DNA from: Mycobacterium sp. DL592
Lineage (GTDB): Bacteria; Actinomycetota; Actinomycetes; Mycobacteriales; Mycobacteriaceae
Length of the DNA: 64,000 nt
Reading direction: 5' to 3'
Assembly (NCBI RefSeq): GCF_011694515.1
Contig: NZ_CP050192.1
Location: 419,932-483,931 of the forward strand
A program made the translations under genes and the position numbers. Of the stretch, positions 1 through 64,000 are shown in pieces; the stretch's first letter is position 1, and every line of letters starts with the position of its first letter. The notes beneath the pieces are model-generated. The model made no database searches. It was not told where the DNA came from and saw only the letters and a list, made by a program, of their open reading frames with translations.

Positions 1-803
1 GCCGAGAGGTACGCGTCCTCGATCAGTTCGGCCGTGTGGGTGAAGTCCAGCGGCGAGACGAGCCGCGGCGCCGGTCCGGGCAGGTACACCACCGGGATGC
101 TCTCGGCCACCAGTGTCGCCTCGGACACCGACTGCGAATGCATGGTCACCAGTGCGGTGTACAGAAGAATGTCGGCGATGGTGTCGGTCGAACGCGGTAG
201 CTGACCGGGGAAGAAGCAGTCCAGCACCACCAGCGAGCGGGCGCCCATCGCGACGGCCTGGCGCATCGGGACGTTGGCCACCACGCCGCCGTCGTAGAGC
301 CGCCGCCCGTCGTGGTCGACGGGCGGGTAGATGCCGGGAATGGCCGAGCTGGCCAACAGCGCCGGCAGCAGGGGCCCCGCCCGAAGCACGTGGGGCTGCG
401 CGGTGGCGACATCGACGGTGACGGCCGCGAACGGCAGGACGAGATCGGCGAAATCCGTGGTGGGACCGAGAAAGTCGGCGATGACGGCTGCCAGCCCGGT
501 GTTGGGGAACAGGTGGGTCTTGACCCGCTGCAACAGCAGCGCCTGGGCGATCAGACCGCCGGGAAACACCTCCTCCCGGGTCATCCGCGCCCACGCGTGG
601 GACAACCGGTTGGCGGCTCCGACCGGGTCGGACGCCAGGACCGCCCCGTTGATCGATCCGACGGAGGTGCCGGCCACGAGGTCGGGACCCAGATCTCGCT
701 CGCTGAGGGCCTGCAACATCCCGACCTGGACCGCACCCAGGCTGCCGCCCCCGCCGAGGACGTAGCCGATCGGATGGGGCAGGTTGACCGCGGTGGACTT
801 CAC
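1..803 (-). CDS. Patatin-like phospholipase (C-terminus outside window)
   Basis: The reading frame is open to the window edge, so the C-terminal end is missing. The first 173 residues carry the full patatin signature: a glycine-rich oxyanion loop GGGGSLG at about residues 17-23, the nucleophile motif GTSVG with Ser47, and the catalytic-dyad motif DGG with Asp171. Families with these motifs hydrolyse acyl ester bonds of lipids. A GTG start at 803 begins 10 bases beyond the stop of the upstream fadE33-like gene, so the gene is probably co-transcribed with the fadD3-fadE31-32-33 run. M. tuberculosis has aspB near this place instead. A role in releasing sterol or lipid esters is only inference from position. 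Confidence 0.85.
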   Translation of the reverse strand, partial: MKSTAVNLPHPIGYVLGGGGSLGAVQVGMLQALSERDLGPDLVAGTSVGSINGAVLASDPVGAANRLSHAWARMTREEVFPGGLIAQALLLQRVKTHLFPNTGLAAVIADFLGPTTDFADLVLPFAAVTVDVATAQPHVLRAGPLLPALLASSAIPGIYPPVDHDGRRLYDGGVVANVPMRQAVAMGARSLVVLDCFFPGQLPRSTDTIADILLYTALVTMHSQSVSEATLVAESIPVVYLPGPAPRLVSPLDFTHTAELIEDAYLS

Positions 804-813
804 CGAAGTCAGG

Positions 814-1773
814 TTAGAACACCTGGGATTCCAGGAGGCGCAGTTGGTCGCGCGGCGGCCCGAACAGCTGGGCGCTGCCGTGCGCCCGTTTGAAGTACAG
901 CTGGATGTCGTGCTCCCAGGTGATGGCGATACCGCCGTGCAACTGGATGGCCTCGCCTGCGACCGTGGTGAACGCCTCGCTCGCCGACAGCCGGGCCAGC
1001 GCCGCCGACGCCCGTGTGGGGTCGGCAACCGCGTCGCCGACCAGGGCCCGCGCCGACTGCACCAACACGTACAGGTCGGCCATCCGGTGCTTGAGCGCCT
1101 GGAAGCTGCCGATCGGCCTGCCGAACTGCACCCGCTCCTTGGTGTAGGCCACCGTCAGCTCCAGACAGCGCGCGGCAGCGCCGACCTGCTCGGCGGCCAG
1201 CAGGATCGCGGCGAGATCGGCCAGGCCGGGATCGTTTCCGATCGGCTCGGTCGATCCGGGGACCACCCGGGCGAGCCGGCGCGTCGGGTCGACGGTCGGT
1301 GTCACCTCGGCGGTGACGTCGTTCCAGCGTTGCAGCCGGGCACCCGCTGAGTCTTTTTCCAAGCCGACCACCACGTCGGCGATGTCGCCGTTGACCACAT
1401 AGTCGGGGTCGAGCGCGACGGCGCCGATCGCCGCGCCCGCGGCCAGTTGTTCCAGCAGTTCGCCGTCAGGTTCGTCGGCGGCCAGCAGTGCGAGCTCGGC
1501 AAGGGTGGTGCCCAGCAGCGGTGTCGGGACCAGTCCGCGGCCCAGCTCCTCGAGAACCGCTGCCGCATCGGCCAATTCACCGCCGGCACCGCCGAGTTCC
1601 TCGGGTACCACGAGCGCGGCGACGCCGACCTGCTCGCACAGCAGCGTCCACAGCGTCTCGTCGTACCCGCGGGGTGACTGCATCGCCTCGCGCACCGCGG
1701 CCGAGGAGGCGTGCTTGTCGATCAGTGCGACGACGGTGTCGCGCAGCATCTGCCGTTCTTCCAGCGATGTCAT
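814..1773 (-). CDS. fadE33: Acyl-CoA dehydrogenase, FadE33-like
   Basis: This 319-residue flavoprotein is of the short acyl-CoA dehydrogenase type found in heterotetrameric steroid enzymes. Its C-terminal half has the family pattern YTKERVQFGRPIGSFQALKHR and, near the end, LHGGIAITWEHDIQLYFKRA. The ATG at 1773 overlaps the stop of the preceding gene as ATGA, so I chose it over an upstream in-frame extension. In M. tuberculosis the block fadE31-fadE32-fadE33 has the same order and sizes. These proteins belong to the KstR2 regulon and act on CoA thioesters from the last two steroid rings. The exact substrate of this subunit cannot be read from sequence. Confidence 0.88.
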   Translation of the reverse strand: MTSLEERQMLRDTVVALIDKHASSAAVREAMQSPRGYDETLWTLLCEQVGVAALVVPEELGGAGGELADAAAVLEELGRGLVPTPLLGTTLAELALLAADEPDGELLEQLAAGAAIGAVALDPDYVVNGDIADVVVGLEKDSAGARLQRWNDVTAEVTPTVDPTRRLARVVPGSTEPIGNDPGLADLAAILLAAEQVGAAARCLELTVAYTKERVQFGRPIGSFQALKHRMADLYVLVQSARALVGDAVADPTRASAALARLSASEAFTTVAGEAIQLHGGIAITWEHDIQLYFKRAHGSAQLFGPPRDQLRLLESQVF

Positions 1774-2726
1774 GCCAGGGCCTCCAGCACGCGACGGCGG
1801 TGGGTGGTGGGGTCGCCCCAGGCCGAATGCAAGGCCTGCACCCGCAGCAGCCACAGCGACAGGTCGTGCTCGGAGGTGAACCCGATGGCGCCGTGGGTCT
1901 GCAGCGACGAACGCGCGGCCAGCAGGGCGGCGTCGGAGGCGGCCGCCTTGGCCGCACTGACGTCGCGGGCGGTGTCCGGTGAGCCGTCGGCCAGCGACAG
2001 GGCTGCGCCGTACACCAGCGGGCGGGCGAGTTCCAGGGCGATGTGCACGTCGGCCAGCTTGTGCTTGATCGCCTGGTAGCTGCCGATGATGCGGCCGAAC
2101 TGGCTGCGCTGCTTGGCATACTCCACCGACATGTCCAGCATCGCCTGGCCCGCGCCGACCAGCTGCGCGGCGGTGGCCAGCGCGCCGAAGTCGAATGCCT
2201 TCGCGACGTCGGCGGCAGAACCTTCGCCTACCCCGTTGACGTCGAACAACTTTCGGGCCGGGTCGACGGACTCGTGCTCGCTGCCGGCGGCGGCGTCGGT
2301 GACCGTGCCGTCGTGAGCCAGCAGTACCAGTCCGGCGAAGTCGGCGTCGGCGGCGCGGGGCACCGCAGGCGGCAGCGCCACCGTGGCGATGAGCTCACCG
2401 GCGGCCAGCGCGGCGGAGCGCTCGTCGTCGGCGAGCAGAACCGGTGCCACCGCGATGGATTCGGCCACCGGGCCGGGCACGCACCAGCGGCCCAGCGCCT
2501 CGAGTGCGACGACCAGGTCCACCGGGTGGGCCTCGATACCGTCGAACTTCTCCGCAACGGCCAGGGCGGTGACGCCGAGGTCGGTCAACGTCGCCCAGAC
2601 CTTGCGTCCCGGGGCGGTGTCGCCCTGTCCCCAGGCCCGCACCGCGCTGGGTACGTCGGCGGCTCCCAGGGCGGCGTCGATGCTCGCCGCGAAGTCCCGC
2701 TGCTGTTCGTCGAGTGCGAATTTCAT
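1770..2726 (-). CDS. fadE32: Acyl-CoA dehydrogenase, FadE32-like
   Basis: A 318-residue acyl-CoA dehydrogenase-family protein with the conserved C-terminal segment YAKQRSQFGRIIGSYQAIKHK and the terminal LQTHGAIGFTSEHDLSLWLLR. It overlaps fadE31 upstream and fadE33 downstream by ATGA-type junctions, so the three are probably translated coupled and assemble together. In the KstR2 pathway of M. tuberculosis the orthologous FadE31/32/33 set is thought to dehydrogenate ring-opened methyl-oxo-octanedioyl-type CoA thioesters late in C/D-ring degradation. Assignment as FadE32 rests on length and gene order; paralogues are similar enough that this is not certain. Confidence 0.88.
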   Translation of the reverse strand: MKFALDEQQRDFAASIDAALGAADVPSAVRAWGQGDTAPGRKVWATLTDLGVTALAVAEKFDGIEAHPVDLVVALEALGRWCVPGPVAESIAVAPVLLADDERSAALAAGELIATVALPPAVPRAADADFAGLVLLAHDGTVTDAAAGSEHESVDPARKLFDVNGVGEGSAADVAKAFDFGALATAAQLVGAGQAMLDMSVEYAKQRSQFGRIIGSYQAIKHKLADVHIALELARPLVYGAALSLADGSPDTARDVSAAKAAASDAALLAARSSLQTHGAIGFTSEHDLSLWLLRVQALHSAWGDPTTHRRRVLEALA

Positions 2727-3877
2727 TTCGTCTTCCCAGAGCTCGCGGAGGGTTCCTTGGGCAGCCCGAGCAGTCGCTCGGCGATGATGTTGCGCTGAAT
2801 CTCATTGGTGCCGGCGTAGATCGGGCCACCCAACGCAAACAGCAGACCGTCGGTCCATGAGTCGGCGAGTTCGGCATCCGCCCCGCGAAGCTCCAGTGCG
2901 GTCTGGTGCAGTGCTACGTCGAGATCTGACCAGAACACCTTGGTGACTGACGACTCGGCGCCCAGCTCACCGCCCTGGGACAGCCGGGTGACGGTGCCGA
3001 ACGTGTGCAGTCGATAGGCCTGCGCCTTGATCCAGGCGTCGGCCACCCGGTCGGCGTAGGCGGGGTCGGAGCCGTGTGACGTCCATGCGTCAACCAGCCG
3101 CTCGGCCGGAGCCAGGAAACGCGCCGGGCTGCGCAACGACATGCCCCGCTCATTGCTGGTGGTGCTCATCGCGGCCCGCCAGCCTTCGTGCACCGAGCCG
3201 ATCACGTCGTGGTCGGGCACGAATACGTTGTCCAGGAAGATCTCTCCGAACCCGGTGTCGCCACCGAGCTGGGCGATCGGGCGCACGGTCACGCCGTCGG
3301 CCTTGAGGTCGAACATGAAATAGGTCAGTCCGCGATGGCGCTCGGCGCTCGGGTCCGACCGGAACAACCCGAACCCGCGGTCGCCGAACGGTGCCCGGCT
3401 GCTCCAGATCTTCTGGCCGTTGAGCAGCCAGCCGCCCTCGGTCTGGGTCGCGGTCGAGCGCAGCGAGGCCAGGTCGCTACCGGACTCCGGCTCCGACCAG
3501 GCCTGGGCCCAGATCTCTTCGCCGCTGGCCATTTTCGGCAGCACCCGGTCCAGCTGCTCCTCGGAGCCGTGCGCGAACAGCGTCGGCGCCAGCATGGAGG
3601 TGCCGTTGGCGCTGGCGCGTCCTGGCGCTCCGGCGCGGAAGTACTCCTCCTCGTAGACGACCCACTGCAGCAGGCTCGCGTCCCGGCCGCCGTATTTCTT
3701 CGGCCAGGTGATCACCGACAGCCCGGCGTCGAACAACACCTTGTCCCAGTGCCGGTGCTGCTCGAAACCCTCGGCGGTGTCGTAGGACTTGGTCGGGAAC
3801 GAGGCCTTGTTGGCGGCCAGGAAGTCGCGCACCTCGTCGCGGAACTCGCGGGTGGCGTCGTCGTAACTGAGATCCAT
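2723..3877 (-). CDS. fadE31: Acyl-CoA dehydrogenase, FadE31-like
   Basis: This is a full-length acyl-CoA dehydrogenase of 384 residues, with the middle beta-domain motif SEPESGSDLASLRSTA at about residues 133-148 and the C-terminal GPIYAGTNEIQRNIIAERLLG that is typical of the catalytic-type subunits. The ATG at 3877 overlaps the fadD3 stop by one base (TGATG). It is therefore the first of three FadE genes translated behind fadD3. It probably pairs with a FadE32/33-type short subunit. It is expected to be under KstR2 control through the operator at 5480-5493. Confidence 0.9.
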   Translation of the reverse strand: MDLSYDDATREFRDEVRDFLAANKASFPTKSYDTAEGFEQHRHWDKVLFDAGLSVITWPKKYGGRDASLLQWVVYEEEYFRAGAPGRASANGTSMLAPTLFAHGSEEQLDRVLPKMASGEEIWAQAWSEPESGSDLASLRSTATQTEGGWLLNGQKIWSSRAPFGDRGFGLFRSDPSAERHRGLTYFMFDLKADGVTVRPIAQLGGDTGFGEIFLDNVFVPDHDVIGSVHEGWRAAMSTTSNERGMSLRSPARFLAPAERLVDAWTSHGSDPAYADRVADAWIKAQAYRLHTFGTVTRLSQGGELGAESSVTKVFWSDLDVALHQTALELRGADAELADSWTDGLLFALGGPIYAGTNEIQRNIIAERLLGLPKEPSASSGKTK

Positions 3878-5418
3878 CAGACCATCTCTCGCAGTGTGGG
3901 TTTGACCACTTTTCCGCCGGGGTTGCGGGGCAGTGCTGCCAGGAACACCACCGATCGTGGTGCTTTGAAGTTCGCCAGGTGCTTACGGGTGTAGTCGATG
4001 ACCGCCTGCTCGTCGAGCTCGCTGTCGGGCCGTCGCACGATGAACGCCCTGCCGACCTCGCCGAGCCGCTCGTCGGGCACGCCGATCACCGCTGCGTCGG
4101 CGACACCGTCGAGGCGGGCCAGTACTTGCTCGATCTCGGCGGGGTAGACGTTGAAGCCGCCGCAGATGTACATGTCCTTGAGGCGGTCGGTGATGCGCAG
4201 ATTGCCTGCGGCGTCGACTGTTCCGATATCGCCGGTGTGCAGCCAGCCCTCGGTGTCGATGGCGGCCTCGGTGGCGGCCGGATCGTCGAGATAGCCGAGC
4301 ATCACGTTGGGTCCGCGCAGCAGCACCTCGCCGGCCCCCCCTGAATCCGGTGAGTCGATCCGCAGCTCGAAGTCGGCGATCGGTCGCCCGCACGTCGTCG
4401 CCACGGTGACCGCGTCGTCGTCGGCCCGGCACATGGTGCCGAATCCGCTTGCCTCCGTGAGCCCGTAGGCCGTCAGCACGATGTCGAAGTCGAGTTCGGC
4501 CTGCATGCGCTCGATGAGCACCACCGGGACGGTCGCCGCGCCGGTGACCGCGAACCGCAGCGAGCTCAGGTCGTAGTCCTTGCGGGCCGGGTGGTCGAGC
4601 AGGGTCTGGAAGATCGTCGGCGGCCCGGGCAGCACGGTCACCCGGTGGTCCTGGACGATCCGGAAGGCCTGCTCGGGGTCGAAGGTCAGCTGCGGGATCA
4701 GAGCGGCCCCGGTCTGTAGGCAGGCCAGGATGGCGGCCTTGAAGCCGAAGTTGTGGAAGAACGGGTTGATGCACAGGTAGCGGTCGGCACTGGTGAGCTG
4801 ACCGCACGCCGCCCACGCGGCCGGCGCCGCCAGGGACTGCCGATGTGCACAGAGGACGCCTTTGCTGCGACCCGTGGTGCCCGAGGTGAACAGGATGTCG
4901 GAGACGTCGTCGCCGGACAGTGCAGCGGCACGGCGGTCGACCTCCGAAGCGGGTGCTTTCGGGCCCGCCATGAACTCGTCCCATGTCCCGTCGTCGGTAT
5001 CGAGGGGCACCCGCACGATGTGGCGCAGATCGGGCAGCGCGGCGAGGTCGAGGTCGGCGACGCGGTCGGTGTCGAGGAAGCGGCCCATCGCGATCAGCAG
5101 CGGCGCATGCGTGCGGGCCAGGATGTCGGATGCCTCCGCGGCGGTGTAGCGGGTGTTGAGGGGAACCACCACGGCGCCGGCGTAATGGGTGGCCAAGCAG
5201 GCGACCACCCAGTGCCAGGTGTTCGGCGACCAGATCGCTACCCGGTCGCCGGCGGCGACCCCGAGCGCGATCATGGCCGCGGCGGCCTGGCGCACTTCCT
5301 CGCGCAGTTCGGCGAAGGTGAAGGTGCGCTCCTCGGTGACCAACGCCTCCCGGTCGCCCAGTTCGCGGGCCATCCGGTCCAGCACAGCGGGCGTCGTGCG
5401 CGGGTCGCTGCGCTCCAT
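3877..5418 (-). CDS. fadD3: HIP-CoA ligase FadD3
   Basis: FadD3 is the acyl-CoA synthetase that activates HIP, the methylhexahydroindanedione propanoate left after ring A/B removal, and so starts C/D-ring degradation. The 513-residue protein has the AMP-binding signature LFTSGTTGRSKG at about residues 177-188, the YGLTEASG motif near residue 315, GWLHTGDIG and the terminal hinge region RLKDMYICGGFNVYPAE, and a C-terminal GGKVVKP lysine. The start at 5418 follows an AAAGGAG ribosome site with a 5-base gap; an upstream in-frame ATG lacks one. The first residues MERSDPR are encoded by a copy of the short repeat also found at 17604, 25480 and 39333. Confidence 0.95.
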   Translation of the reverse strand: MERSDPRTTPAVLDRMARELGDREALVTEERTFTFAELREEVRQAAAAMIALGVAAGDRVAIWSPNTWHWVVACLATHYAGAVVVPLNTRYTAAEASDILARTHAPLLIAMGRFLDTDRVADLDLAALPDLRHIVRVPLDTDDGTWDEFMAGPKAPASEVDRRAAALSGDDVSDILFTSGTTGRSKGVLCAHRQSLAAPAAWAACGQLTSADRYLCINPFFHNFGFKAAILACLQTGAALIPQLTFDPEQAFRIVQDHRVTVLPGPPTIFQTLLDHPARKDYDLSSLRFAVTGAATVPVVLIERMQAELDFDIVLTAYGLTEASGFGTMCRADDDAVTVATTCGRPIADFELRIDSPDSGGAGEVLLRGPNVMLGYLDDPAATEAAIDTEGWLHTGDIGTVDAAGNLRITDRLKDMYICGGFNVYPAEIEQVLARLDGVADAAVIGVPDERLGEVGRAFIVRRPDSELDEQAVIDYTRKHLANFKAPRSVVFLAALPRNPGGKVVKPTLREMV

Positions 5419-5479
5419 CAATGCTCCTTTGGTCTTGCTCATCACGGTCTCGCGCCGTCATCACCGACCGGGCTAACAA

Positions 5480-5493
5480 AGCAAGTGCTTGGT
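5480..5493. promoter_or_regulatory. KstR2 operator between fadD3 and fadE30
   Basis: The 14-mer AGCAAGTGCTTGGT fits the KstR2 consensus AnCAAGnnCTTGnT. It lies in the only gap between divergent fadD3 and fadE30, so one site can control both units. On the plus strand a TAGGTT hexamer overlaps its right end and could be the -10 box of fadE30, leaving almost no leader before the GTG start. Confidence 0.85.
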
Positions 5494-5509
5494 AGGTTAG
5501 CCTACAGGG

Positions 5510-6658
5510 GTGATAACGGTCGAGGAGTTCCGGGCTGAGGTCCGCGAGTGGCTGGCCGACAACCTGGTCGGCGAATACGCCGCACTCAAGGGTCTCGGCG
5601 GCCCCGGGCGCGAACACGAAGCCTTCGAAGAGCGGCTGGCCTGGAACCGCCATCTGGCGGCGGCCGGACTGACCTGCCTGGGCTGGCCCGTCGAGCACGG
5701 CGGCCGCGGTCTGTCGGTGGCGCACCGCGTCGCCTTCTACGAGGAGTACGCCAAGGCCGATGCCCCGGACAAGGTGAACCACCTGGGTGAGGAACTGCTC
5801 GGGCCCACCCTGATCGCCTTCGGAACTCCCGAGCAGCAGAAGCGGTTCCTGCCGCACATCCTCGATGTCACCGAGCTGTGGTCACAGGGCTACTCCGAGC
5901 CCGGCGCGGGTAGCGACCTGGCCAACGTCGCGACCTCGGCGGTGCTCGACGGGGACCACTGGGTCATCAACGGCCAGAAGGTGTGGACGTCGCTGGCGCA
6001 CTGGGCGCAATGGTGTTTCGTGGTGGCCCGCACCGAGAAGGGCTCCAAGCGGCACGCCGGTCTGTCCTTCCTGCTGGTGCCGCTCGATCAGCCCGGCGTG
6101 GAGATCCGCCCGATCATTCAGCTGACCGGTGACTCGGAGTTCAACGAGGTGTTCTTCACCGATGCCCGCGCCGACGCCGGCCTGGTGGTGGGCGAGCCGG
6201 GCGACGGCTGGCGGGTGGCCATGGGGTTGCTGACGTTCGAGCGCGGTGTCTCGACGCTGGGCCAGCAGATCCGTTATGCCCGTGAGCTTTCCGGTGTCGT
6301 CGAGTTGGCCAAGGCCAACGGAGCGATCGACGATCCGCTGATCCGGGAGCGGCTCACCCGGGCCTGGGCGGGTCTGCAGACGATGCGCTCCTTCGCGTTG
6401 GCGACCATGGACGTCGAACAGCCCGGTCAGGACAACGTCTCGAAACTGCTGTGGGCGAACTGGCATCGCGACCTCGGCGAGCTGGCGATGGACATCCAGG
6501 GCAAGTCCGGCCTGCTGATGGCCGGCGGCGAGTTCGACGAGTGGCAGCGGCTGTTCCTGTTCTCCCGCGCCGATACCATTTACGGCGGCTCCAACGAGAT
6601 CCAACGCAACATCATCGCCGAGCGGGTGCTCGGCCTACCGCGAGAGGCGAAGGGCTAG
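5510..6658 (+). CDS. fadE30: Acyl-CoA dehydrogenase FadE30
   Basis: FadE30 is an acyl-CoA dehydrogenase acting on the CoA thioester of 5-hydroxy-HIP, the step after FadD3 in C/D-ring catabolism. The 382-residue protein shows YSEPGAGSDLANVATSA at about residues 128-144, the FTD/NEVFF loop near 205, and the C-terminal YGGSNEIQRNIIAERVLGLPRE, all standard for active homomeric-type FadE enzymes. The GTG start sits 17 bases after the KstR2 operator, and a putative -10 box just upstream suggests a leaderless or nearly leaderless transcript. It is the first gene of the fadE30-ipdF-kstR2-fadA6 operon. Confidence 0.93.
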   Translation: MITVEEFRAEVREWLADNLVGEYAALKGLGGPGREHEAFEERLAWNRHLAAAGLTCLGWPVEHGGRGLSVAHRVAFYEEYAKADAPDKVNHLGEELLGPTLIAFGTPEQQKRFLPHILDVTELWSQGYSEPGAGSDLANVATSAVLDGDHWVINGQKVWTSLAHWAQWCFVVARTEKGSKRHAGLSFLLVPLDQPGVEIRPIIQLTGDSEFNEVFFTDARADAGLVVGEPGDGWRVAMGLLTFERGVSTLGQQIRYARELSGVVELAKANGAIDDPLIRERLTRAWAGLQTMRSFALATMDVEQPGQDNVSKLLWANWHRDLGELAMDIQGKSGLLMAGGEFDEWQRLFLFSRADTIYGGSNEIQRNIIAERVLGLPREAKG

Positions 6659-7449
6659 TGAGCTCATTGGCGGATGTGCCGCAGGAGGTCGCCGGCCACG
6701 GTCTGCTGACCGGCAAGGTCGTCGTGGTCACGGCGGCGGCGGGCACCGGCATCGGTTCGGCGACAGCGCGTCGTGCGCTGGCCGAAGGCGCCGACGTCGT
6801 CATCTCCGATCACCACGAACGCCGGCTCGGTGAGACCCGGGACCAGCTCGCCGAACTCGGCCTCGGCCGGGTGGAGAGCGTCGTGTGCGACGTCACGTCC
6901 ACCGCGCAGGTCGACGCGCTGATCGCCTCGACCACCGCCCGGATGGGGCGCCTGGACGTGCTGGTCAACAACGCCGGCCTCGGTGGTGAGACGCCCGTGG
7001 TCGACATGACCGACGAGGAGTGGGACCGCGTTCTCAACGTCACGCTGACCTCGGTGATGCGGGCGACGCGGGCAGCGCTGCGGTATTTCCGAGAGGCCGG
7101 ACAAGGCGGCGTGATCGTCAACAACGCCAGTGTGCTCGGCTGGCGCGCACAGCACTCGCAGTCGCACTACGCCGCGGCCAAGGCCGGCGTTATGGCCCTG
7201 ACTCGTTGCAGCGCAATCGAAGCCGTCGAGTTCGGGGTGCGGATCAACGCGGTGTCCCCGAGCATCGCCCGGCACAAGTTCCTCGAGAAGGTCAGCTCGA
7301 CCGACCTGCTGGATCGGCTGTCGGAGGGCGAGGCTTTCGGCCGGGCCGCCGAGCCGTGGGAGATCGCCTCCACGATCGCCTTCCTGGCCAGTGACTACTC
7401 GAGTTACCTCACCGGCGAAGTGATTTCGGTATCGAGCCAGCACCCATGA
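6658..7449 (+). CDS. ipdF: SDR oxidoreductase, IpdF-like (Rv3559c type)
   Basis: A 263-residue short-chain dehydrogenase. It has the nucleotide-binding segment TAAAGTGIGSATA at about residues 25-37, NNAG near residue 104 and the catalytic Ser plus YAAAK pair around residues 155-178. The GTG start overlaps the fadE30 stop by one base (TAGTG), giving the 262-263 residue length of the M. tuberculosis Rv3559c protein. In the HIP pathway IpdF is described as oxidising the ring hydroxyl of the unsaturated hydroxyindanone CoA ester to a ketone. The symbol is assigned from gene order and from my recollection that ipdF is Rv3559c. Confidence 0.85.
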   Translation: MSSLADVPQEVAGHGLLTGKVVVVTAAAGTGIGSATARRALAEGADVVISDHHERRLGETRDQLAELGLGRVESVVCDVTSTAQVDALIASTTARMGRLDVLVNNAGLGGETPVVDMTDEEWDRVLNVTLTSVMRATRAALRYFREAGQGGVIVNNASVLGWRAQHSQSHYAAAKAGVMALTRCSAIEAVEFGVRINAVSPSIARHKFLEKVSSTDLLDRLSEGEAFGRAAEPWEIASTIAFLASDYSSYLTGEVISVSSQHP

Positions 7450-8036
7450 CAGAACAGCCGGTCAGCCGTCGCGACGAGCTTCTCGATCTCGCCGCGACCA
7501 TGTTCGCCGAACGCGGTCTGCGCGCCACCACCGTGCGCGACATCGCCGATTCGGCGGGCATCCTGTCCGGCAGCCTGTATCACCACTTCAAGAGCAAAGA
7601 GCAGATGGTCGAGGAGGTCCTGCGCGACTTCCTGGACTGGCTGTTCGGCCGCTACCAGGAGATCGTCGAGTCCGAACCCAACCCGCTGGAACGGCTCAAG
7701 GGGCTGTTCATGACGTCGTTCGAGGCCATCGAGGACCGGCACGCTCAGGTGGTCATCTACCAGGACGAGGCCAAACGGCTGTCCTCGCTGCCGCAGTTCG
7801 ACTTCGTCGACACCCGAAACAAAGAGCAGCGCAAGATGTGGCTGGACCTGCTCAACGAAGGCATTGAGCAGGGCTGCTTCCGGCCCGACATCGACGTCGA
7901 CGTGGTGTACCGCTTCATCCGCGACACCACCTGGGTATCCGTGCGCTGGTATCAGCCCGGTGGCCCGCTGACGGCTGAAGAGGTTGGCCGCCAATACCTT
8001 TCCATCGTCCTCGGCGGAATAGCCGCCCCAAAGTAA
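7446..8036 (+). CDS. kstR2: TetR-family repressor KstR2
   Basis: KstR2 represses the HIP-degradation regulon and is released by HIP-CoA. This 196-residue protein has an N-terminal TetR helix-turn-helix (residues about 9-55, with MFAERGLRATTVRDIADSAG and SGSLYHHFKSKEQM) and a helical ligand domain. It overlaps ipdF by ATGA, so it is made from the same transcript it regulates through the operator at 5480-5493. A second operator at 22907-22920 lies in the ipdAB-echA20 region. In M. tuberculosis a PPE gene separates kstR2 from the upstream SDR gene; here they overlap directly. Confidence 0.95.
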   Translation: MTEQPVSRRDELLDLAATMFAERGLRATTVRDIADSAGILSGSLYHHFKSKEQMVEEVLRDFLDWLFGRYQEIVESEPNPLERLKGLFMTSFEAIEDRHAQVVIYQDEAKRLSSLPQFDFVDTRNKEQRKMWLDLLNEGIEQGCFRPDIDVDVVYRFIRDTTWVSVRWYQPGGPLTAEEVGRQYLSIVLGGIAAPK

Positions 8037-8046
8037 GGAGATCGAC

Positions 8047-9204
8047 ATGGCCCCCGCCTCACAGGCATACGTCATCGAGGCTGTGCGTACCGCGGTCGGT
8101 AAGCGCAACGGCTCGCTGGCCCACGTGCATCCCATCGACCTCGGGGTGGCGGCCTTCCGCGGCGTCTTCGACCGGGTCGACGTCGACCCCGGCGCCGTCG
8201 AGGACGCGATCGTCGGCTGCCTGGACACCATCGGCCCGCAGGCGGGCAACATCGGCCGCAACACCTGGCTGGCCGCGGGCTTCCCCGAAGAGGTGCCCGG
8301 GGTGACCGTCGACCGGCAGTGCGGCTCCAGCCAGCAGGCCATTTCCTTTGGGGCGCAGGCGATCATGGCCGGTACGGCCGATCTGATCCTGGCCGGCGGT
8401 ATGCAGAACATGAGCCGTATCCCGATCTCCTCGGCGATGACCGTGGCCGAGCAGTTCGGCTTCACCTCGCCGACCAACGAGTCGCAGCACTGGCTGGAGC
8501 GCTACGGCGACCAGGAGATCTCGCAGTTCCGCGGCGCTGAGATGATCGCCGAGAAGTGGGGCCTGTCCCGCGAGGAGATGGAAGAGTTCTCGCTCAACAG
8601 CCACGAGAAGGCATTTGCGGCGATCCGTGCCGGGCACTTCGAGAACGAGATCGTCCCGGTCGGTGACTTCCGCATCGATGAGGGGCCGCGCGAATCCAGC
8701 CTGGAGAAGATGGCCGGCCTCAAGACCCTTCGGGAAGGCGGCCGGCTGACCGCGGCGATGGCCAGCCAGATCTCCGACGGCGCAAGCGCTGTGCTGCTGG
8801 CCTCAGAGCAGGCGGTCAAGGATCACAACCTGACCCCGCGGGCCCGCATCCACCACATCAGTGCCCGTGGCGCCGATCCGGTGTTCATGCTGACCGGCCC
8901 GATTCCGGCCACCAAGTACGCGCTGGACAAGGCGGGCCTGACGATCGACGACATCGATGTCGTCGAGATCAACGAGGCCTTCGCGCCCGTGGTGATGGCC
9001 TGGCTCAAGGAGACCAAGGCCGACCCGGAGAAGGTGAACCCGAACGGCGGCGCGATCGCGCTCGGCCACCCGCTGGGTGCGACCGGGGCCAAGCTGTTCA
9101 CCACGATGCTCAACGAGTTGGAGCGCCGCGGCGGCCGCTACGGCCTGCAGACGATGTGTGAGGGTGGCGGTACCGCCAACGTCACCATCATCGAACGGCT
9201 CTAG
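8047..9204 (+). CDS. fadA6: Thiolase FadA6
   Basis: FadA6 is the acetyl-CoA acetyltransferase of the KstR2 regulon, cleaving beta-ketoacyl-CoA intermediates late in C/D-ring degradation. The 385-residue protein contains the acylated cysteine in RQCGSSQQA (Cys92), the HPLGATG histidine (His341) and the second catalytic cysteine in MCEGGG (Cys371). An AAGGAG ribosome site precedes the ATG by 6 bases and only ten bases separate it from kstR2. The 3' end faces a convergent dehydratase-reactivase gene across a perfect-looking hairpin at 9216-9267. Confidence 0.93.
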   Translation: MAPASQAYVIEAVRTAVGKRNGSLAHVHPIDLGVAAFRGVFDRVDVDPGAVEDAIVGCLDTIGPQAGNIGRNTWLAAGFPEEVPGVTVDRQCGSSQQAISFGAQAIMAGTADLILAGGMQNMSRIPISSAMTVAEQFGFTSPTNESQHWLERYGDQEISQFRGAEMIAEKWGLSREEMEEFSLNSHEKAFAAIRAGHFENEIVPVGDFRIDEGPRESSLEKMAGLKTLREGGRLTAAMASQISDGASAVLLASEQAVKDHNLTPRARIHHISARGADPVFMLTGPIPATKYALDKAGLTIDDIDVVEINEAFAPVVMAWLKETKADPEKVNPNGGAIALGHPLGATGAKLFTTMLNELERRGGRYGLQTMCEGGGTANVTIIERL

Positions 9205-9215
9205 CACTTCCTCGA

Positions 9216-9267
9216 GTGTGGGTCCTATGTACGCAGATCGGCGAAAACCGGTGCATAGGGCCCACAC
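9216..9267. terminator. Hairpin at convergent junction, dispersed repeat copy 1
   Basis: GTGTGGGTCCTATG is followed 22 bases later by the near-complement CATAGGGCCCACAC, giving a 14-bp stem with one mismatch. It fills the gap between convergent fadA6 and the reactivase gene and could stop transcription from both sides. No U-run follows, which is usual for mycobacteria. Its sequence resembles the hairpin at 55769-55822, another convergent junction. Confidence 0.6.
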
Positions 9268-9272
9268 GCGTC

Positions 9273-10850
9273 TCACCCGCCGGCGGCGATGGCGACGAGT
9301 CCGTAGGCCACTGCATAGCGGTGGCCCAGTGTGCGGCAGACGTTGCCCCGCCCGACGGTCACCCGCAGGCCGAGCTGTTCGCTGACGGCGCGCACGAGTT
9401 CGTCGTCACCGGCTCCGCCGCCGACCAGGACCAGTCCTCGGGCGTCGGGAGCCACCCGCTCCAGTCCGCGCACCACATTGGCGCCGATGACCAGGCGTTT
9501 GGCCGCCAGGCGCCAGTTGCGCCATTCGGAGCCGGATAGCCGTGAGGTGAAGGGCAGCAACCCATTAGGGGCCGAGGCCAACAGCCAGCCGGTGCAGCGA
9601 CCGTCGATCGGGGTGTCGAGGAAGTGCCTGCGCCCGTGCTCGTCCTCGACGAGCTGGGGGGTGACCGCGCTGAGCGCCTCGGCACGCTTGGCGTATTCGG
9701 CGGTGCTGCGGGAAATCCCCAGGGCCGCCGACGTCGCGGTCGTGAGCAGTTGGCCGGCGCCGGGAAGCACGATGCGCTGCGTCGCCGACACCACGTCGAC
9801 GGTGCCGCCGCCGACGTCGACGACCGCCATGTCCTCGGTGACGCCGGGGGTGGTCAGTGCACCCACCCTGGCTGCGACGGCTTCGGAGTCGACCCGCACC
9901 ACCGGCACTCCGAGAGCCTCGCTCAGCGCGTCGGCACCGGCAGGCGGCCGGTGCACGTCATCGCCCATCGTCGCCCGCACCAGACTGTCGACTACCACCG
10001 CGCCGCGCCGGGAATTCGCCTGTGCCGCAATGTCAGCCAGGTGGACAACATGCGAGGCTTCGGTCTCGGCCGCGGTGGGGACCGGTTCGGCGGGCTGGTC
10101 GTCGTCCTCGGGGGTGCCGTCGTGCAGGCACACCACCGCGCACGCGCTGTCGAAGAGTTGATCGGCGACCACGGTGGCGTCGGCGCGTTCGTCGTCGGAC
10201 AGGCTGAACGCGTCGACGAGCCAGTGCGGGTCGGTGAGTCGCTGCAGTGACGTGAAGCCCTGGCGCACTTCGACGGCGACCAGGGTGGCCGACAACAGCG
10301 CCGTCACGTCGACGCCGTCGATGACGGGCAACGGAATCCTCAGCCGGTTGGACACCAGCACGGCCTCGTCGTTGGTGGTCACCACGCCCACCACGGCGCG
10401 GCCGGAATCGATTGCCGCATTGACGAATCCCGCGACATCGCGGTAGCCCTGGTCGGCTGTCGCGCAGGCGATGACCGACTGGTCGGGGCCGACTTCGCTG
10501 AGGCGTTCGACCGGTACCGGGACGCCGATGCCGGCGGCATCGCCCGCTGTCGTTGGTGCGGCCCGGGTGATGATGAGCAGCCGGCCGGTTCGGCGGGTCC
10601 GGAGTTTGACCTGTTCAGTGGTGGACGTCACCGGGGGCGTCGGAGCGAACGCGGCCCGTTCGACCATGAGTCCGTGGGCGCCGCTCACCTGGCGAACCAG
10701 CTGGGCGGCAACGTCGATGGCGCGCAGCGATCCCTTCCCGCCCCGGGTCGGCACCCGCGCGCTGCCGATCACCTCGAGCTCACCACTGCCGCGGCACAGG
10801 ACCACCTCGGTGGTGGCATTGCCGATGTCGACACCGGCCCACACCGTCAT
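9273..10850 (-). CDS. Diol dehydratase reactivase, large (ATPase-type) subunit
   Basis: B12-dependent diol and glycerol dehydratases are inactivated by damaged cobalamin; the reactivase uses ATP to exchange it. This 525-residue protein has the actin/Hsp70-like phosphate motif at its N-terminus (VDIGNATTEVVL, residues 6-17) and a second one, VVDVGGGTVDVVS, about two thirds along, plus GLVLVGGGAGDDEL near the end. The ATG at 10850 overlaps the stop of the dehydratase small subunit as ATGA. It is somewhat shorter than the enteric DdrA/DhaF proteins of about 605-610 residues. No separate small reactivase subunit is seen in the window. Confidence 0.88.
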   Translation of the reverse strand: MTVWAGVDIGNATTEVVLCRGSGELEVIGSARVPTRGGKGSLRAIDVAAQLVRQVSGAHGLMVERAAFAPTPPVTSTTEQVKLRTRRTGRLLIITRAAPTTAGDAAGIGVPVPVERLSEVGPDQSVIACATADQGYRDVAGFVNAAIDSGRAVVGVVTTNDEAVLVSNRLRIPLPVIDGVDVTALLSATLVAVEVRQGFTSLQRLTDPHWLVDAFSLSDDERADATVVADQLFDSACAVVCLHDGTPEDDDQPAEPVPTAAETEASHVVHLADIAAQANSRRGAVVVDSLVRATMGDDVHRPPAGADALSEALGVPVVRVDSEAVAARVGALTTPGVTEDMAVVDVGGGTVDVVSATQRIVLPGAGQLLTTATSAALGISRSTAEYAKRAEALSAVTPQLVEDEHGRRHFLDTPIDGRCTGWLLASAPNGLLPFTSRLSGSEWRNWRLAAKRLVIGANVVRGLERVAPDARGLVLVGGGAGDDELVRAVSEQLGLRVTVGRGNVCRTLGHRYAVAYGLVAIAAGG

Positions 10851-11206
10851 CGCAACAGGCCGCGCCGCTGGTATGCCGTCGCCGCCTCGCGGACCAGCTG
10901 TGCGCACGCGTGTGCTTGGTGGGCCTCGAGTCGCTGTGCCAGCTCCTGCAGTTCGTCGAATGTGGAACGGTTGGGGCGCAGTGCCTCGTAGGCCGCCAGC
11001 ATGTCCGCGGCCGGCAGCACGGTCATCTCGGCCGCCCGGCGCAGATTCATCCCCAGTTGCGCCGAACCGGACCGCTCAGCGTTATCGGCCTGGACCAGAA
11101 GTGTCTCTCGGCTGATCCGAATGTCGTCCAGGCTGAGCTGACCGGCACGCGCGGCGTCGACCGTGATCTCGTCGAGAGCGCGACCCGAATGGGCAGAGGT
11201 TGTCAT
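10847..11206 (-). CDS. Diol/glycerol dehydratase small subunit
   Basis: This 119-residue protein lies between the fused large subunit and the reactivase, overlapping both by ATGA. It has the pattern of the gamma subunit of B12-dependent diol dehydratases (PduE/DhaB3): an N-terminal segment ending in ITVDAARAGQLSLDDIRIS, then LLVQADNAERSG, and the helical stretch AADMLAAYEALRPNRST. Enteric gamma subunits are longer, about 140-175 residues, with an N-terminal part tied to low solubility or microcompartment targeting; that part is short here. It should form part of the alpha-beta-gamma dimer binding adenosylcobalamin. Confidence 0.88.
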   Translation of the reverse strand: MTTSAHSGRALDEITVDAARAGQLSLDDIRISRETLLVQADNAERSGSAQLGMNLRRAAEMTVLPAADMLAAYEALRPNRSTFDELQELAQRLEAHQAHACAQLVREAATAYQRRGLLR

Positions 11207-13473
11207 CGAACGAACTCCAATTCCACATTGGATCCGGTGTGGGCGGCGATCTCGGCTCGCTCGATCGCGACCATCGACACCACCTTCGTGTGGTAGCGGG
11301 CGGTGATGGCCTCGTCGGTGTAGGCGTTGCGCATCGGGGCCGGGGTCGCGCCCTTCGCATGTCTACCGGCATTGATACCGATCAGTCGGTACATATCGGG
11401 GGCGATCAGCGGTGCGACACTGAGCAATTCGAGGTTGGCCAGCGGTGGCAGGTCCCGGCGGTGGATCAGGGTGGTGCCCTTGGCCTGCAGGCCGACGCTG
11501 ACCCCGGAGCCGGACAGTCCGGCCGCGGTCTTCCCGATCGACCCCAGATCCACGGTGTTGGTGATGCGAACCAGCCGCGCCACGCACTGCTCTTCTTCCA
11601 GGCCGGCGAGGATCTGCTCGAGCACGTCGTAGATCGTCATGCCCGACAGCGTGCGAAACAGCTTGGTGGCGAAGGCGGGGGAGACGCCGACCACGACCTC
11701 CCGTGGATCGGTGCCAGGTAGGGCCGGCCCCAGCTCCAGCACCCGGCCGGGTTCGCAGTAGTTGGCCTGCTCCTTGACCAGGTCGGTCACCGAGCGTGCC
11801 TGTCGGACGGTGTCGATCTGGGCCTGTCGCTCCGGTGTTGGCCGGTAACCGGTGCCGGGTCCGCGGTAGTCGTTGGGATCTTGCAGTGCCGAAAGCACAT
11901 TCATCTGCTCGTCGAAAATCGCCGCGGTCTGCAGATAGTCACCGGTGACGCGGGCTTTGGCCATGCCCAGCACGCGGTCGGCGACATCGGTGAACCCGGT
12001 CTCGGCGAGTGCAGCGACGACGTCGAGGACGGTCAGTCCGGATTGTTCGATCATCCGGGCGGCGTTCAGCACGGTCACGCCGTCGCTGGCGGGGAGGTCC
12101 TTGGAACCCTCGGCCTGCACGACGGCCTCGACGTGCTCATCGTCGAAGTCCGCCAGCCCGAGGTATTCGAATACCGCCCGGGTGGCTTCGGCGGCCTGCC
12201 GCCGCATCGCCTCCAGCGTGGTCGGATCAACCGAGCGCAACCCGCCGTCGACGCCCCAGTCGCGCTGCAGCACCAGATAGTCGTCGAGGTCGGCGGCATT
12301 GAAGTTGGACGGGCCAAACATGTTGTCGTAGGACACAATCGAACCGAAGCCGGAGAAGATGAAGTCCGACCCCGACAGCAGCGTCGGCAACGTCCGGCTG
12401 GTGCGGCGCATGGTCGATTCACTCATCAGCGAGTCGTTTCCACTGCATGATTCGAGCCCGCGCAGCATCACCATCAGATTCTCGGCGTGGAGTTCCTTGA
12501 CGCCACCAGGCACTGAGGCGGTGATCGCTGCCCCGTCGACGCCGCCATTCTGCACACCCTGTGCCCCGATTCCCTTGGCCAGCGCGACGCAGCGGGACTC
12601 CAGATAGTTCATCGACTTTCGTTCGGCCTGGCCCATCAGCACCTCGGAGCCGGCTCCGCTGGACAGCCGCATCTTGATCCCGCGTGAGGCGTAGGCCGAG
12701 GTCAGGAAGGCCTTGGACCACGGGGTGTCGTCGCCGTCGGTGAAGACCTGCTCAGTTCCGTAGACCGACACCGTCTCGGCGTAGGACACCAGCCCGCGTA
12801 CTCCGAGCTCGAGTTCCCGGGCTTCCTCCACCGAACACTGTGTCAGCGCGCCGGCCGCCGGGACCTGGGAGCCGATGAGCAGAGCCATCGCAACGGCGGG
12901 AGCGTCGTCGAGCACCGGCACCGTCGCCTCCAGTTCGCGGAAGCCGTACACCACCGCGGTCGCCGCGTCGGCCGCGATCAACAATGGGTCGTCGAGTCGG
13001 TTGGTGACGTGGGCCTGATTGGCCGGGGTGCGGCGAGCGCGCATCTTCATCATCGCCATCTGGATCTCCACCGGCTGCAGCATCGCGACGACCCTGGCCA
13101 TCTTCGCCGGGGTCAGGCCTGAGCAGACCCGGAGTACCTCGTCGCGCGGCACGCTGGAATCCACGATCAGCCGAGCCAGCTCGATCTCGCTCATGGCCAT
13201 CGACAAGCAGGCCTGGGAATGGTCGATCGCATACCGCACAACGAATTCATCGATCGTGTCGAAGTCGGCGGCCGGCTTGGAGTCCATCTCCAGCACCGTG
13301 CCGTCGTCGGCCACACGCCAGGACGGCTCGGGGTCATACGGCGACAGGTGCGAGATCATGCCGAGTTCCGGATCGGGTTCGGCGAACCCGTCCAGATTGA
13401 CTGTCTGCTGGTCCAACAGTCGGATGCGGCCCAGCCGATGGTCCTGGCCGGCCTCGTCACTATTCGGGTGCAT
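11203..13473 (-). CDS. B12-dependent diol/glycerol dehydratase, fused large and medium subunits
   Basis: The enzyme converts 1,2-diols or glycerol to aldehydes by an adenosylcobalamin radical mechanism. From the chosen ATG the protein has 756 residues. About residues 1-545 match the alpha subunit: TPANQAHVTN, LTQCSVEEAREL with the active-site Glu, YAETVSVYGTE, DGDDTPWSKAFL, QNGGVDG, FIFSGF and DYLQTAAIFD. From about residue 575 on it matches the beta subunit: GVSPAFATKLFRTLSG, SGSGVSVGLQAKGTTLIH and PPLANLELL. In enteric bacteria these are two genes. The start is uncertain (13485 and 13587 are also in frame); 13473 fits best where homology to alpha subunits begins. Substrate is not decided by sequence. 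Confidence 0.88.
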   Translation of the reverse strand: MHPNSDEAGQDHRLGRIRLLDQQTVNLDGFAEPDPELGMISHLSPYDPEPSWRVADDGTVLEMDSKPAADFDTIDEFVVRYAIDHSQACLSMAMSEIELARLIVDSSVPRDEVLRVCSGLTPAKMARVVAMLQPVEIQMAMMKMRARRTPANQAHVTNRLDDPLLIAADAATAVVYGFRELEATVPVLDDAPAVAMALLIGSQVPAAGALTQCSVEEARELELGVRGLVSYAETVSVYGTEQVFTDGDDTPWSKAFLTSAYASRGIKMRLSSGAGSEVLMGQAERKSMNYLESRCVALAKGIGAQGVQNGGVDGAAITASVPGGVKELHAENLMVMLRGLESCSGNDSLMSESTMRRTSRTLPTLLSGSDFIFSGFGSIVSYDNMFGPSNFNAADLDDYLVLQRDWGVDGGLRSVDPTTLEAMRRQAAEATRAVFEYLGLADFDDEHVEAVVQAEGSKDLPASDGVTVLNAARMIEQSGLTVLDVVAALAETGFTDVADRVLGMAKARVTGDYLQTAAIFDEQMNVLSALQDPNDYRGPGTGYRPTPERQAQIDTVRQARSVTDLVKEQANYCEPGRVLELGPALPGTDPREVVVGVSPAFATKLFRTLSGMTIYDVLEQILAGLEEEQCVARLVRITNTVDLGSIGKTAAGLSGSGVSVGLQAKGTTLIHRRDLPPLANLELLSVAPLIAPDMYRLIGINAGRHAKGATPAPMRNAYTDEAITARYHTKVVSMVAIERAEIAAHTGSNVELEFVR

Positions 13474-13524
13474 GGCACACAGCATTGGGGTATCTGCCCT
13501 GGCAGGCAAGAACGCACCCAAAAC

Positions 13525-13597
13525 TTCCAACAACGTGTCCGGTGTCGGTTCTCTCAAGGCCCTTCCGGGCAATTCGCCGTACCACAACGTGTTGGAA
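13525..13597. promoter_or_regulatory. Inverted arms in divergent dehydratase/permease promoter region
   Basis: TTCCAACA at 13525-13532 is exactly complementary to TGTTGGAA at 13590-13597, and both arms adjoin a CAACGTGT octamer (13531-13538 and 13585-13592). The pair lies in the 223-base gap between the divergent dehydratase operon and the APC permease gene. It could be a binding site for the PucR-type regulator downstream. This is a pattern observation only. Confidence 0.35.
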
Positions 13598-13696
13598 AGC
13601 CACCGATCTGTGTAGTCGAGCGGCAGGCCTTCTCGCAGAATGGCCGGACATCGGAGTGGTCCCAGTCATAGCTCCGTGGGGAGAACAGGAGTAACC

Positions 13697-15139
13697 GTGA
13701 CCGAGGTTGTCGATACGAGCGGCGGGTCGAGCCGGAGCGCCGCACCCACCACTGCGCCCACGAAACTACGCGGTCACCTAGGTGTTCCCGCCATCGTGCT
13801 GATGGTGGTCGCCGCCGCGGCGCCGCTGTCCACAATCGGCGGCAACGTGCCGATCGCGATGGTACTGGGCAAGACCACCGGCATCCCGGTCTCGTTCATC
13901 GTCGCGGGTCTGGTATTCCTGCTGTTTGCCGCCAGCTTCGTGGCCATGTCGAAGTACGTCACCGACGCCGGCGCCTTCTATGCGTATATCCGTAAATCGC
14001 TCGGTCGCGCGGCCGGAACCGGTGCAGCGGTTCTCGCGTTGCCGGCTTACATGGCGACGCTGCTGGCGGTGGCCGCCTATGACGGCGTCATCCTCAACGG
14101 GCTCATCACGCGCTTCGACGGACCGGATATTCCATGGTGGCTGTTGACGGCTGCGGTGCTTGCCGTGGTCGCGTGGCTCGGCTACCGCGACATCGATCTG
14201 AGCGCCAAGGTGCTCGGCGTGTTCCTGGTGTCGGAGGTCGCGATCCTGATGGTCCTGGACTTCGTCATCGTGATGCGCGGTGGTGAGCACGGTTTGACCG
14301 GTGACTCGTTCACGCCGCAGGGGATCGCCGGCGGGTTCGGTATCGCGTTGCTCTATGCGCTGTGGGGTTTCGTTGGTGTCGAGGCGACGGTGGTGTTCCG
14401 GGATGAGGCCCGCGACCCCGATCGCACCGTGCCGCGCGCGACGTTCTGGGCGGTGGGCATCGTCGCCACGTTCTATGCCTTCTCCAGCTGGGCCCTCATC
14501 GAGGGCAATGGTGGACCGGATGCCATCCAGGCCGCCGAGGACGACCCCGACAACTTCATGGTCAACACCGCCCAGCAGTACCTCGGCATGGTCGGACGCG
14601 ACCTGACCACCGCGCTGTGGTTCATCAGCGTCTTCGCCTGTGCGCTGGCATTTCACAACATCAGTGCGCGGTACGCCTTCGTGCTGGGGCAGAGCGGTGT
14701 CTTCTCCACCAAGATCGGCGGGGTGCACTCCCGGCATGGCTCGCCGGCGGTGGCATCCCTGGTCGTCTCCGCGGCGTCGTTCGTGATCATGGCGATCTTC
14801 GTTGTGCTCGGACTCGATCCGGTCCTACAGATCTTCGGTCCGCTCGGTGGTCTGGGAATCCTCGCGCTGGCGATCCTGTGGTTGCTGACGACGATCTCCG
14901 TGGTGATCTTCTTCGTTCGTCGGGGTGGTTCGACTGGCACCGTGCTGCTCGCGTCGGCGGCGACACTGGTGTTGGCAGCGAGTCTGGTTCTGGTGGTGTC
15001 CAATCTGACCCTGGTCGTCGGCGGCAATCCGACCCTGGCGGCCATTTTCGGCGTGATGCCGTTGGTGTTCTTCGCGGTGGGCATGTTCTTGAGCCGCCGA
15101 TCCACCGGTGAGCTGTCCTCGATTTCGTCGGTGTCCTGA
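13697..15139 (+). CDS. APC-superfamily amino acid/amine permease
   Basis: This 480-residue protein is an integral membrane transporter with about 12 hydrophobic segments, starting at [20 protein letters not shown] near residue 30, which matches the first helix of amino acid-polyamine-organocation permeases (the unwound glycine-rich helix). The conserved helix-6 region GFVGVEATVVFRDEARDPDRTVPRAT near residue 233 is typical of the family. The GTG at 13697 follows an AGGAG site. It diverges from the diol dehydratase operon and precedes a PucR-type regulator, so its substrate may be a nitrogen compound or amino alcohol linked to them; that is inference. Confidence 0.85.
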   Translation: MTEVVDTSGGSSRSAAPTTAPTKLRGHLGVPAIVLMVVAAAAPLSTIGGNVPIAMVLGKTTGIPVSFIVAGLVFLLFAASFVAMSKYVTDAGAFYAYIRKSLGRAAGTGAAVLALPAYMATLLAVAAYDGVILNGLITRFDGPDIPWWLLTAAVLAVVAWLGYRDIDLSAKVLGVFLVSEVAILMVLDFVIVMRGGEHGLTGDSFTPQGIAGGFGIALLYALWGFVGVEATVVFRDEARDPDRTVPRATFWAVGIVATFYAFSSWALIEGNGGPDAIQAAEDDPDNFMVNTAQQYLGMVGRDLTTALWFISVFACALAFHNISARYAFVLGQSGVFSTKIGGVHSRHGSPAVASLVVSAASFVIMAIFVVLGLDPVLQIFGPLGGLGILALAILWLLTTISVVIFFVRRGGSTGTVLLASAATLVLAASLVLVVSNLTLVVGGNPTLAAIFGVMPLVFFAVGMFLSRRSTGELSSISSVS

Positions 15140-15180
15140 CGCCGACGGGCGGGCAGCGGGCTGACTAGCCTCGGCATGGG

Positions 15181-15213
15181 CGCTGGTACCGTCGGATTTC
15201 GGGAGTACCAGCG
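15181..15213. promoter_or_regulatory. Perfect 9-bp inverted repeat upstream of pucR-like gene
   Basis: CGCTGGTAC at 15181-15189 and GTACCAGCG at 15205-15213 are exact complements separated by 15 bases. The element lies between the permease stop and the regulator start. It could be a weak terminator for the permease or an operator for the downstream regulator. It argues against the regulator starting at the upstream in-frame ATG at 15176. Confidence 0.45.
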
Positions 15214-15274
15214 GCCAGCGGGGGTTCTCGGTGCCGAACCGGCGCTGAGCGTGGATCAGGAGAGTGAAGCGGTC

Positions 15275-16318
15275 ATGTCGGGGGACTCGTCGCTGAGTGT
15301 GGCGGCGGTCTTGATGGTTCCACCGCTGGATCATGGTTCGGTCATCGCCGGTCGCCGCGGGCTGACCCGCGAGGTGCGCTGGGTCGACATCATCCACGCC
15401 CCGGCCGAGGACTTCGTCCGCCCGGGCGACCTGGTACTGACCACCGATGCCGACATCCATCAGCCGGGCGTCGGCGATTTCCTCATCTCACTGTTCACCT
15501 CTGCGGCGGCCGGCGTGGTGCTGAGTCCTCCGCCCGAGGTCGCCGTCGACGAGCTGCTCGAGTTGCTGATCCCGCTCGCGGAGCAGCACGCGTTCCCGTT
15601 TGTGTTGTTGCCGTGGGAGATTGCCTTCGCCGACGTCCAGAAGAGCGTCCTCCCGCTGTTGAGTCCGTCGCGGGTGGACCAACGGTTCCAGATGGTCATC
15701 GGTCGCAGTGAACGTCCTGACGACGGCTGGACCGATCTGGCCCGAGCGTTCGCCGAATCTCTGCAGGCGCTGGCGCGGTCGGCCGACATTGCGGTGCGGT
15801 CGTCGGTCACGGATGACCTGGTGATGAGTCACTTTGCCTCGGCGCCAAGTGCTTCCACGATCACCGAGCTCGTGGCGTGCGCTCAGCAGCTCAGCGGGCT
15901 TTCCGATGATCTGGTCAGCTGGGCTTTGCTACCCGCTGCATTTGGACCGCCGCCCGCCGCTGCTGTGACGCGCCCGTCACCTGCCGACAGCAGCGTCGGC
16001 GCCCAACAGTTCGCCGACGTGCTGCGCCACCATCCGCGCAGCATGGCGATGGTGTTGCAGACGTTGCAGCCGCTGATCGACTACGACACCACGCGGCGTG
16101 GGCAACTCATGCACACGTTGGAGATCGTGCTCAACGAAGCGACGAACACCAGCGCGGCGGCCAGGGCGCTCTATCTGAACCGTCACTCACTGTTGTACCG
16201 GATCAAACTCATCGAGGATCTCACCGGCTTGTCGTTGAAGAACCCCGCCGACCGTTTCCAGCTGGAGGTCAGTGTCCGGGTGCACCAGAACAACGCGGCG
16301 CGTTCCGGCCGCGCGTGA
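15275..16318 (+). CDS. PucR-family transcriptional regulator
   Basis: The protein has an N-terminal PucR ligand domain (residues about 5-120; RGLTREVRWVDIIHAPAEDFVRPGDLVLTTD is its hallmark) and a C-terminal PucR helix-turn-helix near residues 280-335, with LEIVLNEATNTSAAARALYLNRHSLLYRIKLIEDLTG. PucR proteins activate catabolic operons, often for nitrogen compounds such as purines. From the ATG at 15275 it is 347 residues; AGGAG lies 12 bases upstream. Its neighbours suggest it controls the APC permease and the diol dehydratase operon. Confidence 0.87.
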   Translation: MSGDSSLSVAAVLMVPPLDHGSVIAGRRGLTREVRWVDIIHAPAEDFVRPGDLVLTTDADIHQPGVGDFLISLFTSAAAGVVLSPPPEVAVDELLELLIPLAEQHAFPFVLLPWEIAFADVQKSVLPLLSPSRVDQRFQMVIGRSERPDDGWTDLARAFAESLQALARSADIAVRSSVTDDLVMSHFASAPSASTITELVACAQQLSGLSDDLVSWALLPAAFGPPPAAAVTRPSPADSSVGAQQFADVLRHHPRSMAMVLQTLQPLIDYDTTRRGQLMHTLEIVLNEATNTSAAARALYLNRHSLLYRIKLIEDLTGLSLKNPADRFQLEVSVRVHQNNAARSGRA

Positions 16319-16330
16319 ACTCGTGTGTCG

Positions 16331-17446
16331 TCAGTGGTCGTGCAGGATGACGCCGCGGATATTGCGGCCGGCCAGCATGTCGTCGAAGCCTTCGTTGATA
16401 TCGGCGAGCTTGTACTCGCGCGTCACGGTCTCGTCGAGTAGCAGCTGGCCATCCCGGTAGAGGTTGAGCAGTCGCGGGATGTCGGCGCGCGGGTTGGCCT
16501 CACCGTACAGGCTGCCGAGAAGACGCTTCTGGAACAACGTGATCCAGGCCATCGGCAGCACTGCGTTGAGGTCCTCGGTCGGAGCCAGACCGGTCAGCAC
16601 CACTGCGCCGCCTTTACGGATGATGTTGAACGCGTCGTTGATCATCGGGCCCTCCACCACCCCGACGGTCAGCAGCGCCGAGTCCGCCATCACTCCGCGG
16701 GTCAGGTCCGCGGCCAGGGCGGTGGCCTCGGCGATCGTGGTTACAAAGTGGGTGGCGCCGAACTGAAATGCCTTCTCGCGCTTGGACTCGACGGGTTCGA
16801 CCACGATGATCCGCTCGGCGCCGGCCAGCCGTGCCCCCTGGACCGCGCCACTGCCGATGCCGCCGAATCCGATGACGACGACGGTGTCACCGGGCCTGAT
16901 GTCGGCGGTGTTGACCGCTGAACCCCAGCCGGTCATGACCCCGCAGCCAAGAAGGCAGGCCCGGTTCAGCGGCAGGTCGTCGTCGATCTTGATCACGGAG
17001 GCCTCCGACAGGGTGCCGTACTGCGAGAAGCTGCCGACCCCGGCCAGTGTGCCGACGTCGTGGCCTTTGACCCGACGGCGGTAGGTGCCGTCGGTCTGGA
17101 TGCCGACAAGAATCAATGCGCCTAGATCGCAAAGGTTCTGGTGGCCGCTGGCGCACCAGCGGCAGCGGCCGCAGGCCGGCAGGAAGGACGTCACGACGTG
17201 GTCGCCGGGCTTGAGGTCGCGCACACCGGGTCCGACTTCCTGGACGGTACCGGCGCCCTCGTGCCCGCCGATGATCGGTAGCGGCACTCCGGCGAGATCT
17301 CCGGTGCGCACGTGCTGGTCGGAGTGGCACAGTCCGGTGGCCTCGAACTCGATGAGGACCTCGCCCTCCTTGGGCCCGTCGAGGTCGATTTCTTCGATCT
17401 GCCAGTCTCCGTCGATTTCCCACAGCACCGCGGCATTGGTCTTCAT
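16331..17446 (-). CDS. Zinc-dependent alcohol dehydrogenase, NDMA-dependent type
   Basis: A 371-residue medium-chain dehydrogenase. Catalytic zinc ligands are the Cys in GLCHSDQH (about residue 38) and the His-Glu of GGHEGAG (about residues 61-62). Structural zinc cysteines occur as CGRCRWC...C near residues 93-107. The Rossmann motif is GFGGIGSGAVQ. The sequence closely resembles the actinobacterial NDMA-dependent alcohol dehydrogenases, which keep NAD tightly bound. It oxidises alcohols or reduces aldehydes, so it may handle the aldehyde made by the diol dehydratase. It is convergent with the pucR-like gene, 12 bases apart. Confidence 0.88.
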   Translation of the reverse strand: MKTNAAVLWEIDGDWQIEEIDLDGPKEGEVLIEFEATGLCHSDQHVRTGDLAGVPLPIIGGHEGAGTVQEVGPGVRDLKPGDHVVTSFLPACGRCRWCASGHQNLCDLGALILVGIQTDGTYRRRVKGHDVGTLAGVGSFSQYGTLSEASVIKIDDDLPLNRACLLGCGVMTGWGSAVNTADIRPGDTVVVIGFGGIGSGAVQGARLAGAERIIVVEPVESKREKAFQFGATHFVTTIAEATALAADLTRGVMADSALLTVGVVEGPMINDAFNIIRKGGAVVLTGLAPTEDLNAVLPMAWITLFQKRLLGSLYGEANPRADIPRLLNLYRDGQLLLDETVTREYKLADINEGFDDMLAGRNIRGVILHDH

Positions 17447-17510
17447 GTGCCGAAGTGTACGAAGTCGACCCGCGTTGCCGGGCGGAAAATCCGCGACCTG
17501 AGACTGCGGA

Positions 17511-18287
17511 CTATTGGGCGAGCGCGAGGCCGCCGAGCGCGACAATCCAGCTGGCGAAACTGCCGACGAGGAAGTACTCGGTGACGTCGTCGATGGTTAT
17601 CCCCGGGTCGCTGCGCTCCTGCCCGCCGATACTGATGCCGCCGTTCTCACGGACCTTCTGGGCGTTGATCTCGGGGAACCGGATGATGCTCTTGGCAGCG
17701 ACGACCGCGGTCGCCGCTGCGAGCTGACCGGCGAGGCTCAGGCCCACGATGAGCAGCCGTTCCATGGGACCGAGAAGCCGGCCACCCTTGAGGCGGTCGG
17801 ACGCCTGCGGCTGGCCGGCCGGTTTGACCGAACCGACCGACCCGAGCAGCAGGCGCACCAACTGGTTCCCGGTCACCAACTGCAGCAGCACCACACCGAT
17901 GACCATGACGACGCGGCCGGGATCCACGGTGTGCAGTCCCGGCAGCACAGCCCAGCTGACCCAGGCCGCGACCGGACCACCCACCGGAGAGCCCAGCCCG
18001 GACAACAGGATCAACACCACAAGGGCCGACCCGAACAGCACCAGCGGCCAGATCTGCCAGCGGCCGCCGACGCGTTCGGCGCGGGTGCAGGCCAGCTCCC
18101 AGGCTGCCGCCGCGACTGCGGCGATTCCGAGCAGGGCGAGGTCGCCGAGGTGCCACAGCCCACCGAGCGCGGTAACTCCCACCGCGATCAGGGGGCCGGC
18201 CAGGACAGCGAACCCGGCGCGTGATGTCAGCCGCCGCACGATGTCGGCGCACCCCACGGCGATCAGGAAAAGGGCGACGCCGCTCAT
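17511..18287 (-). CDS. Integral membrane protein coupled to SatD-like gene
   Basis: I do not recognise a named family with confidence. The 258-residue protein has about seven hydrophobic segments: two closely spaced at the N-terminus, a central pair around WPLVLFGSALVVLILL, then VVMVIGVVLLQLVTG, LLIVGLSLAGQLAAATAVVAAKS and a last one before the C-terminus. A soluble loop, residues about 215-235, contains GGQERSDPG encoded by the dispersed repeat at 17601-17627. The ATG overlaps the stop of the SatD-like gene by ATGA. In streptococci a membrane protein SatE follows SatD, so a comparable two-gene unit is possible. Confidence 0.75.
   Translation of the reverse strand: MSGVALFLIAVGCADIVRRLTSRAGFAVLAGPLIAVGVTALGGLWHLGDLALLGIAAVAAAAWELACTRAERVGGRWQIWPLVLFGSALVVLILLSGLGSPVGGPVAAWVSWAVLPGLHTVDPGRVVMVIGVVLLQLVTGNQLVRLLLGSVGSVKPAGQPQASDRLKGGRLLGPMERLLIVGLSLAGQLAAATAVVAAKSIIRFPEINAQKVRENGGISIGGQERSDPGITIDDVTEYFLVGSFASWIVALGGLALAQ
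17601..17627 (-). repeat. Coding dispersed repeat (GGQERSDPG), copy in membrane protein
   Basis: The 27 bases on the minus strand encode GGQERSDPG and are 26/27 identical to 39325-39351 in hsaF and 26/27 to 25477-25503 in the NTF2-like gene. The shared core is GGAGCGCAGCGACCCG. Confidence 0.6.
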
Positions 18288-18931
18288 CGGAGGGCCGCCA
18301 GCTGCCCGCTGGCCAACACCACGAGATCGAGTCCGTCGCGTGCCGCCCGTTGGGACACCGCCGAAGCGCTGATGCCTTCCATTACCGCCAGATCCTTCTT
18401 CGTCTTGTGCTCGAGGAGCCCCCGCAACAGCCGCAGGGATCGTGCATCCATCGATCCAAGCAGGTGGTCCCGACACAACAGGGCGGCGTTGACGGCGTCG
18501 GGGTCGGGGCCGTCGGCGTCAGCGCGGCGGTAGGCGGTGCGGACGTGGGCCAGGCCAGGCTGTTGTTGGGCGCCGGCGATCCATTCGATGGACTCTCTGG
18601 CCGACCACCATCCGGGCCCGTCCTGGATGCCGGTATCCGGATCGAGGATCGTGACCTCGCCCCAGCCGATGCCGAAGCGGACGTCGATGTCGGGAGCGAG
18701 CGCCAACCGCAGCGACAGTGCGGCGTCGATCGCCGCACCCACGGTGGGGTAGCTGCCCTGGAACTCGTCACCGACCGTGAACGCGGGCGGATCGATGGCG
18801 CTCGAGGAGACCTCATCGAGAGCGCGGGTCACCTGGCGGTGCAGGCGCGCGCGGTCAGGCGTCTGCCGGGAGCCGACGATATCCCCGATCACCGTCGCCC
18901 GAGATGAAGGCATAGGCTGCATAACTGCCAT
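18284..18931 (-). CDS. SatD-family protein
   Basis: The 215-residue protein begins with the SatD signature: VIGDIVGSR within the first 25 residues, then VGDEFQGSY near residue 53 and DVRFGIGWGEV near residue 83. The C-terminus contains a helix-turn-helix-like stretch, GISASAVSQRAARDG, near residue 190, so DNA binding is likely. SatD proteins occur in bacteria and phages; their function is poorly defined. Several in-frame starts exist (18931, 18922, 18913). A palindrome at 18932-18950 touches the first of these, which would suit autoregulation. Confidence 0.8.
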   Translation of the reverse strand: MAVMQPMPSSRATVIGDIVGSRQTPDRARLHRQVTRALDEVSSSAIDPPAFTVGDEFQGSYPTVGAAIDAALSLRLALAPDIDVRFGIGWGEVTILDPDTGIQDGPGWWSARESIEWIAGAQQQPGLAHVRTAYRRADADGPDPDAVNAALLCRDHLLGSMDARSLRLLRGLLEHKTKKDLAVMEGISASAVSQRAARDGLDLVVLASGQLAALR

Positions 18932-18950
18932 ATGAAGATAATAGCTTCAT
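18932..18950. promoter_or_regulatory. Palindrome at start of satD-like gene
   Basis: ATGAAG and CTTCAT flank the AT-rich spacer ATAATAG, forming a 19-base dyad directly against the first possible start codon. The surrounding 45 bases are much richer in A/T than the region, as expected for a promoter. It is a candidate operator. Confidence 0.5.
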
Positions 18951-18977
18951 TTGCAGAGAATGTAGGCCACAGCTTAA

Positions 18978-19388
18978 CTAGGCTATCCGGACCCGCAGGA
19001 AGTGGTCGATACCGGTCCGCTCGAAGGTGCGCCGGCGGTCGCGGGGTAGCAGGGGCAGCGCTTCGGTCGCGTCGATGATCTGCGGTGCCACGACCTCGTA
19101 GGTTTCGCCTCGGCTGGAGATGCGGGCCCGGCCGGCGGTCAGAACGTTGCGCAGCCAGTCCACCTGGGTGCCGTAGGGCAGCGGAACGATGAACCGGTCA
19201 CCGACCCGGTCGGCGACGACCGGCGTCGCGTAGTTCTTTCCGGACCGGCGCCCGGTGTGCCGGATCACCGAGGCGTACCAGTACTTCGTTCCGGCCAGTC
19301 GCAACATGGCCGGATTCAGCAGGTATTTGTTGGACAGCCGGATCAGGTCGCGGAACTGCCGCGGCCAACTCTGTGGTGCAAGTGCCAT
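18978..19388 (-). CDS. Nitroreductase-family deazaflavin (F420)-dependent protein
   Basis: A 136-residue split-beta-barrel protein of the DDN/Rv2074-like superfamily. The family pattern RHTGRRSGKNYATPVVADRVGDRFIVPLPYG near residues 43-73 is where related proteins bind F420. The C-terminal half has the usual RGETYEVVAPQIIDATEALPLL. Such proteins reduce quinones or xenobiotics using reduced F420. It stands alone between satD and ipdC on the minus strand, so the physiological partner is unknown. Confidence 0.8.
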   Translation of the reverse strand: MALAPQSWPRQFRDLIRLSNKYLLNPAMLRLAGTKYWYASVIRHTGRRSGKNYATPVVADRVGDRFIVPLPYGTQVDWLRNVLTAGRARISSRGETYEVVAPQIIDATEALPLLPRDRRRTFERTGIDHFLRVRIA

Positions 19389-19429
19389 CGCTTCCCCCCG
19401 GAATCAGGCTTACCTGCCCAGCGTACGCA

Positions 19430-20488
19430 TCATTCGACGAGCGCGGCGGCGGCCTGCAGGTGCTTGACGGCGTCGCTGACGATGGTCTCGATCAGTTCTG
19501 CACAGGACGGCAGGTCCTCGATGATGCCGGTCACCTGCCCGGAGGCCAGCACACCGGCCGCGGTGTTGCCCTCGACCAGACCTGCCTTGAGCAGCATCGG
19601 GGTGTTGGCCGCCATCAGAACCTGCGACCACGTGAGGTCCTTGCCGTGCCGCATCGCCAGGCCGTCACGGATCATCGACGCCCAGCTCATCTGCGACATC
19701 TTCTTGAACTTCGCCGCATTGCCCACGGCAGCGGTGAATCCCCTTAGCCGTGAACCGCTTTCCAGCTTCTCGACCAGTCCGGTGCGCAGCACCCGGTGCG
19801 GCATACCGTCGACCCGCGTGGACACCACGGTCCCGTCGAGAGCGGCTTGCAGGTAACGCTGTTTGATCTCGTCGGGCACGGTGGAGTCCGAGGTCAGCAG
19901 GAACCGGGTGCCCATCGCAACGCCGGCCGCACCGTAGGACAGTGCGGCTGCCAGACCGCGGCCGTCGAAGAACCCGCCGGCCGCGATGACGGGGATGTCC
20001 ACCGCGTCGAGAACCGAGGGCAGCAGCAGCGTGGTGGCCACCGGGCCGGTGTGCCCGCCGCCCTCGCCGCCCTGCACGATCACCGCATCGGCACCCCAAC
20101 TCGCCACCTTGCGGGCATGCTTGGCCGCACCCACCGACGGAACCACAACGGCGCCGGCCTCTTTGAGACGGGCGATCAGCTCCTGCTTGGGGGCCAGCGC
20201 GAACGAGGCCACCTTGACTCCCTCGCGGATCATCAGATCCACGCGGTCACCGGCGTCGGCTGCATCGGCGCGGATGTTCACCCCGAACGGCTTGTCGGTG
20301 GCGGACTTCACCTTGGCGATCGCGGTGGCGAGCTCGTCGATCGTCATCGTCGCCGAGGCCAGGATGCCCAGGCCGCCGGCATTGGACGTGGCCGAGACCA
20401 GCCGGGCGCCGGCCACCCAGCCCATACCGGTCTGGACCACCGGATGCTCGATGCCGACCAGCTCGGTCAGCGGCGTGCGCAGCCTCAT
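19430..20488 (-). CDS. ipdC: Nitronate monooxygenase-family flavoenzyme IpdC
   Basis: The 352-residue TIM-barrel FMN protein has the family motifs GMGWVAGARLVSATSNAGGLG (about residues 22-42), a Gly-rich GGEGGGHTG segment near residue 140, and AAGGFFDGRGLAAALSYGA near residue 166. Its ATG overlaps the ipdB stop by ATGA. It corresponds to Rv3553 of M. tuberculosis, required in the KstR2-controlled HIP pathway before ring opening. Despite the family name the substrate is a steroid-derived CoA ester rather than a nitronate. Confidence 0.9.
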   Translation of the reverse strand: MRLRTPLTELVGIEHPVVQTGMGWVAGARLVSATSNAGGLGILASATMTIDELATAIAKVKSATDKPFGVNIRADAADAGDRVDLMIREGVKVASFALAPKQELIARLKEAGAVVVPSVGAAKHARKVASWGADAVIVQGGEGGGHTGPVATTLLLPSVLDAVDIPVIAAGGFFDGRGLAAALSYGAAGVAMGTRFLLTSDSTVPDEIKQRYLQAALDGTVVSTRVDGMPHRVLRTGLVEKLESGSRLRGFTAAVGNAAKFKKMSQMSWASMIRDGLAMRHGKDLTWSQVLMAANTPMLLKAGLVEGNTAAGVLASGQVTGIIEDLPSCAELIETIVSDAVKHLQAAAALVE

Positions 20489-21230
20489 GCTTTTACTTCC
20501 TTGTCGCGCAGCCCTTTCGGGTCGATTCGCTCGCGGATCAGAGTCTGCTCCTCACCGCTGGGCAGCCGGGTGCGGTCGGCGTCGTCGAGACCGTGGACCT
20601 CGAAGGAGGTGTTCTCCCGGACTTCGTCGGGTTCGACACCGGGGTGCAGCGACAACGCCCGCATGGTGCGGTCGGGACCGCCGAAGTCGAATACGCCGAG
20701 GTTGGTGACCACGCGGTAGACGTTGACGAAGCGGTACGCCGGGTTGTCCGGATCGACCTTGTCCCAGCCGATTCCGGAGACGATGTCGACCTCGTCGCAG
20801 AACACCCGCTTGGAGTGATTGCCCACCCAGTAGCTGGTGGCGTGGTTGATCGTGTTGCCCGGTGCGCCGCGGACCCCGAACATCTGCCTGGTGGGGTGCT
20901 GCAGCGGACCGAACGCCGACAGGTTCTGATTACCGTGCCGGTCGATCTGGTTGGCGCCCATCACGACATGACGCCGTCCCCAGGCCAGCGTCTCGAAGAC
21001 GCGCCCGAAGGGCATCCATCCCTCGATCGCGCCCTGCGCGCCGAGTGCCGGTGTGTCGGCGAGCAGTCGGGCCTCGCCGTCGGTGAGCAGGATGTCCGGT
21101 GCGAACGTCAGACGCGCCAGGCGGGCGCCGATGGAGACGACGTTCGTCATCGGGCTGACCATGATCTCGCCGGCATCGCGGAACAGTTCGGCACAGGCGA
21201 TGACGCACACCTCGGCGCGGCTGACCTGGA

Positions 21231-21234
<4 letters not shown>
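20485..21234 (-). CDS. ipdB: Ring-C hydrolase beta subunit IpdB
   Basis: IpdB is the beta subunit of IpdAB, a CoA-transferase-fold enzyme that hydrolyses the last steroid ring of COCHEA-CoA to a linear keto-acyl-CoA. The 249-residue protein resembles class I CoA-transferase beta chains: TNVVSIGARLARLTFAPDILLTDGEA and MGANQIDRHGNQNLSAFG near residue 94. It overlaps ipdA and ipdC on both sides. The protein pair must form a heterotetramer in this family. Confidence 0.93.
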
Positions 21235-22108
<874 letters not shown>

Positions 22109-22112
<4 letters not shown>

Positions 22113-22867
22113 AGCTTGTCCGCCTTCGAAGTCCCGGCGAACGCGTCGCGGTGCTCGTCGGCCACACCGGACAGGTTCAGCTCGAAGGTGAAGCCCTGCT
22201 CCATGCGGTAGCTGGAGTTGACGCGCTGGACGTCGATGAGGTTCAGCGCTTCCTTGGCGGCCCGGATCACCCGGGTGTCCTTGTTGGCGATGTTGCGGGC
22301 CACCCGCAGCGCGGCCTCGTCGAGCTCGGCCCGGGGCACCACCTCGTGCACCGACCCGAAGTGGTGCAGCGTCTCGGCGTCGACCGTCGCCGCGGTGTAG
22401 AACAGCCGCCGCATCATGTGCTGGGGCACCAACCGGGACAGGTGGGTGGCCGCACCGAGTGCGCCGCGTTCGACCTCGGGGAGCCCGAACTTGGCATCGT
22501 CGGAGGCGACGATCACGTCGGCGTTGCCGACCAGACCGATGCCACCGCCGACGCAGAAGCCGTTGACCGCGGCGACCACCGGCACCTCGCACTCGTAGAC
22601 CGCCTTGAACGCGGCGAAGCAGCCCCGGTTGGCGTCGATGAGGGCGGTGAAGCCTTCGGTGTTCTGCATTTCCTTGATGTCCACGCCGGCGTTGAAGCCG
22701 CGGCCTTCGGCGCGCAGGATCACCACGTGGGTCGTCATGTCGCGCCCGGCGGCGGTGATGGTGTCGGCGAGTTCGAACCAGCCACGCGAGGGCAGCGCGT
22801 TGACGGGCGGGTGGTCCACCGTGACAGCGACGATGCCGGGTTCGACGGTGCGAGACGTGATGGTCAT
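22109..22867 (-). CDS. echA20: Enoyl-CoA hydratase-family ring hydrolase EchA20
   Basis: EchA20 is a crotonase-fold enzyme that hydrolyses the five-membered D-ring of HIEC-CoA to give COCHEA-CoA. The 252-residue protein has the crotonase signatures HPPVNALPSRGWFEL, EGRGFNAGVDIKEMQN (CoA oxyanion region near residue 55) and AVNGFCVGGGIGLVGNADV near residue 98. Here AGVDIK replaces the usual SAGADI. It is the first gene of the echA20-ipdA-ipdB-ipdC operon, behind the KstR2 operator at 22907-22920. Confidence 0.92.
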
Positions 22868-22906
22868 CAGAGTTCCTGGGCCACTTCCTGACGGGGCGAA
22901 TACCTA

Positions 22907-22920
22907 AGCAAGCACTTGCT
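22907..22920. promoter_or_regulatory. KstR2 operator between echA20 and SDR operon
   Basis: AGCAAGCACTTGCT is a perfect palindrome matching AnCAAGnnCTTGnT. It lies in the 68-base gap between divergent echA20 and the plus-strand SDR gene. A TACGCT hexamer 4 bases downstream may be the -10 of the SDR unit, whose GTG start then leaves almost no leader. Confidence 0.88.
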
Positions 22921-22935
22921 TGGTACGCTAGCACA

Positions 22936-23718
22936 GTGACTGAGGCGGTTGACACTCCCGGGACGCTGGACCTGGGCCTACGAGGTCGCGTCGTCCTCGT
23001 CACCGGTGGTGTTCGAGGTGTCGGCGCGGGCATCAGTTCCGTATTCGCGCAGCAAGGCGCGACGGTCGTCACCTGCGCCCGGCGTCCCGTCGAGGACCTG
23101 CCCTACGAGTTCCACAGCTGCGACGTCCGCGACCCGGAGGCCGTGGCCGCCCTGATCGACGCGATCGTCGACAAGCACGGCCGCCTGGATGTGGTGGTCA
23201 ACAACGCCGGCGGCTCACCGTACGCGCTGGCCGCCGAAGCTTCGCCGAAGTTCCACCAGAAGATCATCGAGCTGAATCTGCTTGGGATGCTGCATGTCTC
23301 GCAGGCCGCGAACGCGGTGATGCAGAAGCAACCGAACGGCGGTTCGATCGTGTCGATCTCGTCGGTGAGTGCGGGCCGCCCGTCGCCCGGCACCGCCGCC
23401 TACAGTGCGGCCAAAGCGGGAGTCGAGAGCCTGACCACCACACTGGCGGTGGAATGGGCGCCGAAGGTCCGGGTCAACGCCCTCGTCGTCGGCATGGTCG
23501 AAACCGAGCAGGTCGAACTGTTCTACGGCGACGCCGACTCGCAGGCAGCCGTCGCGGCCACCGTGCCGCTGGGCCGCCTGGCCAAGCCGGCTGATATCGG
23601 TTGGGCCGCAGCATTTCTGGCTTCCGACGCAGCCTCATACATCAGTGGGGCCAAGATGGCGGTGCACGGTGGCGGAGAGCCGCCTGCGTATCTGTCCGCC
23701 TCGAGTGCAAACAAGTAA
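22936..23718 (+). CDS. SDR oxidoreductase, Rv3549c-like
   Basis: A 260-residue short-chain dehydrogenase with VTGGVRGVGAGIS at about residues 22-34 (NAD(P)-binding, with VGAG for the usual GIG), NNAG near residue 94, and the catalytic SISSVS and YSAAKAG pair around residues 141-163. Length and position match Rv3549c in the KstR2 regulon, whose reaction is not firmly defined; it probably oxidises or reduces a hydroxyl of a C/D-ring CoA intermediate. The GTG start is 16 bases from the operator. Confidence 0.88.
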   Translation: MTEAVDTPGTLDLGLRGRVVLVTGGVRGVGAGISSVFAQQGATVVTCARRPVEDLPYEFHSCDVRDPEAVAALIDAIVDKHGRLDVVVNNAGGSPYALAAEASPKFHQKIIELNLLGMLHVSQAANAVMQKQPNGGSIVSISSVSAGRPSPGTAAYSAAKAGVESLTTTLAVEWAPKVRVNALVVGMVETEQVELFYGDADSQAAVAATVPLGRLAKPADIGWAAAFLASDAASYISGAKMAVHGGGEPPAYLSASSANK

Positions 23719-23730
23719 GGAGACAACGCA

Positions 23731-24636
23731 ATGGGTTTGCTCGACGGCCGGGTGGTCATCGTCACGGGTGCTGGTGGTGGCATCGGGCGGGCGCACGCAC
23801 TGGCGTTCGCCGCCGAAGGGGCACGTGTGGTGGTCAACGACATCGGTGTCGGGCTCGACGGGTCTCCTGCCGGCGGTGGTAGTGCGGCGCAGTCGGTGGT
23901 CGACGAAATCACCGCAGCCGGTGGGGAAGCCGTCGCCAACGGATCAAATGTCGCCGACTGGGCTCAGGCCGCCGAACTGGTTCAGACCGCCGTGGACTCC
24001 TTCGGCGGGCTCGACGTCCTGGTGAACAACGCCGGCATCGTGCGGGACCGGATGTTCGTCAACACCTCCGAAGAGGAGTTCGACGCCGTCATCGCCGTCC
24101 ACCTCAAAGGCCACTTCGCCACCATGAAACATGCCGGCGCGTACTGGCGGGCCAAGTCCAAGGCCGGCGACGCCGTCGATGCCCGCATCATCAACACCAG
24201 CTCGGGGGCAGGCCTGCAGGGCAGCGTCGGGCAGGCCAACTACAGCGCCGCCAAAGCAGGCATCGCCGCACTGACTCTGGTTGCCGCCGCCGAGATGAGC
24301 CGCATCGGTGTGACCGTCAACGCGATCGCCCCGTCGGCACGCACCCGGATGACCGAGACGGTCTTCGCCGACATGATGTCAACGCAGGGACAGGATTTCG
24401 ACGCGATGGCACCGGAGAACATCTCACCGCTGGTGGTGTGGCTCGGCAGTGTCGAGTCGCGCGACGTGACCGGCCGAGTATTCGAGGTCGAGGGCGGCAT
24501 CGTGCGGGTCGCCGAGGGCTGGGCGCGCGGCGCAGAGATCGACAAGGGCGCTCGGTGGGATCCCGCCGAACTCGGCCCCGTCGTCACCGACCTGCTGGCC
24601 AAGTCCCGCGAACCGCTGCCGGTGTTCGGCGCCTAG
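23731..24636 (+). CDS. SDR oxidoreductase, Rv3548c-like
   Basis: This 301-residue protein has VTGAGGGIGRAHALAFAAEGA at about residues 12-32 and a long insert before NNAG (about residue 94), and the catalytic INTSSG and YSAAKAG near residues 157-174. The long form with FTDLLAKSRE-like C-terminus resembles multifunctional 3-hydroxyacyl-CoA dehydrogenase domains. An AAGGAG site lies 8 bases upstream of the ATG. It follows the Rv3549c-like gene by 12 bases and shares its KstR2 control. It is convergent with ddn, 3 bases apart. Confidence 0.88.
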   Translation: MGLLDGRVVIVTGAGGGIGRAHALAFAAEGARVVVNDIGVGLDGSPAGGGSAAQSVVDEITAAGGEAVANGSNVADWAQAAELVQTAVDSFGGLDVLVNNAGIVRDRMFVNTSEEEFDAVIAVHLKGHFATMKHAGAYWRAKSKAGDAVDARIINTSSGAGLQGSVGQANYSAAKAGIAALTLVAAAEMSRIGVTVNAIAPSARTRMTETVFADMMSTQGQDFDAMAPENISPLVVWLGSVESRDVTGRVFEVEGGIVRVAEGWARGAEIDKGARWDPAELGPVVTDLLAKSREPLPVFGA

Positions 24637-24639
24637 GGT

Positions 24640-25110
<471 letters not shown>

Positions 25111-25521
25111 CTAGCGCTGGATGAACGGGCGGATGTGGGCCCGGATGTGATGAATCCTGCCATCGGCCGCCGGAATCAGGAACGTCTCGTCGATGTGCGC
25201 CCCGACTTTCCGTCCAGCGAACGACGGTTTGGTGACCAGATCGAAGCGGGCGTGCACCTCGTCACCGGAGACGGTGAACTCCGGCTCGGTGATCGCCGCG
25301 ATGACCCGGTACTGCAGGCCGCGATTGAGGCTGCGCCGCAAGTGATTTCCGGAGAAGCCGGTCTTGAGGCCGACCTCGACGCGGGTGCAATCAGGAGCGA
25401 ACGGAACGTCGTCGCCCCGGTGGCTGGCCAGTGCGCTGATGTAGGCCTGCGCGGCCGCGATGCGGGCCGAGTCTGTCCCCGGGTCGCTGCGCTCCAGCCC
25501 GCCGGTGTCATTCGTCGTCAA
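25111..25521 (-). CDS. NTF2/SnoaL-like protein of unknown function
   Basis: A 136-residue alpha+beta protein between ddn and fadA5. I recognise only the general NTF2-like outline: an N-terminal helix (ARIAAAQAYISALASHRGDDVPF), then beta strands ending in IHHIRAHIRPFIQR. Its N-terminus contains GGLERSDPG, encoded by the repeat at 25477-25503, which looks like a late insertion into the start of the gene. The gap to fadA5 is 3 bases and to ddn 15 bases, so it may be co-transcribed with fadA5. A role as a sterol-binding or isomerase-like accessory is possible but unsupported. Confidence 0.7.
   Translation of the reverse strand: MTTNDTGGLERSDPGTDSARIAAAQAYISALASHRGDDVPFAPDCTRVEVGLKTGFSGNHLRRSLNRGLQYRVIAAITEPEFTVSGDEVHARFDLVTKPSFAGRKVGAHIDETFLIPAADGRIHHIRAHIRPFIQR
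25477..25503 (-). repeat. Coding dispersed repeat (GGLERSDPG), copy in NTF2-like gene
   Basis: This 27-base segment differs from 17601-17627 at a single position, changing Gln to Leu in the encoded peptide. It encodes residues 7-15 of the NTF2-like protein. Confidence 0.6.
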
Positions 25522-25524
25522 GCT

Positions 25525-26697
<1,173 letters not shown>

Positions 26698-26698
26698 C

Positions 26699-26712
26699 TA
26701 GAACACGTTTCA
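26699..26712. promoter_or_regulatory. KstR operator next to fadA5
   Basis: TAGAACACGTTTCA matches TnnAACnnGTTnnA exactly. It lies ten bases outside the fadA5 start codon and probably covers its promoter. Confidence 0.82.
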
Positions 26713-26777
26713 TTACTCTGACAAGCGAGGATGCCTTGGTGCCTTTTGTCTGCGGTGGAGCCGTGTTTTACTGGCAC

Positions 26778-26791
26778 TAGAACACGTCATA
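26778..26791. promoter_or_regulatory. Degenerate KstR operator next to cyp125
   Basis: TAGAACACGTCATA matches the KstR consensus except for C in place of T at the end of the right half-site (GTC for GTT). It lies 13 bases before the cyp125 start. Two sites in one divergent gap would allow separate control of fadA5 and the cyp125 operon. Confidence 0.6.
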
Positions 26792-26803
26792 ACTGAGGAG
26801 CGC

Positions 26804-28069
26804 ATGGACATGCCAACCCCCAACCTGCCGCACGGATTCGACTTCTTGGATCCGGACCGCAACGTCAAGAAGTTGCCGGTCGAGGAGCTCGCTGAGCTGC
26901 GCGAGGTGGCGCCGATCTGGTGGTGCGAGCAGCCTATCGGAAAGGGCGGCTTCAACGACGGCGGATATTGGGTCGTCACCAAGCACAAGGACGTCAAAGA
27001 GGTCTCACGCCGCAACGACGTTTTCTCCAGCTGGGAGAACGGCGCCATCCCGCAGTTCCCCGATGACATGTCGCGCGAGGACATCGATCTTCAGCGCTTC
27101 GTCATGCTCAACATGGACGGCGAACACCACGACCGGCTGCGCCGCATCATCTCCAAGGGCTTCACGCCGCGCGCGGTCGGCCGACTGAAGGACGAGCTCA
27201 ACGAGCGCGCCCAGGCCATCGCCAAGGCCGCCGCCGCGGAGGGCTCCGGCGACTTCGTCGAGCAGGTATCGTGCGAGCTTCCGCTGCAGGCGATCGCCGG
27301 TCTGCTCGGTGTGCCCCAGGAGGACCGCGAGAAGCTGTTCCGCTGGTCCAACGAGATGACCGGTGGGGAGGATCCGGAGTTCGCCGACGTCGACCCCAAG
27401 CAGTCGTCGATGGAGGTGCTGGCCTACGCCATGCACATGGCCGGGGTGAAGACCGCGAACCCCGGCGATGACATCGTCACCGCCCTGGTCAACGCCGACA
27501 TCGACGGGGAGAAGCTCTCCGAGGACGAGTTCGGCTTCTTCGTGATGATGCTGGCCGTCGCCGGCAACGAGACCACCCGCAACTCGATCACCCACGGAAT
27601 GATCGCCTTCGCGAACAATCCCGACCAGTGGGACTTGTACAAGAAGGACCGTCCCGAGACCGCAGCGGACGAGATCGTCCGGTGGGCGACCCCCGTCACG
27701 GCGTTCCAGCGCACCGCGCTCGAAGACGTCGAGCTCGGCGGAGTGTCGATCAAAAAGGGCCAGCGAGTGGCGATCTTCTACCGCTCGGCCAACTTCGACG
27801 AAGAAGTCTTCGACGATCCGCACTCGTTCAACATCCTGCGCGACCCCAACCCGCACGTCGGCTTCGGCGGCACCGGGGTGCACTACTGCATCGGGGCGAA
27901 CCTGGCCAGAATGACCATCAACCTCATGTTCAATGCGATTGCTGACCATATGCCCGATCTCACCTCGGTGGGCACACCCGAGCGGCTACGTTCGGGGTGG
28001 CTCAACGGAATCAAGCACTGGCAGGTCGACTACACCGGAAAGACGCCCGCCGTGGCGTCGGCGCACTAG
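26804..28069 (+). CDS. cyp125: Cholesterol C26/C27 monooxygenase Cyp125
   Basis: Cyp125 oxidises the terminal carbon of the cholesterol side chain to the alcohol and acid. The 421-residue cytochrome P450 has the I-helix AGNETTRNSITHG near residue 250, the ExxR-type segment PETAADEIVRWATPV and the heme loop FGGTGVHYCIG with Cys362 as iron ligand. The ATG follows GAGGAG. It opens the side-chain operon (igr operon in M. tuberculosis) cyp125-fadE28-fadE29-chsH2-chsH1-ltp2, here intact and in the same order. Redox partners are not encoded nearby. Confidence 0.95.
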   Translation: MDMPTPNLPHGFDFLDPDRNVKKLPVEELAELREVAPIWWCEQPIGKGGFNDGGYWVVTKHKDVKEVSRRNDVFSSWENGAIPQFPDDMSREDIDLQRFVMLNMDGEHHDRLRRIISKGFTPRAVGRLKDELNERAQAIAKAAAAEGSGDFVEQVSCELPLQAIAGLLGVPQEDREKLFRWSNEMTGGEDPEFADVDPKQSSMEVLAYAMHMAGVKTANPGDDIVTALVNADIDGEKLSEDEFGFFVMMLAVAGNETTRNSITHGMIAFANNPDQWDLYKKDRPETAADEIVRWATPVTAFQRTALEDVELGGVSIKKGQRVAIFYRSANFDEEVFDDPHSFNILRDPNPHVGFGGTGVHYCIGANLARMTINLMFNAIADHMPDLTSVGTPERLRSGWLNGIKHWQVDYTGKTPAVASAH

Positions 28070-28111
28070 ACCTCAGTCTCCGTCTCAACCTCAACACCAA
28101 GGAGGATTCGG

Positions 28112-29131
28112 GTGGATTTCACTCCGGACCCGGAACAGCAGGCTGTCGCCGATGTGGTGACCTCGGTCCTGGACCGCGACAACAGTTGGGACGCCTTGGT
28201 TTCGGGCGGTGTCACGGCACTGGGCGTTCCCGAGCGACTCGGGGGAGACGGCGTCGGCCTGCCCGAGATCACGACGGCGCTCACCGAGATCGGCCGCCAC
28301 GGGACCGTCTCGCCGGCGTTGGCGACGTTGGGTCTCGGCCTGCTTCCGCTGCTCGATCTCGCCTCCGATGCCCAGCAGGACCGGTTCCTCGCCGGTGTGG
28401 CCAAGGGCGCGATCCTGTCGGCCGCACTCAACGAGCCCGGCGCGTCGCTTCCTGATCGCCCGGCGACCACCGTGGCCGGTGGAAAGCTCAACGGCACCAA
28501 GGTCGTTGTGCCGTACGCCGAACAGGCCGACTGGCTGATCGTCACGGCCGACACCGCGGTGGTGGTGGTCTCGCCGAACGCCGAGGGTGTGCAGCTCACC
28601 AAGACTCCTGCCTCCACCGGTGGTGACGAGTACGCCGTCACCTTCACAGATGTCGCCGTCGAGCCCGACGATGTGCTCGACGGCGCAACCCCGCACCGGG
28701 TCAACCAGTTGGCGTCGGCGGCCATCGGCGCGTTCGCCGCGGGACTGGTGGCCGGCGCGCTGACTCTGACGGCGGGCTATGTGGCCAACCGGGAACAGTT
28801 CGGCAGGCCGCTGTCCACCTTCCAGACCGTGGCTGCACAGCTGGCCGAGGTGTACATCGCCTCGCGCACACTGGCTTTGGCGGCCAACTCGGTGATCTGG
28901 CGGCTCGCCGAAGGGCGCGACGCCGACGACGACATCGACGTGCTCGGCTACTGGCTGACCTCGCAAGCCCCGCCGGCGATGCAGACCTGTCATCACCTGC
29001 ACGGCGGCATGGGTATGGACATCACCTACCCGATGCACCGGTATTACTCCACGATCAAGGACCTCACCCGGTTGCTGGGTGGCCCCTCTTATCGACTCGA
29101 CCTTGTGGGAGCGCAATGTTCATCGAACTGA
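28112..29131 (+). CDS. fadE28: Acyl-CoA dehydrogenase subunit FadE28 (ChsE1)
   Basis: FadE28 and FadE29 form an alpha2beta2 acyl-CoA dehydrogenase acting on the three-carbon side-chain remnant, 3-oxo-pregn-4-ene-20-carboxyl-CoA. This 339-residue short subunit has the conserved VANREQFGRPLSTFQTVAAQLAEVY near residue 225 and the C-terminal LHGGMGMDITYPMHRYYSTIKDL. It starts with GTG behind an AAGGAGG site and its 3' end overlaps fadE29 by 16 bases, which should force balanced production of the two subunits. Confidence 0.93.
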   Translation: MDFTPDPEQQAVADVVTSVLDRDNSWDALVSGGVTALGVPERLGGDGVGLPEITTALTEIGRHGTVSPALATLGLGLLPLLDLASDAQQDRFLAGVAKGAILSAALNEPGASLPDRPATTVAGGKLNGTKVVVPYAEQADWLIVTADTAVVVVSPNAEGVQLTKTPASTGGDEYAVTFTDVAVEPDDVLDGATPHRVNQLASAAIGAFAAGLVAGALTLTAGYVANREQFGRPLSTFQTVAAQLAEVYIASRTLALAANSVIWRLAEGRDADDDIDVLGYWLTSQAPPAMQTCHHLHGGMGMDITYPMHRYYSTIKDLTRLLGGPSYRLDLVGAQCSSN

Positions 29132-30279
29132 CCCCCGAGCAGCGGCACTTGCAGGCCGAGATGCGGCAGTATTTCGCCAATCTCATCTCGCCTGAGGAAC
29201 GCGCGGAGATGGAGATCGACCGGCACGGCAAGGCCTACCGGGCGATCATCAAGCGGATGGGCTCCGACGGCAAGCTCGGCGTCGGCTGGCCAAAGGAGTT
29301 CGGCGGCCACGGCTTCGGGCCGGTCGAGCAGTCGATCTTCGTCAACGAGGCGGCGCGCGCCGACGTCCCACTTCCGGCGGTGACGCTGCAGACCGTCGGC
29401 CCCACGCTGCAGGTGTACGGCACCGAGTTGCAGAAGAAGAAGTTCCTGCCTGCGATCCTGGCCGGTGAGGTCCACTTCGCGATCGGGTACTCCGAGCCTG
29501 AGGCCGGTACCGACCTCGCCTCGCTGCGCACCTCAGCGGTGCGCCAGGGCGACGAGTACATCGTCAACGGGCAGAAGATCTGGACCACCGGCGGCCATGA
29601 CGCCGACTACGTGTGGCTGGCCTGCCGTACCGACCCGGATGCGGTGAAGCACAAGGGAATTTCGATCCTGATCGTCGACACCACCGACCCTGGCTACTCC
29701 TGGACGCCGATCATCCTGTCCGACGGTGCGCATCACACCAACGCCACCTACTACAACGACGTCCGCGTCCCGGCCGAGATGCTGGTCGGCGAGGAGAACG
29801 CCGGGTGGCGACTGATCACCACTCAGCTCAACCACGAACGCGTGATGCTCGGGCCGGCGGGCAGGATTGCCGGTATATACGACCGGGTGCACGAGTGGGC
29901 CTCCAAGCCCGGCGGTAATGGTGTGACTCCGCTGGACAATGACGACGTACGCCGTCTGCTCGGTGAGATCAAGGCGATCTGGCGGATCAACGAGCTGCTC
30001 AACTGGCAGGTCGCGGCCTCCGGTGAGACCATCGACATCGCCGATGCCGCTGCCACCAAGGTCTTTTCGACCGAGCGCATCCAGCGGATCGGGCGGTTGG
30101 CCGAGGAGATCGTCGGCAAGTACGGCAACCCGGCTGAGCCGCAGACCGCGGAGCTGCTGGACTGGCTGGACTCGCAGACCAAGCGCAACCTCGTCATCAC
30201 GTTCGGTGGTGGTGTCAACGAGGTGATGCGTGAACAGGTCGCGGCGTCGGGCCTGAAGGTGCCGAGGGTTCCGCGGTGA
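29116..30279 (+). CDS. fadE29: Acyl-CoA dehydrogenase subunit FadE29 (ChsE2)
   Basis: This 387-residue subunit has the same length as M. tuberculosis FadE29. Visible family motifs are YSEPEAGTDLASLRTSA near residue 119, the WTTGGHDADYVWLACRT core strand, NHERVMLGPAGRIAG and the C-terminal FGGGVNEVMREQVAASGL. The usual GGTNEIQR C-terminal motif is replaced by FGGGVNEVMRE, a feature of this heterotetrameric group. It overlaps fadE28 and is followed by chsH2 after 28 bases. Confidence 0.93.
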   Translation: MFIELTPEQRHLQAEMRQYFANLISPEERAEMEIDRHGKAYRAIIKRMGSDGKLGVGWPKEFGGHGFGPVEQSIFVNEAARADVPLPAVTLQTVGPTLQVYGTELQKKKFLPAILAGEVHFAIGYSEPEAGTDLASLRTSAVRQGDEYIVNGQKIWTTGGHDADYVWLACRTDPDAVKHKGISILIVDTTDPGYSWTPIILSDGAHHTNATYYNDVRVPAEMLVGEENAGWRLITTQLNHERVMLGPAGRIAGIYDRVHEWASKPGGNGVTPLDNDDVRRLLGEIKAIWRINELLNWQVAASGETIDIADAAATKVFSTERIQRIGRLAEEIVGKYGNPAEPQTAELLDWLDSQTKRNLVITFGGGVNEVMREQVAASGLKVPRVPR

Positions 30280-30307
30280 TGAGCGCTCGCGCGAAGAACG
30301 GACAACT

Positions 30308-31270
30308 ATGAGTGCGGTCGACGATATCCGGGCGGCCGCGGAGAAGGTCAAGTCCGAGGGAAAGAGCAAGCCGCGCACCGGCCGTCATGCGGTGAACCAG
30401 CCGATGATCGACCACTGGCTGGACGCGATCGGCGACCAGAACCCGATCTATATCGATGAGGCTGCGGCCAAGGAAGCCGGCCATCCCGGCATTGTCGCGC
30501 CCCCGGCGATGATCCAGGTGTGGACGATGATGGGGCTCGGCGGTGTCCGCCCCGACGACGACCCGTTGGGCAAGATCATCACCTTGTTCGACGCGGCCGG
30601 CTACATCGGCGTGGTCGCCACGAACTGCGAGCAGACCTACCACCGCTACCTACGGCCCGGTGAGGATGTCAGCGTCAGTGCAGAACTGACCGATGTCATC
30701 GGTCCCAAGCAGACCGCGCTGGGTGAAGGCTTCTTCATCACCCAGAAGATCACCTGGTCGGTCGGTGACGAAGACGTCGCCGAAATGATGTGGCGCATCA
30801 TGAAATTCAAGCCCGCGGATAAGGTGGAGGCAGTTTCTTCGGTTCCGGACGACTTGGATCCGGCATTCATGATGCGGCCCGCGCCGTCGCGGGACACCCA
30901 GTTCTTCTGGGACGGCGTCAATGCTCACGAGCTGCGGCTGCAGAAGCGGCCCGACGGAACGCTGCAGCACCCGCCGGTCCCGGCGTTGTGGCAGGACAAA
31001 GAGCTGCCCATCGAGTACGTGGTCGCCAGCGGCAAAGGCACGGTGTTCAGTTTCGTCGTACACCATGCGCCGAAGGTGCCCGGCCGAACGCTGCCGTTCG
31101 TCATCGCGCTCGTCGAACTCGACGAAGGCGTGCGGATGCTCGGCGAGCTGCGTGGCGTCGACCCGGCGACCGTGGAGATCGGAATGCCGGTCCAGGCAAC
31201 CTATATCGACTTTCCGGCCGGTGAAGACGGGCCGGCCTGGACCCTGTACGCGTGGGAGCCGCAAGCATGA
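30308..31270 (+). CDS. chsH2: 17-HOPC-CoA hydratase subunit ChsH2 (MaoC plus DUF35)
   Basis: ChsH2 hydrates the 17(20) double bond together with ChsH1. The 320-residue protein has an N-terminal MaoC-like hot-dog domain, residues about 10-170, followed by a C-terminal DUF35/OB-fold domain from about residue 195 (DGVNAHELRLQKRPDGTLQHPPVPALWQ). In the known complex the DUF35 domain docks the aldolase Ltp2, whose gene is two genes downstream. The ATGA overlap with chsH1 supports subunit coupling. Confidence 0.93.
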   Translation: MSAVDDIRAAAEKVKSEGKSKPRTGRHAVNQPMIDHWLDAIGDQNPIYIDEAAAKEAGHPGIVAPPAMIQVWTMMGLGGVRPDDDPLGKIITLFDAAGYIGVVATNCEQTYHRYLRPGEDVSVSAELTDVIGPKQTALGEGFFITQKITWSVGDEDVAEMMWRIMKFKPADKVEAVSSVPDDLDPAFMMRPAPSRDTQFFWDGVNAHELRLQKRPDGTLQHPPVPALWQDKELPIEYVVASGKGTVFSFVVHHAPKVPGRTLPFVIALVELDEGVRMLGELRGVDPATVEIGMPVQATYIDFPAGEDGPAWTLYAWEPQA

Positions 31271-31671
31271 GTGCACCGACTGTCGAGGTGGGCACCAAGC
31301 TGCCCGAACTCGCCCTCTACGGCGATCCGACGTTCATCGTCTCGACCGCCATCGCGACGCGCGACTACCAGGACGTGCACCACGACCGGGACAAGGCGCA
31401 GGCCAAGGGATCCAAGGACATCTTCGTCAACATCCTCACCGACACCGGTCTGGTGCAGCGTTACGTCACCGACTGGGCGGGTCCCAACGCGGTGATCAAG
31501 ACGATCGGGTTGCGTCTGGGAGTGCCGTGGTACGCCTATGACACGGTGACCTTCAGAGGTGAGGTGACCGCTGTCGAGGACGGTGTGATCACGGTGAAAG
31601 TTGTTGGCAGCAATAGTCTCGGAGACCATGTGATCGCGACCTCGACGTTGACCATCGGAGGAAACGCCTGA
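31267..31671 (+). CDS. chsH1: 17-HOPC-CoA hydratase subunit ChsH1 (MaoC)
   Basis: The 134-residue MaoC-like protein is the catalytic partner of ChsH2. The hydratase motif is STAIATRDYQDVHHDRDKAQAKGSKDIFVNI near residues 24-54, in which Asp and His within DYQDVHHD occupy the usual MaoC dyad region. The ATG at 31267 overlaps the chsH2 stop, and its own stop overlaps the ltp2 start (TGATG). I rejected an upstream in-frame start at 31252. Confidence 0.93.
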   Translation: MSAPTVEVGTKLPELALYGDPTFIVSTAIATRDYQDVHHDRDKAQAKGSKDIFVNILTDTGLVQRYVTDWAGPNAVIKTIGLRLGVPWYAYDTVTFRGEVTAVEDGVITVKVVGSNSLGDHVIATSTLTIGGNA

Positions 31672-32840
31672 TGCCCGGTGAGCTCTCGGGAAAAGCAGCC
31701 ATCGCAGGTATCGGTGCCACGGACTTCTCCAAGGACTCCGGACGCAGCGAGCTGCGGTTGGCGGCAGAGGCGGTAACCGCCGCTCTTGACGATGCCGGCC
31801 TGACTCCCGCTGACGTCGACGGCATGGTGACGTTCACGATGGACACCAACACCGAGGTGGCCGTTGCGCGTGCGACCGGTATCGGGGATCTGAAGTTCTT
31901 CTCCAAGATCCACCACGGTGGCGGCGCGGCGTGCGCGACGGTCCAGCAGGCCGCGATCGCGGTGGCGACCGGTGTCGCGGATTGTGTTGTGGCATACCGT
32001 GCTTTCAACGAGCGCTCGGGTATGCGGTTCGGCCAGGTGCAGCTGCGGCTGATCCAGGGCGCGGACTCCACCAGCGTGGACAACTCGTTCTCCTACCCGC
32101 ACGGGCTTTCGACGCCAGCCGCGCAGGTGGCGATGATCGCCAAGCGGTACATGCACCTCTCGGGTGCCACCAGCCGTGACTTCGGCGCTATTTCGGTGGC
32201 CGACCGCAAGCATGCGGCCAACAATCCAAAGGCGTACTTCTACGGCAAGCCGATCACCATCGAGGATCACCAGAACTCGCGGTGGATCGCCGAGCCGCTG
32301 CGGCTGCTGGACTGCTGCCAGGAGACCGACGGCGGCGTGGCCATCGTGGTTGTGTCAGCAGAGCGGGCCAAGGATCTCAAGCACCGGCCGGCCGTCATCG
32401 AGGCTGCCGCGCAGGGCTCCAGCCCCAACCAGTACTCGATGGTGAGCTACTACCGTCCCGAACTGGACGGGCTGCCGGAGATGGGTCTGGTCGGCAAGCA
32501 GCTGTGGTCGCAGTCCGGGCTGAAGCCGACCGACATCCAGACCGCGATCCTCTATGACCACTTCACGCCGTTCACGCTGATTCAGTTGGAGGAGTTGGGG
32601 TTCTGCGGCTGGGGTGAGGCCAAGGACTTCATCGCCGACGGCGCGATCGAGATCGGCGGCCGGCTGCCGATCAACACCCACGGCGGACAGCTGGGCGAGG
32701 CCTACATCCACGGGATGAACGGCATCGCCGAGGGTGTGCGTCAGCTTCGCGGGACGTCGGTGAACCAGGTACCTGACGTCGAGCATGTGCTCGTCACCGC
32801 CGGCACCGGCGTACCGACCTCGGGGCTCATCCTCGGCTGA
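31671..32840 (+). CDS. ltp2: Side-chain retro-aldolase Ltp2
   Basis: Ltp2 is a thiolase-fold aldolase that splits 17-hydroxy-3-oxo-4-pregnene-20-carboxyl-CoA into androst-4-ene-3,17-dione and propionyl-CoA, working in complex with ChsH2. The 389-residue protein has the SCP-x/lipid-transfer thiolase pattern (IAGIGATDFSKDSGRS at the start, HHGGGAACATVQQAAIAV near residue 82, and NTHGGQLGEAYIHGMNG near residue 334). The thiolase Cys is replaced in this family. It is the last gene of the cyp125 operon, and a strong palindrome follows at 32866. Confidence 0.94.
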   Translation: MPGELSGKAAIAGIGATDFSKDSGRSELRLAAEAVTAALDDAGLTPADVDGMVTFTMDTNTEVAVARATGIGDLKFFSKIHHGGGAACATVQQAAIAVATGVADCVVAYRAFNERSGMRFGQVQLRLIQGADSTSVDNSFSYPHGLSTPAAQVAMIAKRYMHLSGATSRDFGAISVADRKHAANNPKAYFYGKPITIEDHQNSRWIAEPLRLLDCCQETDGGVAIVVVSAERAKDLKHRPAVIEAAAQGSSPNQYSMVSYYRPELDGLPEMGLVGKQLWSQSGLKPTDIQTAILYDHFTPFTLIQLEELGFCGWGEAKDFIADGAIEIGGRLPINTHGGQLGEAYIHGMNGIAEGVRQLRGTSVNQVPDVEHVLVTAGTGVPTSGLILG

Positions 32841-32865
32841 GCCCGGGACCCTTCTTCTCGCCCAC

Positions 32866-32922
32866 AGTAACCTCACGGCGGTCTCGAGCCTGATTTTCCG
32901 CCGTCAGGTTACTGTCGTCGGG
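32866..32922. repeat. 57-bp flanking repeat, left copy, palindromic
   Basis: This copy matches 33787-33843 in 53 of 57 positions in the same orientation. It is itself a long palindrome: the 16-base arm AGTAACCTCACGGCGG pairs with CCGCCGTCAGGTTACT in 15 of 16 positions across a 25-base middle section that includes TCTCGAG. It lies 25 bases after ltp2 and 29 bases before the nuclease-fold gene, so it could also end the cyp125 operon transcript. Confidence 0.85.
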
Positions 32923-32951
32923 TTGTCGGACCGCCGCGGCACACTCCCGGC

Positions 32952-33854
32952 ATGGAAGGACCATTCCTCGGCAGTGAGGCGCTGGTGGCTGGCCGGTTGA
33001 CCCAACATCAATTGCGTACGAAGTTCGTCGCCGTTCATCAAGACGTCTACATCCCGGTCGGCACGGAGCTGACACCGTGGATACGTGCGAGAGCTTGTTG
33101 GCTTCGGTCTCGCCGGCGTGGCGTCCTCGTCGGCTTCTCGGCATCTGCCCTTCACGGGGCGAAGTGGATCAGTCGTGCTCGACCCGCCGAGATCAACGAC
33201 ACCAACCACAAGCGAACTCGCGGCGTGATCGCCCGCGGCGTGTACCTGGAGCCCGACGAGGTCTGCCAGAGGGCAGGCATGCCAGTCACCACACCTGAGC
33301 GCACGGCACTGGACCTGCTGTGCTGGTATCCGCCCGACACCGCGATACCGGCCGTCGACGCGCTGGCTCGCGCCACTCGGCTCAAAGTCGCTGACGTCGA
33401 GCTGCTCGCGCAGCGCTATCGCGGCCGGCGTGGCATCACGCAAGCTCGCGCCAGTCTGCAGCTCGTGGATCCGGGTGCCGAGTCACCCCGAGAAACGGCA
33501 TTGCGCCTGTTGATCATTCGAGCAGGCTTACCGCGACCAGAAACCCAGATCCGGGTGTACAACGAGTACGGCGTCCTCATCGCCGAGGTGGACATGGGCT
33601 ACGAGCACCTCAAGATCGCCTTCGAATATGAAGGTGACCACCATCGGACTGATCGTCGGCAGTTCAACAAGGACATCCGCCGTCACGACACACTCATCGG
33701 ACTCGGCTGGATCGTCATCCGCATCACCGCCGAGGACACCGACGGCAGCATCATCCGTTGGGCAGAACTTGCACTGGCTCGCCGACAGCAACCTCCCGGC
33801 GGTCTCGAGCCTGATTTTCCGCCATCAGGTTACTGTCGACGGGAAGGGGACTAG
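32952..33854 (+). CDS. AbiEi-like N-terminus with DUF559/Vsr-type nuclease fold
   Basis: The 300-residue protein belongs to a family common in mycobacteria and of unproven function. The N-terminal third (about residues 1-95, with LGSEALVAGRLTQHQLRTKF and FSASALHGAKW) resembles AbiEi-type winged-helix antitoxin domains. The C-terminal third has a PD-(D/E)XK layout: SPRETALRLL near residue 179, AEVDMGY near 215 and AFEYEGDHH near 226, then RRHDTLIGLGW and VIRI. Known Vsr/DUF559 proteins cut DNA, but activity here is not shown. The last 23 residues are encoded by the right copy of the flanking repeat. It splits the sterol cluster between ltp2 and hsd4B. Confidence 0.8.
   Translation: MEGPFLGSEALVAGRLTQHQLRTKFVAVHQDVYIPVGTELTPWIRARACWLRSRRRGVLVGFSASALHGAKWISRARPAEINDTNHKRTRGVIARGVYLEPDEVCQRAGMPVTTPERTALDLLCWYPPDTAIPAVDALARATRLKVADVELLAQRYRGRRGITQARASLQLVDPGAESPRETALRLLIIRAGLPRPETQIRVYNEYGVLIAEVDMGYEHLKIAFEYEGDHHRTDRRQFNKDIRRHDTLIGLGWIVIRITAEDTDGSIIRWAELALARRQQPPGGLEPDFPPSGYCRREGD
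33787..33843. repeat. 57-bp flanking repeat, right copy (coding)
   Basis: This is a direct repeat of 32866-32922 with four mismatches. Its stem is weaker because two of the mismatches hit the palindrome arms. It lies inside the 3' end of the nuclease-fold gene and supplies its final residues, suggesting the gene was joined to a pre-existing repeat. Confidence 0.85.
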
Positions 33855-34711
33855 GCCGGGACGAACTCAACGTCGGAAAGCGCCACGGCGTCATCGCGAG
33901 ACGGAACGGTGACCACACCGACGAAGCGGCCGTCCTCTTTCCAGATGCTGGCCTTGATGGTCTCGCCCGGGAACACCACACCGGCGAAGCGCGCCCCGTA
34001 GGTCTTCACCTGGGTGGCGTCGCCGTCGACTAGTGTGTCGACCAGCGCCTTGCAGGTCATGCCGTAGGTGCACAGCCCGTGCAGGATCGGTCGCGGAAAG
34101 CCTGCGGCAGCAGCGAATTCGGGATCGGAGTGTAGCGGATTACGGTCGCCGCACATCCGGTAGAGCAGCGCCTGCTGCGGTGACACCGGGATCGAGATCT
34201 CGTAGTCCGGTGCGCGATCCGGTGCAGCCACCGAGGTCGACGGGCCGCGCTCACCGCCGAAACCGCCCTCGCCGCGAGCGAAGATCGACCGCTTGGTGGT
34301 CCACAGCAGGTTGCCCGCGGGATCGGTCACCGTCATCTCGCTGACGATGACCGCTGCCTTGCCCTTGTCCCAGATCTCGGTGAACTTCTGCACCGACCGC
34401 CCGGTGCCGCTCGGCGGAATCGGCGCCGCCACGGTGACGGACTCGCTGGCGTGCAGCACCTTGCTCAGCTCGATGTCGATCCCGGGGAACTTCACCTTCG
34501 GCGCCTCGGTCATGTGGAAGCTTGCCGCCACACTGCTGAACGTCGGCAGCACCTGCGGGGTGCGGTCGGTCAGATAACGCAGCTCGCGCGGGTCCATCGG
34601 GTCGGAACCCGCACCCAGGCCGAGGTGGTAGAGCTGCACGTCGCTGCTCGTCCAGGAGAACTCGATGGGGTCCAGCTCGGCGCCGAGCGCCACGTCGAGA
34701 TCGATTGGCAT
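33851..34711 (-). CDS. hsd4B: Enoyl-CoA hydratase Hsd4B (MaoC-type)
   Basis: A 286-residue double-hot-dog (MaoC) hydratase, the size of Rv3538 in M. tuberculosis, which is assigned to hydration of steroid side-chain enoyl-CoA esters. The hydratase-2 motif is YRMCGDRNPLHSDPEFAAAAGFPRPILHGLCTYG at about residues 185-218, with the catalytic Asp190 and His195 region intact. The ATG lies one base after the kstD stop, so the two form an operon. Its stop codon overlaps the convergent nuclease-gene stop within the palindrome CTAG. Confidence 0.9.
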   Translation of the reverse strand: MPIDLDVALGAELDPIEFSWTSSDVQLYHLGLGAGSDPMDPRELRYLTDRTPQVLPTFSSVAASFHMTEAPKVKFPGIDIELSKVLHASESVTVAAPIPPSGTGRSVQKFTEIWDKGKAAVIVSEMTVTDPAGNLLWTTKRSIFARGEGGFGGERGPSTSVAAPDRAPDYEISIPVSPQQALLYRMCGDRNPLHSDPEFAAAAGFPRPILHGLCTYGMTCKALVDTLVDGDATQVKTYGARFAGVVFPGETIKASIWKEDGRFVGVVTVPSRDDAVALSDVEFVPA

Positions 34712-34712
34712 G

Positions 34713-36395
34713 TCAGCCCTTCCCGGCTATGTCGAGTGCGGCCAGGTAGCCGAAGGTCATCGCGGGGCCGATGGTGCCACCCGGGCCGGGATAGGTGTGA
34801 CCCATCACCGGCGAGCTGACATTACCGGCCGCGTACAGGCCTTCGATGACCGAGCCGTCGTCGCGCAGGGCGCGGCCGTTGACGTCGGTGCGGACTCCGC
34901 CCTTGGTGCCGAGATCACCGGGCACCAGCTTCGCCGCGTAGAACGGTCCGTGCTTGATCTCGCCCAGGTTCGGGTTGGGCTTGTTGGTGGGATCGCCGTA
35001 GTACTTGTCGTAGGCACTCTCGCCACGACGGAAGTCCTCGTCGACACCGGTGCGGGCGAACCCGTTGAACCGCTCGACCGTCGCCGCGAACGAATCGGCG
35101 GGAAGTCCGGTCTTCTCCGCGAGCTCGGCCAGGCTGTCGGCCTTGACGATCACACCGGATTCCATCCACTTCTTCGGAATGCGCTGTCCGGGCTGCAATC
35201 CGGCGAAGATGTACCGGTCGCGGTACTGCTGGTCGAAGACCAGCCAGGCCGGGATGTTCTCGCCCGGGCCGTTGCCCTGGCCGTACTGGCCGCCGTACAT
35301 GTGGTGGCAGGCCTCGACGTACGGCATCGACTCGTTCATGAATCGCTTACCCGACATGTTGACGATGATCGAGCCGGGGGAGTTGCGCTCGGACAGCGCG
35401 AACCACGGCGCTCCGACCAGCGGCACCGTCGGTCCCCACCACGCGTCCTCCATCAATTCCAGTGCTGCACCGAGCTTTTCGGCGGCCACGATGCCGTCGC
35501 CGGTGTTGGCCACCGCCCCGACCGTCCACTCGGTGGTGATCGGTGCACGCTGGTACTTGATGCGCATCTGCTCGTTGTGCTCGAAGCCGCCCGAACCGAG
35601 GATCACGCCGCGACGGGCCCGGATCAGTTGCGGGTCAGCCGCTTCCGGCCCGGTGGTGTCGCGGACGTACACACCGCGCACCACGCCGTCCTCCACGTAG
35701 AGGTCGGTGAGCGCGGTATTCAGCAGCACCGGCACCCCGGCCTCACGCAGACCGATGCGCAGCGGCGCGATCAGTGCGCGGCCCATGCCCACCAGGTTCT
35801 TGCCCCGGGCGTTGGCCCATACGGTGCGCGCGCCCACCTTCAGGCTGCGCAGCACACCGCGGGGGTGACGCTTGAGCTGGTTGAGCCGCATGTAGTCCTG
35901 CTGCATCACAACGACGTTCAGCGGCACCTTGCCGTAAGCCGGCTCCAGGAACTTCTCGTCGGGTCCGAGCTTCTTGGCGTCGAACGGCTTCGGTTCGACC
36001 GAGCGGCCGCCGGGGCGCCCGCCGGGAGTCTCGGGGTAGTAGTCCGAGTAGCCCGGCACCCAGCACATCTTCAGCGGCGTGTGCTTGAGCACGAACGAGA
36101 GCATCTCCGGCCCGCGCTCGAGATAGGTGTCGATTCGTTCGGGTTCGACCACGTCACCGACGAGGGTGTGCAGATAGGTGCGCGCGGCCTCTTTGGTGTC
36201 GGTGACGCCGTCGCGCTTGAGGATCTCGTTGTTGGGAATCCAGACGCCACCACCCGACCGGGCGGTGGATCCACCGAAGTGCGGCGCCTTCTCGACGACG
36301 ACCGCCGATAGTCCCTGGTGAGCGGCGGTGAGCGCGGCGACCATACCCGCGGCGCCGCTACCGACGACGACGACGTCGAACTCCTGAGCTGTCAT
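34713..36395 (-). CDS. kstD: 3-Ketosteroid delta1-dehydrogenase KstD
   Basis: KstD introduces the 1(2) double bond into the A-ring of 3-ketosteroids, which with KshA leads to ring-B opening. The 560-residue flavoprotein has the N-terminal FAD motif VVGSGAAGMVAAL (residues 10-22) with EKAPHFGGSTARSGGGVWIP, and the C-terminal HTYPGPGGTIGPAMTFGYLA. The ATG at 36395 is only 2 bases from a KstR box, so the mRNA is probably leaderless or nearly so. It is followed by hsd4B. Confidence 0.95.
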   Translation of the reverse strand: MTAQEFDVVVVGSGAAGMVAALTAAHQGLSAVVVEKAPHFGGSTARSGGGVWIPNNEILKRDGVTDTKEAARTYLHTLVGDVVEPERIDTYLERGPEMLSFVLKHTPLKMCWVPGYSDYYPETPGGRPGGRSVEPKPFDAKKLGPDEKFLEPAYGKVPLNVVVMQQDYMRLNQLKRHPRGVLRSLKVGARTVWANARGKNLVGMGRALIAPLRIGLREAGVPVLLNTALTDLYVEDGVVRGVYVRDTTGPEAADPQLIRARRGVILGSGGFEHNEQMRIKYQRAPITTEWTVGAVANTGDGIVAAEKLGAALELMEDAWWGPTVPLVGAPWFALSERNSPGSIIVNMSGKRFMNESMPYVEACHHMYGGQYGQGNGPGENIPAWLVFDQQYRDRYIFAGLQPGQRIPKKWMESGVIVKADSLAELAEKTGLPADSFAATVERFNGFARTGVDEDFRRGESAYDKYYGDPTNKPNPNLGEIKHGPFYAAKLVPGDLGTKGGVRTDVNGRALRDDGSVIEGLYAAGNVSSPVMGHTYPGPGGTIGPAMTFGYLAALDIAGKG

Positions 36396-36397
36396 AC

Positions 36398-36411
36398 TAG
36401 AACACGTTATA
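36398..36411. promoter_or_regulatory. KstR operator between kstD and hsaE
   Basis: TAGAACACGTTATA matches TnnAACnnGTTnnA. It abuts the kstD start on the minus strand and is 138 bases from hsaE on the plus strand. Confidence 0.85.
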
Positions 36412-36549
36412 GAATTGCCCCGTCCTGGCGCTACTGACCCCACCTATCCGATCAGCGGAACGCTTACACCAGGGGGTGTCGGACAGCACTAGAATCAGCC
36501 GCACCGGGCGCCGTTCGCCCCGGTCACACCGACGAGGGGACTCCGGGTA

Positions 36550-37335
36550 ATGCTGAGCGTTGCGACGCGAGAAGAGCTTGCGGCCGAACTGGCCGAGGCC
36601 GAGCGCAGCCGTGTCCCGCTGACCCCGCTGACCGCCAATCACCCCGGCATCGACGTGGTCGACGCCTACGAGATCCAGCTCATCAACATCCGTCAGCGGG
36701 TCGCCGAGGGTGCCCGCGTGGTGGGCCACAAGGTGGGCCTGTCCTCGGAGGCGATGCAGAAGATGATGGGCGTCGACGAGCCCGACTACGGTCATCTCCT
36801 CGCCGACATGGAGGTCTTCGAGGACATCCCGGTTCCGGCCGGACGTTTCCTGTTCCCGCGCGTCGAGGTCGAGGTCGGGTTCATCCTCGCCGACGACCTG
36901 CCGGGCGCGGGGTGCACCGAGGACGACGTGCTGGCCGCGACCGCGGCGTTCGCCCCGTCCATCGAGCTGATCGACACCCGGATCAAGGACTGGAAGATCG
37001 CGTTGTGCGACACCATCGCCGACAACGCGTCGTCGGCAGGTTTCGTGCTCGGCAAGGAGCGGGTCTCGCCCAAGGACGTGGATATCAGAGCTATCCAGGC
37101 CGTCTTGACCCGCAACGGCGAGGTGGTGGCCGAGGGCCGCAGTGACGCCGTTCTCGGTAATCCGGTCACCGCCGTGGCCTGGCTGGCCCGCAAGGTCGAC
37201 AGTTTTGGCGTCCGCCTCAAAGCCGGCGACATCGTGCTGCCGGGGTCGTGCACCAGGGCCATCGACGCCCGTCCCGGCGACCAGTTCGTCGCCGACTTCG
37301 CCGGTCTGGGCTCAGTCCGGCTGTCATTCGAGTAA
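36550..37335 (+). CDS. hsaE: 2-Hydroxypenta-2,4-dienoate hydratase HsaE
   Basis: HsaE hydrates 2-hydroxyhexa-2,4-dienoate, the fragment released from rings A/B, to 4-hydroxy-2-oxohexanoate. The 261-residue protein has the fumarylacetoacetate-hydrolase-like fold markers [25 protein letters not shown] near residue 57 and [16 protein letters not shown] near residue 102, where the metal-binding acidic residues lie. It is the first gene of the hsaE-hsaG-hsaF set. A TAGAAT hexamer 54 bases upstream might be its promoter -10 box. Confidence 0.93.
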
Positions 37336-37348
37336 GAGGAGCGTTCAT

Positions 37349-38290
37349 ATGGCCGCAACGGCCAAGAAGTCCGTCGCCATCGTCGGCTCGGGCAACATCA
37401 GCACCGACCTGCTCTACAAGCTGCTGCGCTCGGACTGGCTCGAGCCGCGCTGGATGATCGGCATCGACCCGGAAAGCGAGGGTCTGGCCCGCGCCCGCAA
37501 GCTGGGTCTGGAGACCAGCCATGAAGGCGTGGACTGGCTGCTCGCCCAGTCGGAGAAGCCGGATCTGGTGTTCGAGGCGACCAGCGCCTACGTGCACAAG
37601 GCCGCCGCGCCGCGCTACGCCGAGGCCGGCATCCGGGCGATCGACCTGACCCCGGCCGCCGTCGGCCCCGGTGTCATCCCGCCGGCCAACCTGCGCGCGC
37701 ACCTGGACGCACCCAACGTCAACATGGTCACCTGCGGTGGCCAGGCCACCATCCCGATGGTGTACGCCGTGAGCCGCGTCGTGGATGTGCCGTATGCCGA
37801 GATCGTCGCGTCGGTGTCGTCGGCCTCGGCCGGTCCGGGCACCCGCGCCAACATCGACGAGTTCACCAAGACGACCAGCGCCGGCGTCGAGGTCATCGGC
37901 GGTGCCAAACGCGGCAAGGCGATCATCATCCTCAACCCGGCCGATCCGCCGATGATCATGCGCGACACCATCTTCTGCGCGATCCCCGAGGATGCCGACC
38001 ATGACGCCATCACCGCCTCCATCAAGGAGGTCGTGGCCGAGGTGCAGACCTACGTGCCCGGGTACCGGTTGCTCAACGAGCCGCAGTTCGACGAGCCGAC
38101 CGTCTACAACGGGGGCAACCATCTCGTGACCACGTTCGTGGAGGTCGAGGGTGCCGGCGATTACCTGCCGCCGTATGCGGGAAATCTCGACATCATGACC
38201 GCCGCGGCCACCAAGGTCGGCGAGGAGATCGCCAAAGAGTTGGCCGGCGCGGGGTCACTGTCTTCATCGGCAACAGGAGCGCAAGCATGA
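37349..38290 (+). CDS. hsaG: Acylating propanal/acetaldehyde dehydrogenase HsaG
   Basis: HsaG oxidises the aldehyde released by HsaF to propionyl-CoA, with substrate channelling between them. The 313-residue protein has an NAD-binding segment [18 protein letters not shown] at about residues 11-28 and the catalytic Cys129 in [12 protein letters not shown]. The ATG at 37349 follows an AGAGGAG site, so longer in-frame extensions into hsaE are rejected. It overlaps hsaF by ATGA. Confidence 0.94.
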
Positions 38291-39378
38291 GTGCACAGGT
38301 CTGGTTCGACGCCAGCTGGGATGTCCGGATGACGGACACCTCTCTGCGGGACGGCAGCCATCACAAGCGCCACCAGTTCACCAAGGACGAAGTCGGCGCC
38401 ATCGTCGCCGCCCTGGACGCCGCAGGCGTGCCGGTGATCGAGGTGACCCACGGCGACGGGCTGGGTGGGTCCAGCTTCAACTACGGGTTCTCGAAGACCC
38501 CGGAGCAGGAGCTGATCAAGCTGGCCGCCGAGACGGCCAAGGAATCCAAGATCGCCTTCCTGATGCTGCCCGGCGTGGGCACCAAGGAAGACATCAAGGA
38601 AGCGCAGAACAATGGTGGCTCGATCTGCCGGATCGCTACCCACTGCACCGAAGCCGACGTGTCGATCCAGCACTTCGGGTTGGCCCGCGAGCTCGGCCTG
38701 GAGACCGTCGGGTTCCTGATGATGAGCCACACCATCTCACCGGAGAAGCTGGCCAAGCAGGCTCGGATCATGGCCGACGCCGGCTGCCAGTGCGTCTACG
38801 TGGTCGACTCGGCCGGTGCGCTGGTGCTCGAAGGCGTGGCCGATCGGGTGGCGGCTCTGGTCGCCGAACTGGGTGACGATGCCCAGGTCGGTTTCCACGG
38901 CCACGAGAACCTCGGCCTGGGGGTGGCCAACTCGGTGGAGGCGGTGCGCGCGGGCGCCAAGCAGATCGACGGCAGCTGCCGCCGGTTCGGCGCCGGTGCG
39001 GGCAATGCTCCGGTGGAAGCGTTGATCGGGGTGTTCGACAAGATCGGCGTCAAGACCGGTATCGACTTCTTCGAGATCGCCGACGCCGCCGAAGAGGTCG
39101 TCGCCCCCGCGATGCCGGCCGAGTGCCTGCTGGACCGCAACGCGCTGATCATGGGCTACTCGGGGGTGTACTCGAGCTTCCTCAAGCACGCCATCCGCCA
39201 GTCCGAGCGCTACGGCGTTCCCGCCCATCAGCTGCTGCACCGCGCCGGGCAGCGCAAGCTGATCGGCGGCCAGGAGGATCAGCTGATCGACATCGCGCTG
39301 GAGATCCAGCGCGAGCAGGCGGCCGGCGGGCAGGAGCGCAGCGACTCGGGGACTGCTTCAGCCGCGGCCAAGGGCTAG
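38287..39378 (+). CDS. hsaF: 4-Hydroxy-2-oxovalerate/oxohexanoate aldolase HsaF
   Basis: HsaF cleaves 4-hydroxy-2-oxohexanoate to pyruvate and propanal. The 363-residue DRE-TIM barrel protein has the metal/pyruvate motif [15 protein letters not shown] near residue 17 and the metal-binding His pair in [14 protein letters not shown] near residue 200. It carries a C-terminal tail of about 17 residues with GGQERSDSG, encoded by a copy of the dispersed repeat at 39325-39351; M. tuberculosis HsaF is about that much shorter. Confidence 0.94.
39325..39351 (+). repeat. Coding dispersed repeat (GGQERSDSG), copy in hsaF tail
   Basis: The segment is 26/27 identical to the complement of 17601-17627; the single change turns Pro to Ser. 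It lies at the extreme C-terminus of HsaF, outside the catalytic barrel. Confidence 0.6.
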
Positions 39379-39408
39379 TCGAGAGCGCTGTCGGGCCCGC
39401 AGGGCACG

Positions 39409-41517
39409 ATGGTGCCCATGACCCAGCCGGCGGCCACCCGCGAGCACGCCCAGGCCATCCTCGAACAGTTGGCCGGACCCGCCGCGGTCCTGCACGACGA
39501 CCAGTGGACGGCCATCGAAGCGCTCGTGGTGCAGCGCCGCCAGGCGCTCGTCGTGCAGCGCACCGGGTGGGGCAAGTCGGCGGTGTACTTCATCGCCGCC
39601 AAGCTGCTGCGCGAGCGCGGTCATGGTGCGACCGTCATCGTCTCGCCTCTGCTGGCGTTGATGCGCAACCAGGTCGCCGCCGCCCAGCGCGCGGGCGTTC
39701 GCGCGGCCGCCATAAACTCCGGCAACGTCACCGAGTGGGATGACATTCACCAGCGGGTCAACGGCGGTCAGCTCGACGTCCTGCTGGTCAGTCCGGAACG
39801 CCTGAACAACCCGGAGTTCCGCGACACCGTTCTGCCGGCGCTGGCCGCCGACGCCGGACTGGTGGTGGTCGACGAGGCGCACTGCGTCTCGGACTGGGGT
39901 CACGACTTTCGCCCCGACTATCGGCGGATCCGGACGCTGATCGCCGAACTCGGTTCGGACGTACCGGTTTTGGCGACCACCGCCACCGCCAACGACCGGG
40001 TCGTCAACGACGTCGCAGCCCAGTTGGGGGTCGGCGGCCGGGACACGCTTGTACTGCGCGGGGGGCTCGACCGCGAGTCGCTGCGGCTGTCGGTAGTCCA
40101 GGCCGGCGGCGGTGCACAGCGCACAGCGTGGCTGGCCGAGCACCTCGATGCGCTGCCGGGTTCCGGGATCGTCTACACGCTGACCGTCGCCCAGGCGCAC
40201 GACGTGGCGGCGCTGCTGCGCGAGCGCGGCCACGAGGTGGCCGCCTACACCGGGTCCACGGAAACCGCTGAGCGCGAACAGCTCGAGGCGGATCTGCTGG
40301 AGAACCGGGTCAAGGCCCTGATCGCCACCTCGGCGCTCGGGATGGGGTTCGACAAGCCGGATCTCGGCTTCGTCGTGCACCTCGGTGCGCCGTCCTCGCC
40401 GATCGCGTACTACCAGCAGGTCGGCCGCGCGGGCCGCTCGACGGACAGCGCCGAGGTGGTGCTGCTGCCGGGGCGTGAAGACCAGGATGTCTGGCGATAC
40501 TTCGCATCGGTGGCATTTCCCTCGGAAGCCATGGTGCGCAATGTGATTGGTGCGCTGGAGCCCGACCGGCCACAGTCGACGCCGGCCTTGGAGCCGCTGG
40601 TGGATCTGGGCCGCACCCGGCTGGAGATGGTGTTGAAGGTGCTCGACGTCGACGGTGCGGTGCGACGGGTCAAAGGCGGGTGGGTAGGCACCGGCCAGCC
40701 ATGGGACTACGACGAGGTGCGGTACCGCCAACTCGACGAGGCCCGCCGCCGCGAGCAGCAGGCCATGCTCGACTACCAGAGCACCGACGAATGCCGAATG
40801 ACGTTCCTGCGCAGGCAACTCGACGACCCCGACCTCACCGATGGCGAGCGGTGCGGCCGCTGCGACAACTGTGCCGGCGCCCGGTTCACCGCTGCGGTGG
40901 ACGACGGTGCCGCAGCGCTGACCGCAGAGCGGCTGATGCGCCCAGGCATAGAGATCACCCCACGCAAACAGTGGCCGTCAGGGCTCGGCAAGCTGGGCGT
41001 CACCCTCAGTGGCCGCATCGGTGACGGTCCCGCCCCGGGCCGGGCGATCGGGCGACTGACCGACCTGGGCTGGGGCCCGCGTCTGCGACGTCTGCTCGAC
41101 GAACCTGACGGCGAAGTCCCACCGGAGGTGGTGCAGGCGGCGGTCAAGGTGCTCGCCGCCTGGAACTGGTCGACCCGACCGACCGCGGTGCTGGCGCTCG
41201 ACTCGGACTCCCATCCGGTCCTGATCTCGTCGCTGGCGCGCGAGGTGGCCCGGCTCGGCAGGCTGACCGATCTCGGTGTGCTGCACTACGCCGCCGGTCG
41301 CCGCCCGGTCGCGGCGGCCAACTCCGCCTATCGTGTCGCTGCGCTGGAGGGATCGTGGTCGGCGCCGGACCCGTCGGCCATCGCTGCCGCGGGCGGGCCG
41401 GTGCTGCTGGTCGATGACCTCACCGACACCGGCTGGACGTTGACGATGGCGGCGCGGGTGGTCCGAGGGGCCGGCGCGCCCGCGGTGTTACCCCTCGTAC
41501 TCGCGGCCACCAGCTGA
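39409..41517 (+). CDS. RecQ-like DNA helicase with phosphoribosyltransferase-like tail
   Basis: The 702-residue protein has a complete RecQ helicase core: Walker A in [12 protein letters not shown] near residue 50, the DEAH box in [19 protein letters not shown] near residue 152, TATAN, and the arginine-finger motif QQVGRAGRS near residue 340. A zinc-binding cysteine cluster follows ([11 protein letters not shown]...CGRCDNC, about residues 460-487). The C-terminal 180 residues contain [20 protein letters not shown], which is the PRPP-binding motif of phosphoribosyltransferases. The function of that tail in DNA repair is not known. It starts 30 bases after hsaF and is not obviously steroid-linked. 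Confidence 0.88.
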
Positions 41518-41525
41518 CAGCTAAG

Positions 41526-42437
41526 TCACCACGCGGGCTTCGACCCGCCAAGCTGCGCGGTGAGCGCGTCGGCGGCGGCGACCACACCCCGCGCGTGTTT
41601 GGTGATCTCGGTGTCGGTCAGCGCACGGCCGATCTGCAGGGATACCGTCATCGCTTGCCGGTGGTGTTGGTCGTAGACCGGTGCGGAGATGACGCTCACG
41701 TCGTGCCGCTGGCGCGGGCCCGACGTCTCGGGCTCCCCGCGCAGGTGCACCCGCTCGCCGATGTCGGAGATCAATTCGCCCAGCAGGGCCCGCAATTCGT
41801 CGGGCAGCGTGCTCGACATGCCGGCCATCAGCGCGTACAGGCGCCGCCCTGCCGGGGTGAGCCGCTCGACGAGATAGCCCGACGTGCGGCACTCGGCGAT
41901 GACGCGTTCGAGCCGACGGCTGTCGGTGCGCAACGGAATGGTGGGTGTCTTGGCCAACCAGGCCCGCATCGCGTCGTCGTCCCACAGCACGAACATCAGG
42001 CCGACAGGCGGGGCGAACGGATAGCTCTGCCCGACACGCACTCCGACGTCGGAACCCGGCGGACCCACGAGCTCCAGCAGCGTGATCCGGTCGTCGACCA
42101 CGCCGGCCAGTGCCGCCGTGGTGTTGAAGGCCCGGGACAGCCGGCCCAGTTCGGCGCGGGCCGCCGGATTGACCCGCATCGACTCCTGCGCGATCTGGCC
42201 CAGGGTGATCAGGCTGGGCCCCAGCCGGTAGGTCTTGTCCTTGGGGTCGCGCACCAGATAGCCGGCTTCGGTGAGCGTGGTGACGATGCCCAGGCAGGTC
42301 GGCTTCGACAGATCGAGCCGGCGGGCCAGCTGCGACAGTCCGAACTGATCGTGCGGGTGCTTGGCGAGGAAGTCGAGGATCGTCACCACGCGCTGTGTCG
42401 GGGGAGAGGAGCGCCCGGACGACTCACCGTTGACCAT
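41526..42437 (-). CDS. IclR-family transcriptional regulator
   Basis: The 303-residue regulator has an N-terminal winged helix (residues about 14-75; VVTILDFLAKHPHDQFGLSQLARRLDLSKPTCLGIVTTL) and a C-terminal IclR effector domain, ending in RALTDTEITKHARGVVAAADALT. IclR regulators commonly sense small aromatic or carboxylate compounds. It diverges from the Rv3531c-like operon across a gap that holds a perfect KstR box, and might respond to a steroid breakdown product; no operator for it could be identified. Confidence 0.87.
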   Translation of the reverse strand: MVNGESSGRSSPPTQRVVTILDFLAKHPHDQFGLSQLARRLDLSKPTCLGIVTTLTEAGYLVRDPKDKTYRLGPSLITLGQIAQESMRVNPAARAELGRLSRAFNTTAALAGVVDDRITLLELVGPPGSDVGVRVGQSYPFAPPVGLMFVLWDDDAMRAWLAKTPTIPLRTDSRRLERVIAECRTSGYLVERLTPAGRRLYALMAGMSSTLPDELRALLGELISDIGERVHLRGEPETSGPRQRHDVSVISAPVYDQHHRQAMTVSLQIGRALTDTEITKHARGVVAAADALTAQLGGSKPAW

Positions 42438-42493
42438 TGCAGAATCGTACCTCTATGTTACAGATATGGACCGCTAAGCAGGTTGACTCCGAT

Positions 42494-42507
42494 TAGAACA
42501 CGTTCTA
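42494..42507. promoter_or_regulatory. KstR operator upstream of Rv3531c-like operon
   Basis: TAGAACACGTTCTA is a perfect palindrome matching TnnAACnnGTTnnA. It lies 56 bases before the Rv3531c-like start and 56 bases from the iclR-like start. Confidence 0.9.
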
Positions 42508-42563
42508 CTGTCGGTTCAGCAGACGTACCGGTGTGGTCGAATATTGAAACGCGAGGGCAGTAG

Positions 42564-43691
42564 ATGTATACCCAACCGCTGGCGGAGGCCATCGCCGAGG
42601 CCGAGCGCCTCGTCACGGAAGCACACTTCATCGAGAGCGAAGCCGACCTCCTCGAGGGTCTGCAGTATCTGGCCGGCTGCATCGCGGCCTGCACGCACGT
42701 CGCCTTCGACTACGACCGCGACCATCCCTTCCTGCACTCCGGCACCGGCCCGTTCACCAAGATGGGCCTGGACAATCCCGACACCATGTACTTCGGCACC
42801 CGCGTGGTGGCCGGCAAGGAATACGTCGTGACCGGCACGCGCGGCACCACCACCGACGTCAGCTTCCAGCTGCTCGGGGGCGAGTACACCGACAAAGTCG
42901 TCCCCGACAGCGAGACCGCGTTCGACGACCGCAAGCTCGACATCGCGTCCGACGGCACCTTCGAGTGGCGATTCACCCCGGATACCAACGCGCAGCTGGT
43001 GATTCGCGAGGTCTACAACGACTGGGCCGCCCAACGCGGCAGCTTCGCGATCGCCCGTACCGACACCGCAGGCACGGCGCCGCCGCCACTGACCAAAGAG
43101 CTGATCGAAAAGCGTTATGCCACCGCGGGTAAGCAGCTGGTTCAGCGCGTCAAGACCTGGCTGCAGTTCCCGAAATGGTTCTACGACAACCTGCCGGTCA
43201 ATACGCTGACGGCCCCGCGGCTCACCCCCGGCGGGCTGGCCACCCAGTATTCGTCGGTGGGCCACTACGACATCACGTCAGACCAGGCGCTGATCCTCAC
43301 CCTGCCGGTCTCCGATGCGCCCTACCTCGGGTTCCAGCTCGGCAGCCTGTGGTACATCTCGCTGGACTACATCAATCACCAGACCTCGCTCAACGGCACT
43401 CAGGCGCAGGCTGATCCGGACGGCAAGATCCGTATCGTCGTATCCGACCGCAGCCCCGGCGTGACCAACTGGGTCGAGACACTCGGCCACGACAAGGGCT
43501 ACCTGCAGTTCCGCTGGCAGCGCGTTTCGCGCGAGCTGACCGCGGCCGACGGTCCCACCCTGGAGCTGGTCGACCTCGACGACGTGGCGGGCAAACTGCC
43601 CTACTACGAACACAACAAGATCTCCGACGAAGGCTGGCGGGAGCGAATCGCCCTGCGCCAGAAACTCATTGGTAACAGGATGGTGGGATAG
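42564..43691 (+). CDS. Conserved DUF1214-type protein, Rv3531c-like
   Basis: This 375-residue protein has the same length and neighbours as Rv3531c, whose function is not established. The C-terminal 170 residues show the DUF1214 pattern (YDITSDQALILTLPVSDAPYLGFQLGSLWYISLDYINHQTSLNG, and GVTNWVETLGHDKGYLQFRWQR). It lacks a signal peptide or membrane segment. As the first gene after a perfect KstR box it should be induced on sterols. The SDR gene follows after 3 bases. Confidence 0.85.
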   Translation: MYTQPLAEAIAEAERLVTEAHFIESEADLLEGLQYLAGCIAACTHVAFDYDRDHPFLHSGTGPFTKMGLDNPDTMYFGTRVVAGKEYVVTGTRGTTTDVSFQLLGGEYTDKVVPDSETAFDDRKLDIASDGTFEWRFTPDTNAQLVIREVYNDWAAQRGSFAIARTDTAGTAPPPLTKELIEKRYATAGKQLVQRVKTWLQFPKWFYDNLPVNTLTAPRLTPGGLATQYSSVGHYDITSDQALILTLPVSDAPYLGFQLGSLWYISLDYINHQTSLNGTQAQADPDGKIRIVVSDRSPGVTNWVETLGHDKGYLQFRWQRVSRELTAADGPTLELVDLDDVAGKLPYYEHNKISDEGWRERIALRQKLIGNRMVG

Positions 43692-43694
43692 GTC

Positions 43695-44477
43695 ATGGCG
43701 GGCTTGCTGGAGAACAAAGTCGTGGTCATCAGCGGGGTGGGTCCCGCGCTGGGTACCACGCTGGCACGCCGATGTGCCGAGGCCGGCGCGGACCTGGTCC
43801 TGGCGGCGCGCACCGTCGGAAGGCTTGACGACGTCGCCAAGGAGATCACCGGGCTCGGCCGTCGCGCGTTGTCGGTCGGCACCGACATCACCGACCCCGA
43901 GCAGGTGGACAACCTGGTCAAGCAGACCCTGGACACCTACGGCCGAGTCGACGTACTGGTCAACAATGCGTTCAAGGTCCCGTCGATGAAGCCGTTCGCC
44001 AACACCACCTTCGAGCACATCCGCGAGACTTTGGAGCTCACCGTGCTCGGTGCGCTGCGGATGATCCAGGGCTTCACCCCGGCGCTGACCGAAGCCAAAG
44101 GCTCGGTGGTCAACGTCAACTCGATGGTCGTGCGCCATTCGGACCCCAAGCAGGGCGCCTACAAGATGGCCAAGGCGGCGTTGCTGGCCATGTCGGAGTC
44201 GCTGGCCAGTGAGCTCGGCGAGCGGGGTATTCGGGTGAATTCGGTTCTGCCCGGCTATATCTGGGGTGGCACATTGCAGAGCTACTTCGAACATCAAGCC
44301 GGCAAGTACGGCACCACGGTGGACGAGATCTACAAGGCCGCCGCGGTCAACAGTGATCTCAAGCGGCTGCCCACCGAGGACGAGGTCGCCTCGGCAATCC
44401 TGTTCATGGCCAGCGATCTGTCCAACGGCATCACCGGCCAGACCCTCGACGTCAACTGCGGGGAGTATCACAACTGA
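43695..44477 (+). CDS. SDR oxidoreductase, Rv3530c-like
   Basis: The 260-residue SDR has ISGVGPALGTTLARRCAEAG at the dinucleotide site, so the classic TGxxxGxG is altered (SGVGPALG). NNAF replaces the usual NNAG near residue 92, and the catalytic pair is NSMVV with YKMAK near residues 142-159. Cofactor preference is therefore uncertain. It lies in the KstR-controlled operon between the Rv3531c-like gene and a sulfotransferase-like gene and may act on a side-chain alcohol. Confidence 0.85.
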   Translation: MAGLLENKVVVISGVGPALGTTLARRCAEAGADLVLAARTVGRLDDVAKEITGLGRRALSVGTDITDPEQVDNLVKQTLDTYGRVDVLVNNAFKVPSMKPFANTTFEHIRETLELTVLGALRMIQGFTPALTEAKGSVVNVNSMVVRHSDPKQGAYKMAKAALLAMSESLASELGERGIRVNSVLPGYIWGGTLQSYFEHQAGKYGTTVDEIYKAAAVNSDLKRLPTEDEVASAILFMASDLSNGITGQTLDVNCGEYHN

Positions 44478-44482
44478 TGGTG

Positions 44483-44534
44483 GGAGTGAGTGAGGATCGC
44501 AGCGAGGCACGAGCGAGGACCGGAGCGATCGAGG
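44483..44534 (+). repeat. GC-rich G/A-purine repeat between SDR and sulfotransferase genes
   Basis: The gap holds several overlapping units of the type GAGCGAGGA and GATCGCAGCGAGG. Similar short elements are scattered in mycobacterial intergenic DNA. No other copy this long was seen in the window. It separates two genes that are otherwise in one operon and could form an RNA hairpin. Confidence 0.35.
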
Positions 44535-44544
44535 TGGAAAAACG

Positions 44545-45681
44545 ATGAGTGATTTCCTGAGCGCCGAGAGCCTGCTCGCCTCGGCAACCAAGGCCACCGG
44601 GCTCGACGACTTCGGCACTGACGACGACAACTACCAAGAAGCGTTGGGCGTGCTGCTGGATTCGTTCCGCAGCGAGGCCGACCTCACCGAGCTCGGCAGC
44701 AAGATGCACCGGTTCTTCGTGCGCAATGCGCTGGTGGCCAGGCTCCTCTCCGAGGCGGCCTTCAAGCAGTATCCGCAGCACGCGGACGTCCGGATCGAAC
44801 GGCCGATCTTCGTCACCGGCCTGCCGCGCACCGGGACCACCGCCCTGCACCGACTGCTGTGCGGAGACCCCCGTCACCAGGGGCTGGAGTTGTGGCTGGC
44901 GGAGTTCCCCCAGCCCCGTCCGCCACGCGAAACCTGGCCGCAGAACCCGGTTTTCGCCGAGCTCGACGCCCGGTTCAAGAAGGCGCACGACGAGAACCCC
45001 GACTACACGGGCCTGCACTACATGACCGCCGACGAGGTCGAGGAATGCTGGCAGCTGCTGCGGCAGTCGGTGCACTCGGTGTCCTACGAGACGCTGGCCC
45101 ACGTGCCGAGCTACGCGCACTGGCTGGCCCGGCAGGACTGGACCAAGCCCTACCTTCGGCATCGCAAGAACCTGCAGTTGATCGGCCTCAATGAGCCCGA
45201 GAAGCGTTGGGTGCTCAAGAATCCCAGTCATCTGTTCGCCCTCGACGCGGTGTTCGCCGCCTACCCCGATGCGCTGATCCTGCAGTGCCATCGGCCCGCC
45301 GAGACGATCTTGGCCTCGATGTGTTCGCTGGCCCAGCACACCACCGGAGGCTGGTCGAACACGTTCTCCGGCGACGTCATCGGTGCCGACGCGCTGGAGA
45401 CGTGGTCGCGTGGGCTGGAGCGGTTCAACGCCGTACGCCGTGAACATGACGAGGCGCAATTCTTCGACGTCGACTACTTCGCGTTGATCCGCGACCCGAT
45501 CGGGACAGTCGAGAACATCTACTCGCACTTCGGTATCGAGATGACCGACGATGCGCGCGCGGCGATCCAGGCCACCGACGAGGAGAGCAAGCAGGGGCCG
45601 CGGGCGCCCAAGCACACCTACTCGCTGGCCGACTATGGGCTGACCGAGGACCAGGTCAAGGAACGCTTCAAGGGGCTGTAG
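44545..45681 (+). CDS. Sulfotransferase-family protein, Rv3529c-like
   Basis: The 378-residue protein has the PAPS 5'-phosphosulfate-binding loop FVTGLPRTGTTALHRLL near residue 90 and a 3'-phosphate motif region around WVLKNPSHLFALDAVFAAYPDALILQCHRP near residue 222. Length and context match Rv3529c. It may transfer sulfate to a sterol or lipid, but the family also contains non-sulfating members. It ends the Rv3531c-like operon and is convergent with the Rv3527-like gene. Confidence 0.85.
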   Translation: MSDFLSAESLLASATKATGLDDFGTDDDNYQEALGVLLDSFRSEADLTELGSKMHRFFVRNALVARLLSEAAFKQYPQHADVRIERPIFVTGLPRTGTTALHRLLCGDPRHQGLELWLAEFPQPRPPRETWPQNPVFAELDARFKKAHDENPDYTGLHYMTADEVEECWQLLRQSVHSVSYETLAHVPSYAHWLARQDWTKPYLRHRKNLQLIGLNEPEKRWVLKNPSHLFALDAVFAAYPDALILQCHRPAETILASMCSLAQHTTGGWSNTFSGDVIGADALETWSRGLERFNAVRREHDEAQFFDVDYFALIRDPIGTVENIYSHFGIEMTDDARAAIQATDEESKQGPRAPKHTYSLADYGLTEDQVKERFKGL

Positions 45682-45757
45682 TCAGGTCCGAGATCGACGA
45701 AATGGTGCGGTCTTCTCGAACTTTCGCGCCCGAACGTTGGTTTGGGTGCAACCGAGC

Positions 45758-46222
45758 TCAGCCGTCGCCGGGGGCCGGGGCGCTGGAATACTCCTCCAGG
45801 CAGCCTTCTGCGACAGCGTGTTTGATGCTGTCAGACATCTTCTGGCAGCCGCGGGTCCGCGCGCTGCTGCCGCCGGCGGCACGGACTTCGGCGAAGTATG
45901 CGCACCGCTGCTGGGCCTCGGTGTTCCACTGCACCAGCGTGTGGGCGGCGCCGAGCTTCTTCACCCGCACCGAGACGTGGCAGAACCGGCAGTCCACCTC
46001 GGCCAGCCCGGCCGACAGATAACGCTCGCGGTCTAACCGGGTCGCTTCGTGGAGTGCCGCCGCACGTTGCGGGTCGCCGGCGAAATCAGGTGCCTTCGCC
46101 CACGACGTCGGTGTGCTCTCGTCGTCGGCGGGGTGCGGCTCGTCGTGCTCGTGCACGCCGAGCAGCTCCATCATGGACCGCGCCAGATCGTCGACGTCAG
46201 GCGGTTGGTCCCCGGCGGTCAT
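45758..46222 (-). CDS. Small cysteine-containing protein, Rv3527-like
   Basis: The 154-residue protein is of unknown function and overlaps the kshA stop by ATGA. It begins with an acidic, low-complexity region to about residue 50, followed by a compact part with CRFCHVSVRVKKLG near residue 77 and QQRCAYF near 105, then a Cys in RTRGCQKM. The CxxC pair plus two further cysteines suggest metal binding. Translational coupling to the oxygenase KshA hints at an accessory role there, though KshA already has KshB as reductase elsewhere. Confidence 0.75.
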   Translation of the reverse strand: MTAGDQPPDVDDLARSMMELLGVHEHDEPHPADDESTPTSWAKAPDFAGDPQRAAALHEATRLDRERYLSAGLAEVDCRFCHVSVRVKKLGAAHTLVQWNTEAQQRCAYFAEVRAAGGSSARTRGCQKMSDSIKHAVAEGCLEEYSSAPAPGDG

Positions 46223-47358
46223 GTCGCCGGCTGCCCTGCTTGGTCGGCCTGGCGCTTGAGGTTCTCCTCGACTTCGACCTTCCACTTCTCGTTGGCCGGG
46301 GCGGTGTCGACCTCGAGTTCGAAGCGGTCAACCATGTCGGGGGTGATGTCGGCGACGTCGACGTAGAACTGCTGATACCAGCGGCGCATCTGGTAGACCG
46401 CGCCGTCCTCCTCGACCAGCAACGGATTCTCGATGCGCGTCTTGTGCTTCCAGATCTCCACGTCCTGCAGGAAGCCCTTACTGACACCGGAGACCATCGC
46501 GTCGGAGAGCTTGTCGCTCATCTTGTCGTCGAGGCCCTTGGGCTTCTCGACGATCACGCCCCACTGCAGCATGAACGAGTCCTGCGTCACCGGGTAGTGG
46601 CAGTTGATCAGGATCGACTCAGCCTTGAACCCGCCGTAGACGTTGTGCAGCCAGTTGATCATGAACGACGGGCCGAAGTACGACGCCTCCGAATCCAGAT
46701 GAGACTCTACGTATGCGGTGCCCATGTCGTTGATGTCGGGGCGCCCGACATTGTGCAGGTACTGCGAGGCGATGTGACCTTCGAAGACGTTCTTGAAGTA
46801 CGTCGGCAGCCCGAAGTGGATGTAGTAGAAGTGCGCCATGTCGGTGACGTTGTCGACGATCTCGCGGCAGTTGGAGCCCTCGATCAGCATCGAGTTCCAC
46901 TTCCAGTCGGTCCACTCGCCACCCGACCACTCGGGGATCTCCGGGATGCGGACCTCGGGCTGCGGCGGATTGCCCTCGTGGTCGTGCCAGACGAACAGCA
47001 GCCCGCTGCGCACGTCGGTCTCCCAGGAGCGGGTGCGGGCGAGACGCGGGGTGCGCTTGGCGTAGGGCACCAGCCGGCAGCGGCCGTCGCCACCCCAGCG
47101 CCAGTCGTGGAACGGGCAGGCGATCGCGTCGCCCTTCACGGTGCCCTGGGATAGGTCACCGCCGAGGTGGCGGCAGTACGCGTCGAGGACGTGCACCGCT
47201 CCGGAATCGTCGGCGAAGACCACCAGTTTGGTGCCGAACGCGTTAATCGCGTGCGGCTTACCGTCCAGGTAATCTCTGACCGGGCCGAGGCAGTGCCATC
47301 CCCTGGCATACCGGTCCGGCAGGGTTCCGGTGTCGATCTCGCGAACGCCGCTTGTCAC
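46219..47358 (-). CDS. kshA: 3-Ketosteroid 9alpha-hydroxylase oxygenase KshA
   Basis: KshA is the Rieske oxygenase of the two-component hydroxylase that, with KstD, opens ring B of androstadienedione. The 379-residue protein has the Rieske ligands Cys62, His64, Cys81 and His84 (YCRHLGG...CPFHDW), and the mononuclear iron facial triad region DNVTDMAHFYYIHFG with Asp173, His176 and His181. A GTG start follows GGAGG by 6 bases. A KstR box lies 28 bases upstream. Confidence 0.95.
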   Translation of the reverse strand: MTSGVREIDTGTLPDRYARGWHCLGPVRDYLDGKPHAINAFGTKLVVFADDSGAVHVLDAYCRHLGGDLSQGTVKGDAIACPFHDWRWGGDGRCRLVPYAKRTPRLARTRSWETDVRSGLLFVWHDHEGNPPQPEVRIPEIPEWSGGEWTDWKWNSMLIEGSNCREIVDNVTDMAHFYYIHFGLPTYFKNVFEGHIASQYLHNVGRPDINDMGTAYVESHLDSEASYFGPSFMINWLHNVYGGFKAESILINCHYPVTQDSFMLQWGVIVEKPKGLDDKMSDKLSDAMVSGVSKGFLQDVEIWKHKTRIENPLLVEEDGAVYQMRRWYQQFYVDVADITPDMVDRFELEVDTAPANEKWKVEVEENLKRQADQAGQPAT

Positions 47359-47385
47359 CAGGTGCCTCCACTTCTTGTCTCTAAC

Positions 47386-47399
47386 TAGAACACGTTACA
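47386..47399. promoter_or_regulatory. KstR operator between kshA and gamma-CA-like gene
   Basis: TAGAACACGTTACA matches TnnAACnnGTTnnA. It sits in the divergent gap, 27 bases before kshA and 75 bases before the plus-strand gene. Confidence 0.85.
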
Positions 47400-47474
47400 G
47401 TTTCGCGGTCGGCTCCCGCAATATCAATGCAGCTAGCAGCGGATTACCCGAATGACTTGGGGTATATCTGGACG

Positions 47475-47999
47475 ATGCCGATGTATTCGTTCGAGGGCCG
47501 ATCGCCCAAGGTGGACCCAACCGCGTTCGTCGCACCCACCGCGGTCCTGATCGGTGACGTGACCGTCGAAGCAGGCGCATCGGTGTGGTTCAACGCCGTG
47601 CTGCGCGGTGACTACGCGCCCATCGTCATCCGCGAGGGGGCCAACGTGCAGGACGGTTCGGTGCTGCACGCGCCGCCGGGAATCCCGGTCGACCTCGGCC
47701 CCGGCGCGACGATCGCGCACATGTGCACCATCCACGGCGCCCACATCGGCGCGGAGGCGCTGGTGGCCAATCACTGCACCGTGCTCGACGGCGCGGTGAT
47801 CGGGGCCCGCAGCATGATCGCCGCGCACTCACTGGTGGTCGGCGGCACGCATATCCCCGACGAGGTGCTGGTCACGGGTGCGCCGGCGAAGGTCAAGGGG
47901 CCGATCGCCGGAACGGGCGCCGAGGTGTGGGTGAACCTCAACCCGAAGGCCTACCAGGATCTGGCGCAGCGCTACCTGGTTGGTTTCGAGGAGATCTGA
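47475..47999 (+). CDS. Gamma-carbonic-anhydrase-like protein, Rv3525c-like
   Basis: The 174-residue left-handed beta-helix protein has the same length as Rv3525c. Hexapeptide repeats run through about residues 14-150 ([42 protein letters not shown]). The potential zinc histidines are in [12 protein letters not shown] and ANHCTVL, spaced as in gamma-class carbonic anhydrases. It may be an active anhydrase or a related acyltransferase-like scaffold. Start 47475 is chosen over 47427 on length; no strong ribosome site is visible. KstR control is likely. Confidence 0.85.
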   Translation: [174 protein letters not shown]

Positions 48000-48011
48000 C
48001 CTCAGCGCCGA

Positions 48012-48062
48012 GTGGCCACTTGTGACTCGCGAATCGGCGTTTGGCGTGACATAAGTTGCCAC
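48012..48062. terminator. Imperfect hairpin at convergent junction
   Basis: GTGGCCACTTGTGACTC pairs with GTGACATAAGTTGCCAC in 13 of 17 positions around a 17-base loop. It fills the gap between the convergent gamma-CA-like and SnoaL-like genes and is a candidate bidirectional terminator. Confidence 0.45.
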
Positions 48063-48080
48063 CCACCCAGCCGCCCGTGC

Positions 48081-48482
48081 TCAGAGTTTCTGCGCGCTCT
48101 TCGCCGCCTGATCGAGTTCCCAAAAGGCCCGCAGTGCAACCATTTTGCCCTCGTCGTTCACCTTGTAGGTGAACACCCCCTCGGCCACCACCCGGTATCC
48201 CGCGGACTCGATCACGATGTGGCCCACGTTGGCCTCCTCGTTGCCGCACTGATAGGTCTTCTCGAAATGGAAGGACAGCTTGCTGGGCGCGATCGCCATG
48301 TCGTAGAACTTCGCGATCGCCTCTTTGCCCCGGTGGCCGTTGCCCTCGGGATCGAAATGCGACGGACCGATCGGGTCCTCGACGATCGCGTCGTCGGCGA
48401 ACACGGCGAGCCAGGCCTCTTTGTCCCGCGCCATGGCCGCCGCGCGGGACCGCCGGCCCGCCTCGTGCGCCGGGGTGCTCAC
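48081..48482 (-). CDS. SnoaL/NTF2-like protein
   Basis: A 133-residue NTF2-fold protein with the SnoaL-type pattern AWLAVFADDAIVEDPIGPSHFDPEGNGHRGKEAIAKFYD near residues 23-61. This fold includes ketosteroid isomerases and epoxide hydrolases. The GTG start overlaps the stop of the LLM oxidoreductase gene (GTGA), which favours this start over longer in-frame ones. Being last in the ltp4-ltp3-LLM operon, it may isomerise or bind a sterol side-chain intermediate; the reaction is not known. Confidence 0.82.
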   Translation of the reverse strand: MSTPAHEAGRRSRAAAMARDKEAWLAVFADDAIVEDPIGPSHFDPEGNGHRGKEAIAKFYDMAIAPSKLSFHFEKTYQCGNEEANVGHIVIESAGYRVVAEGVFTYKVNDEGKMVALRAFWELDQAAKSAQKL

Positions 48483-49365
48483 TGGTCCTGCCAGCCGGAC
48501 TCGATGTAGGTCTCGGCGAACCGCTTCATCGCGTCGATCTTCTTGTCCACCGGAGCGTCGAAGCCGAGGCCCTCGAACACCCACGGGATACCGATGTAGT
48601 CGGTGACTCCCGCAGCGGCCAGGTCGCGATGGCCGTCGACACCGAACTTGTCAATGCAGACGGCCTGGTATTCGAAAGGATCACCGGCGCGGCCGTTTTC
48701 GGCCAGCAGCCTCTTGAGCGTGCCGATAGTCTCGGCCAGCTGGTCACAGGTCATCATGGCGCTGGTCCAGCCGTCACTGACGCGAGCGGCGCGTTTGAGC
48801 GCCACCTCGGTATGCCCGCCGACGTAGAACGGCACCGGCTTCGACGGGGCCGGACTCATCTGCAGCTTGTCGAAGTCGTAGAACTCACCGTGGAACTCCA
48901 CCATGCCGCCGGCCAGGACCATCTTGATGACCTCGATCATCTCGTCGATGCGCTTGCCACGCTTGGCGTAGGGCACCCCACACCACTCGAATTCTTCAGG
49001 TGCCCAACCGATTCCCACGCCGAACCCGAACCGGTTCTTGGTCAGGTTGGCCACCGAGCCGACCTGGCGTGCCAGCAGCAGCGGGTTGCGGGAACCCAAC
49101 TTCATCACGTTGGTGTAGAAGCGGATCTTCGACGTCACCGCCCCCATGGCGCCGGCGAGGATGAGCGGATCCACCCACGGGGTGTTCTGATCCCACATTC
49201 GTGAACCGTCGGGGGTGTACGGGTAGTCGGTGGACTGCTTCTCCATGTAGAAGATCGAGTCCGGCAGCGCGATGTTGTCGAACCCGAACTCTTCGGCGGC
49301 TTTGGCGATCTCCAGCAGGTCGTCGAGCGGGCTCATCGCCACGCTGACGGTGTACTGCATCCGGG

Positions 49366-49369
<4 letters not shown>
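48479..49369 (-). CDS. LLM-class F420-dependent oxidoreductase
   Basis: The 296-residue TIM-barrel protein is of the luciferase-like monooxygenase type that uses F420. Characteristic stretches are DNIALPDSIFYMEKQSTDYPYTPDG, KNRFGFGVGIGWAPEEFEWCGVPYAKRGKRIDEMIEVIK near residue 110 and PFYVGGHTEVALKRAARVSDGW near residue 185. The GTG at 49369 overlaps the ltp3 stop by GTGA. M. tuberculosis lacks an obvious counterpart at this spot; the gene may reduce or oxidise a side-chain alcohol or enone. Confidence 0.85.
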
Positions 49370-50546
<1,177 letters not shown>

Positions 50547-50547
<1 letters not shown>

Positions 50548-51632
50548 CAGGCGTCCTTCCCCTCGAGCACGGCCACCAGGTTCTGTTGCAGCGCAGGGCC
50601 GCTGGTCGCGTGCGCCAGCACCCGCTGCGCGGACCCCTCGAAAATGTGGCGGGCGGCGAAGCCGATGCGCTCCAGGCCTGCCGAGAACATCGGGTTGGCT
50701 GCCAGCGCACCGCCGGACGGGTTGATCTTGGCCGAATCCGGCAGTCCGATCGCCTCGGTGAGGATCAGCTGCTGGTGGCTGAACGGGGCGTAGATCTCGG
50801 CGACCTCGATCGAGCCGGCGTCGCCGTTGGTGGCCACCTTGGCCGAGGCCGCCGTCGACGGGGAGGTGGTCAGGTCGCGCGCCCCGAGCACCGGGGTTTC
50901 GATGCGGTGCTCGAAACCGGTGATCCAGGCCGGCCTTTCGCGCAGTTCCTTCGCGCGGTCGCCGACAGCGAGCACGATGGCCGAGGCGCCGTCGGTGATC
51001 GGCGCGATGTCGTGCTTGCGCAGCGGGTCGGCGAAGTACGGGCGCGACAGCAGCTCGGAGATGCTCATCGCCTCGTCTGAGGACGTCGGAGCCTTCTCGG
51101 CGTCGGTACGGGGGGCCGCGGCGAACGCATCAAGGGCAACCTGGGCCATCTGCTCTTCGGTCCACTTGCCGGTGTCGAGACCGAACCTCGCCTGCAGTCC
51201 GGCCATCGACACCGAGTCGGGCCACAGCGGCGCGACGGTGTAGGGGTCGGTCTGCAGCGCGAGCACGCGGCGCAGGGTGCCCGCCGAGGACTTGCCGAAG
51301 CCGTACACCAGCGCGGTGTCGATCTCGCCGGTCAGCAGCTTGATGTAGGCCTCGTAGAGGGCCCACGCTGCGTCCATCTCGACGTGCGACTCGTTGATCG
51401 GCGGCACCGCGCCGATCGAGTCGATCGCCGAGATGAACGAAAAGGCGCGCCCGGCAAGGTAATCGGAGGATCCCGAGCACCAGAAGCCGATATCGGTCTG
51501 CTTGAGCCCGAGCTCGTCGTAGAGCTGGGCGAAACATGGCATCAGCATTTCGACGCCGTTGGTGGTGCCGTCGGTGCGCCGCACGTGCGGTGCGTGTGCG
51601 AACCCGACGACTGCTACATCGCGGTCAGACAT
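50547..51632 (-). CDS. ltp4: Thiolase-like lipid-transfer protein Ltp4
   Basis: A 361-residue SCP-x thiolase-fold protein like Rv3522. It starts VAVVGFAHAPHVRRTDGTTNGVEMLMPC, has a CSGSSDYLAGRAFSFISAID segment in the Cys-loop region near residue 48 and ends INPSGGALAANPMFSAGLERIGFAARHI. With Ltp3 it probably forms the catalytic pair that binds a DUF35 protein, here encoded 16 bases upstream. The ATG at 51632 is preferred over longer in-frame extensions that enter the DUF35 gene. Confidence 0.9.
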
Positions 51633-51648
51633 GGATGTCGTTGTCCCT

Positions 51649-52629
51649 TTACAGGTGGTGCTTGTAGGTGTCGTATTCGGCGTCCGGTTCACCGGTTGGC
51701 CGGAAGTACTCGATGTTGTCGATGCCCAGGCCCCAGTCCTCCTGGGGCTTCCACACCGCTTCGACCCGCATGCCCATCCGGACATCGGCAGCGTCGATAT
51801 CCGAAACCAGGTGCAGGAAGGGGATGTCGGCGCCGTCGAGCAGGATGTAGGCCGCGACGTAGGGCGGCTTGATGCGCTGCCCGGCAAAGGGGATGTTGAT
51901 GATCGCGAATGTCGTCACGGTGCCCTTGTCGGGCAGTTCGGCGAAGGTGTCGAGCTCCTTGCCGGTGGCCGGATCGGCCTCGCGCGGCGGGAAGTAAACC
52001 TTCCCGTTCTCGCCGGTGCGGCCGCCGAGCAACTTGCCGTTCTGCAGCGCACGCAGGTACGCGCTTTCCGGGGCTGAGGCCGTGTGCTGGATCTCGATGC
52101 GGGTCGGAACCACCAGCATCGTCACCGGGTCCCGATCGTCGTCGACGGCTGGGACGTCCTCGGCGTGCTCGCCGGGCACGAAGTAGGCGATGTCGGTGAT
52201 CGATCCGGTCGGCTCGTCGACCCAGTGCGCATGCACACGGTCGCCGGTCTTGATCTGTCCGTCGACGGCGTGCAGCAGCGTGGTGTCGGCGCCGTCGAGT
52301 TTGATCAGTGCCCAGGCGAACGGTCGGTCGAGCGGCTGACCCTCAAGCGGCTCAGGCTGCCACGTCCAGGACACCACTGTTCCGACGCTCGCCACCGGTA
52401 CGATCTCCGTCAGTGGCTCGTAGGTGACCGGGTCGTATTCGGCGGCAGGCACGAGGACCCGTCCATCGGACCCGCGGACACCGACGATGCGGCGCTCGCG
52501 GAGTGCGGTGAAGAAGGCGCTGAGGGTCGGTCCGACTGAACGGGTGTAGTCGAACGACAGTTCCAGCGGCGCCGAAAGGGGCGGCTCGTGCGAATCGGTC
52601 AAGGCAGGGCTGCTTTGGCTGGCTGTCAC
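51649..52629 (-). CDS. Tandem DUF35/OB-fold protein, Rv3521-like
   Basis: This 326-residue protein contains two DUF35-like OB-fold repeats, about residues 20-160 and 170-315; each includes the strand pattern seen in GTVVSWTWQPEP...FAWALIKLDGADTTLLHAVDG and TVTTFAIINIPFAGQRIKPPYVAAYILLDGADIPFLHLVSD. The zinc-ribbon cysteines found in many DUF35 proteins are absent. In the Ltp2 system a DUF35 domain activates the aldolase, so this protein likely serves Ltp3/Ltp4. A GTG start lies 9 bases from a KstR box. Confidence 0.87.
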   Translation of the reverse strand: MTASQSSPALTDSHEPPLSAPLELSFDYTRSVGPTLSAFFTALRERRIVGVRGSDGRVLVPAAEYDPVTYEPLTEIVPVASVGTVVSWTWQPEPLEGQPLDRPFAWALIKLDGADTTLLHAVDGQIKTGDRVHAHWVDEPTGSITDIAYFVPGEHAEDVPAVDDDRDPVTMLVVPTRIEIQHTASAPESAYLRALQNGKLLGGRTGENGKVYFPPREADPATGKELDTFAELPDKGTVTTFAIINIPFAGQRIKPPYVAAYILLDGADIPFLHLVSDIDAADVRMGMRVEAVWKPQEDWGLGIDNIEYFRPTGEPDAEYDTYKHHL

Positions 52630-52638
52630 ACCATCGAG

Positions 52639-52652
52639 TAGAACAGGTTCTA
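52639..52652. promoter_or_regulatory. KstR operator between DUF35 gene and F420 oxidoreductase gene
   Basis: TAGAACAGGTTCTA matches TnnAACnnGTTnnA with perfect dyad arms. It lies between the divergent DUF35-ltp4-ltp3 operon and the plus-strand oxidoreductase gene. Confidence 0.87.
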
Positions 52653-52696
52653 AGAATCGTGGCAAGGATCGTGTCCCGGACAGAAAGGCGTCAGCG

Positions 52697-53728
52697 ATGA
52701 AGCTCGGACTTCAGCTCGGGTATTGGAGCGCTCAGCCCCCCACGAACCATGCCGAACTCGTGGCTGCTGCCGAGGAGGCCGGTTTCGACACGGTGTTCAC
52801 GGCCGAGGCGTGGGGCTCGGATGCGTTCACCCCGCTGGCCTGGTGGGGCCGGGAGACCACGCGCATGCGCCTGGGCACCTCGGTCGTGCAGCTCTCGGCA
52901 CGCACGCCCACGGCGTGCGCGATGGCCTCGCTGACCATCGACCACCTCTCCGGCGGCCGCCACATCCTGGGCCTGGGCGTCTCCGGACCGCAGGTCGTGG
53001 AGGGCTGGTACGGGCAGCGCTTCCCCAAGCCGTTGGCGCGCACCCGCGAGTACATCGACATCGTGCGCAAGGTCTGGGCGCGCCAAGGCCCCGTCACCAG
53101 CGACGGCCCGCACTACCCGCTGCCGCTGACCGGCGAGGGCACCACCGGACTGGGCAAGCCGCTCAAGCCGATCGTGCACCCGCTGCGTGCCGACATCCCG
53201 ATCATGCTCGGCGCCGAAGGACCGAAGAACGTGGCGCTGGCCGCCGAGATCTGCGACGGCTGGCTGCCGATCTTCTACTCCCCGCGCATTGCCGGCATGT
53301 ACAACGAATGGCTCGACGAGGGCTTCGCCCGCCCGGGTGCGCGCCGCTCCCGGGAAGACTTCGAAATCTGCGCCACCGCGCAGCTGATCGTCACCGACGA
53401 CCGGCCCGCGGTCATGGAGCTGATGAAGCCGCACCTGGCGCTCTACATGGGCGGCATGGGCGCCGAGGACACCAACTTCCACGCCGATGTCTACCGGCGG
53501 ATGGGCTACGCCGAGGTCGTCGACGACGTCACCCGGCTGTTTCGCAGCGACCGCAAAGACGACGCCGCCAAGGCCATCCCCGACGAACTCGTCGACGACT
53601 CCGCCATCGTCGGCGACATCGACTACGTCCGCAAACAGATCCCACTATGGGAAGCCGCCGGCGTCACCATGATGGTCATCGGCGCCCGCAGCGTCGAGCA
53701 GATCACGGAAGCCGCCGCCCTGTTGTAG
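52697..53728 (+). CDS. F420-dependent LLM oxidoreductase, Rv3520c-like
   Basis: The 343-residue TIM-barrel protein resembles Rv3520c. Typical stretches are FDTVFTAEAWGSDAFTPLAWWG near residue 29, LSGGRHILGLGVSGPQVVEGWYGQRFPKPLARTREYIDIVR near residue 85 and IPIMLGAEGPKNVALAAEICDGWLP near residue 170. Family members use F420 as hydride carrier. It has its own KstR box upstream and is convergent with the acetoacetate-decarboxylase-like gene. The sterol substrate is not known. Confidence 0.88.
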   Translation: MKLGLQLGYWSAQPPTNHAELVAAAEEAGFDTVFTAEAWGSDAFTPLAWWGRETTRMRLGTSVVQLSARTPTACAMASLTIDHLSGGRHILGLGVSGPQVVEGWYGQRFPKPLARTREYIDIVRKVWARQGPVTSDGPHYPLPLTGEGTTGLGKPLKPIVHPLRADIPIMLGAEGPKNVALAAEICDGWLPIFYSPRIAGMYNEWLDEGFARPGARRSREDFEICATAQLIVTDDRPAVMELMKPHLALYMGGMGAEDTNFHADVYRRMGYAEVVDDVTRLFRSDRKDDAAKAIPDELVDDSAIVGDIDYVRKQIPLWEAAGVTMMVIGARSVEQITEAAALL

Positions 53729-53786
53729 ACACTTCTTGCAAGGTGTATACCCCGCGCCCTAGATTGTCCGGATGATCACCGGCTGC

Positions 53787-54506
53787 TCAACTGAGGATCG
53801 TTGCGTCGCCGAAGACCATCGCGACGTTGGCCACCGACGTCGCCATCATGGCCCGCTTGGGCAGGCCCAGCGACGCCAGCTCCTTGGCGTAGGGGTGGTC
53901 ACCGAGCGTGAGCCGGACCCCTGCCGGCCGCATCCGCAGCCCGGAATTGGTCATCTCCGAGTGCACCTCACGCAACGTGCCGTTGTTGGAGGTGTAGGAC
54001 GTCAGCGCCTGGGGGCGTGCGCGAAACGACGGGATCGGCAGGCCGCGGCTGAACTCCATTGCGGCGATCAGCGATCCGCCTTCGCTGACCTCGAACGAGA
54101 ACGGGTTGGCGTCGCGCACCTTGAACTCGGCCATGATCTTCGGGTAGCCCCAAATCGTCCGGCCCGCTTCCAAAGTGAAGGACTGGTCGACCGGCAGGTG
54201 GTGGATGAACGCCGCGGCATCGCCGAGCGCCTTGAGGCCATGAGCGTTCGAGCCGGGTGGGTTCACCATCACGCTCGTGCCGAACTCGTGGTACTTGCCC
54301 AGGTCGCCGTCGATATAGCGGGCGAGCATCAAGTTGACCATCGCGCGGCCCGGGCGGAACTGGCAGACCTGAAGCCCGCTGTAGTCAATGAGCTTCTGGG
54401 CGGCCTCGGCAGGCACCGAGAACATCGCATTGTGAACATCGGCTTTGCGAATACGTACGGGCATGGTCAAAACCGTGCCGGCGATGGTGTGCTGCGACTC
54501 AGACAT
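53787..54506 (-). CDS. Acetoacetate decarboxylase-like protein, Rv3519-like
   Basis: A 239-residue protein of the acetoacetate-decarboxylase-like superfamily, close in length to Rv3519. The family strand-rich core includes FRPGRAMVNLMLARYIDGDLGKYHEFGTSVMV near residue 50 and ETGRTIWGYPKIMAEFKV-type sequence near 115, where EAGRTIWGYPKIMAEF holds the conserved Trp-Gly-x-Pro-Lys; the Lys is a candidate Schiff-base residue but the family includes non-decarboxylating members. It diverges from cyp142 by a 44-base gap with no KstR match. Confidence 0.85.
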   Translation of the reverse strand: MSESQHTIAGTVLTMPVRIRKADVHNAMFSVPAEAAQKLIDYSGLQVCQFRPGRAMVNLMLARYIDGDLGKYHEFGTSVMVNPPGSNAHGLKALGDAAAFIHHLPVDQSFTLEAGRTIWGYPKIMAEFKVRDANPFSFEVSEGGSLIAAMEFSRGLPIPSFRARPQALTSYTSNNGTLREVHSEMTNSGLRMRPAGVRLTLGDHPYAKELASLGLPKRAMMATSVANVAMVFGDATILS

Positions 54507-54550
54507 GCGGTCACTGTAATCCGCAGTAACGGAAATGTGGAAGGTAAGAA

Positions 54551-55762
54551 ATGACGGGCACTTTGGCCGGCACCAAGCCGGACGTGGATCTCACCAACGG
54601 CAACTTCTACTCAGACCGCAACGCCCACGAGGTGTACCGCTGGATGCGGGCGAACGAGCCGGTGTTCCGGGACCGCAACGGGTTGGCCGCTGCGGCAACG
54701 TATCAGGCCGTGATCGACGCGGAGCGCGACCCGGAGACGTTCTCCAATACCGGCGGGATCCGGCCGGATCAGCCCGGTATGCCGTACATGATCGACATGG
54801 ATGATCCGTCACATCTGTTGCGCCGCAAGCTCGTCAACGCGGGATTCACCCGCAAGCGGGTGATGGACAAGCTGGCCGGTATCGACGTGCTGTGCGACAC
54901 GCTGATCGACGCGGTGTGCGAGCAAGGTGAGTGCGACTTCGTCCGCGACATCGCCGCACCGCTGCCGATGGCGGTGATCGGCGACATGCTCGGAGTGCTT
55001 CCGGCCGAACGCGCGACGCTGTTGAAGTGGTCCGACGACCTGGTGTGCGGGCTGAACTCGGCTGCCGACGAAGAGACGCTGCAAGCGGTGATGGACGCGT
55101 TCGCCGGATACTCCGCCTACGCCGTCGAGACGATCGCCAAGCGGCGTACCGAGCCCACCGACGACCTGTTCTCGATCCTGGTCAACTCCGAGGTCGAGGG
55201 CCAGCGGATGGACGACCAGGAAATCATCATGGAGACACTGCTGATCCTCATCGGTGGTGACGAGACGACCCGCCACACCTTGTCGGGAGGGACGGAACAG
55301 CTTCTGCGCAACCAGGATCAGTGGGCGCAGCTGATCGCCGACGACTCCTTGGTGGCGGGGGCGATCGAGGAGATGCTGCGCTGGACGTCGCCGGTGAAGA
55401 ACATGGCCAGGACCGCGATGCGTGACGTCGAGTTCCACGGCACCGAGTTGCGCCTGGGCGAGAAGATGCTGCTGATGTTCGAGTCGGCGAACTTCGACGA
55501 GTCGGTGTTCGGCGACCCGGAGACCTTCCGCATCGACCGTAACTCGAACAGCCACTTGGCATTCGGCTTCGGAACCCACTTCTGCCTCGGCAACCAGCTG
55601 GCCCGTCTGGAACTCAGCACGATGCTGCGCAAGTTGCTGGTGCGGCTGCCCGATCTGCGGCTGGCCGACGGTGCGCAGGTGCCGTTGCGGCCGGCGAACT
55701 TCGTCAGCGGCCCCGAGGCCATGCCGGTGGTGTTCACCCCAACCAAGCGGGTCCTGAGCTAG
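54551..55762 (+). CDS. cyp142: Cholesterol C26/C27 monooxygenase Cyp142
   Basis: Cyp142 oxidises the sterol terminal methyl as a backup to Cyp125, with opposite stereochemistry in M. tuberculosis. The 403-residue P450 has the I-helix IGGDETTRHTLSGG near residue 235, the ExxR-type EEMLRWTSPV region and the heme loop FGFGTHFCLGNQLAR with Cys345. It is present here together with Cyp125, giving two side-chain hydroxylases. A bidirectional hairpin at 55769-55822 separates it from echA19. Confidence 0.93.
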   Translation: MTGTLAGTKPDVDLTNGNFYSDRNAHEVYRWMRANEPVFRDRNGLAAAATYQAVIDAERDPETFSNTGGIRPDQPGMPYMIDMDDPSHLLRRKLVNAGFTRKRVMDKLAGIDVLCDTLIDAVCEQGECDFVRDIAAPLPMAVIGDMLGVLPAERATLLKWSDDLVCGLNSAADEETLQAVMDAFAGYSAYAVETIAKRRTEPTDDLFSILVNSEVEGQRMDDQEIIMETLLILIGGDETTRHTLSGGTEQLLRNQDQWAQLIADDSLVAGAIEEMLRWTSPVKNMARTAMRDVEFHGTELRLGEKMLLMFESANFDESVFGDPETFRIDRNSNSHLAFGFGTHFCLGNQLARLELSTMLRKLLVRLPDLRLADGAQVPLRPANFVSGPEAMPVVFTPTKRVLS

Positions 55763-55768
55763 ACGCGA

Positions 55769-55822
55769 CTGTGGGCCCCGTGCACAGTTTTCGGGGGCGA
55801 ATCCCGTGCACAGGGCCCACAG
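55769..55822. terminator. Hairpin at convergent junction, dispersed repeat copy 2
   Basis: CTGTGGGCCCCGTGCAC pairs with GTGCACAGGGCCCACAG in 16 of 17 positions around a 20-base loop that contains TTTTCGG. It occupies the gap between convergent cyp142 and echA19 and resembles the element at 9216-9267 in arm and loop sequence. Confidence 0.6.
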
Positions 55823-55833
55823 TCCGGGGCGTG

Positions 55834-56634
55834 TCAGCGCATCTTGAACTGCGGTGCGCGCTTCTCCTTGAAGGCCAGCGGCCCTTCCTTGGCGTCCTCG
55901 CTCAAGAACACCTCGATGCCGATCTTGGTGTCGATCTTGAACGCGTCATTCTCGTGCAGGCCTTCGGTCTCGTGGATCGACCGCAGGATCGCCTGCACCG
56001 CCAGCGGACCGTTGTTGGAGATCACCTCGGCGATCTCGAGGGCTTTCTCCAGCGCGGTGCCGTCCGGCACCACGTATCCGATAAGCCCGTACTCCAGCGC
56101 CTCGGCCGCGGTGATGTGGCGTCCGGTCAGCAACAGGTCGCAGGCGATCGTGTACGGAATCTGGCGAACCAGTCGCACCGCTGAGCCGCCCATCGGGTAC
56201 AGGCTCCACTTCGCTTCGGAAATACCGAACTTCGCGCTCTCACCCGCCACGCGGATATCGGTGCCCTGCAGGATCTCGGTGCCGCCCGCGATCGCCGGGC
56301 CCTCGACGGCGGCGATCAGCGGCTTGGTGAGCCGGCGGCCCTTGAGCAGGCCGTCGATCCGGGTCGGGTCGTAGTTGCCGCTCTTGAACGAGTCTCCCGG
56401 CGGCGCCTTGGTGGCGGCCTTGAGGTCCATCCCGGCGCAGAAGTAGCCGCCGGCACCGGTCAGGATGCACACCCGGATGTCGGGATCGTTGTCGACGCGG
56501 TCCCACGCCTCGACCATGATCGAGAGCATCTCGGTGGAAAGCGCGTTTCGCGCCTCGGGCCGGTTGAGCGTGACGATCAGGGTGTGTCCGCGCTGCTCAA
56601 TGAGGGCGTCGGGGCCCTTTGCGGGCTCGCTCAT
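55834..56634 (-). CDS. echA19: Enoyl-CoA hydratase EchA19
   Basis: EchA19 hydrates steroid enoyl-CoA in side-chain beta-oxidation. The 266-residue crotonase-fold protein has [22 protein letters not shown] near residue 19, [19 protein letters not shown] near residue 58 (oxyanion region) and [32 protein letters not shown] near residue 110. It diverges from fadD19 across a gap with a KstR box that can control both. Confidence 0.92.
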
Positions 56635-56678
56635 GGATGCCTGCCTTTCTTCGTCGAGACCACAGACTTGTGTGGAAA

Positions 56679-56692
56679 TGTAACAGGTTCTA
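56679..56692. promoter_or_regulatory. KstR operator between echA19 and fadD19
   Basis: TGTAACAGGTTCTA matches TnnAACnnGTTnnA. It lies 11 bases before the fadD19 start and 44 bases from echA19. Confidence 0.82.
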
Positions 56693-56702
56693 ATTTGGGT
56701 CC

Positions 56703-58346
56703 GTGGCCCTGAACATAGCTGATCTAGCCGAGCATGCCATTGACGCCGTACCTGACCGCGTCGCCCTCATCTGTGGCGACGAGCAGATCACGTACGCCGA
56801 GTTGGAGGAGAAGGCGAATCGATTCGCCCACTACCTCATCGACCATGGCGTGAAAAAGGAAGACAAGGTCGGTCTGTACTGCCGCAACCGCATCGAGATC
56901 GTCATCGCGATGCTGGGCATCGTCAAGGCCGGCGCGGTCATGGTCAACATCAACTTCCGCTACGTCGAGGCGGAACTGAAGTACATGTTCGAGAACTCCG
57001 ACATGGTCGCCCTGGTGCACGAACGCCAGTACGCCGACCGGGTGGCCAATGTGCTGCCCGAGACCCCCAACGTCAAGACGGTCCTGGTGGTCGAGGACGG
57101 TACCGACAAGGACTGCCAGCGCTACGGCGGCGTGGAGTTCTTCGAGGCCATCGCGCAGGGCTCGCCTGAGCGTGACTTCCCCGAGCGCAGCGCCGACGAC
57201 GTCTACCTGCTCTACACCGGTGGCACCACCGGCTTCCCCAAGGGCGTCATGTGGCGCCACGAGGACATCTACCGAGTGTTGTTGGGCGGCACCGACTTTG
57301 CCACCGGTGAGTACATCAAGGACGAGTACGACCTGTCGAAGCAGGCCGCCGCAGGCCCGCCGCTGATCCGCTTCCCGATCCCGCCGATGATCCACGGCGC
57401 CACCCAGTCGGCGACGTGGGGCGCGTTGTTCACCGGCTCGACGACCATCCTGGCGCCGGAGTTCGACGCCGAGGAAGTCTGGAACATCATCGAGAAGCAC
57501 AAGGCCAACCTGCTGTTCTTCACCGGTGACGCGATGGGCCGTCCGCTGCTGGACGTCCTGGAGACCAGCGTGGGGGACCGCGACCTGTCCTCGCTGTTCC
57601 TGCTCGCCAGCACGGCCGCGCTGTTCTCCCCGAGCCTGAAGGAGAAGTTCCTCGAGCTGCTGCCCGACCGCATCATCACCGACTCGATCGGCTCCTCGGA
57701 GACCGGCTTCGGCGGCAGCAGCGTGGTCGCCAAGGGCGTGCACCAGGCCGGCGGGCCGCGGGTCACCATCGACAAGAACACCGTGGTGCTCGACGACGAG
57801 GGCAACGAGGTCAAACCCGGCTCCGGCGTGCGCGGCATCATCGCCAAACGCGGTCATATCCCGCTCGGCTACTACAAGGACGAGAAGAAGACCGCCGAGA
57901 CGTTCCGCACCATCAACGGCGTCCGCTACGCCATCCCCGGCGACTTCGCCACCGTGGAAGAAGACGGCACGGTGACGATGCTGGGCCGCGGCTCGGTGTC
58001 GATCAACACCGGCGGTGAGAAGGTCTATCCCGAAGAGGTCGAGGCCGCCCTCAAGGGCCACCCGGACGTGTTCGACGCACTGGTGGTCGGCGTGCCCGAC
58101 CCGCGGTTCGGCAACCACGTCGCCGCTGTGGTGGCTCCCCGCGAGGGCTCCCGGCCGACCCTGGCGGAACTGGATGCGTTCGTGCGCAAGGAGATTGCCG
58201 GCTACAAGGTGCCGCGCAGCCTGTGGCTCGTCGATCAGGTGAAGCGTTCCCCGGCGGGCAAGCCCGACTACAAGTGGGCCAAGGAGCAGACTGAGCTGCG
58301 CCCGGCCGACGACGTGCACGCCAAGCATGCGGGAGCCACCAGCTGA
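56703..58346 (+). CDS. fadD19: Steroid-CoA ligase FadD19
   Basis: FadD19 activates C27 sterol carboxylates to CoA thioesters and in Rhodococcus is required for C24-branched side chains. The 547-residue protein has the AMP-binding signature [12 protein letters not shown] at about residues 175-186, the adenylation core SETGFGG near residue 336, [10 protein letters not shown] near residue 418 and the terminal lysine in [10 protein letters not shown] near residue 520. A GTG start is used, 11 bases after the KstR box. Its stop overlaps the next gene start by one base (TGATG). Confidence 0.94.
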
Positions 58347-59467
58347 TGCGTACCGAGCTGTGCGACCGGTTCGGCATCGACTACCCGATCTTCGCCTTCA
58401 CCCCGTCGGAGAAGGTCGCCGCGGCGGTCACCCGCGCCGGTGGCATGGGCGTGCTGGGCTGCGTGCGGTTCAACCACCCCGATGAGCTCGAAGCCACCCT
58501 GCAGTGGATGGACTCCAACACCGACGGCAAGCCGTACGGCGTGGACATCGTGATGCCGGCCAAGATCCCCACCGAGGGCACCGCCGTCGACATCGACAAG
58601 CTCATCCCGCAGGCGCACCGCGAATTCGTCGACAAGACCCTTGCCGACCTCGGGGTGCCGCCACTGCCCGCCGATCTCGCCCGCAACGAGGGCACGCTGG
58701 GGTGGCTACATTCGGTGGCCCGCTCGCACGTCGACGTCGCCCTCAAGCACCCGATCAAGCTGATCGCCAACGCGCTGGGCTCGCCGCCCAAGGACGTCAT
58801 CGACCTGTCGCATGGCGCCGGGGTCGCGGTGGCTGCGCTGGCCGGTTCGGCCAAACACGCTCGGCGCCATGTGGACAACGGCGTCGACATCGTCATCGCG
58901 CAGGGCCACGAAGCGGGCGGGCACACCGGGGAGATCGGCTCGGTGGTGCTGTGGCCGGAGATCGTCGACGCGGTCGGTGACACCGCATCGGTCCTGGCGG
59001 CCGGCGGTATCGGAACCGGACGGCAGGTGGCCGCCGCGCTGGCGCTGGGCGCCGCCGGGGTGTGGATGGGATCGGCCTGGCTCACCGCCGCCGAATACGA
59101 CCTCGGCGTACGCCAGAACGGCGGGCCGTCGGTCATCCAGGAGGGTCTGCTGGCGGCGACGTCGAGCGACACCGTGCGCAGACGGATCTACTCGGGCAAG
59201 CCGGCCCGGCTGCTCAAGAGCCGCTGGACCGACGCCTGGGATGCCCAGGATGCCCCCGATCCGCTGCCGATGCCGCTGCAGAACGTTCTCGTCGCCGAGG
59301 CACATCAGCGGATGAACGGCTCGGCCGACCCCACCGCTGTCGCCATGCCGGTCGGGCAGATCGTCGGCCAGATGAACGAGATCCGGCCGGTGGCCGACAT
59401 CATCGCTGAGTTGGTCTCCGGCTTCGAAGCGGCGACCCGCACACTGGACGACATTCGCGACAGCTGA
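58346..59467 (+). CDS. Nitronate monooxygenase-like flavoenzyme in fadD19 operon
   Basis: The 373-residue TIM-barrel FMN protein has the family pattern TPSEKVAAAVTRAGGMGVLG near residue 19, VIAQGHEAGGHTGEIGSVVLWPEIVDAV near residue 189, and AAGGIGTGRQVAAALALGAAGVWMGSAWL near residue 216. It is translationally coupled to fadD19. It resembles IpdC only at family level. Being in the sterol regulon, it may act on an unsaturated or branched side-chain CoA ester; the classic nitronate reaction is less likely. Confidence 0.82.
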   Translation: MRTELCDRFGIDYPIFAFTPSEKVAAAVTRAGGMGVLGCVRFNHPDELEATLQWMDSNTDGKPYGVDIVMPAKIPTEGTAVDIDKLIPQAHREFVDKTLADLGVPPLPADLARNEGTLGWLHSVARSHVDVALKHPIKLIANALGSPPKDVIDLSHGAGVAVAALAGSAKHARRHVDNGVDIVIAQGHEAGGHTGEIGSVVLWPEIVDAVGDTASVLAAGGIGTGRQVAAALALGAAGVWMGSAWLTAAEYDLGVRQNGGPSVIQEGLLAATSSDTVRRRIYSGKPARLLKSRWTDAWDAQDAPDPLPMPLQNVLVAEAHQRMNGSADPTAVAMPVGQIVGQMNEIRPVADIIAELVSGFEAATRTLDDIRDS

Positions 59468-59495
59468 GCACCTTCCGCGTCTACAGTCGTACGCG

Positions 59496-61064
59496 ATGAC
59501 GAACGGCATGAACGGCGCGCAGGCACTGATCGCCACACTGGTCTCCGACGGTGTGCGGATCTGCTTCGCCAACCCGGGTACCTCGGAGATGCACTTCGTG
59601 GCCGCACTGGACACGGTGCCCGACATGCGCGGTGTGCTCACCCTGTTCGAAGGTGTCGCGACCGGTGCCGCCGACGGGTATGCCCGCATCTCCGGTGACC
59701 CGGCCGCAGTCCTGCTGCATCTGGGACCGGGCTTGGGCAACGGGCTGGCCAACCTGCACAACGCGCGGCGGGCGGTGGTGCCGATGCTGGTGGTCATCGG
59801 CGATCACGCCACCTACCACAAGAAGTACGACGCGCCGCTGGAGTCCGACATCGATTCGGTCGCCGGGACCGTATCGGGCTGGCTTCGGCGCAGCGGCGCC
59901 GTCGCCGACGTGGCTGCCGACGCCACCGAGGCCATCGCCTCGGCGCGCGCCCACCGCCACATCTCGACGTTGATCCTGCCAGCCGACGTCTCCTGGGGCG
60001 ACGGGGCGGAACTGGCGAAAGGCGCTGTGCCGCAGCCATCCCCGGTGCCGGCCGACCTCGACGAGGTGGCTGCGGTGCTGAGCTCCGGTGAGCCGACGGT
60101 GCTGCTGGTCGGTGGTGACGCCACCCGCGCGCCCGGCCTGTCCGCTGCGGTCCGGCTCGCCCAAGCCTGCGGTACCCGGGTCATCTGCGAGACGTTCCCG
60201 ACCCGCCTGGAGCGCGGTGCCGGGCTGCCCGCGGTCGAGCGGCTGGCCTACTTCGCCGAAGCGGCGACCGCGCAACTCGACGGTGTCCGGCACATCGTCC
60301 TCGCCGGTGCGCCGCATCCGGTGTCGTTCTTCGCTTACCCGGGCAAGCCCAGCGATCTGGTGCCCGAGGGCGCACAGGTGCACACCCTGGCCGGGCCGGT
60401 CGGAGCGGTTGACGCGCTGATCGAACTGGCCGACCGGTTGGCCCCCGACGAGGTCGCCGCGACGGCACCGCTGTCGCGCCCGGTGCTGCCGACCGGTCCG
60501 CTGACCGTGCAGACGTCGGCCGATGTGCTCGGTGCCCTGCTGCCTGAACGGGCGATCGTCGTCGACGAGTCGAACACCTCGGGATTCCTTCTGCCCCAGG
60601 CGACTTCCGGAGCGCCCGCACACGACTGGCTGACCCTGACCGGTGGCGCGATCGGCTACGCGCTGCCGGTGTCGATCGGTGCCGCCCTCGCCGCGCCCGA
60701 CCGGCCGGTGCTGTGCCTGGAGTCCGATGGTTCGGCGATGTACACCATCTCCGCGCTGTGGACCCAGGCCCGCGAGCACCTCGACGTCACGACCGTCGTC
60801 TACGCCAACCGGGCCTACGACATCCTGCGCATCGAATTGCAGCGCGTCGGTGCCGAAGCGGCGGGGAATCTACCCGGCCCCAAGGCCGAGTCACTGCTCG
60901 ACTTGACCCGTCCCACACTGGATTTCGTGCACATTGCCACGGGGATGGGCGTGCCTGCGCGGCGGGTGAGCACCGCCGAGGAACTCACCGAGGCGCTGCA
61001 GTGGGCTTTCGGGGAGCCGGGCCCGCACCTGATCGAGGCGGTCATGCCCTCGATCGCCGGGTAG
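59496..61064 (+). CDS. ilvX: ThDP-dependent acetolactate-synthase-like enzyme, IlvX-like
   Basis: The 522-residue protein has the three-domain layout of thiamine-diphosphate decarboxylases: N-terminal pyrimidine domain with the glutamate in LFEGVATGAADGYARISG near residue 50, a central domain, and a C-terminal cofactor domain with LCLESDGSAMYTISALWTQARE near residue 406 (GDG-type motif as SDG). It resembles Rv3509c (ilvX). The catalytic reaction is uncertain; the family also includes benzoylformate decarboxylase-like enzymes. It lies in the sterol cluster but no KstR box was seen directly before it, so it may be read through from fadD19. Confidence 0.83.
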   Translation: MTNGMNGAQALIATLVSDGVRICFANPGTSEMHFVAALDTVPDMRGVLTLFEGVATGAADGYARISGDPAAVLLHLGPGLGNGLANLHNARRAVVPMLVVIGDHATYHKKYDAPLESDIDSVAGTVSGWLRRSGAVADVAADATEAIASARAHRHISTLILPADVSWGDGAELAKGAVPQPSPVPADLDEVAAVLSSGEPTVLLVGGDATRAPGLSAAVRLAQACGTRVICETFPTRLERGAGLPAVERLAYFAEAATAQLDGVRHIVLAGAPHPVSFFAYPGKPSDLVPEGAQVHTLAGPVGAVDALIELADRLAPDEVAATAPLSRPVLPTGPLTVQTSADVLGALLPERAIVVDESNTSGFLLPQATSGAPAHDWLTLTGGAIGYALPVSIGAALAAPDRPVLCLESDGSAMYTISALWTQAREHLDVTTVVYANRAYDILRIELQRVGAEAAGNLPGPKAESLLDLTRPTLDFVHIATGMGVPARRVSTAEELTEALQWAFGEPGPHLIEAVMPSIAG

Positions 61065-61068
61065 CCGA

Positions 61069-61728
61069 CTACACCCGCTTGACCGCGAACTGGGCAGCCT
61101 GACCGACCATGCCGTTGGCGGCGTACATGCCGTGTGAGGCGCCGTTGCCGCCGGTACCCGAGCAGATCGGGTCGTCATCGACGCACATGTCGATCGTCTT
61201 GGCGGCGTACAGCGGCCCGATGGCGATCGGCGGCGCGCCGATCGTGTTCAGGAATCCGGGCGACGGCTTGCCGAACAGTGCGATGGCCGCGACGTGGTCG
61301 GCGACGTCGTTGGGCATCGGCCCGGTCAGCCCCGGCGGCGGGGTGAAACCGTCGGGCATCGCGTTGGCCGTCACGAACCCCATCACCGCCGCGCCCTGCG
61401 AGTAGCCGCCGAGGACCATCTTTGTCTTCGGGCAGTTCAGCGCCATCGCACGAATGTGGTTGCTGGCGTCCATCACACCGTCGACGGCAGTCGGAAAGTC
61501 AGTGCTCGCCGGATAGTTGACCGCGTACACATCGACCGATTTGCCGGCGGCGTCCGCGGTCACCGCGTCGACGAAGGCCTGGCCGATATGGCCGACGCCC
61601 GGGGGCTCCCAGGTACCGCGCGCGAAGACGACATCGATATCCGGGCAGTCGGCGGCCTGGGCCTGGGGCGCAGCGAGCAGGGTTGATGCCACAGCGGCAA
61701 TGGCGAAGACCAGGTGAGGCAGTTTCAC
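61069..61728 (-). CDS. Secreted cutinase-like serine esterase
   Basis: This 219-residue protein, from the GTG at 61728, begins with a signal peptide (KLPHLVFAIAAVASTLLAAPQAQA) and the mature chain starts ADCPDIDVVFARGTWEPPG, the typical mycobacterial Culp cutinase opening. The nucleophile motif is GYSQGAAVMGF near residue 97, and a catalytic Asp-His pair is likely in DDPICSGTGGNGASHGMYAANGM near the end. It hydrolyses ester bonds of lipids outside the cell. An alternative TTG start at 61761 adds 11 residues and was not chosen. It ends 4 bases from ilvX, convergent. Confidence 0.87.
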   Translation of the reverse strand: MKLPHLVFAIAAVASTLLAAPQAQAADCPDIDVVFARGTWEPPGVGHIGQAFVDAVTADAAGKSVDVYAVNYPASTDFPTAVDGVMDASNHIRAMALNCPKTKMVLGGYSQGAAVMGFVTANAMPDGFTPPPGLTGPMPNDVADHVAAIALFGKPSPGFLNTIGAPPIAIGPLYAAKTIDMCVDDDPICSGTGGNGASHGMYAANGMVGQAAQFAVKRV

Positions 61729-61744
61729 CAGGAAGCGGTAGCCA

Positions 61745-63268
61745 TCACCGCGCGATTTCAAACACCGGGTCGTCGCAGTCGAGGGCTTCCGCCGAGAGCC
61801 GCCGCTTGATGATCTTGAACGTCTCCGTGCGCGGCAGGCTGATCCCGACCCGCACGAACCGGGGCCACTGCTTGGGGCCGAGGTCGGGTTGGGCGGCGAG
61901 GAACTCGCGGAACTTGACCGGGTCGAACGTCGCGGCCTCCGGCAGGACCAGGGCCGCCATCACCCGGTCGCCGACGTCCGGGTCCGGGATGGCGTAGACC
62001 GCGGCCTCGGTGACGTCGGGATAGCGCATGAGCACCCGCTCGATCGGAGCGGTGCCGAGGTTCTCCCCGTCGACCCGCATCCAGTCGCCGAGCCGGCCGG
62101 CGAAGTGGACGTAGCCGGCCTCGTCCCGGTATGCGAGGTCACCGCTGTGGTAGACGCCGCCCGCCATCCGCTCGGACTCGGCGTCGGGATCCTTGTAGTA
62201 GCCGCGGAAGTTGCCCGCCCCGTCGAGGTTCACCAATTCCCCGACCACTCCGGGTGGGCAGGGCTGCCCGGTGTCGACGTCGACGATGCCGAGGCCGTCG
62301 GGCAGCGGGCCGAGCGCGCCTTCGGGAGTGTCGGGAGTGCGGGCGATGTTCACGCCGCCCTCGGTGGAGCCGAACCCGTCGATGACGGTGACCCCGAACC
62401 GGGTGGCGAACCTGGTGATGTCGCGCGGCGCGGCCTCGTTGCCGTAGACGATGCGCAGCGGATTATCGGCGTCGTCAGGCTTGGGCGGGGTGGCCAGGAT
62501 GTAGGACATCGGCTTGCCGACGTAGTTGGCGTAGGTGGCGTTGTAGCGACGGACATCGGGGATGAACTGCGACGCGGAGAACCTGCGGCGCAACGCAATC
62601 GACGCGCCGGCGGCCACCGCGGGCGACCAGCCCGCCATCACCGCATTGGAGTGGAACAATGGCATCGACAGGTAGCAGACGTCCGTCGCGCCCAAGCCGA
62701 ACCGCTCGGCGAGCATCACCCCGGGCCCGGCCACCTTCTCGTGGGTGCACCGGACCGCCTTGGGTTCTCCGCTGGTCCCGGAGGTGAAGATCAGCATGAA
62801 CAGGTCGTCGAAACTGCTGTCTGCGAACGTGATTGGGGAGCCGCCGTAGGAGGCGAGCTCGTCGGCCCACGCCGCCGAGGTGACATCGAGGACCGCCATG
62901 TCGTCAGGGGCGAAGCCCTCGCCGTAACCGGTGGTCATGTCATCGGCCAGAACCAGCTGACAGTCGGCGTGCTCGATGTCGCGCCGCAGCGCCGCACCAC
63001 GACGGGTCGGGTTGAGTCCGACGGCGACCAGCCCGCTCAGTCCGGCGGCAACGAGCACCCGCGAGAAGAACGGTGTATTGCCCAGCAGCACACCGACATG
63101 CGGCGGCTTGTCGGGGTCGAGACGCGCCCGCAGGGCGGCGGCCAGATCGGCGGCATCCTGAACGTGCTCGCGCCAGGCCGAGTGTGAGCCGTCGTCGGCG
63201 CTTATCCCGCGATCGTCGACGTCGGCCAGTGGCACCAGCAGGCTGGTGACGGTCGGCTCACCGGTCAC
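61745..63268 (-). CDS. fadD17: Steroid acyl-CoA ligase FadD17
   Basis: FadD17 activates steroid side-chain carboxylates, in M. tuberculosis of the shorter C24 type. The 507-residue protein has MLIFTSGTSGEPKAVRC at about residues 158-175, IDGFGSTEGG near residue 296, YHSGDLAYRD and the C-terminal GISLPRTETFKIIKRRL, whose lysine occupies the catalytic hinge position. It follows fadE27 by 8 bases on the minus strand, as in M. tuberculosis where fadE26-fadE27-fadD17 are consecutive. Confidence 0.9.
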   Translation of the reverse strand: MTGEPTVTSLLVPLADVDDRGISADDGSHSAWREHVQDAADLAAALRARLDPDKPPHVGVLLGNTPFFSRVLVAAGLSGLVAVGLNPTRRGAALRRDIEHADCQLVLADDMTTGYGEGFAPDDMAVLDVTSAAWADELASYGGSPITFADSSFDDLFMLIFTSGTSGEPKAVRCTHEKVAGPGVMLAERFGLGATDVCYLSMPLFHSNAVMAGWSPAVAAGASIALRRRFSASQFIPDVRRYNATYANYVGKPMSYILATPPKPDDADNPLRIVYGNEAAPRDITRFATRFGVTVIDGFGSTEGGVNIARTPDTPEGALGPLPDGLGIVDVDTGQPCPPGVVGELVNLDGAGNFRGYYKDPDAESERMAGGVYHSGDLAYRDEAGYVHFAGRLGDWMRVDGENLGTAPIERVLMRYPDVTEAAVYAIPDPDVGDRVMAALVLPEAATFDPVKFREFLAAQPDLGPKQWPRFVRVGISLPRTETFKIIKRRLSAEALDCDDPVFEIAR

Positions 63269-63276
63269 GGATCTGG

Positions 63277-64000
63277 TCAGGCCGGTGTCTCGGCGAGCTC
63301 GCGACCGATCTGGCGCAGTTGCGCGGTCGCGCCGCCCAGGGCGAACTCGACCTCTTTGGCCGTGATGAAGTAGCGGTGCACCTGGTGGTCGGTGTCGATG
63401 CCGACGCCGCCGTGCACGTGGACGGTGGTGTGCGCGACACGATGCCCGGCCTCGGCGGCCCAGAATGCCGCGGTGGCAACCTCGAGATCGGCGGGCAGGT
63501 CCTCCGACAGCCGCCAGGCGGCCTGGTCGACTGCCAGCCGAAGGCCCTTGACGTCGATGTAATCGTCGGCCAGCCGCGCCGACACCGCCTGGAAGCTGCC
63601 GATCGGGCGGTCGAACTGTTCGCGGGTACGGGCGTACTCGGCCGTCAGCTCCAGCGCCCGCTCCAGCACACCGAGCTGAAATGCGCTGTAGCCCAGCGTC
63701 TTCAGCGTCGTCAACCAGGCCAGTGCCTCGGCGTCACCGACCAGCCTGTCGGCACCGACCTCGACCCCGGACAGGTCCAGTTCGCCGGCACTGTTCTTGC
63801 CGGTCGTCAGCTGCGGCGTGACCGTCACCCCGGAATCCGCTGCGGTGACAAGGAACAGCTTCGTGCCGGAATCTGATTCGGCCGGGACCAGGAACGCGTC
63901 GGCCACCGGTGCGAACGGGACCTGGATGCGGGTGCCGGTGAGCCGGAACCCGTTGCCCGCGGGCGTCGCCTGCACCGGACCCTGGCCCAGCTCGCCGTCG
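63277..64000 (-). CDS. fadE27: Acyl-CoA dehydrogenase FadE27 (N-terminus outside window)
   Basis: The frame continues past the window edge, so the N-terminal part is missing. The visible C-terminal 240 residues show ACAD features: ELTAEYARTREQFDRPIGSFQAVSARLADDYIDV and VHVHGGVGIDTDHQVHRYFITAKEVEF. It corresponds to Rv3505, the partner of FadE26, a heterotetramer that dehydrogenates C27 cholesterol-CoA in the first side-chain cycle. Its stop is 8 bases before the fadD17 start. Confidence 0.88.
   Translation of the reverse strand, partial: DGELGQGPVQATPAGNGFRLTGTRIQVPFAPVADAFLVPAESDSGTKLFLVTAADSGVTVTPQLTTGKNSAGELDLSGVEVGADRLVGDAEALAWLTTLKTLGYSAFQLGVLERALELTAEYARTREQFDRPIGSFQAVSARLADDYIDVKGLRLAVDQAAWRLSEDLPADLEVATAAFWAAEAGHRVAHTTVHVHGGVGIDTDHQVHRYFITAKEVEFALGGATAQLRQIGRELAETPA

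Follow-up and report, generated by a model that had tools for sequence, protein, structure and literature searches.

The nuclease gene at positions 32952..33854 (+ strand) of the window (the whole 64-kb stretch of DNA analysed) probably acts as an autonomous unit in a system resembling REPtrons, where a nuclease gene lies between two of its own palindromes of about 60 bp and non-autonomous copies of these sit elsewhere. Palindromes were cognate to the nuclease subtype and not positional, were dispersed mostly at gene ends, often between convergent genes, and displayed presence/absence polymorphism at one junction across species. The system looks like a little-known kind of nuclease-driven mobile DNA; neither a published account of a nuclease-palindrome system nor a function of the family was found in the open-licence literature searched.

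Palindromes and genes of the locus

Two palindromes of the same type (type 1), each 62 bp long and on the + strand, bracketed the gene. The left one (32859..32920), with 23-bp arms and a 16-nt spacer, ended 31 bp 5' of the start codon, while the right one (33780..33841), in direct orientation and with an identical 16-nt loop, overlapped the 3' end of the gene. The direct repeats that a sequence-only reading of this DNA had noticed around the gene were borne out, with 92% identity across 66 nt (32857-32922 and 33778-33843) and two matches of the repeat pattern (at most three mismatches) in the 64 kb versus none in 100 shuffles. That reading had also given the left repeat palindromic arms of 16 bp; the palindrome stands, but the arms at the locus measured 18-23 bp around the 16-nt spacer. 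As DNA hairpins, the left and right copies folded with z-scores of -5.4 and -3.3, respectively, and no Rfam family matched the palindrome at E 0.1 or less. Covariation was rejected as proof of an RNA helix: type 1 scored above 476 of 500 shuffles, yet double-sided changes and further pair types did not exceed shuffles.

The flanking genes, which we take to be ltp2-like (31671..32840, + strand) and hydratase-like (33851..34711, - strand, 286 aa), are convergent once the cassette is omitted. Judged from open reading frames and homology, no nucleotidyltransferase toxin gene was recognised next to the nuclease gene. The junction after ltp2 was variable across 80 related loci, and in relatives having both on the locus (L030-L109), the 286-aa gene lay between 23 bp and 3.8 kb away from ltp2. 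One of them (L095), on a contig labelled as a Bifidobacterium breve MAG, carried a mycobacterial-looking ltp2 locus almost the same as that of L033, and the label is probably a binning error.

Domains of the nuclease

A confident structure model predicts a protein of 300 aa in which an AbiEi-like part (residues 1-173) is fused to a Vsr/EDxHD-type nuclease domain (178-280), followed by a 21-residue read-through tail. An AbiEi-like N-terminus and PD-(D/E)XK/Vsr-type residues had been proposed from the sequence, and weak profile matches together with the fold supported both parts. The closest fold matches were EDxHD/Vsr and AbiEi, and Pfam matches were REase-like: the C-terminal domain matched PF18741 (MTES_1575) and PF04480 (DUF559) weakly, under the curated cut-offs, and these domains were precomputed for many relatives. 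Sequence profiles against solved structures gave weak matches only, including 3hrl (E 0.13) and 3r3p (E 0.47). The fold assignment leans chiefly on a second structure aligner, as no match of Foldseek by itself reached E 0.001 (top match 1zel, 0.0017).

The protein displayed an AbiEi fold with its N-terminal DNA-binding domain and a Vsr-like catalytic fold with conserved E, D, H and D. E181, D214 and H231 were invariant and D241 was retained in 112 of the 114 family members; we take these residues to be the EDxHD motif. The last 21 residues are a read-through of the right palindrome, since close relatives of 279-280 aa have their stop codon within it and this stop is absent in the 300-aa protein. 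The right repeat does encode the end of the protein, as first proposed, over 21 residues rather than 23 when judged by the stop position of relatives. The tail was disordered in the structure model.

Flanking palindromes in the family

The nuclease family was found in all 60 sampled genomes of the genus (2 to 14 matches apiece). Flanks were surveyed at 114 loci, namely the window's member, four of its own paralogues and 109 from the best-scoring matches listed. Palindrome scores of at least 11 were obtained upstream of 61 genes, downstream of 67, on both sides of 39 and on either side of 89, compared with 1.6% of 1523 other windows from the same loci. Because hairpins are commoner at gene ends, a gene-end control was added, in which other genes of the same loci reached this score upstream in 2 of 199 cases (1%) and downstream in 5 of 92 (5%).

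The two palindromes of a locus resembled each other, with a median left-right score of 29.5 within loci versus 10 between loci, and the own downstream flank was the top-ranked partner in 47 of 114 cases. A left-right score of at least 22 was obtained for 77 of the 114 nuclease loci versus none of 47 other genes. Among these 77 matched pairs, 36 were direct and 20 inverted (margin >3). The upstream palindrome kept a fairly fixed distance to the start codon, and of 76 stop codons, 55 fell within the right palindrome, 16 preceded it and 5 followed it. One right flank (L063:6122-6207) carried a tandem array of hairpin units of about 30 bp in place of a single palindrome.

Across the order, 112 of 150 sampled genomes, own genus included, had a family match at E 1e-12. 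Distant loci (32-38% identity) had a palindrome score of at least 11 on either side in 12 of 16 cases; their left-right median was 26.5 within loci versus 13 between, and 8 of the 16 had their own partner at the top of the ranking. L305 encodes a protein with the same sequence as one from Micromonospora mirobrigensis, and beyond this locus its genome matched the L305 palindrome at 10 places, some of them in part. Both flanks of another distant relative (L301) carried repeats of a AAGTGGCCG-containing unit. No record named as a mycobacteriophage or a mycobacterial plasmid was matched, and phage or plasmid cargo was rejected, with two weak phage matches (host not given) and eight weak plasmid ones (Tsukamurella, Arthrobacter, Nonomuraea).

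Pairing of palindromes with nuclease subtypes

Palindrome similarity increased with protein identity over 5958 pairs at different sites (Mantel rho 0.29, whereas 300 permutations reached 0.08 at most). Over the 60 genomes, counts of type-1-like rows tracked the best nuclease E-value (rho 0.71, and 0.70 without G000, the genome carrying the window locus; phylogeny ignored), with 89 candidates scored per genome under strict filters and a model that also picks up related types. Where a close nuclease was present (38 genomes), the median was 14 rows and every genome had at least one row; in the other 22, the median was 2 and five genomes had none. Several type-1-like rows occurred without a close nuclease in G029, G009, G043, G052 and G026; the copies of G029 (27 rows) may have persisted after loss of their enzyme or be those of a different subtype. 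By the flank survey, the left-right match, copy number and similarity, the repeat was both widespread and linked to the gene family, contrary to the refuting condition of the sequence-only reading, a common repeat with no such link.

In G000, the type 1 covariance model, with rows counted on both strands, matched both copies of the locus and 13 places elsewhere, 15 in all, and the closest paralogue to any of the dispersed ones was about 14 kb off. The spacer measured 16 nt in all nine copies first examined and was one base longer at one later-matched place. Eight family members were present, five of them bracketed on both sides (the window's, L025, L027, L017 and L015); L026 had one clear palindrome and a partial match at the other side, while L028 and L029 had no flanking palindrome. 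Among these palindromes, dispersed copies were searched for types 1, 2 and 3: the L017 palindrome (type 2) recurred at 8 further places and that of L015 (type 3) at 9, some partial in both cases. Three members of one genome (the window's, L017 and L015) each had a different palindrome with dispersed copies. The flanks of 15 solo loci of G000 matched those of the 114 nuclease loci only once, about 1.2 kb from the gene, so that most solo copies were not shown to be cassette remnants.

Proposed mechanism and comparison with known systems

Excerpts of the literature on REP sequences, REPtrons and stem-loops (PMC3733652, PMC2267715, PMC8266576) describe enzymes with repeat specificity in cases where several families of palindromes occur together (PMC3733652, PMC8266576). 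As for REPtrons and their RAYT (TnpA-REP) enzymes in these excerpts (PMC3733652, PMC8266576), the enzyme gene here was bordered by palindromes, further copies of which lay close to gene 3' ends and in convergent junctions of that genome. RAYT is an HuH (Y1) transposase, whereas the enzyme here is an AbiEi-EDxHD nuclease; REPtron palindromes bear a GTAG (or CGTC) tag at their foot, of which GTAG was absent by eye from 18 aligned type-1 copies of the palindromes of about 60 bp, and several paralogous units occur per genome. Since the defining enzyme and the GTAG tag are missing, the system is not a REPtron, though it would work like one.

According to the available text of PMC7319586, AbiEi and Rv2827c each recognise inverted repeats of 23 bp within the promoter of their own gene, spaced 3 bp and 13 bp apart, respectively; the palindromes here have 23-bp arms and a gap of 16. 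I-Bth0305I, in the accessible part of PMC3943268, acts as a dimer on a target of nearly 60 bp, compared with palindromes of about 60 bp here. Together with the conserved E181, D214, H231 and D241, these likenesses suggest that the protein likely binds and plausibly cuts its own palindrome. Antitoxins of the AbiEi type and Rv2827c differ in having neither the extra nuclease domain nor the matched downstream palindrome and dispersed copies, and without a recognised toxin partner the locus does not qualify as an AbiE system. EDxHD/Vsr-fold endonucleases such as I-Bth0305I differ in their DNA-binding part; neither an intron nor an intein was seen here, and the gene has a complete palindrome on each side rather than the halves of a split target. 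The family names MTES_1575 and DUF559 (PF18741, PF04480) are silent on palindromes.

Under the REPtron-like reading, the AbiEi-like part of a dimer would bind both 23-bp arms, with the upstream copy as the operator of the gene. The EDxHD nuclease domain would nick or cut the bound palindrome or DNA close to it, the palindrome perhaps forming a hairpin in a single strand, and repair of the break would copy palindromes into new junctions, by which the protein would disperse them. Recombination between the bracketing copies would delete the gene and leave a solo palindrome. A fuller version, to which we would give slightly less than an even chance, is that these are actinobacterial mobile palindromes whose helper, in place of a transposase, is a homing-type nuclease bearing an antitoxin-type DNA-binding domain. 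The nuclease would use its own operator as the mobile element and copy it to the ends of genes, and each paralogue would control a separate palindrome population within one genome. If true, REP-like palindromes of mycobacteria and some other actinobacteria gain a helper enzyme, which helps account for palindromes between convergent genes in these bacteria, and palindrome dispersal arose with a second, unrelated enzyme chemistry. The several enzyme-palindrome pairs per genome make specificity directly testable.

An unlikely alternative, although the best placed, is that the protein acts as an autoregulator only, the palindrome serving an AbiEi-like repressor as operator (and as 3' boundary) while the nuclease domain has some other task, and that the copies are other targets of the repressor or were spread by an unrelated enzyme. 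The promoter repeats of AbiEi and Rv2827c (PMC7319586, in part) and the fairly fixed distance of the upstream palindrome agree with it, but the matched 3' copy, the copies between convergent stop codons and the copy number tracking the nuclease are left unexplained. As for an unrelated spreading enzyme, within the Y1 class alone, Y1 transposase (PF01797) had no match in G000, nor in 50 of the 60 genus genomes.

The defence-type role proposed by the sequence-only reading found no support. A defence or addiction unit, whose nuclease attacks incoming DNA while genomic palindromes titrate it or mark self, is improbable: PADLOC returned AbiEi profiles and one marginal REase match, which fit such a unit and go no further, no partner gene was recognised, and the 114 members were spread over 34 site clusters.

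Position, gain and loss of palindromes

Mobility of the unit, also proposed from the sequence, gained support from junctions of related genomes. A single-repeat site was found in G043, with one palindrome at the very position taken up by palindrome, gene and palindrome in M. rhodesiae JS60 (L045) and others; by eye, the remaining copy was right-copy-like and the join fell at the left edge of the palindrome. G009 had a solo palindrome at the same place as the locus, with a different downstream neighbour, and relatives in G014 and G039 had type-1-like palindromes at other loci. Short junctions in L035, L041, L046, L048 and G012 carried no palindrome at the ungapped threshold, that of L048 showing a shorter imperfect hairpin by eye.

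Integron cassettes and solo LTRs offer a comparison for a site-specific gene cassette, in which palindrome and gene would be excised or integrated via recombination between palindromes. The G043 site and the direct orientation at the window locus are consistent with this reading, which we consider slightly less probable still than defence, as the 20 inverted pairs among the 77 strong ones do not fit and ordinary homologous recombination between 62-bp repeats would equally delete the gene.

For the dispersed copies of the REPtron-like system, position was read from 34 solo copies (40 loci less a duplicate, a cassette copy, two mis-registered loci and two at the edge of a contig), with gene calls from a simple custom script and solo status judged against the nucleases among the matches listed. 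Nineteen lay between convergent, 12 between co-directional and 3 between divergent genes; among gene pairs of the window, 10 of 61 were convergent. None was inside a called gene, and four overlapped a neighbour's called end.

The junction between two convergent genes, presumably DUF4439-like and proS, was readable in 28 of 30 loci, with a gap of 18 bp or less in 17. It held type 1 in G000 and G009, two other palindrome types in G018, G039 and G021, and a degenerate palindrome within a longer insert in G004, while five loci had longer gaps with no palindrome at threshold. Filled and empty junctions, compared by eye between distant genomes, displayed no clear target-site duplication. That ordinary bidirectional terminators flank the gene by chance, as the earlier suggestion of a terminator and the 19 convergent solo copies might imply, is very improbable, since a consensus scan gave no terminator-like match (a Rho-dependent effect may still exist), palindrome sequence tracks nuclease subtype and 17 of the 28 readable DUF4439-like/proS junctions lack the element.

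A second palindrome of the window (55767-55824, 58 bp), unrelated to type 1, lay between convergent genes, 4 bp past the stop of a P450-like gene, and had two other, weak matches in the genome.
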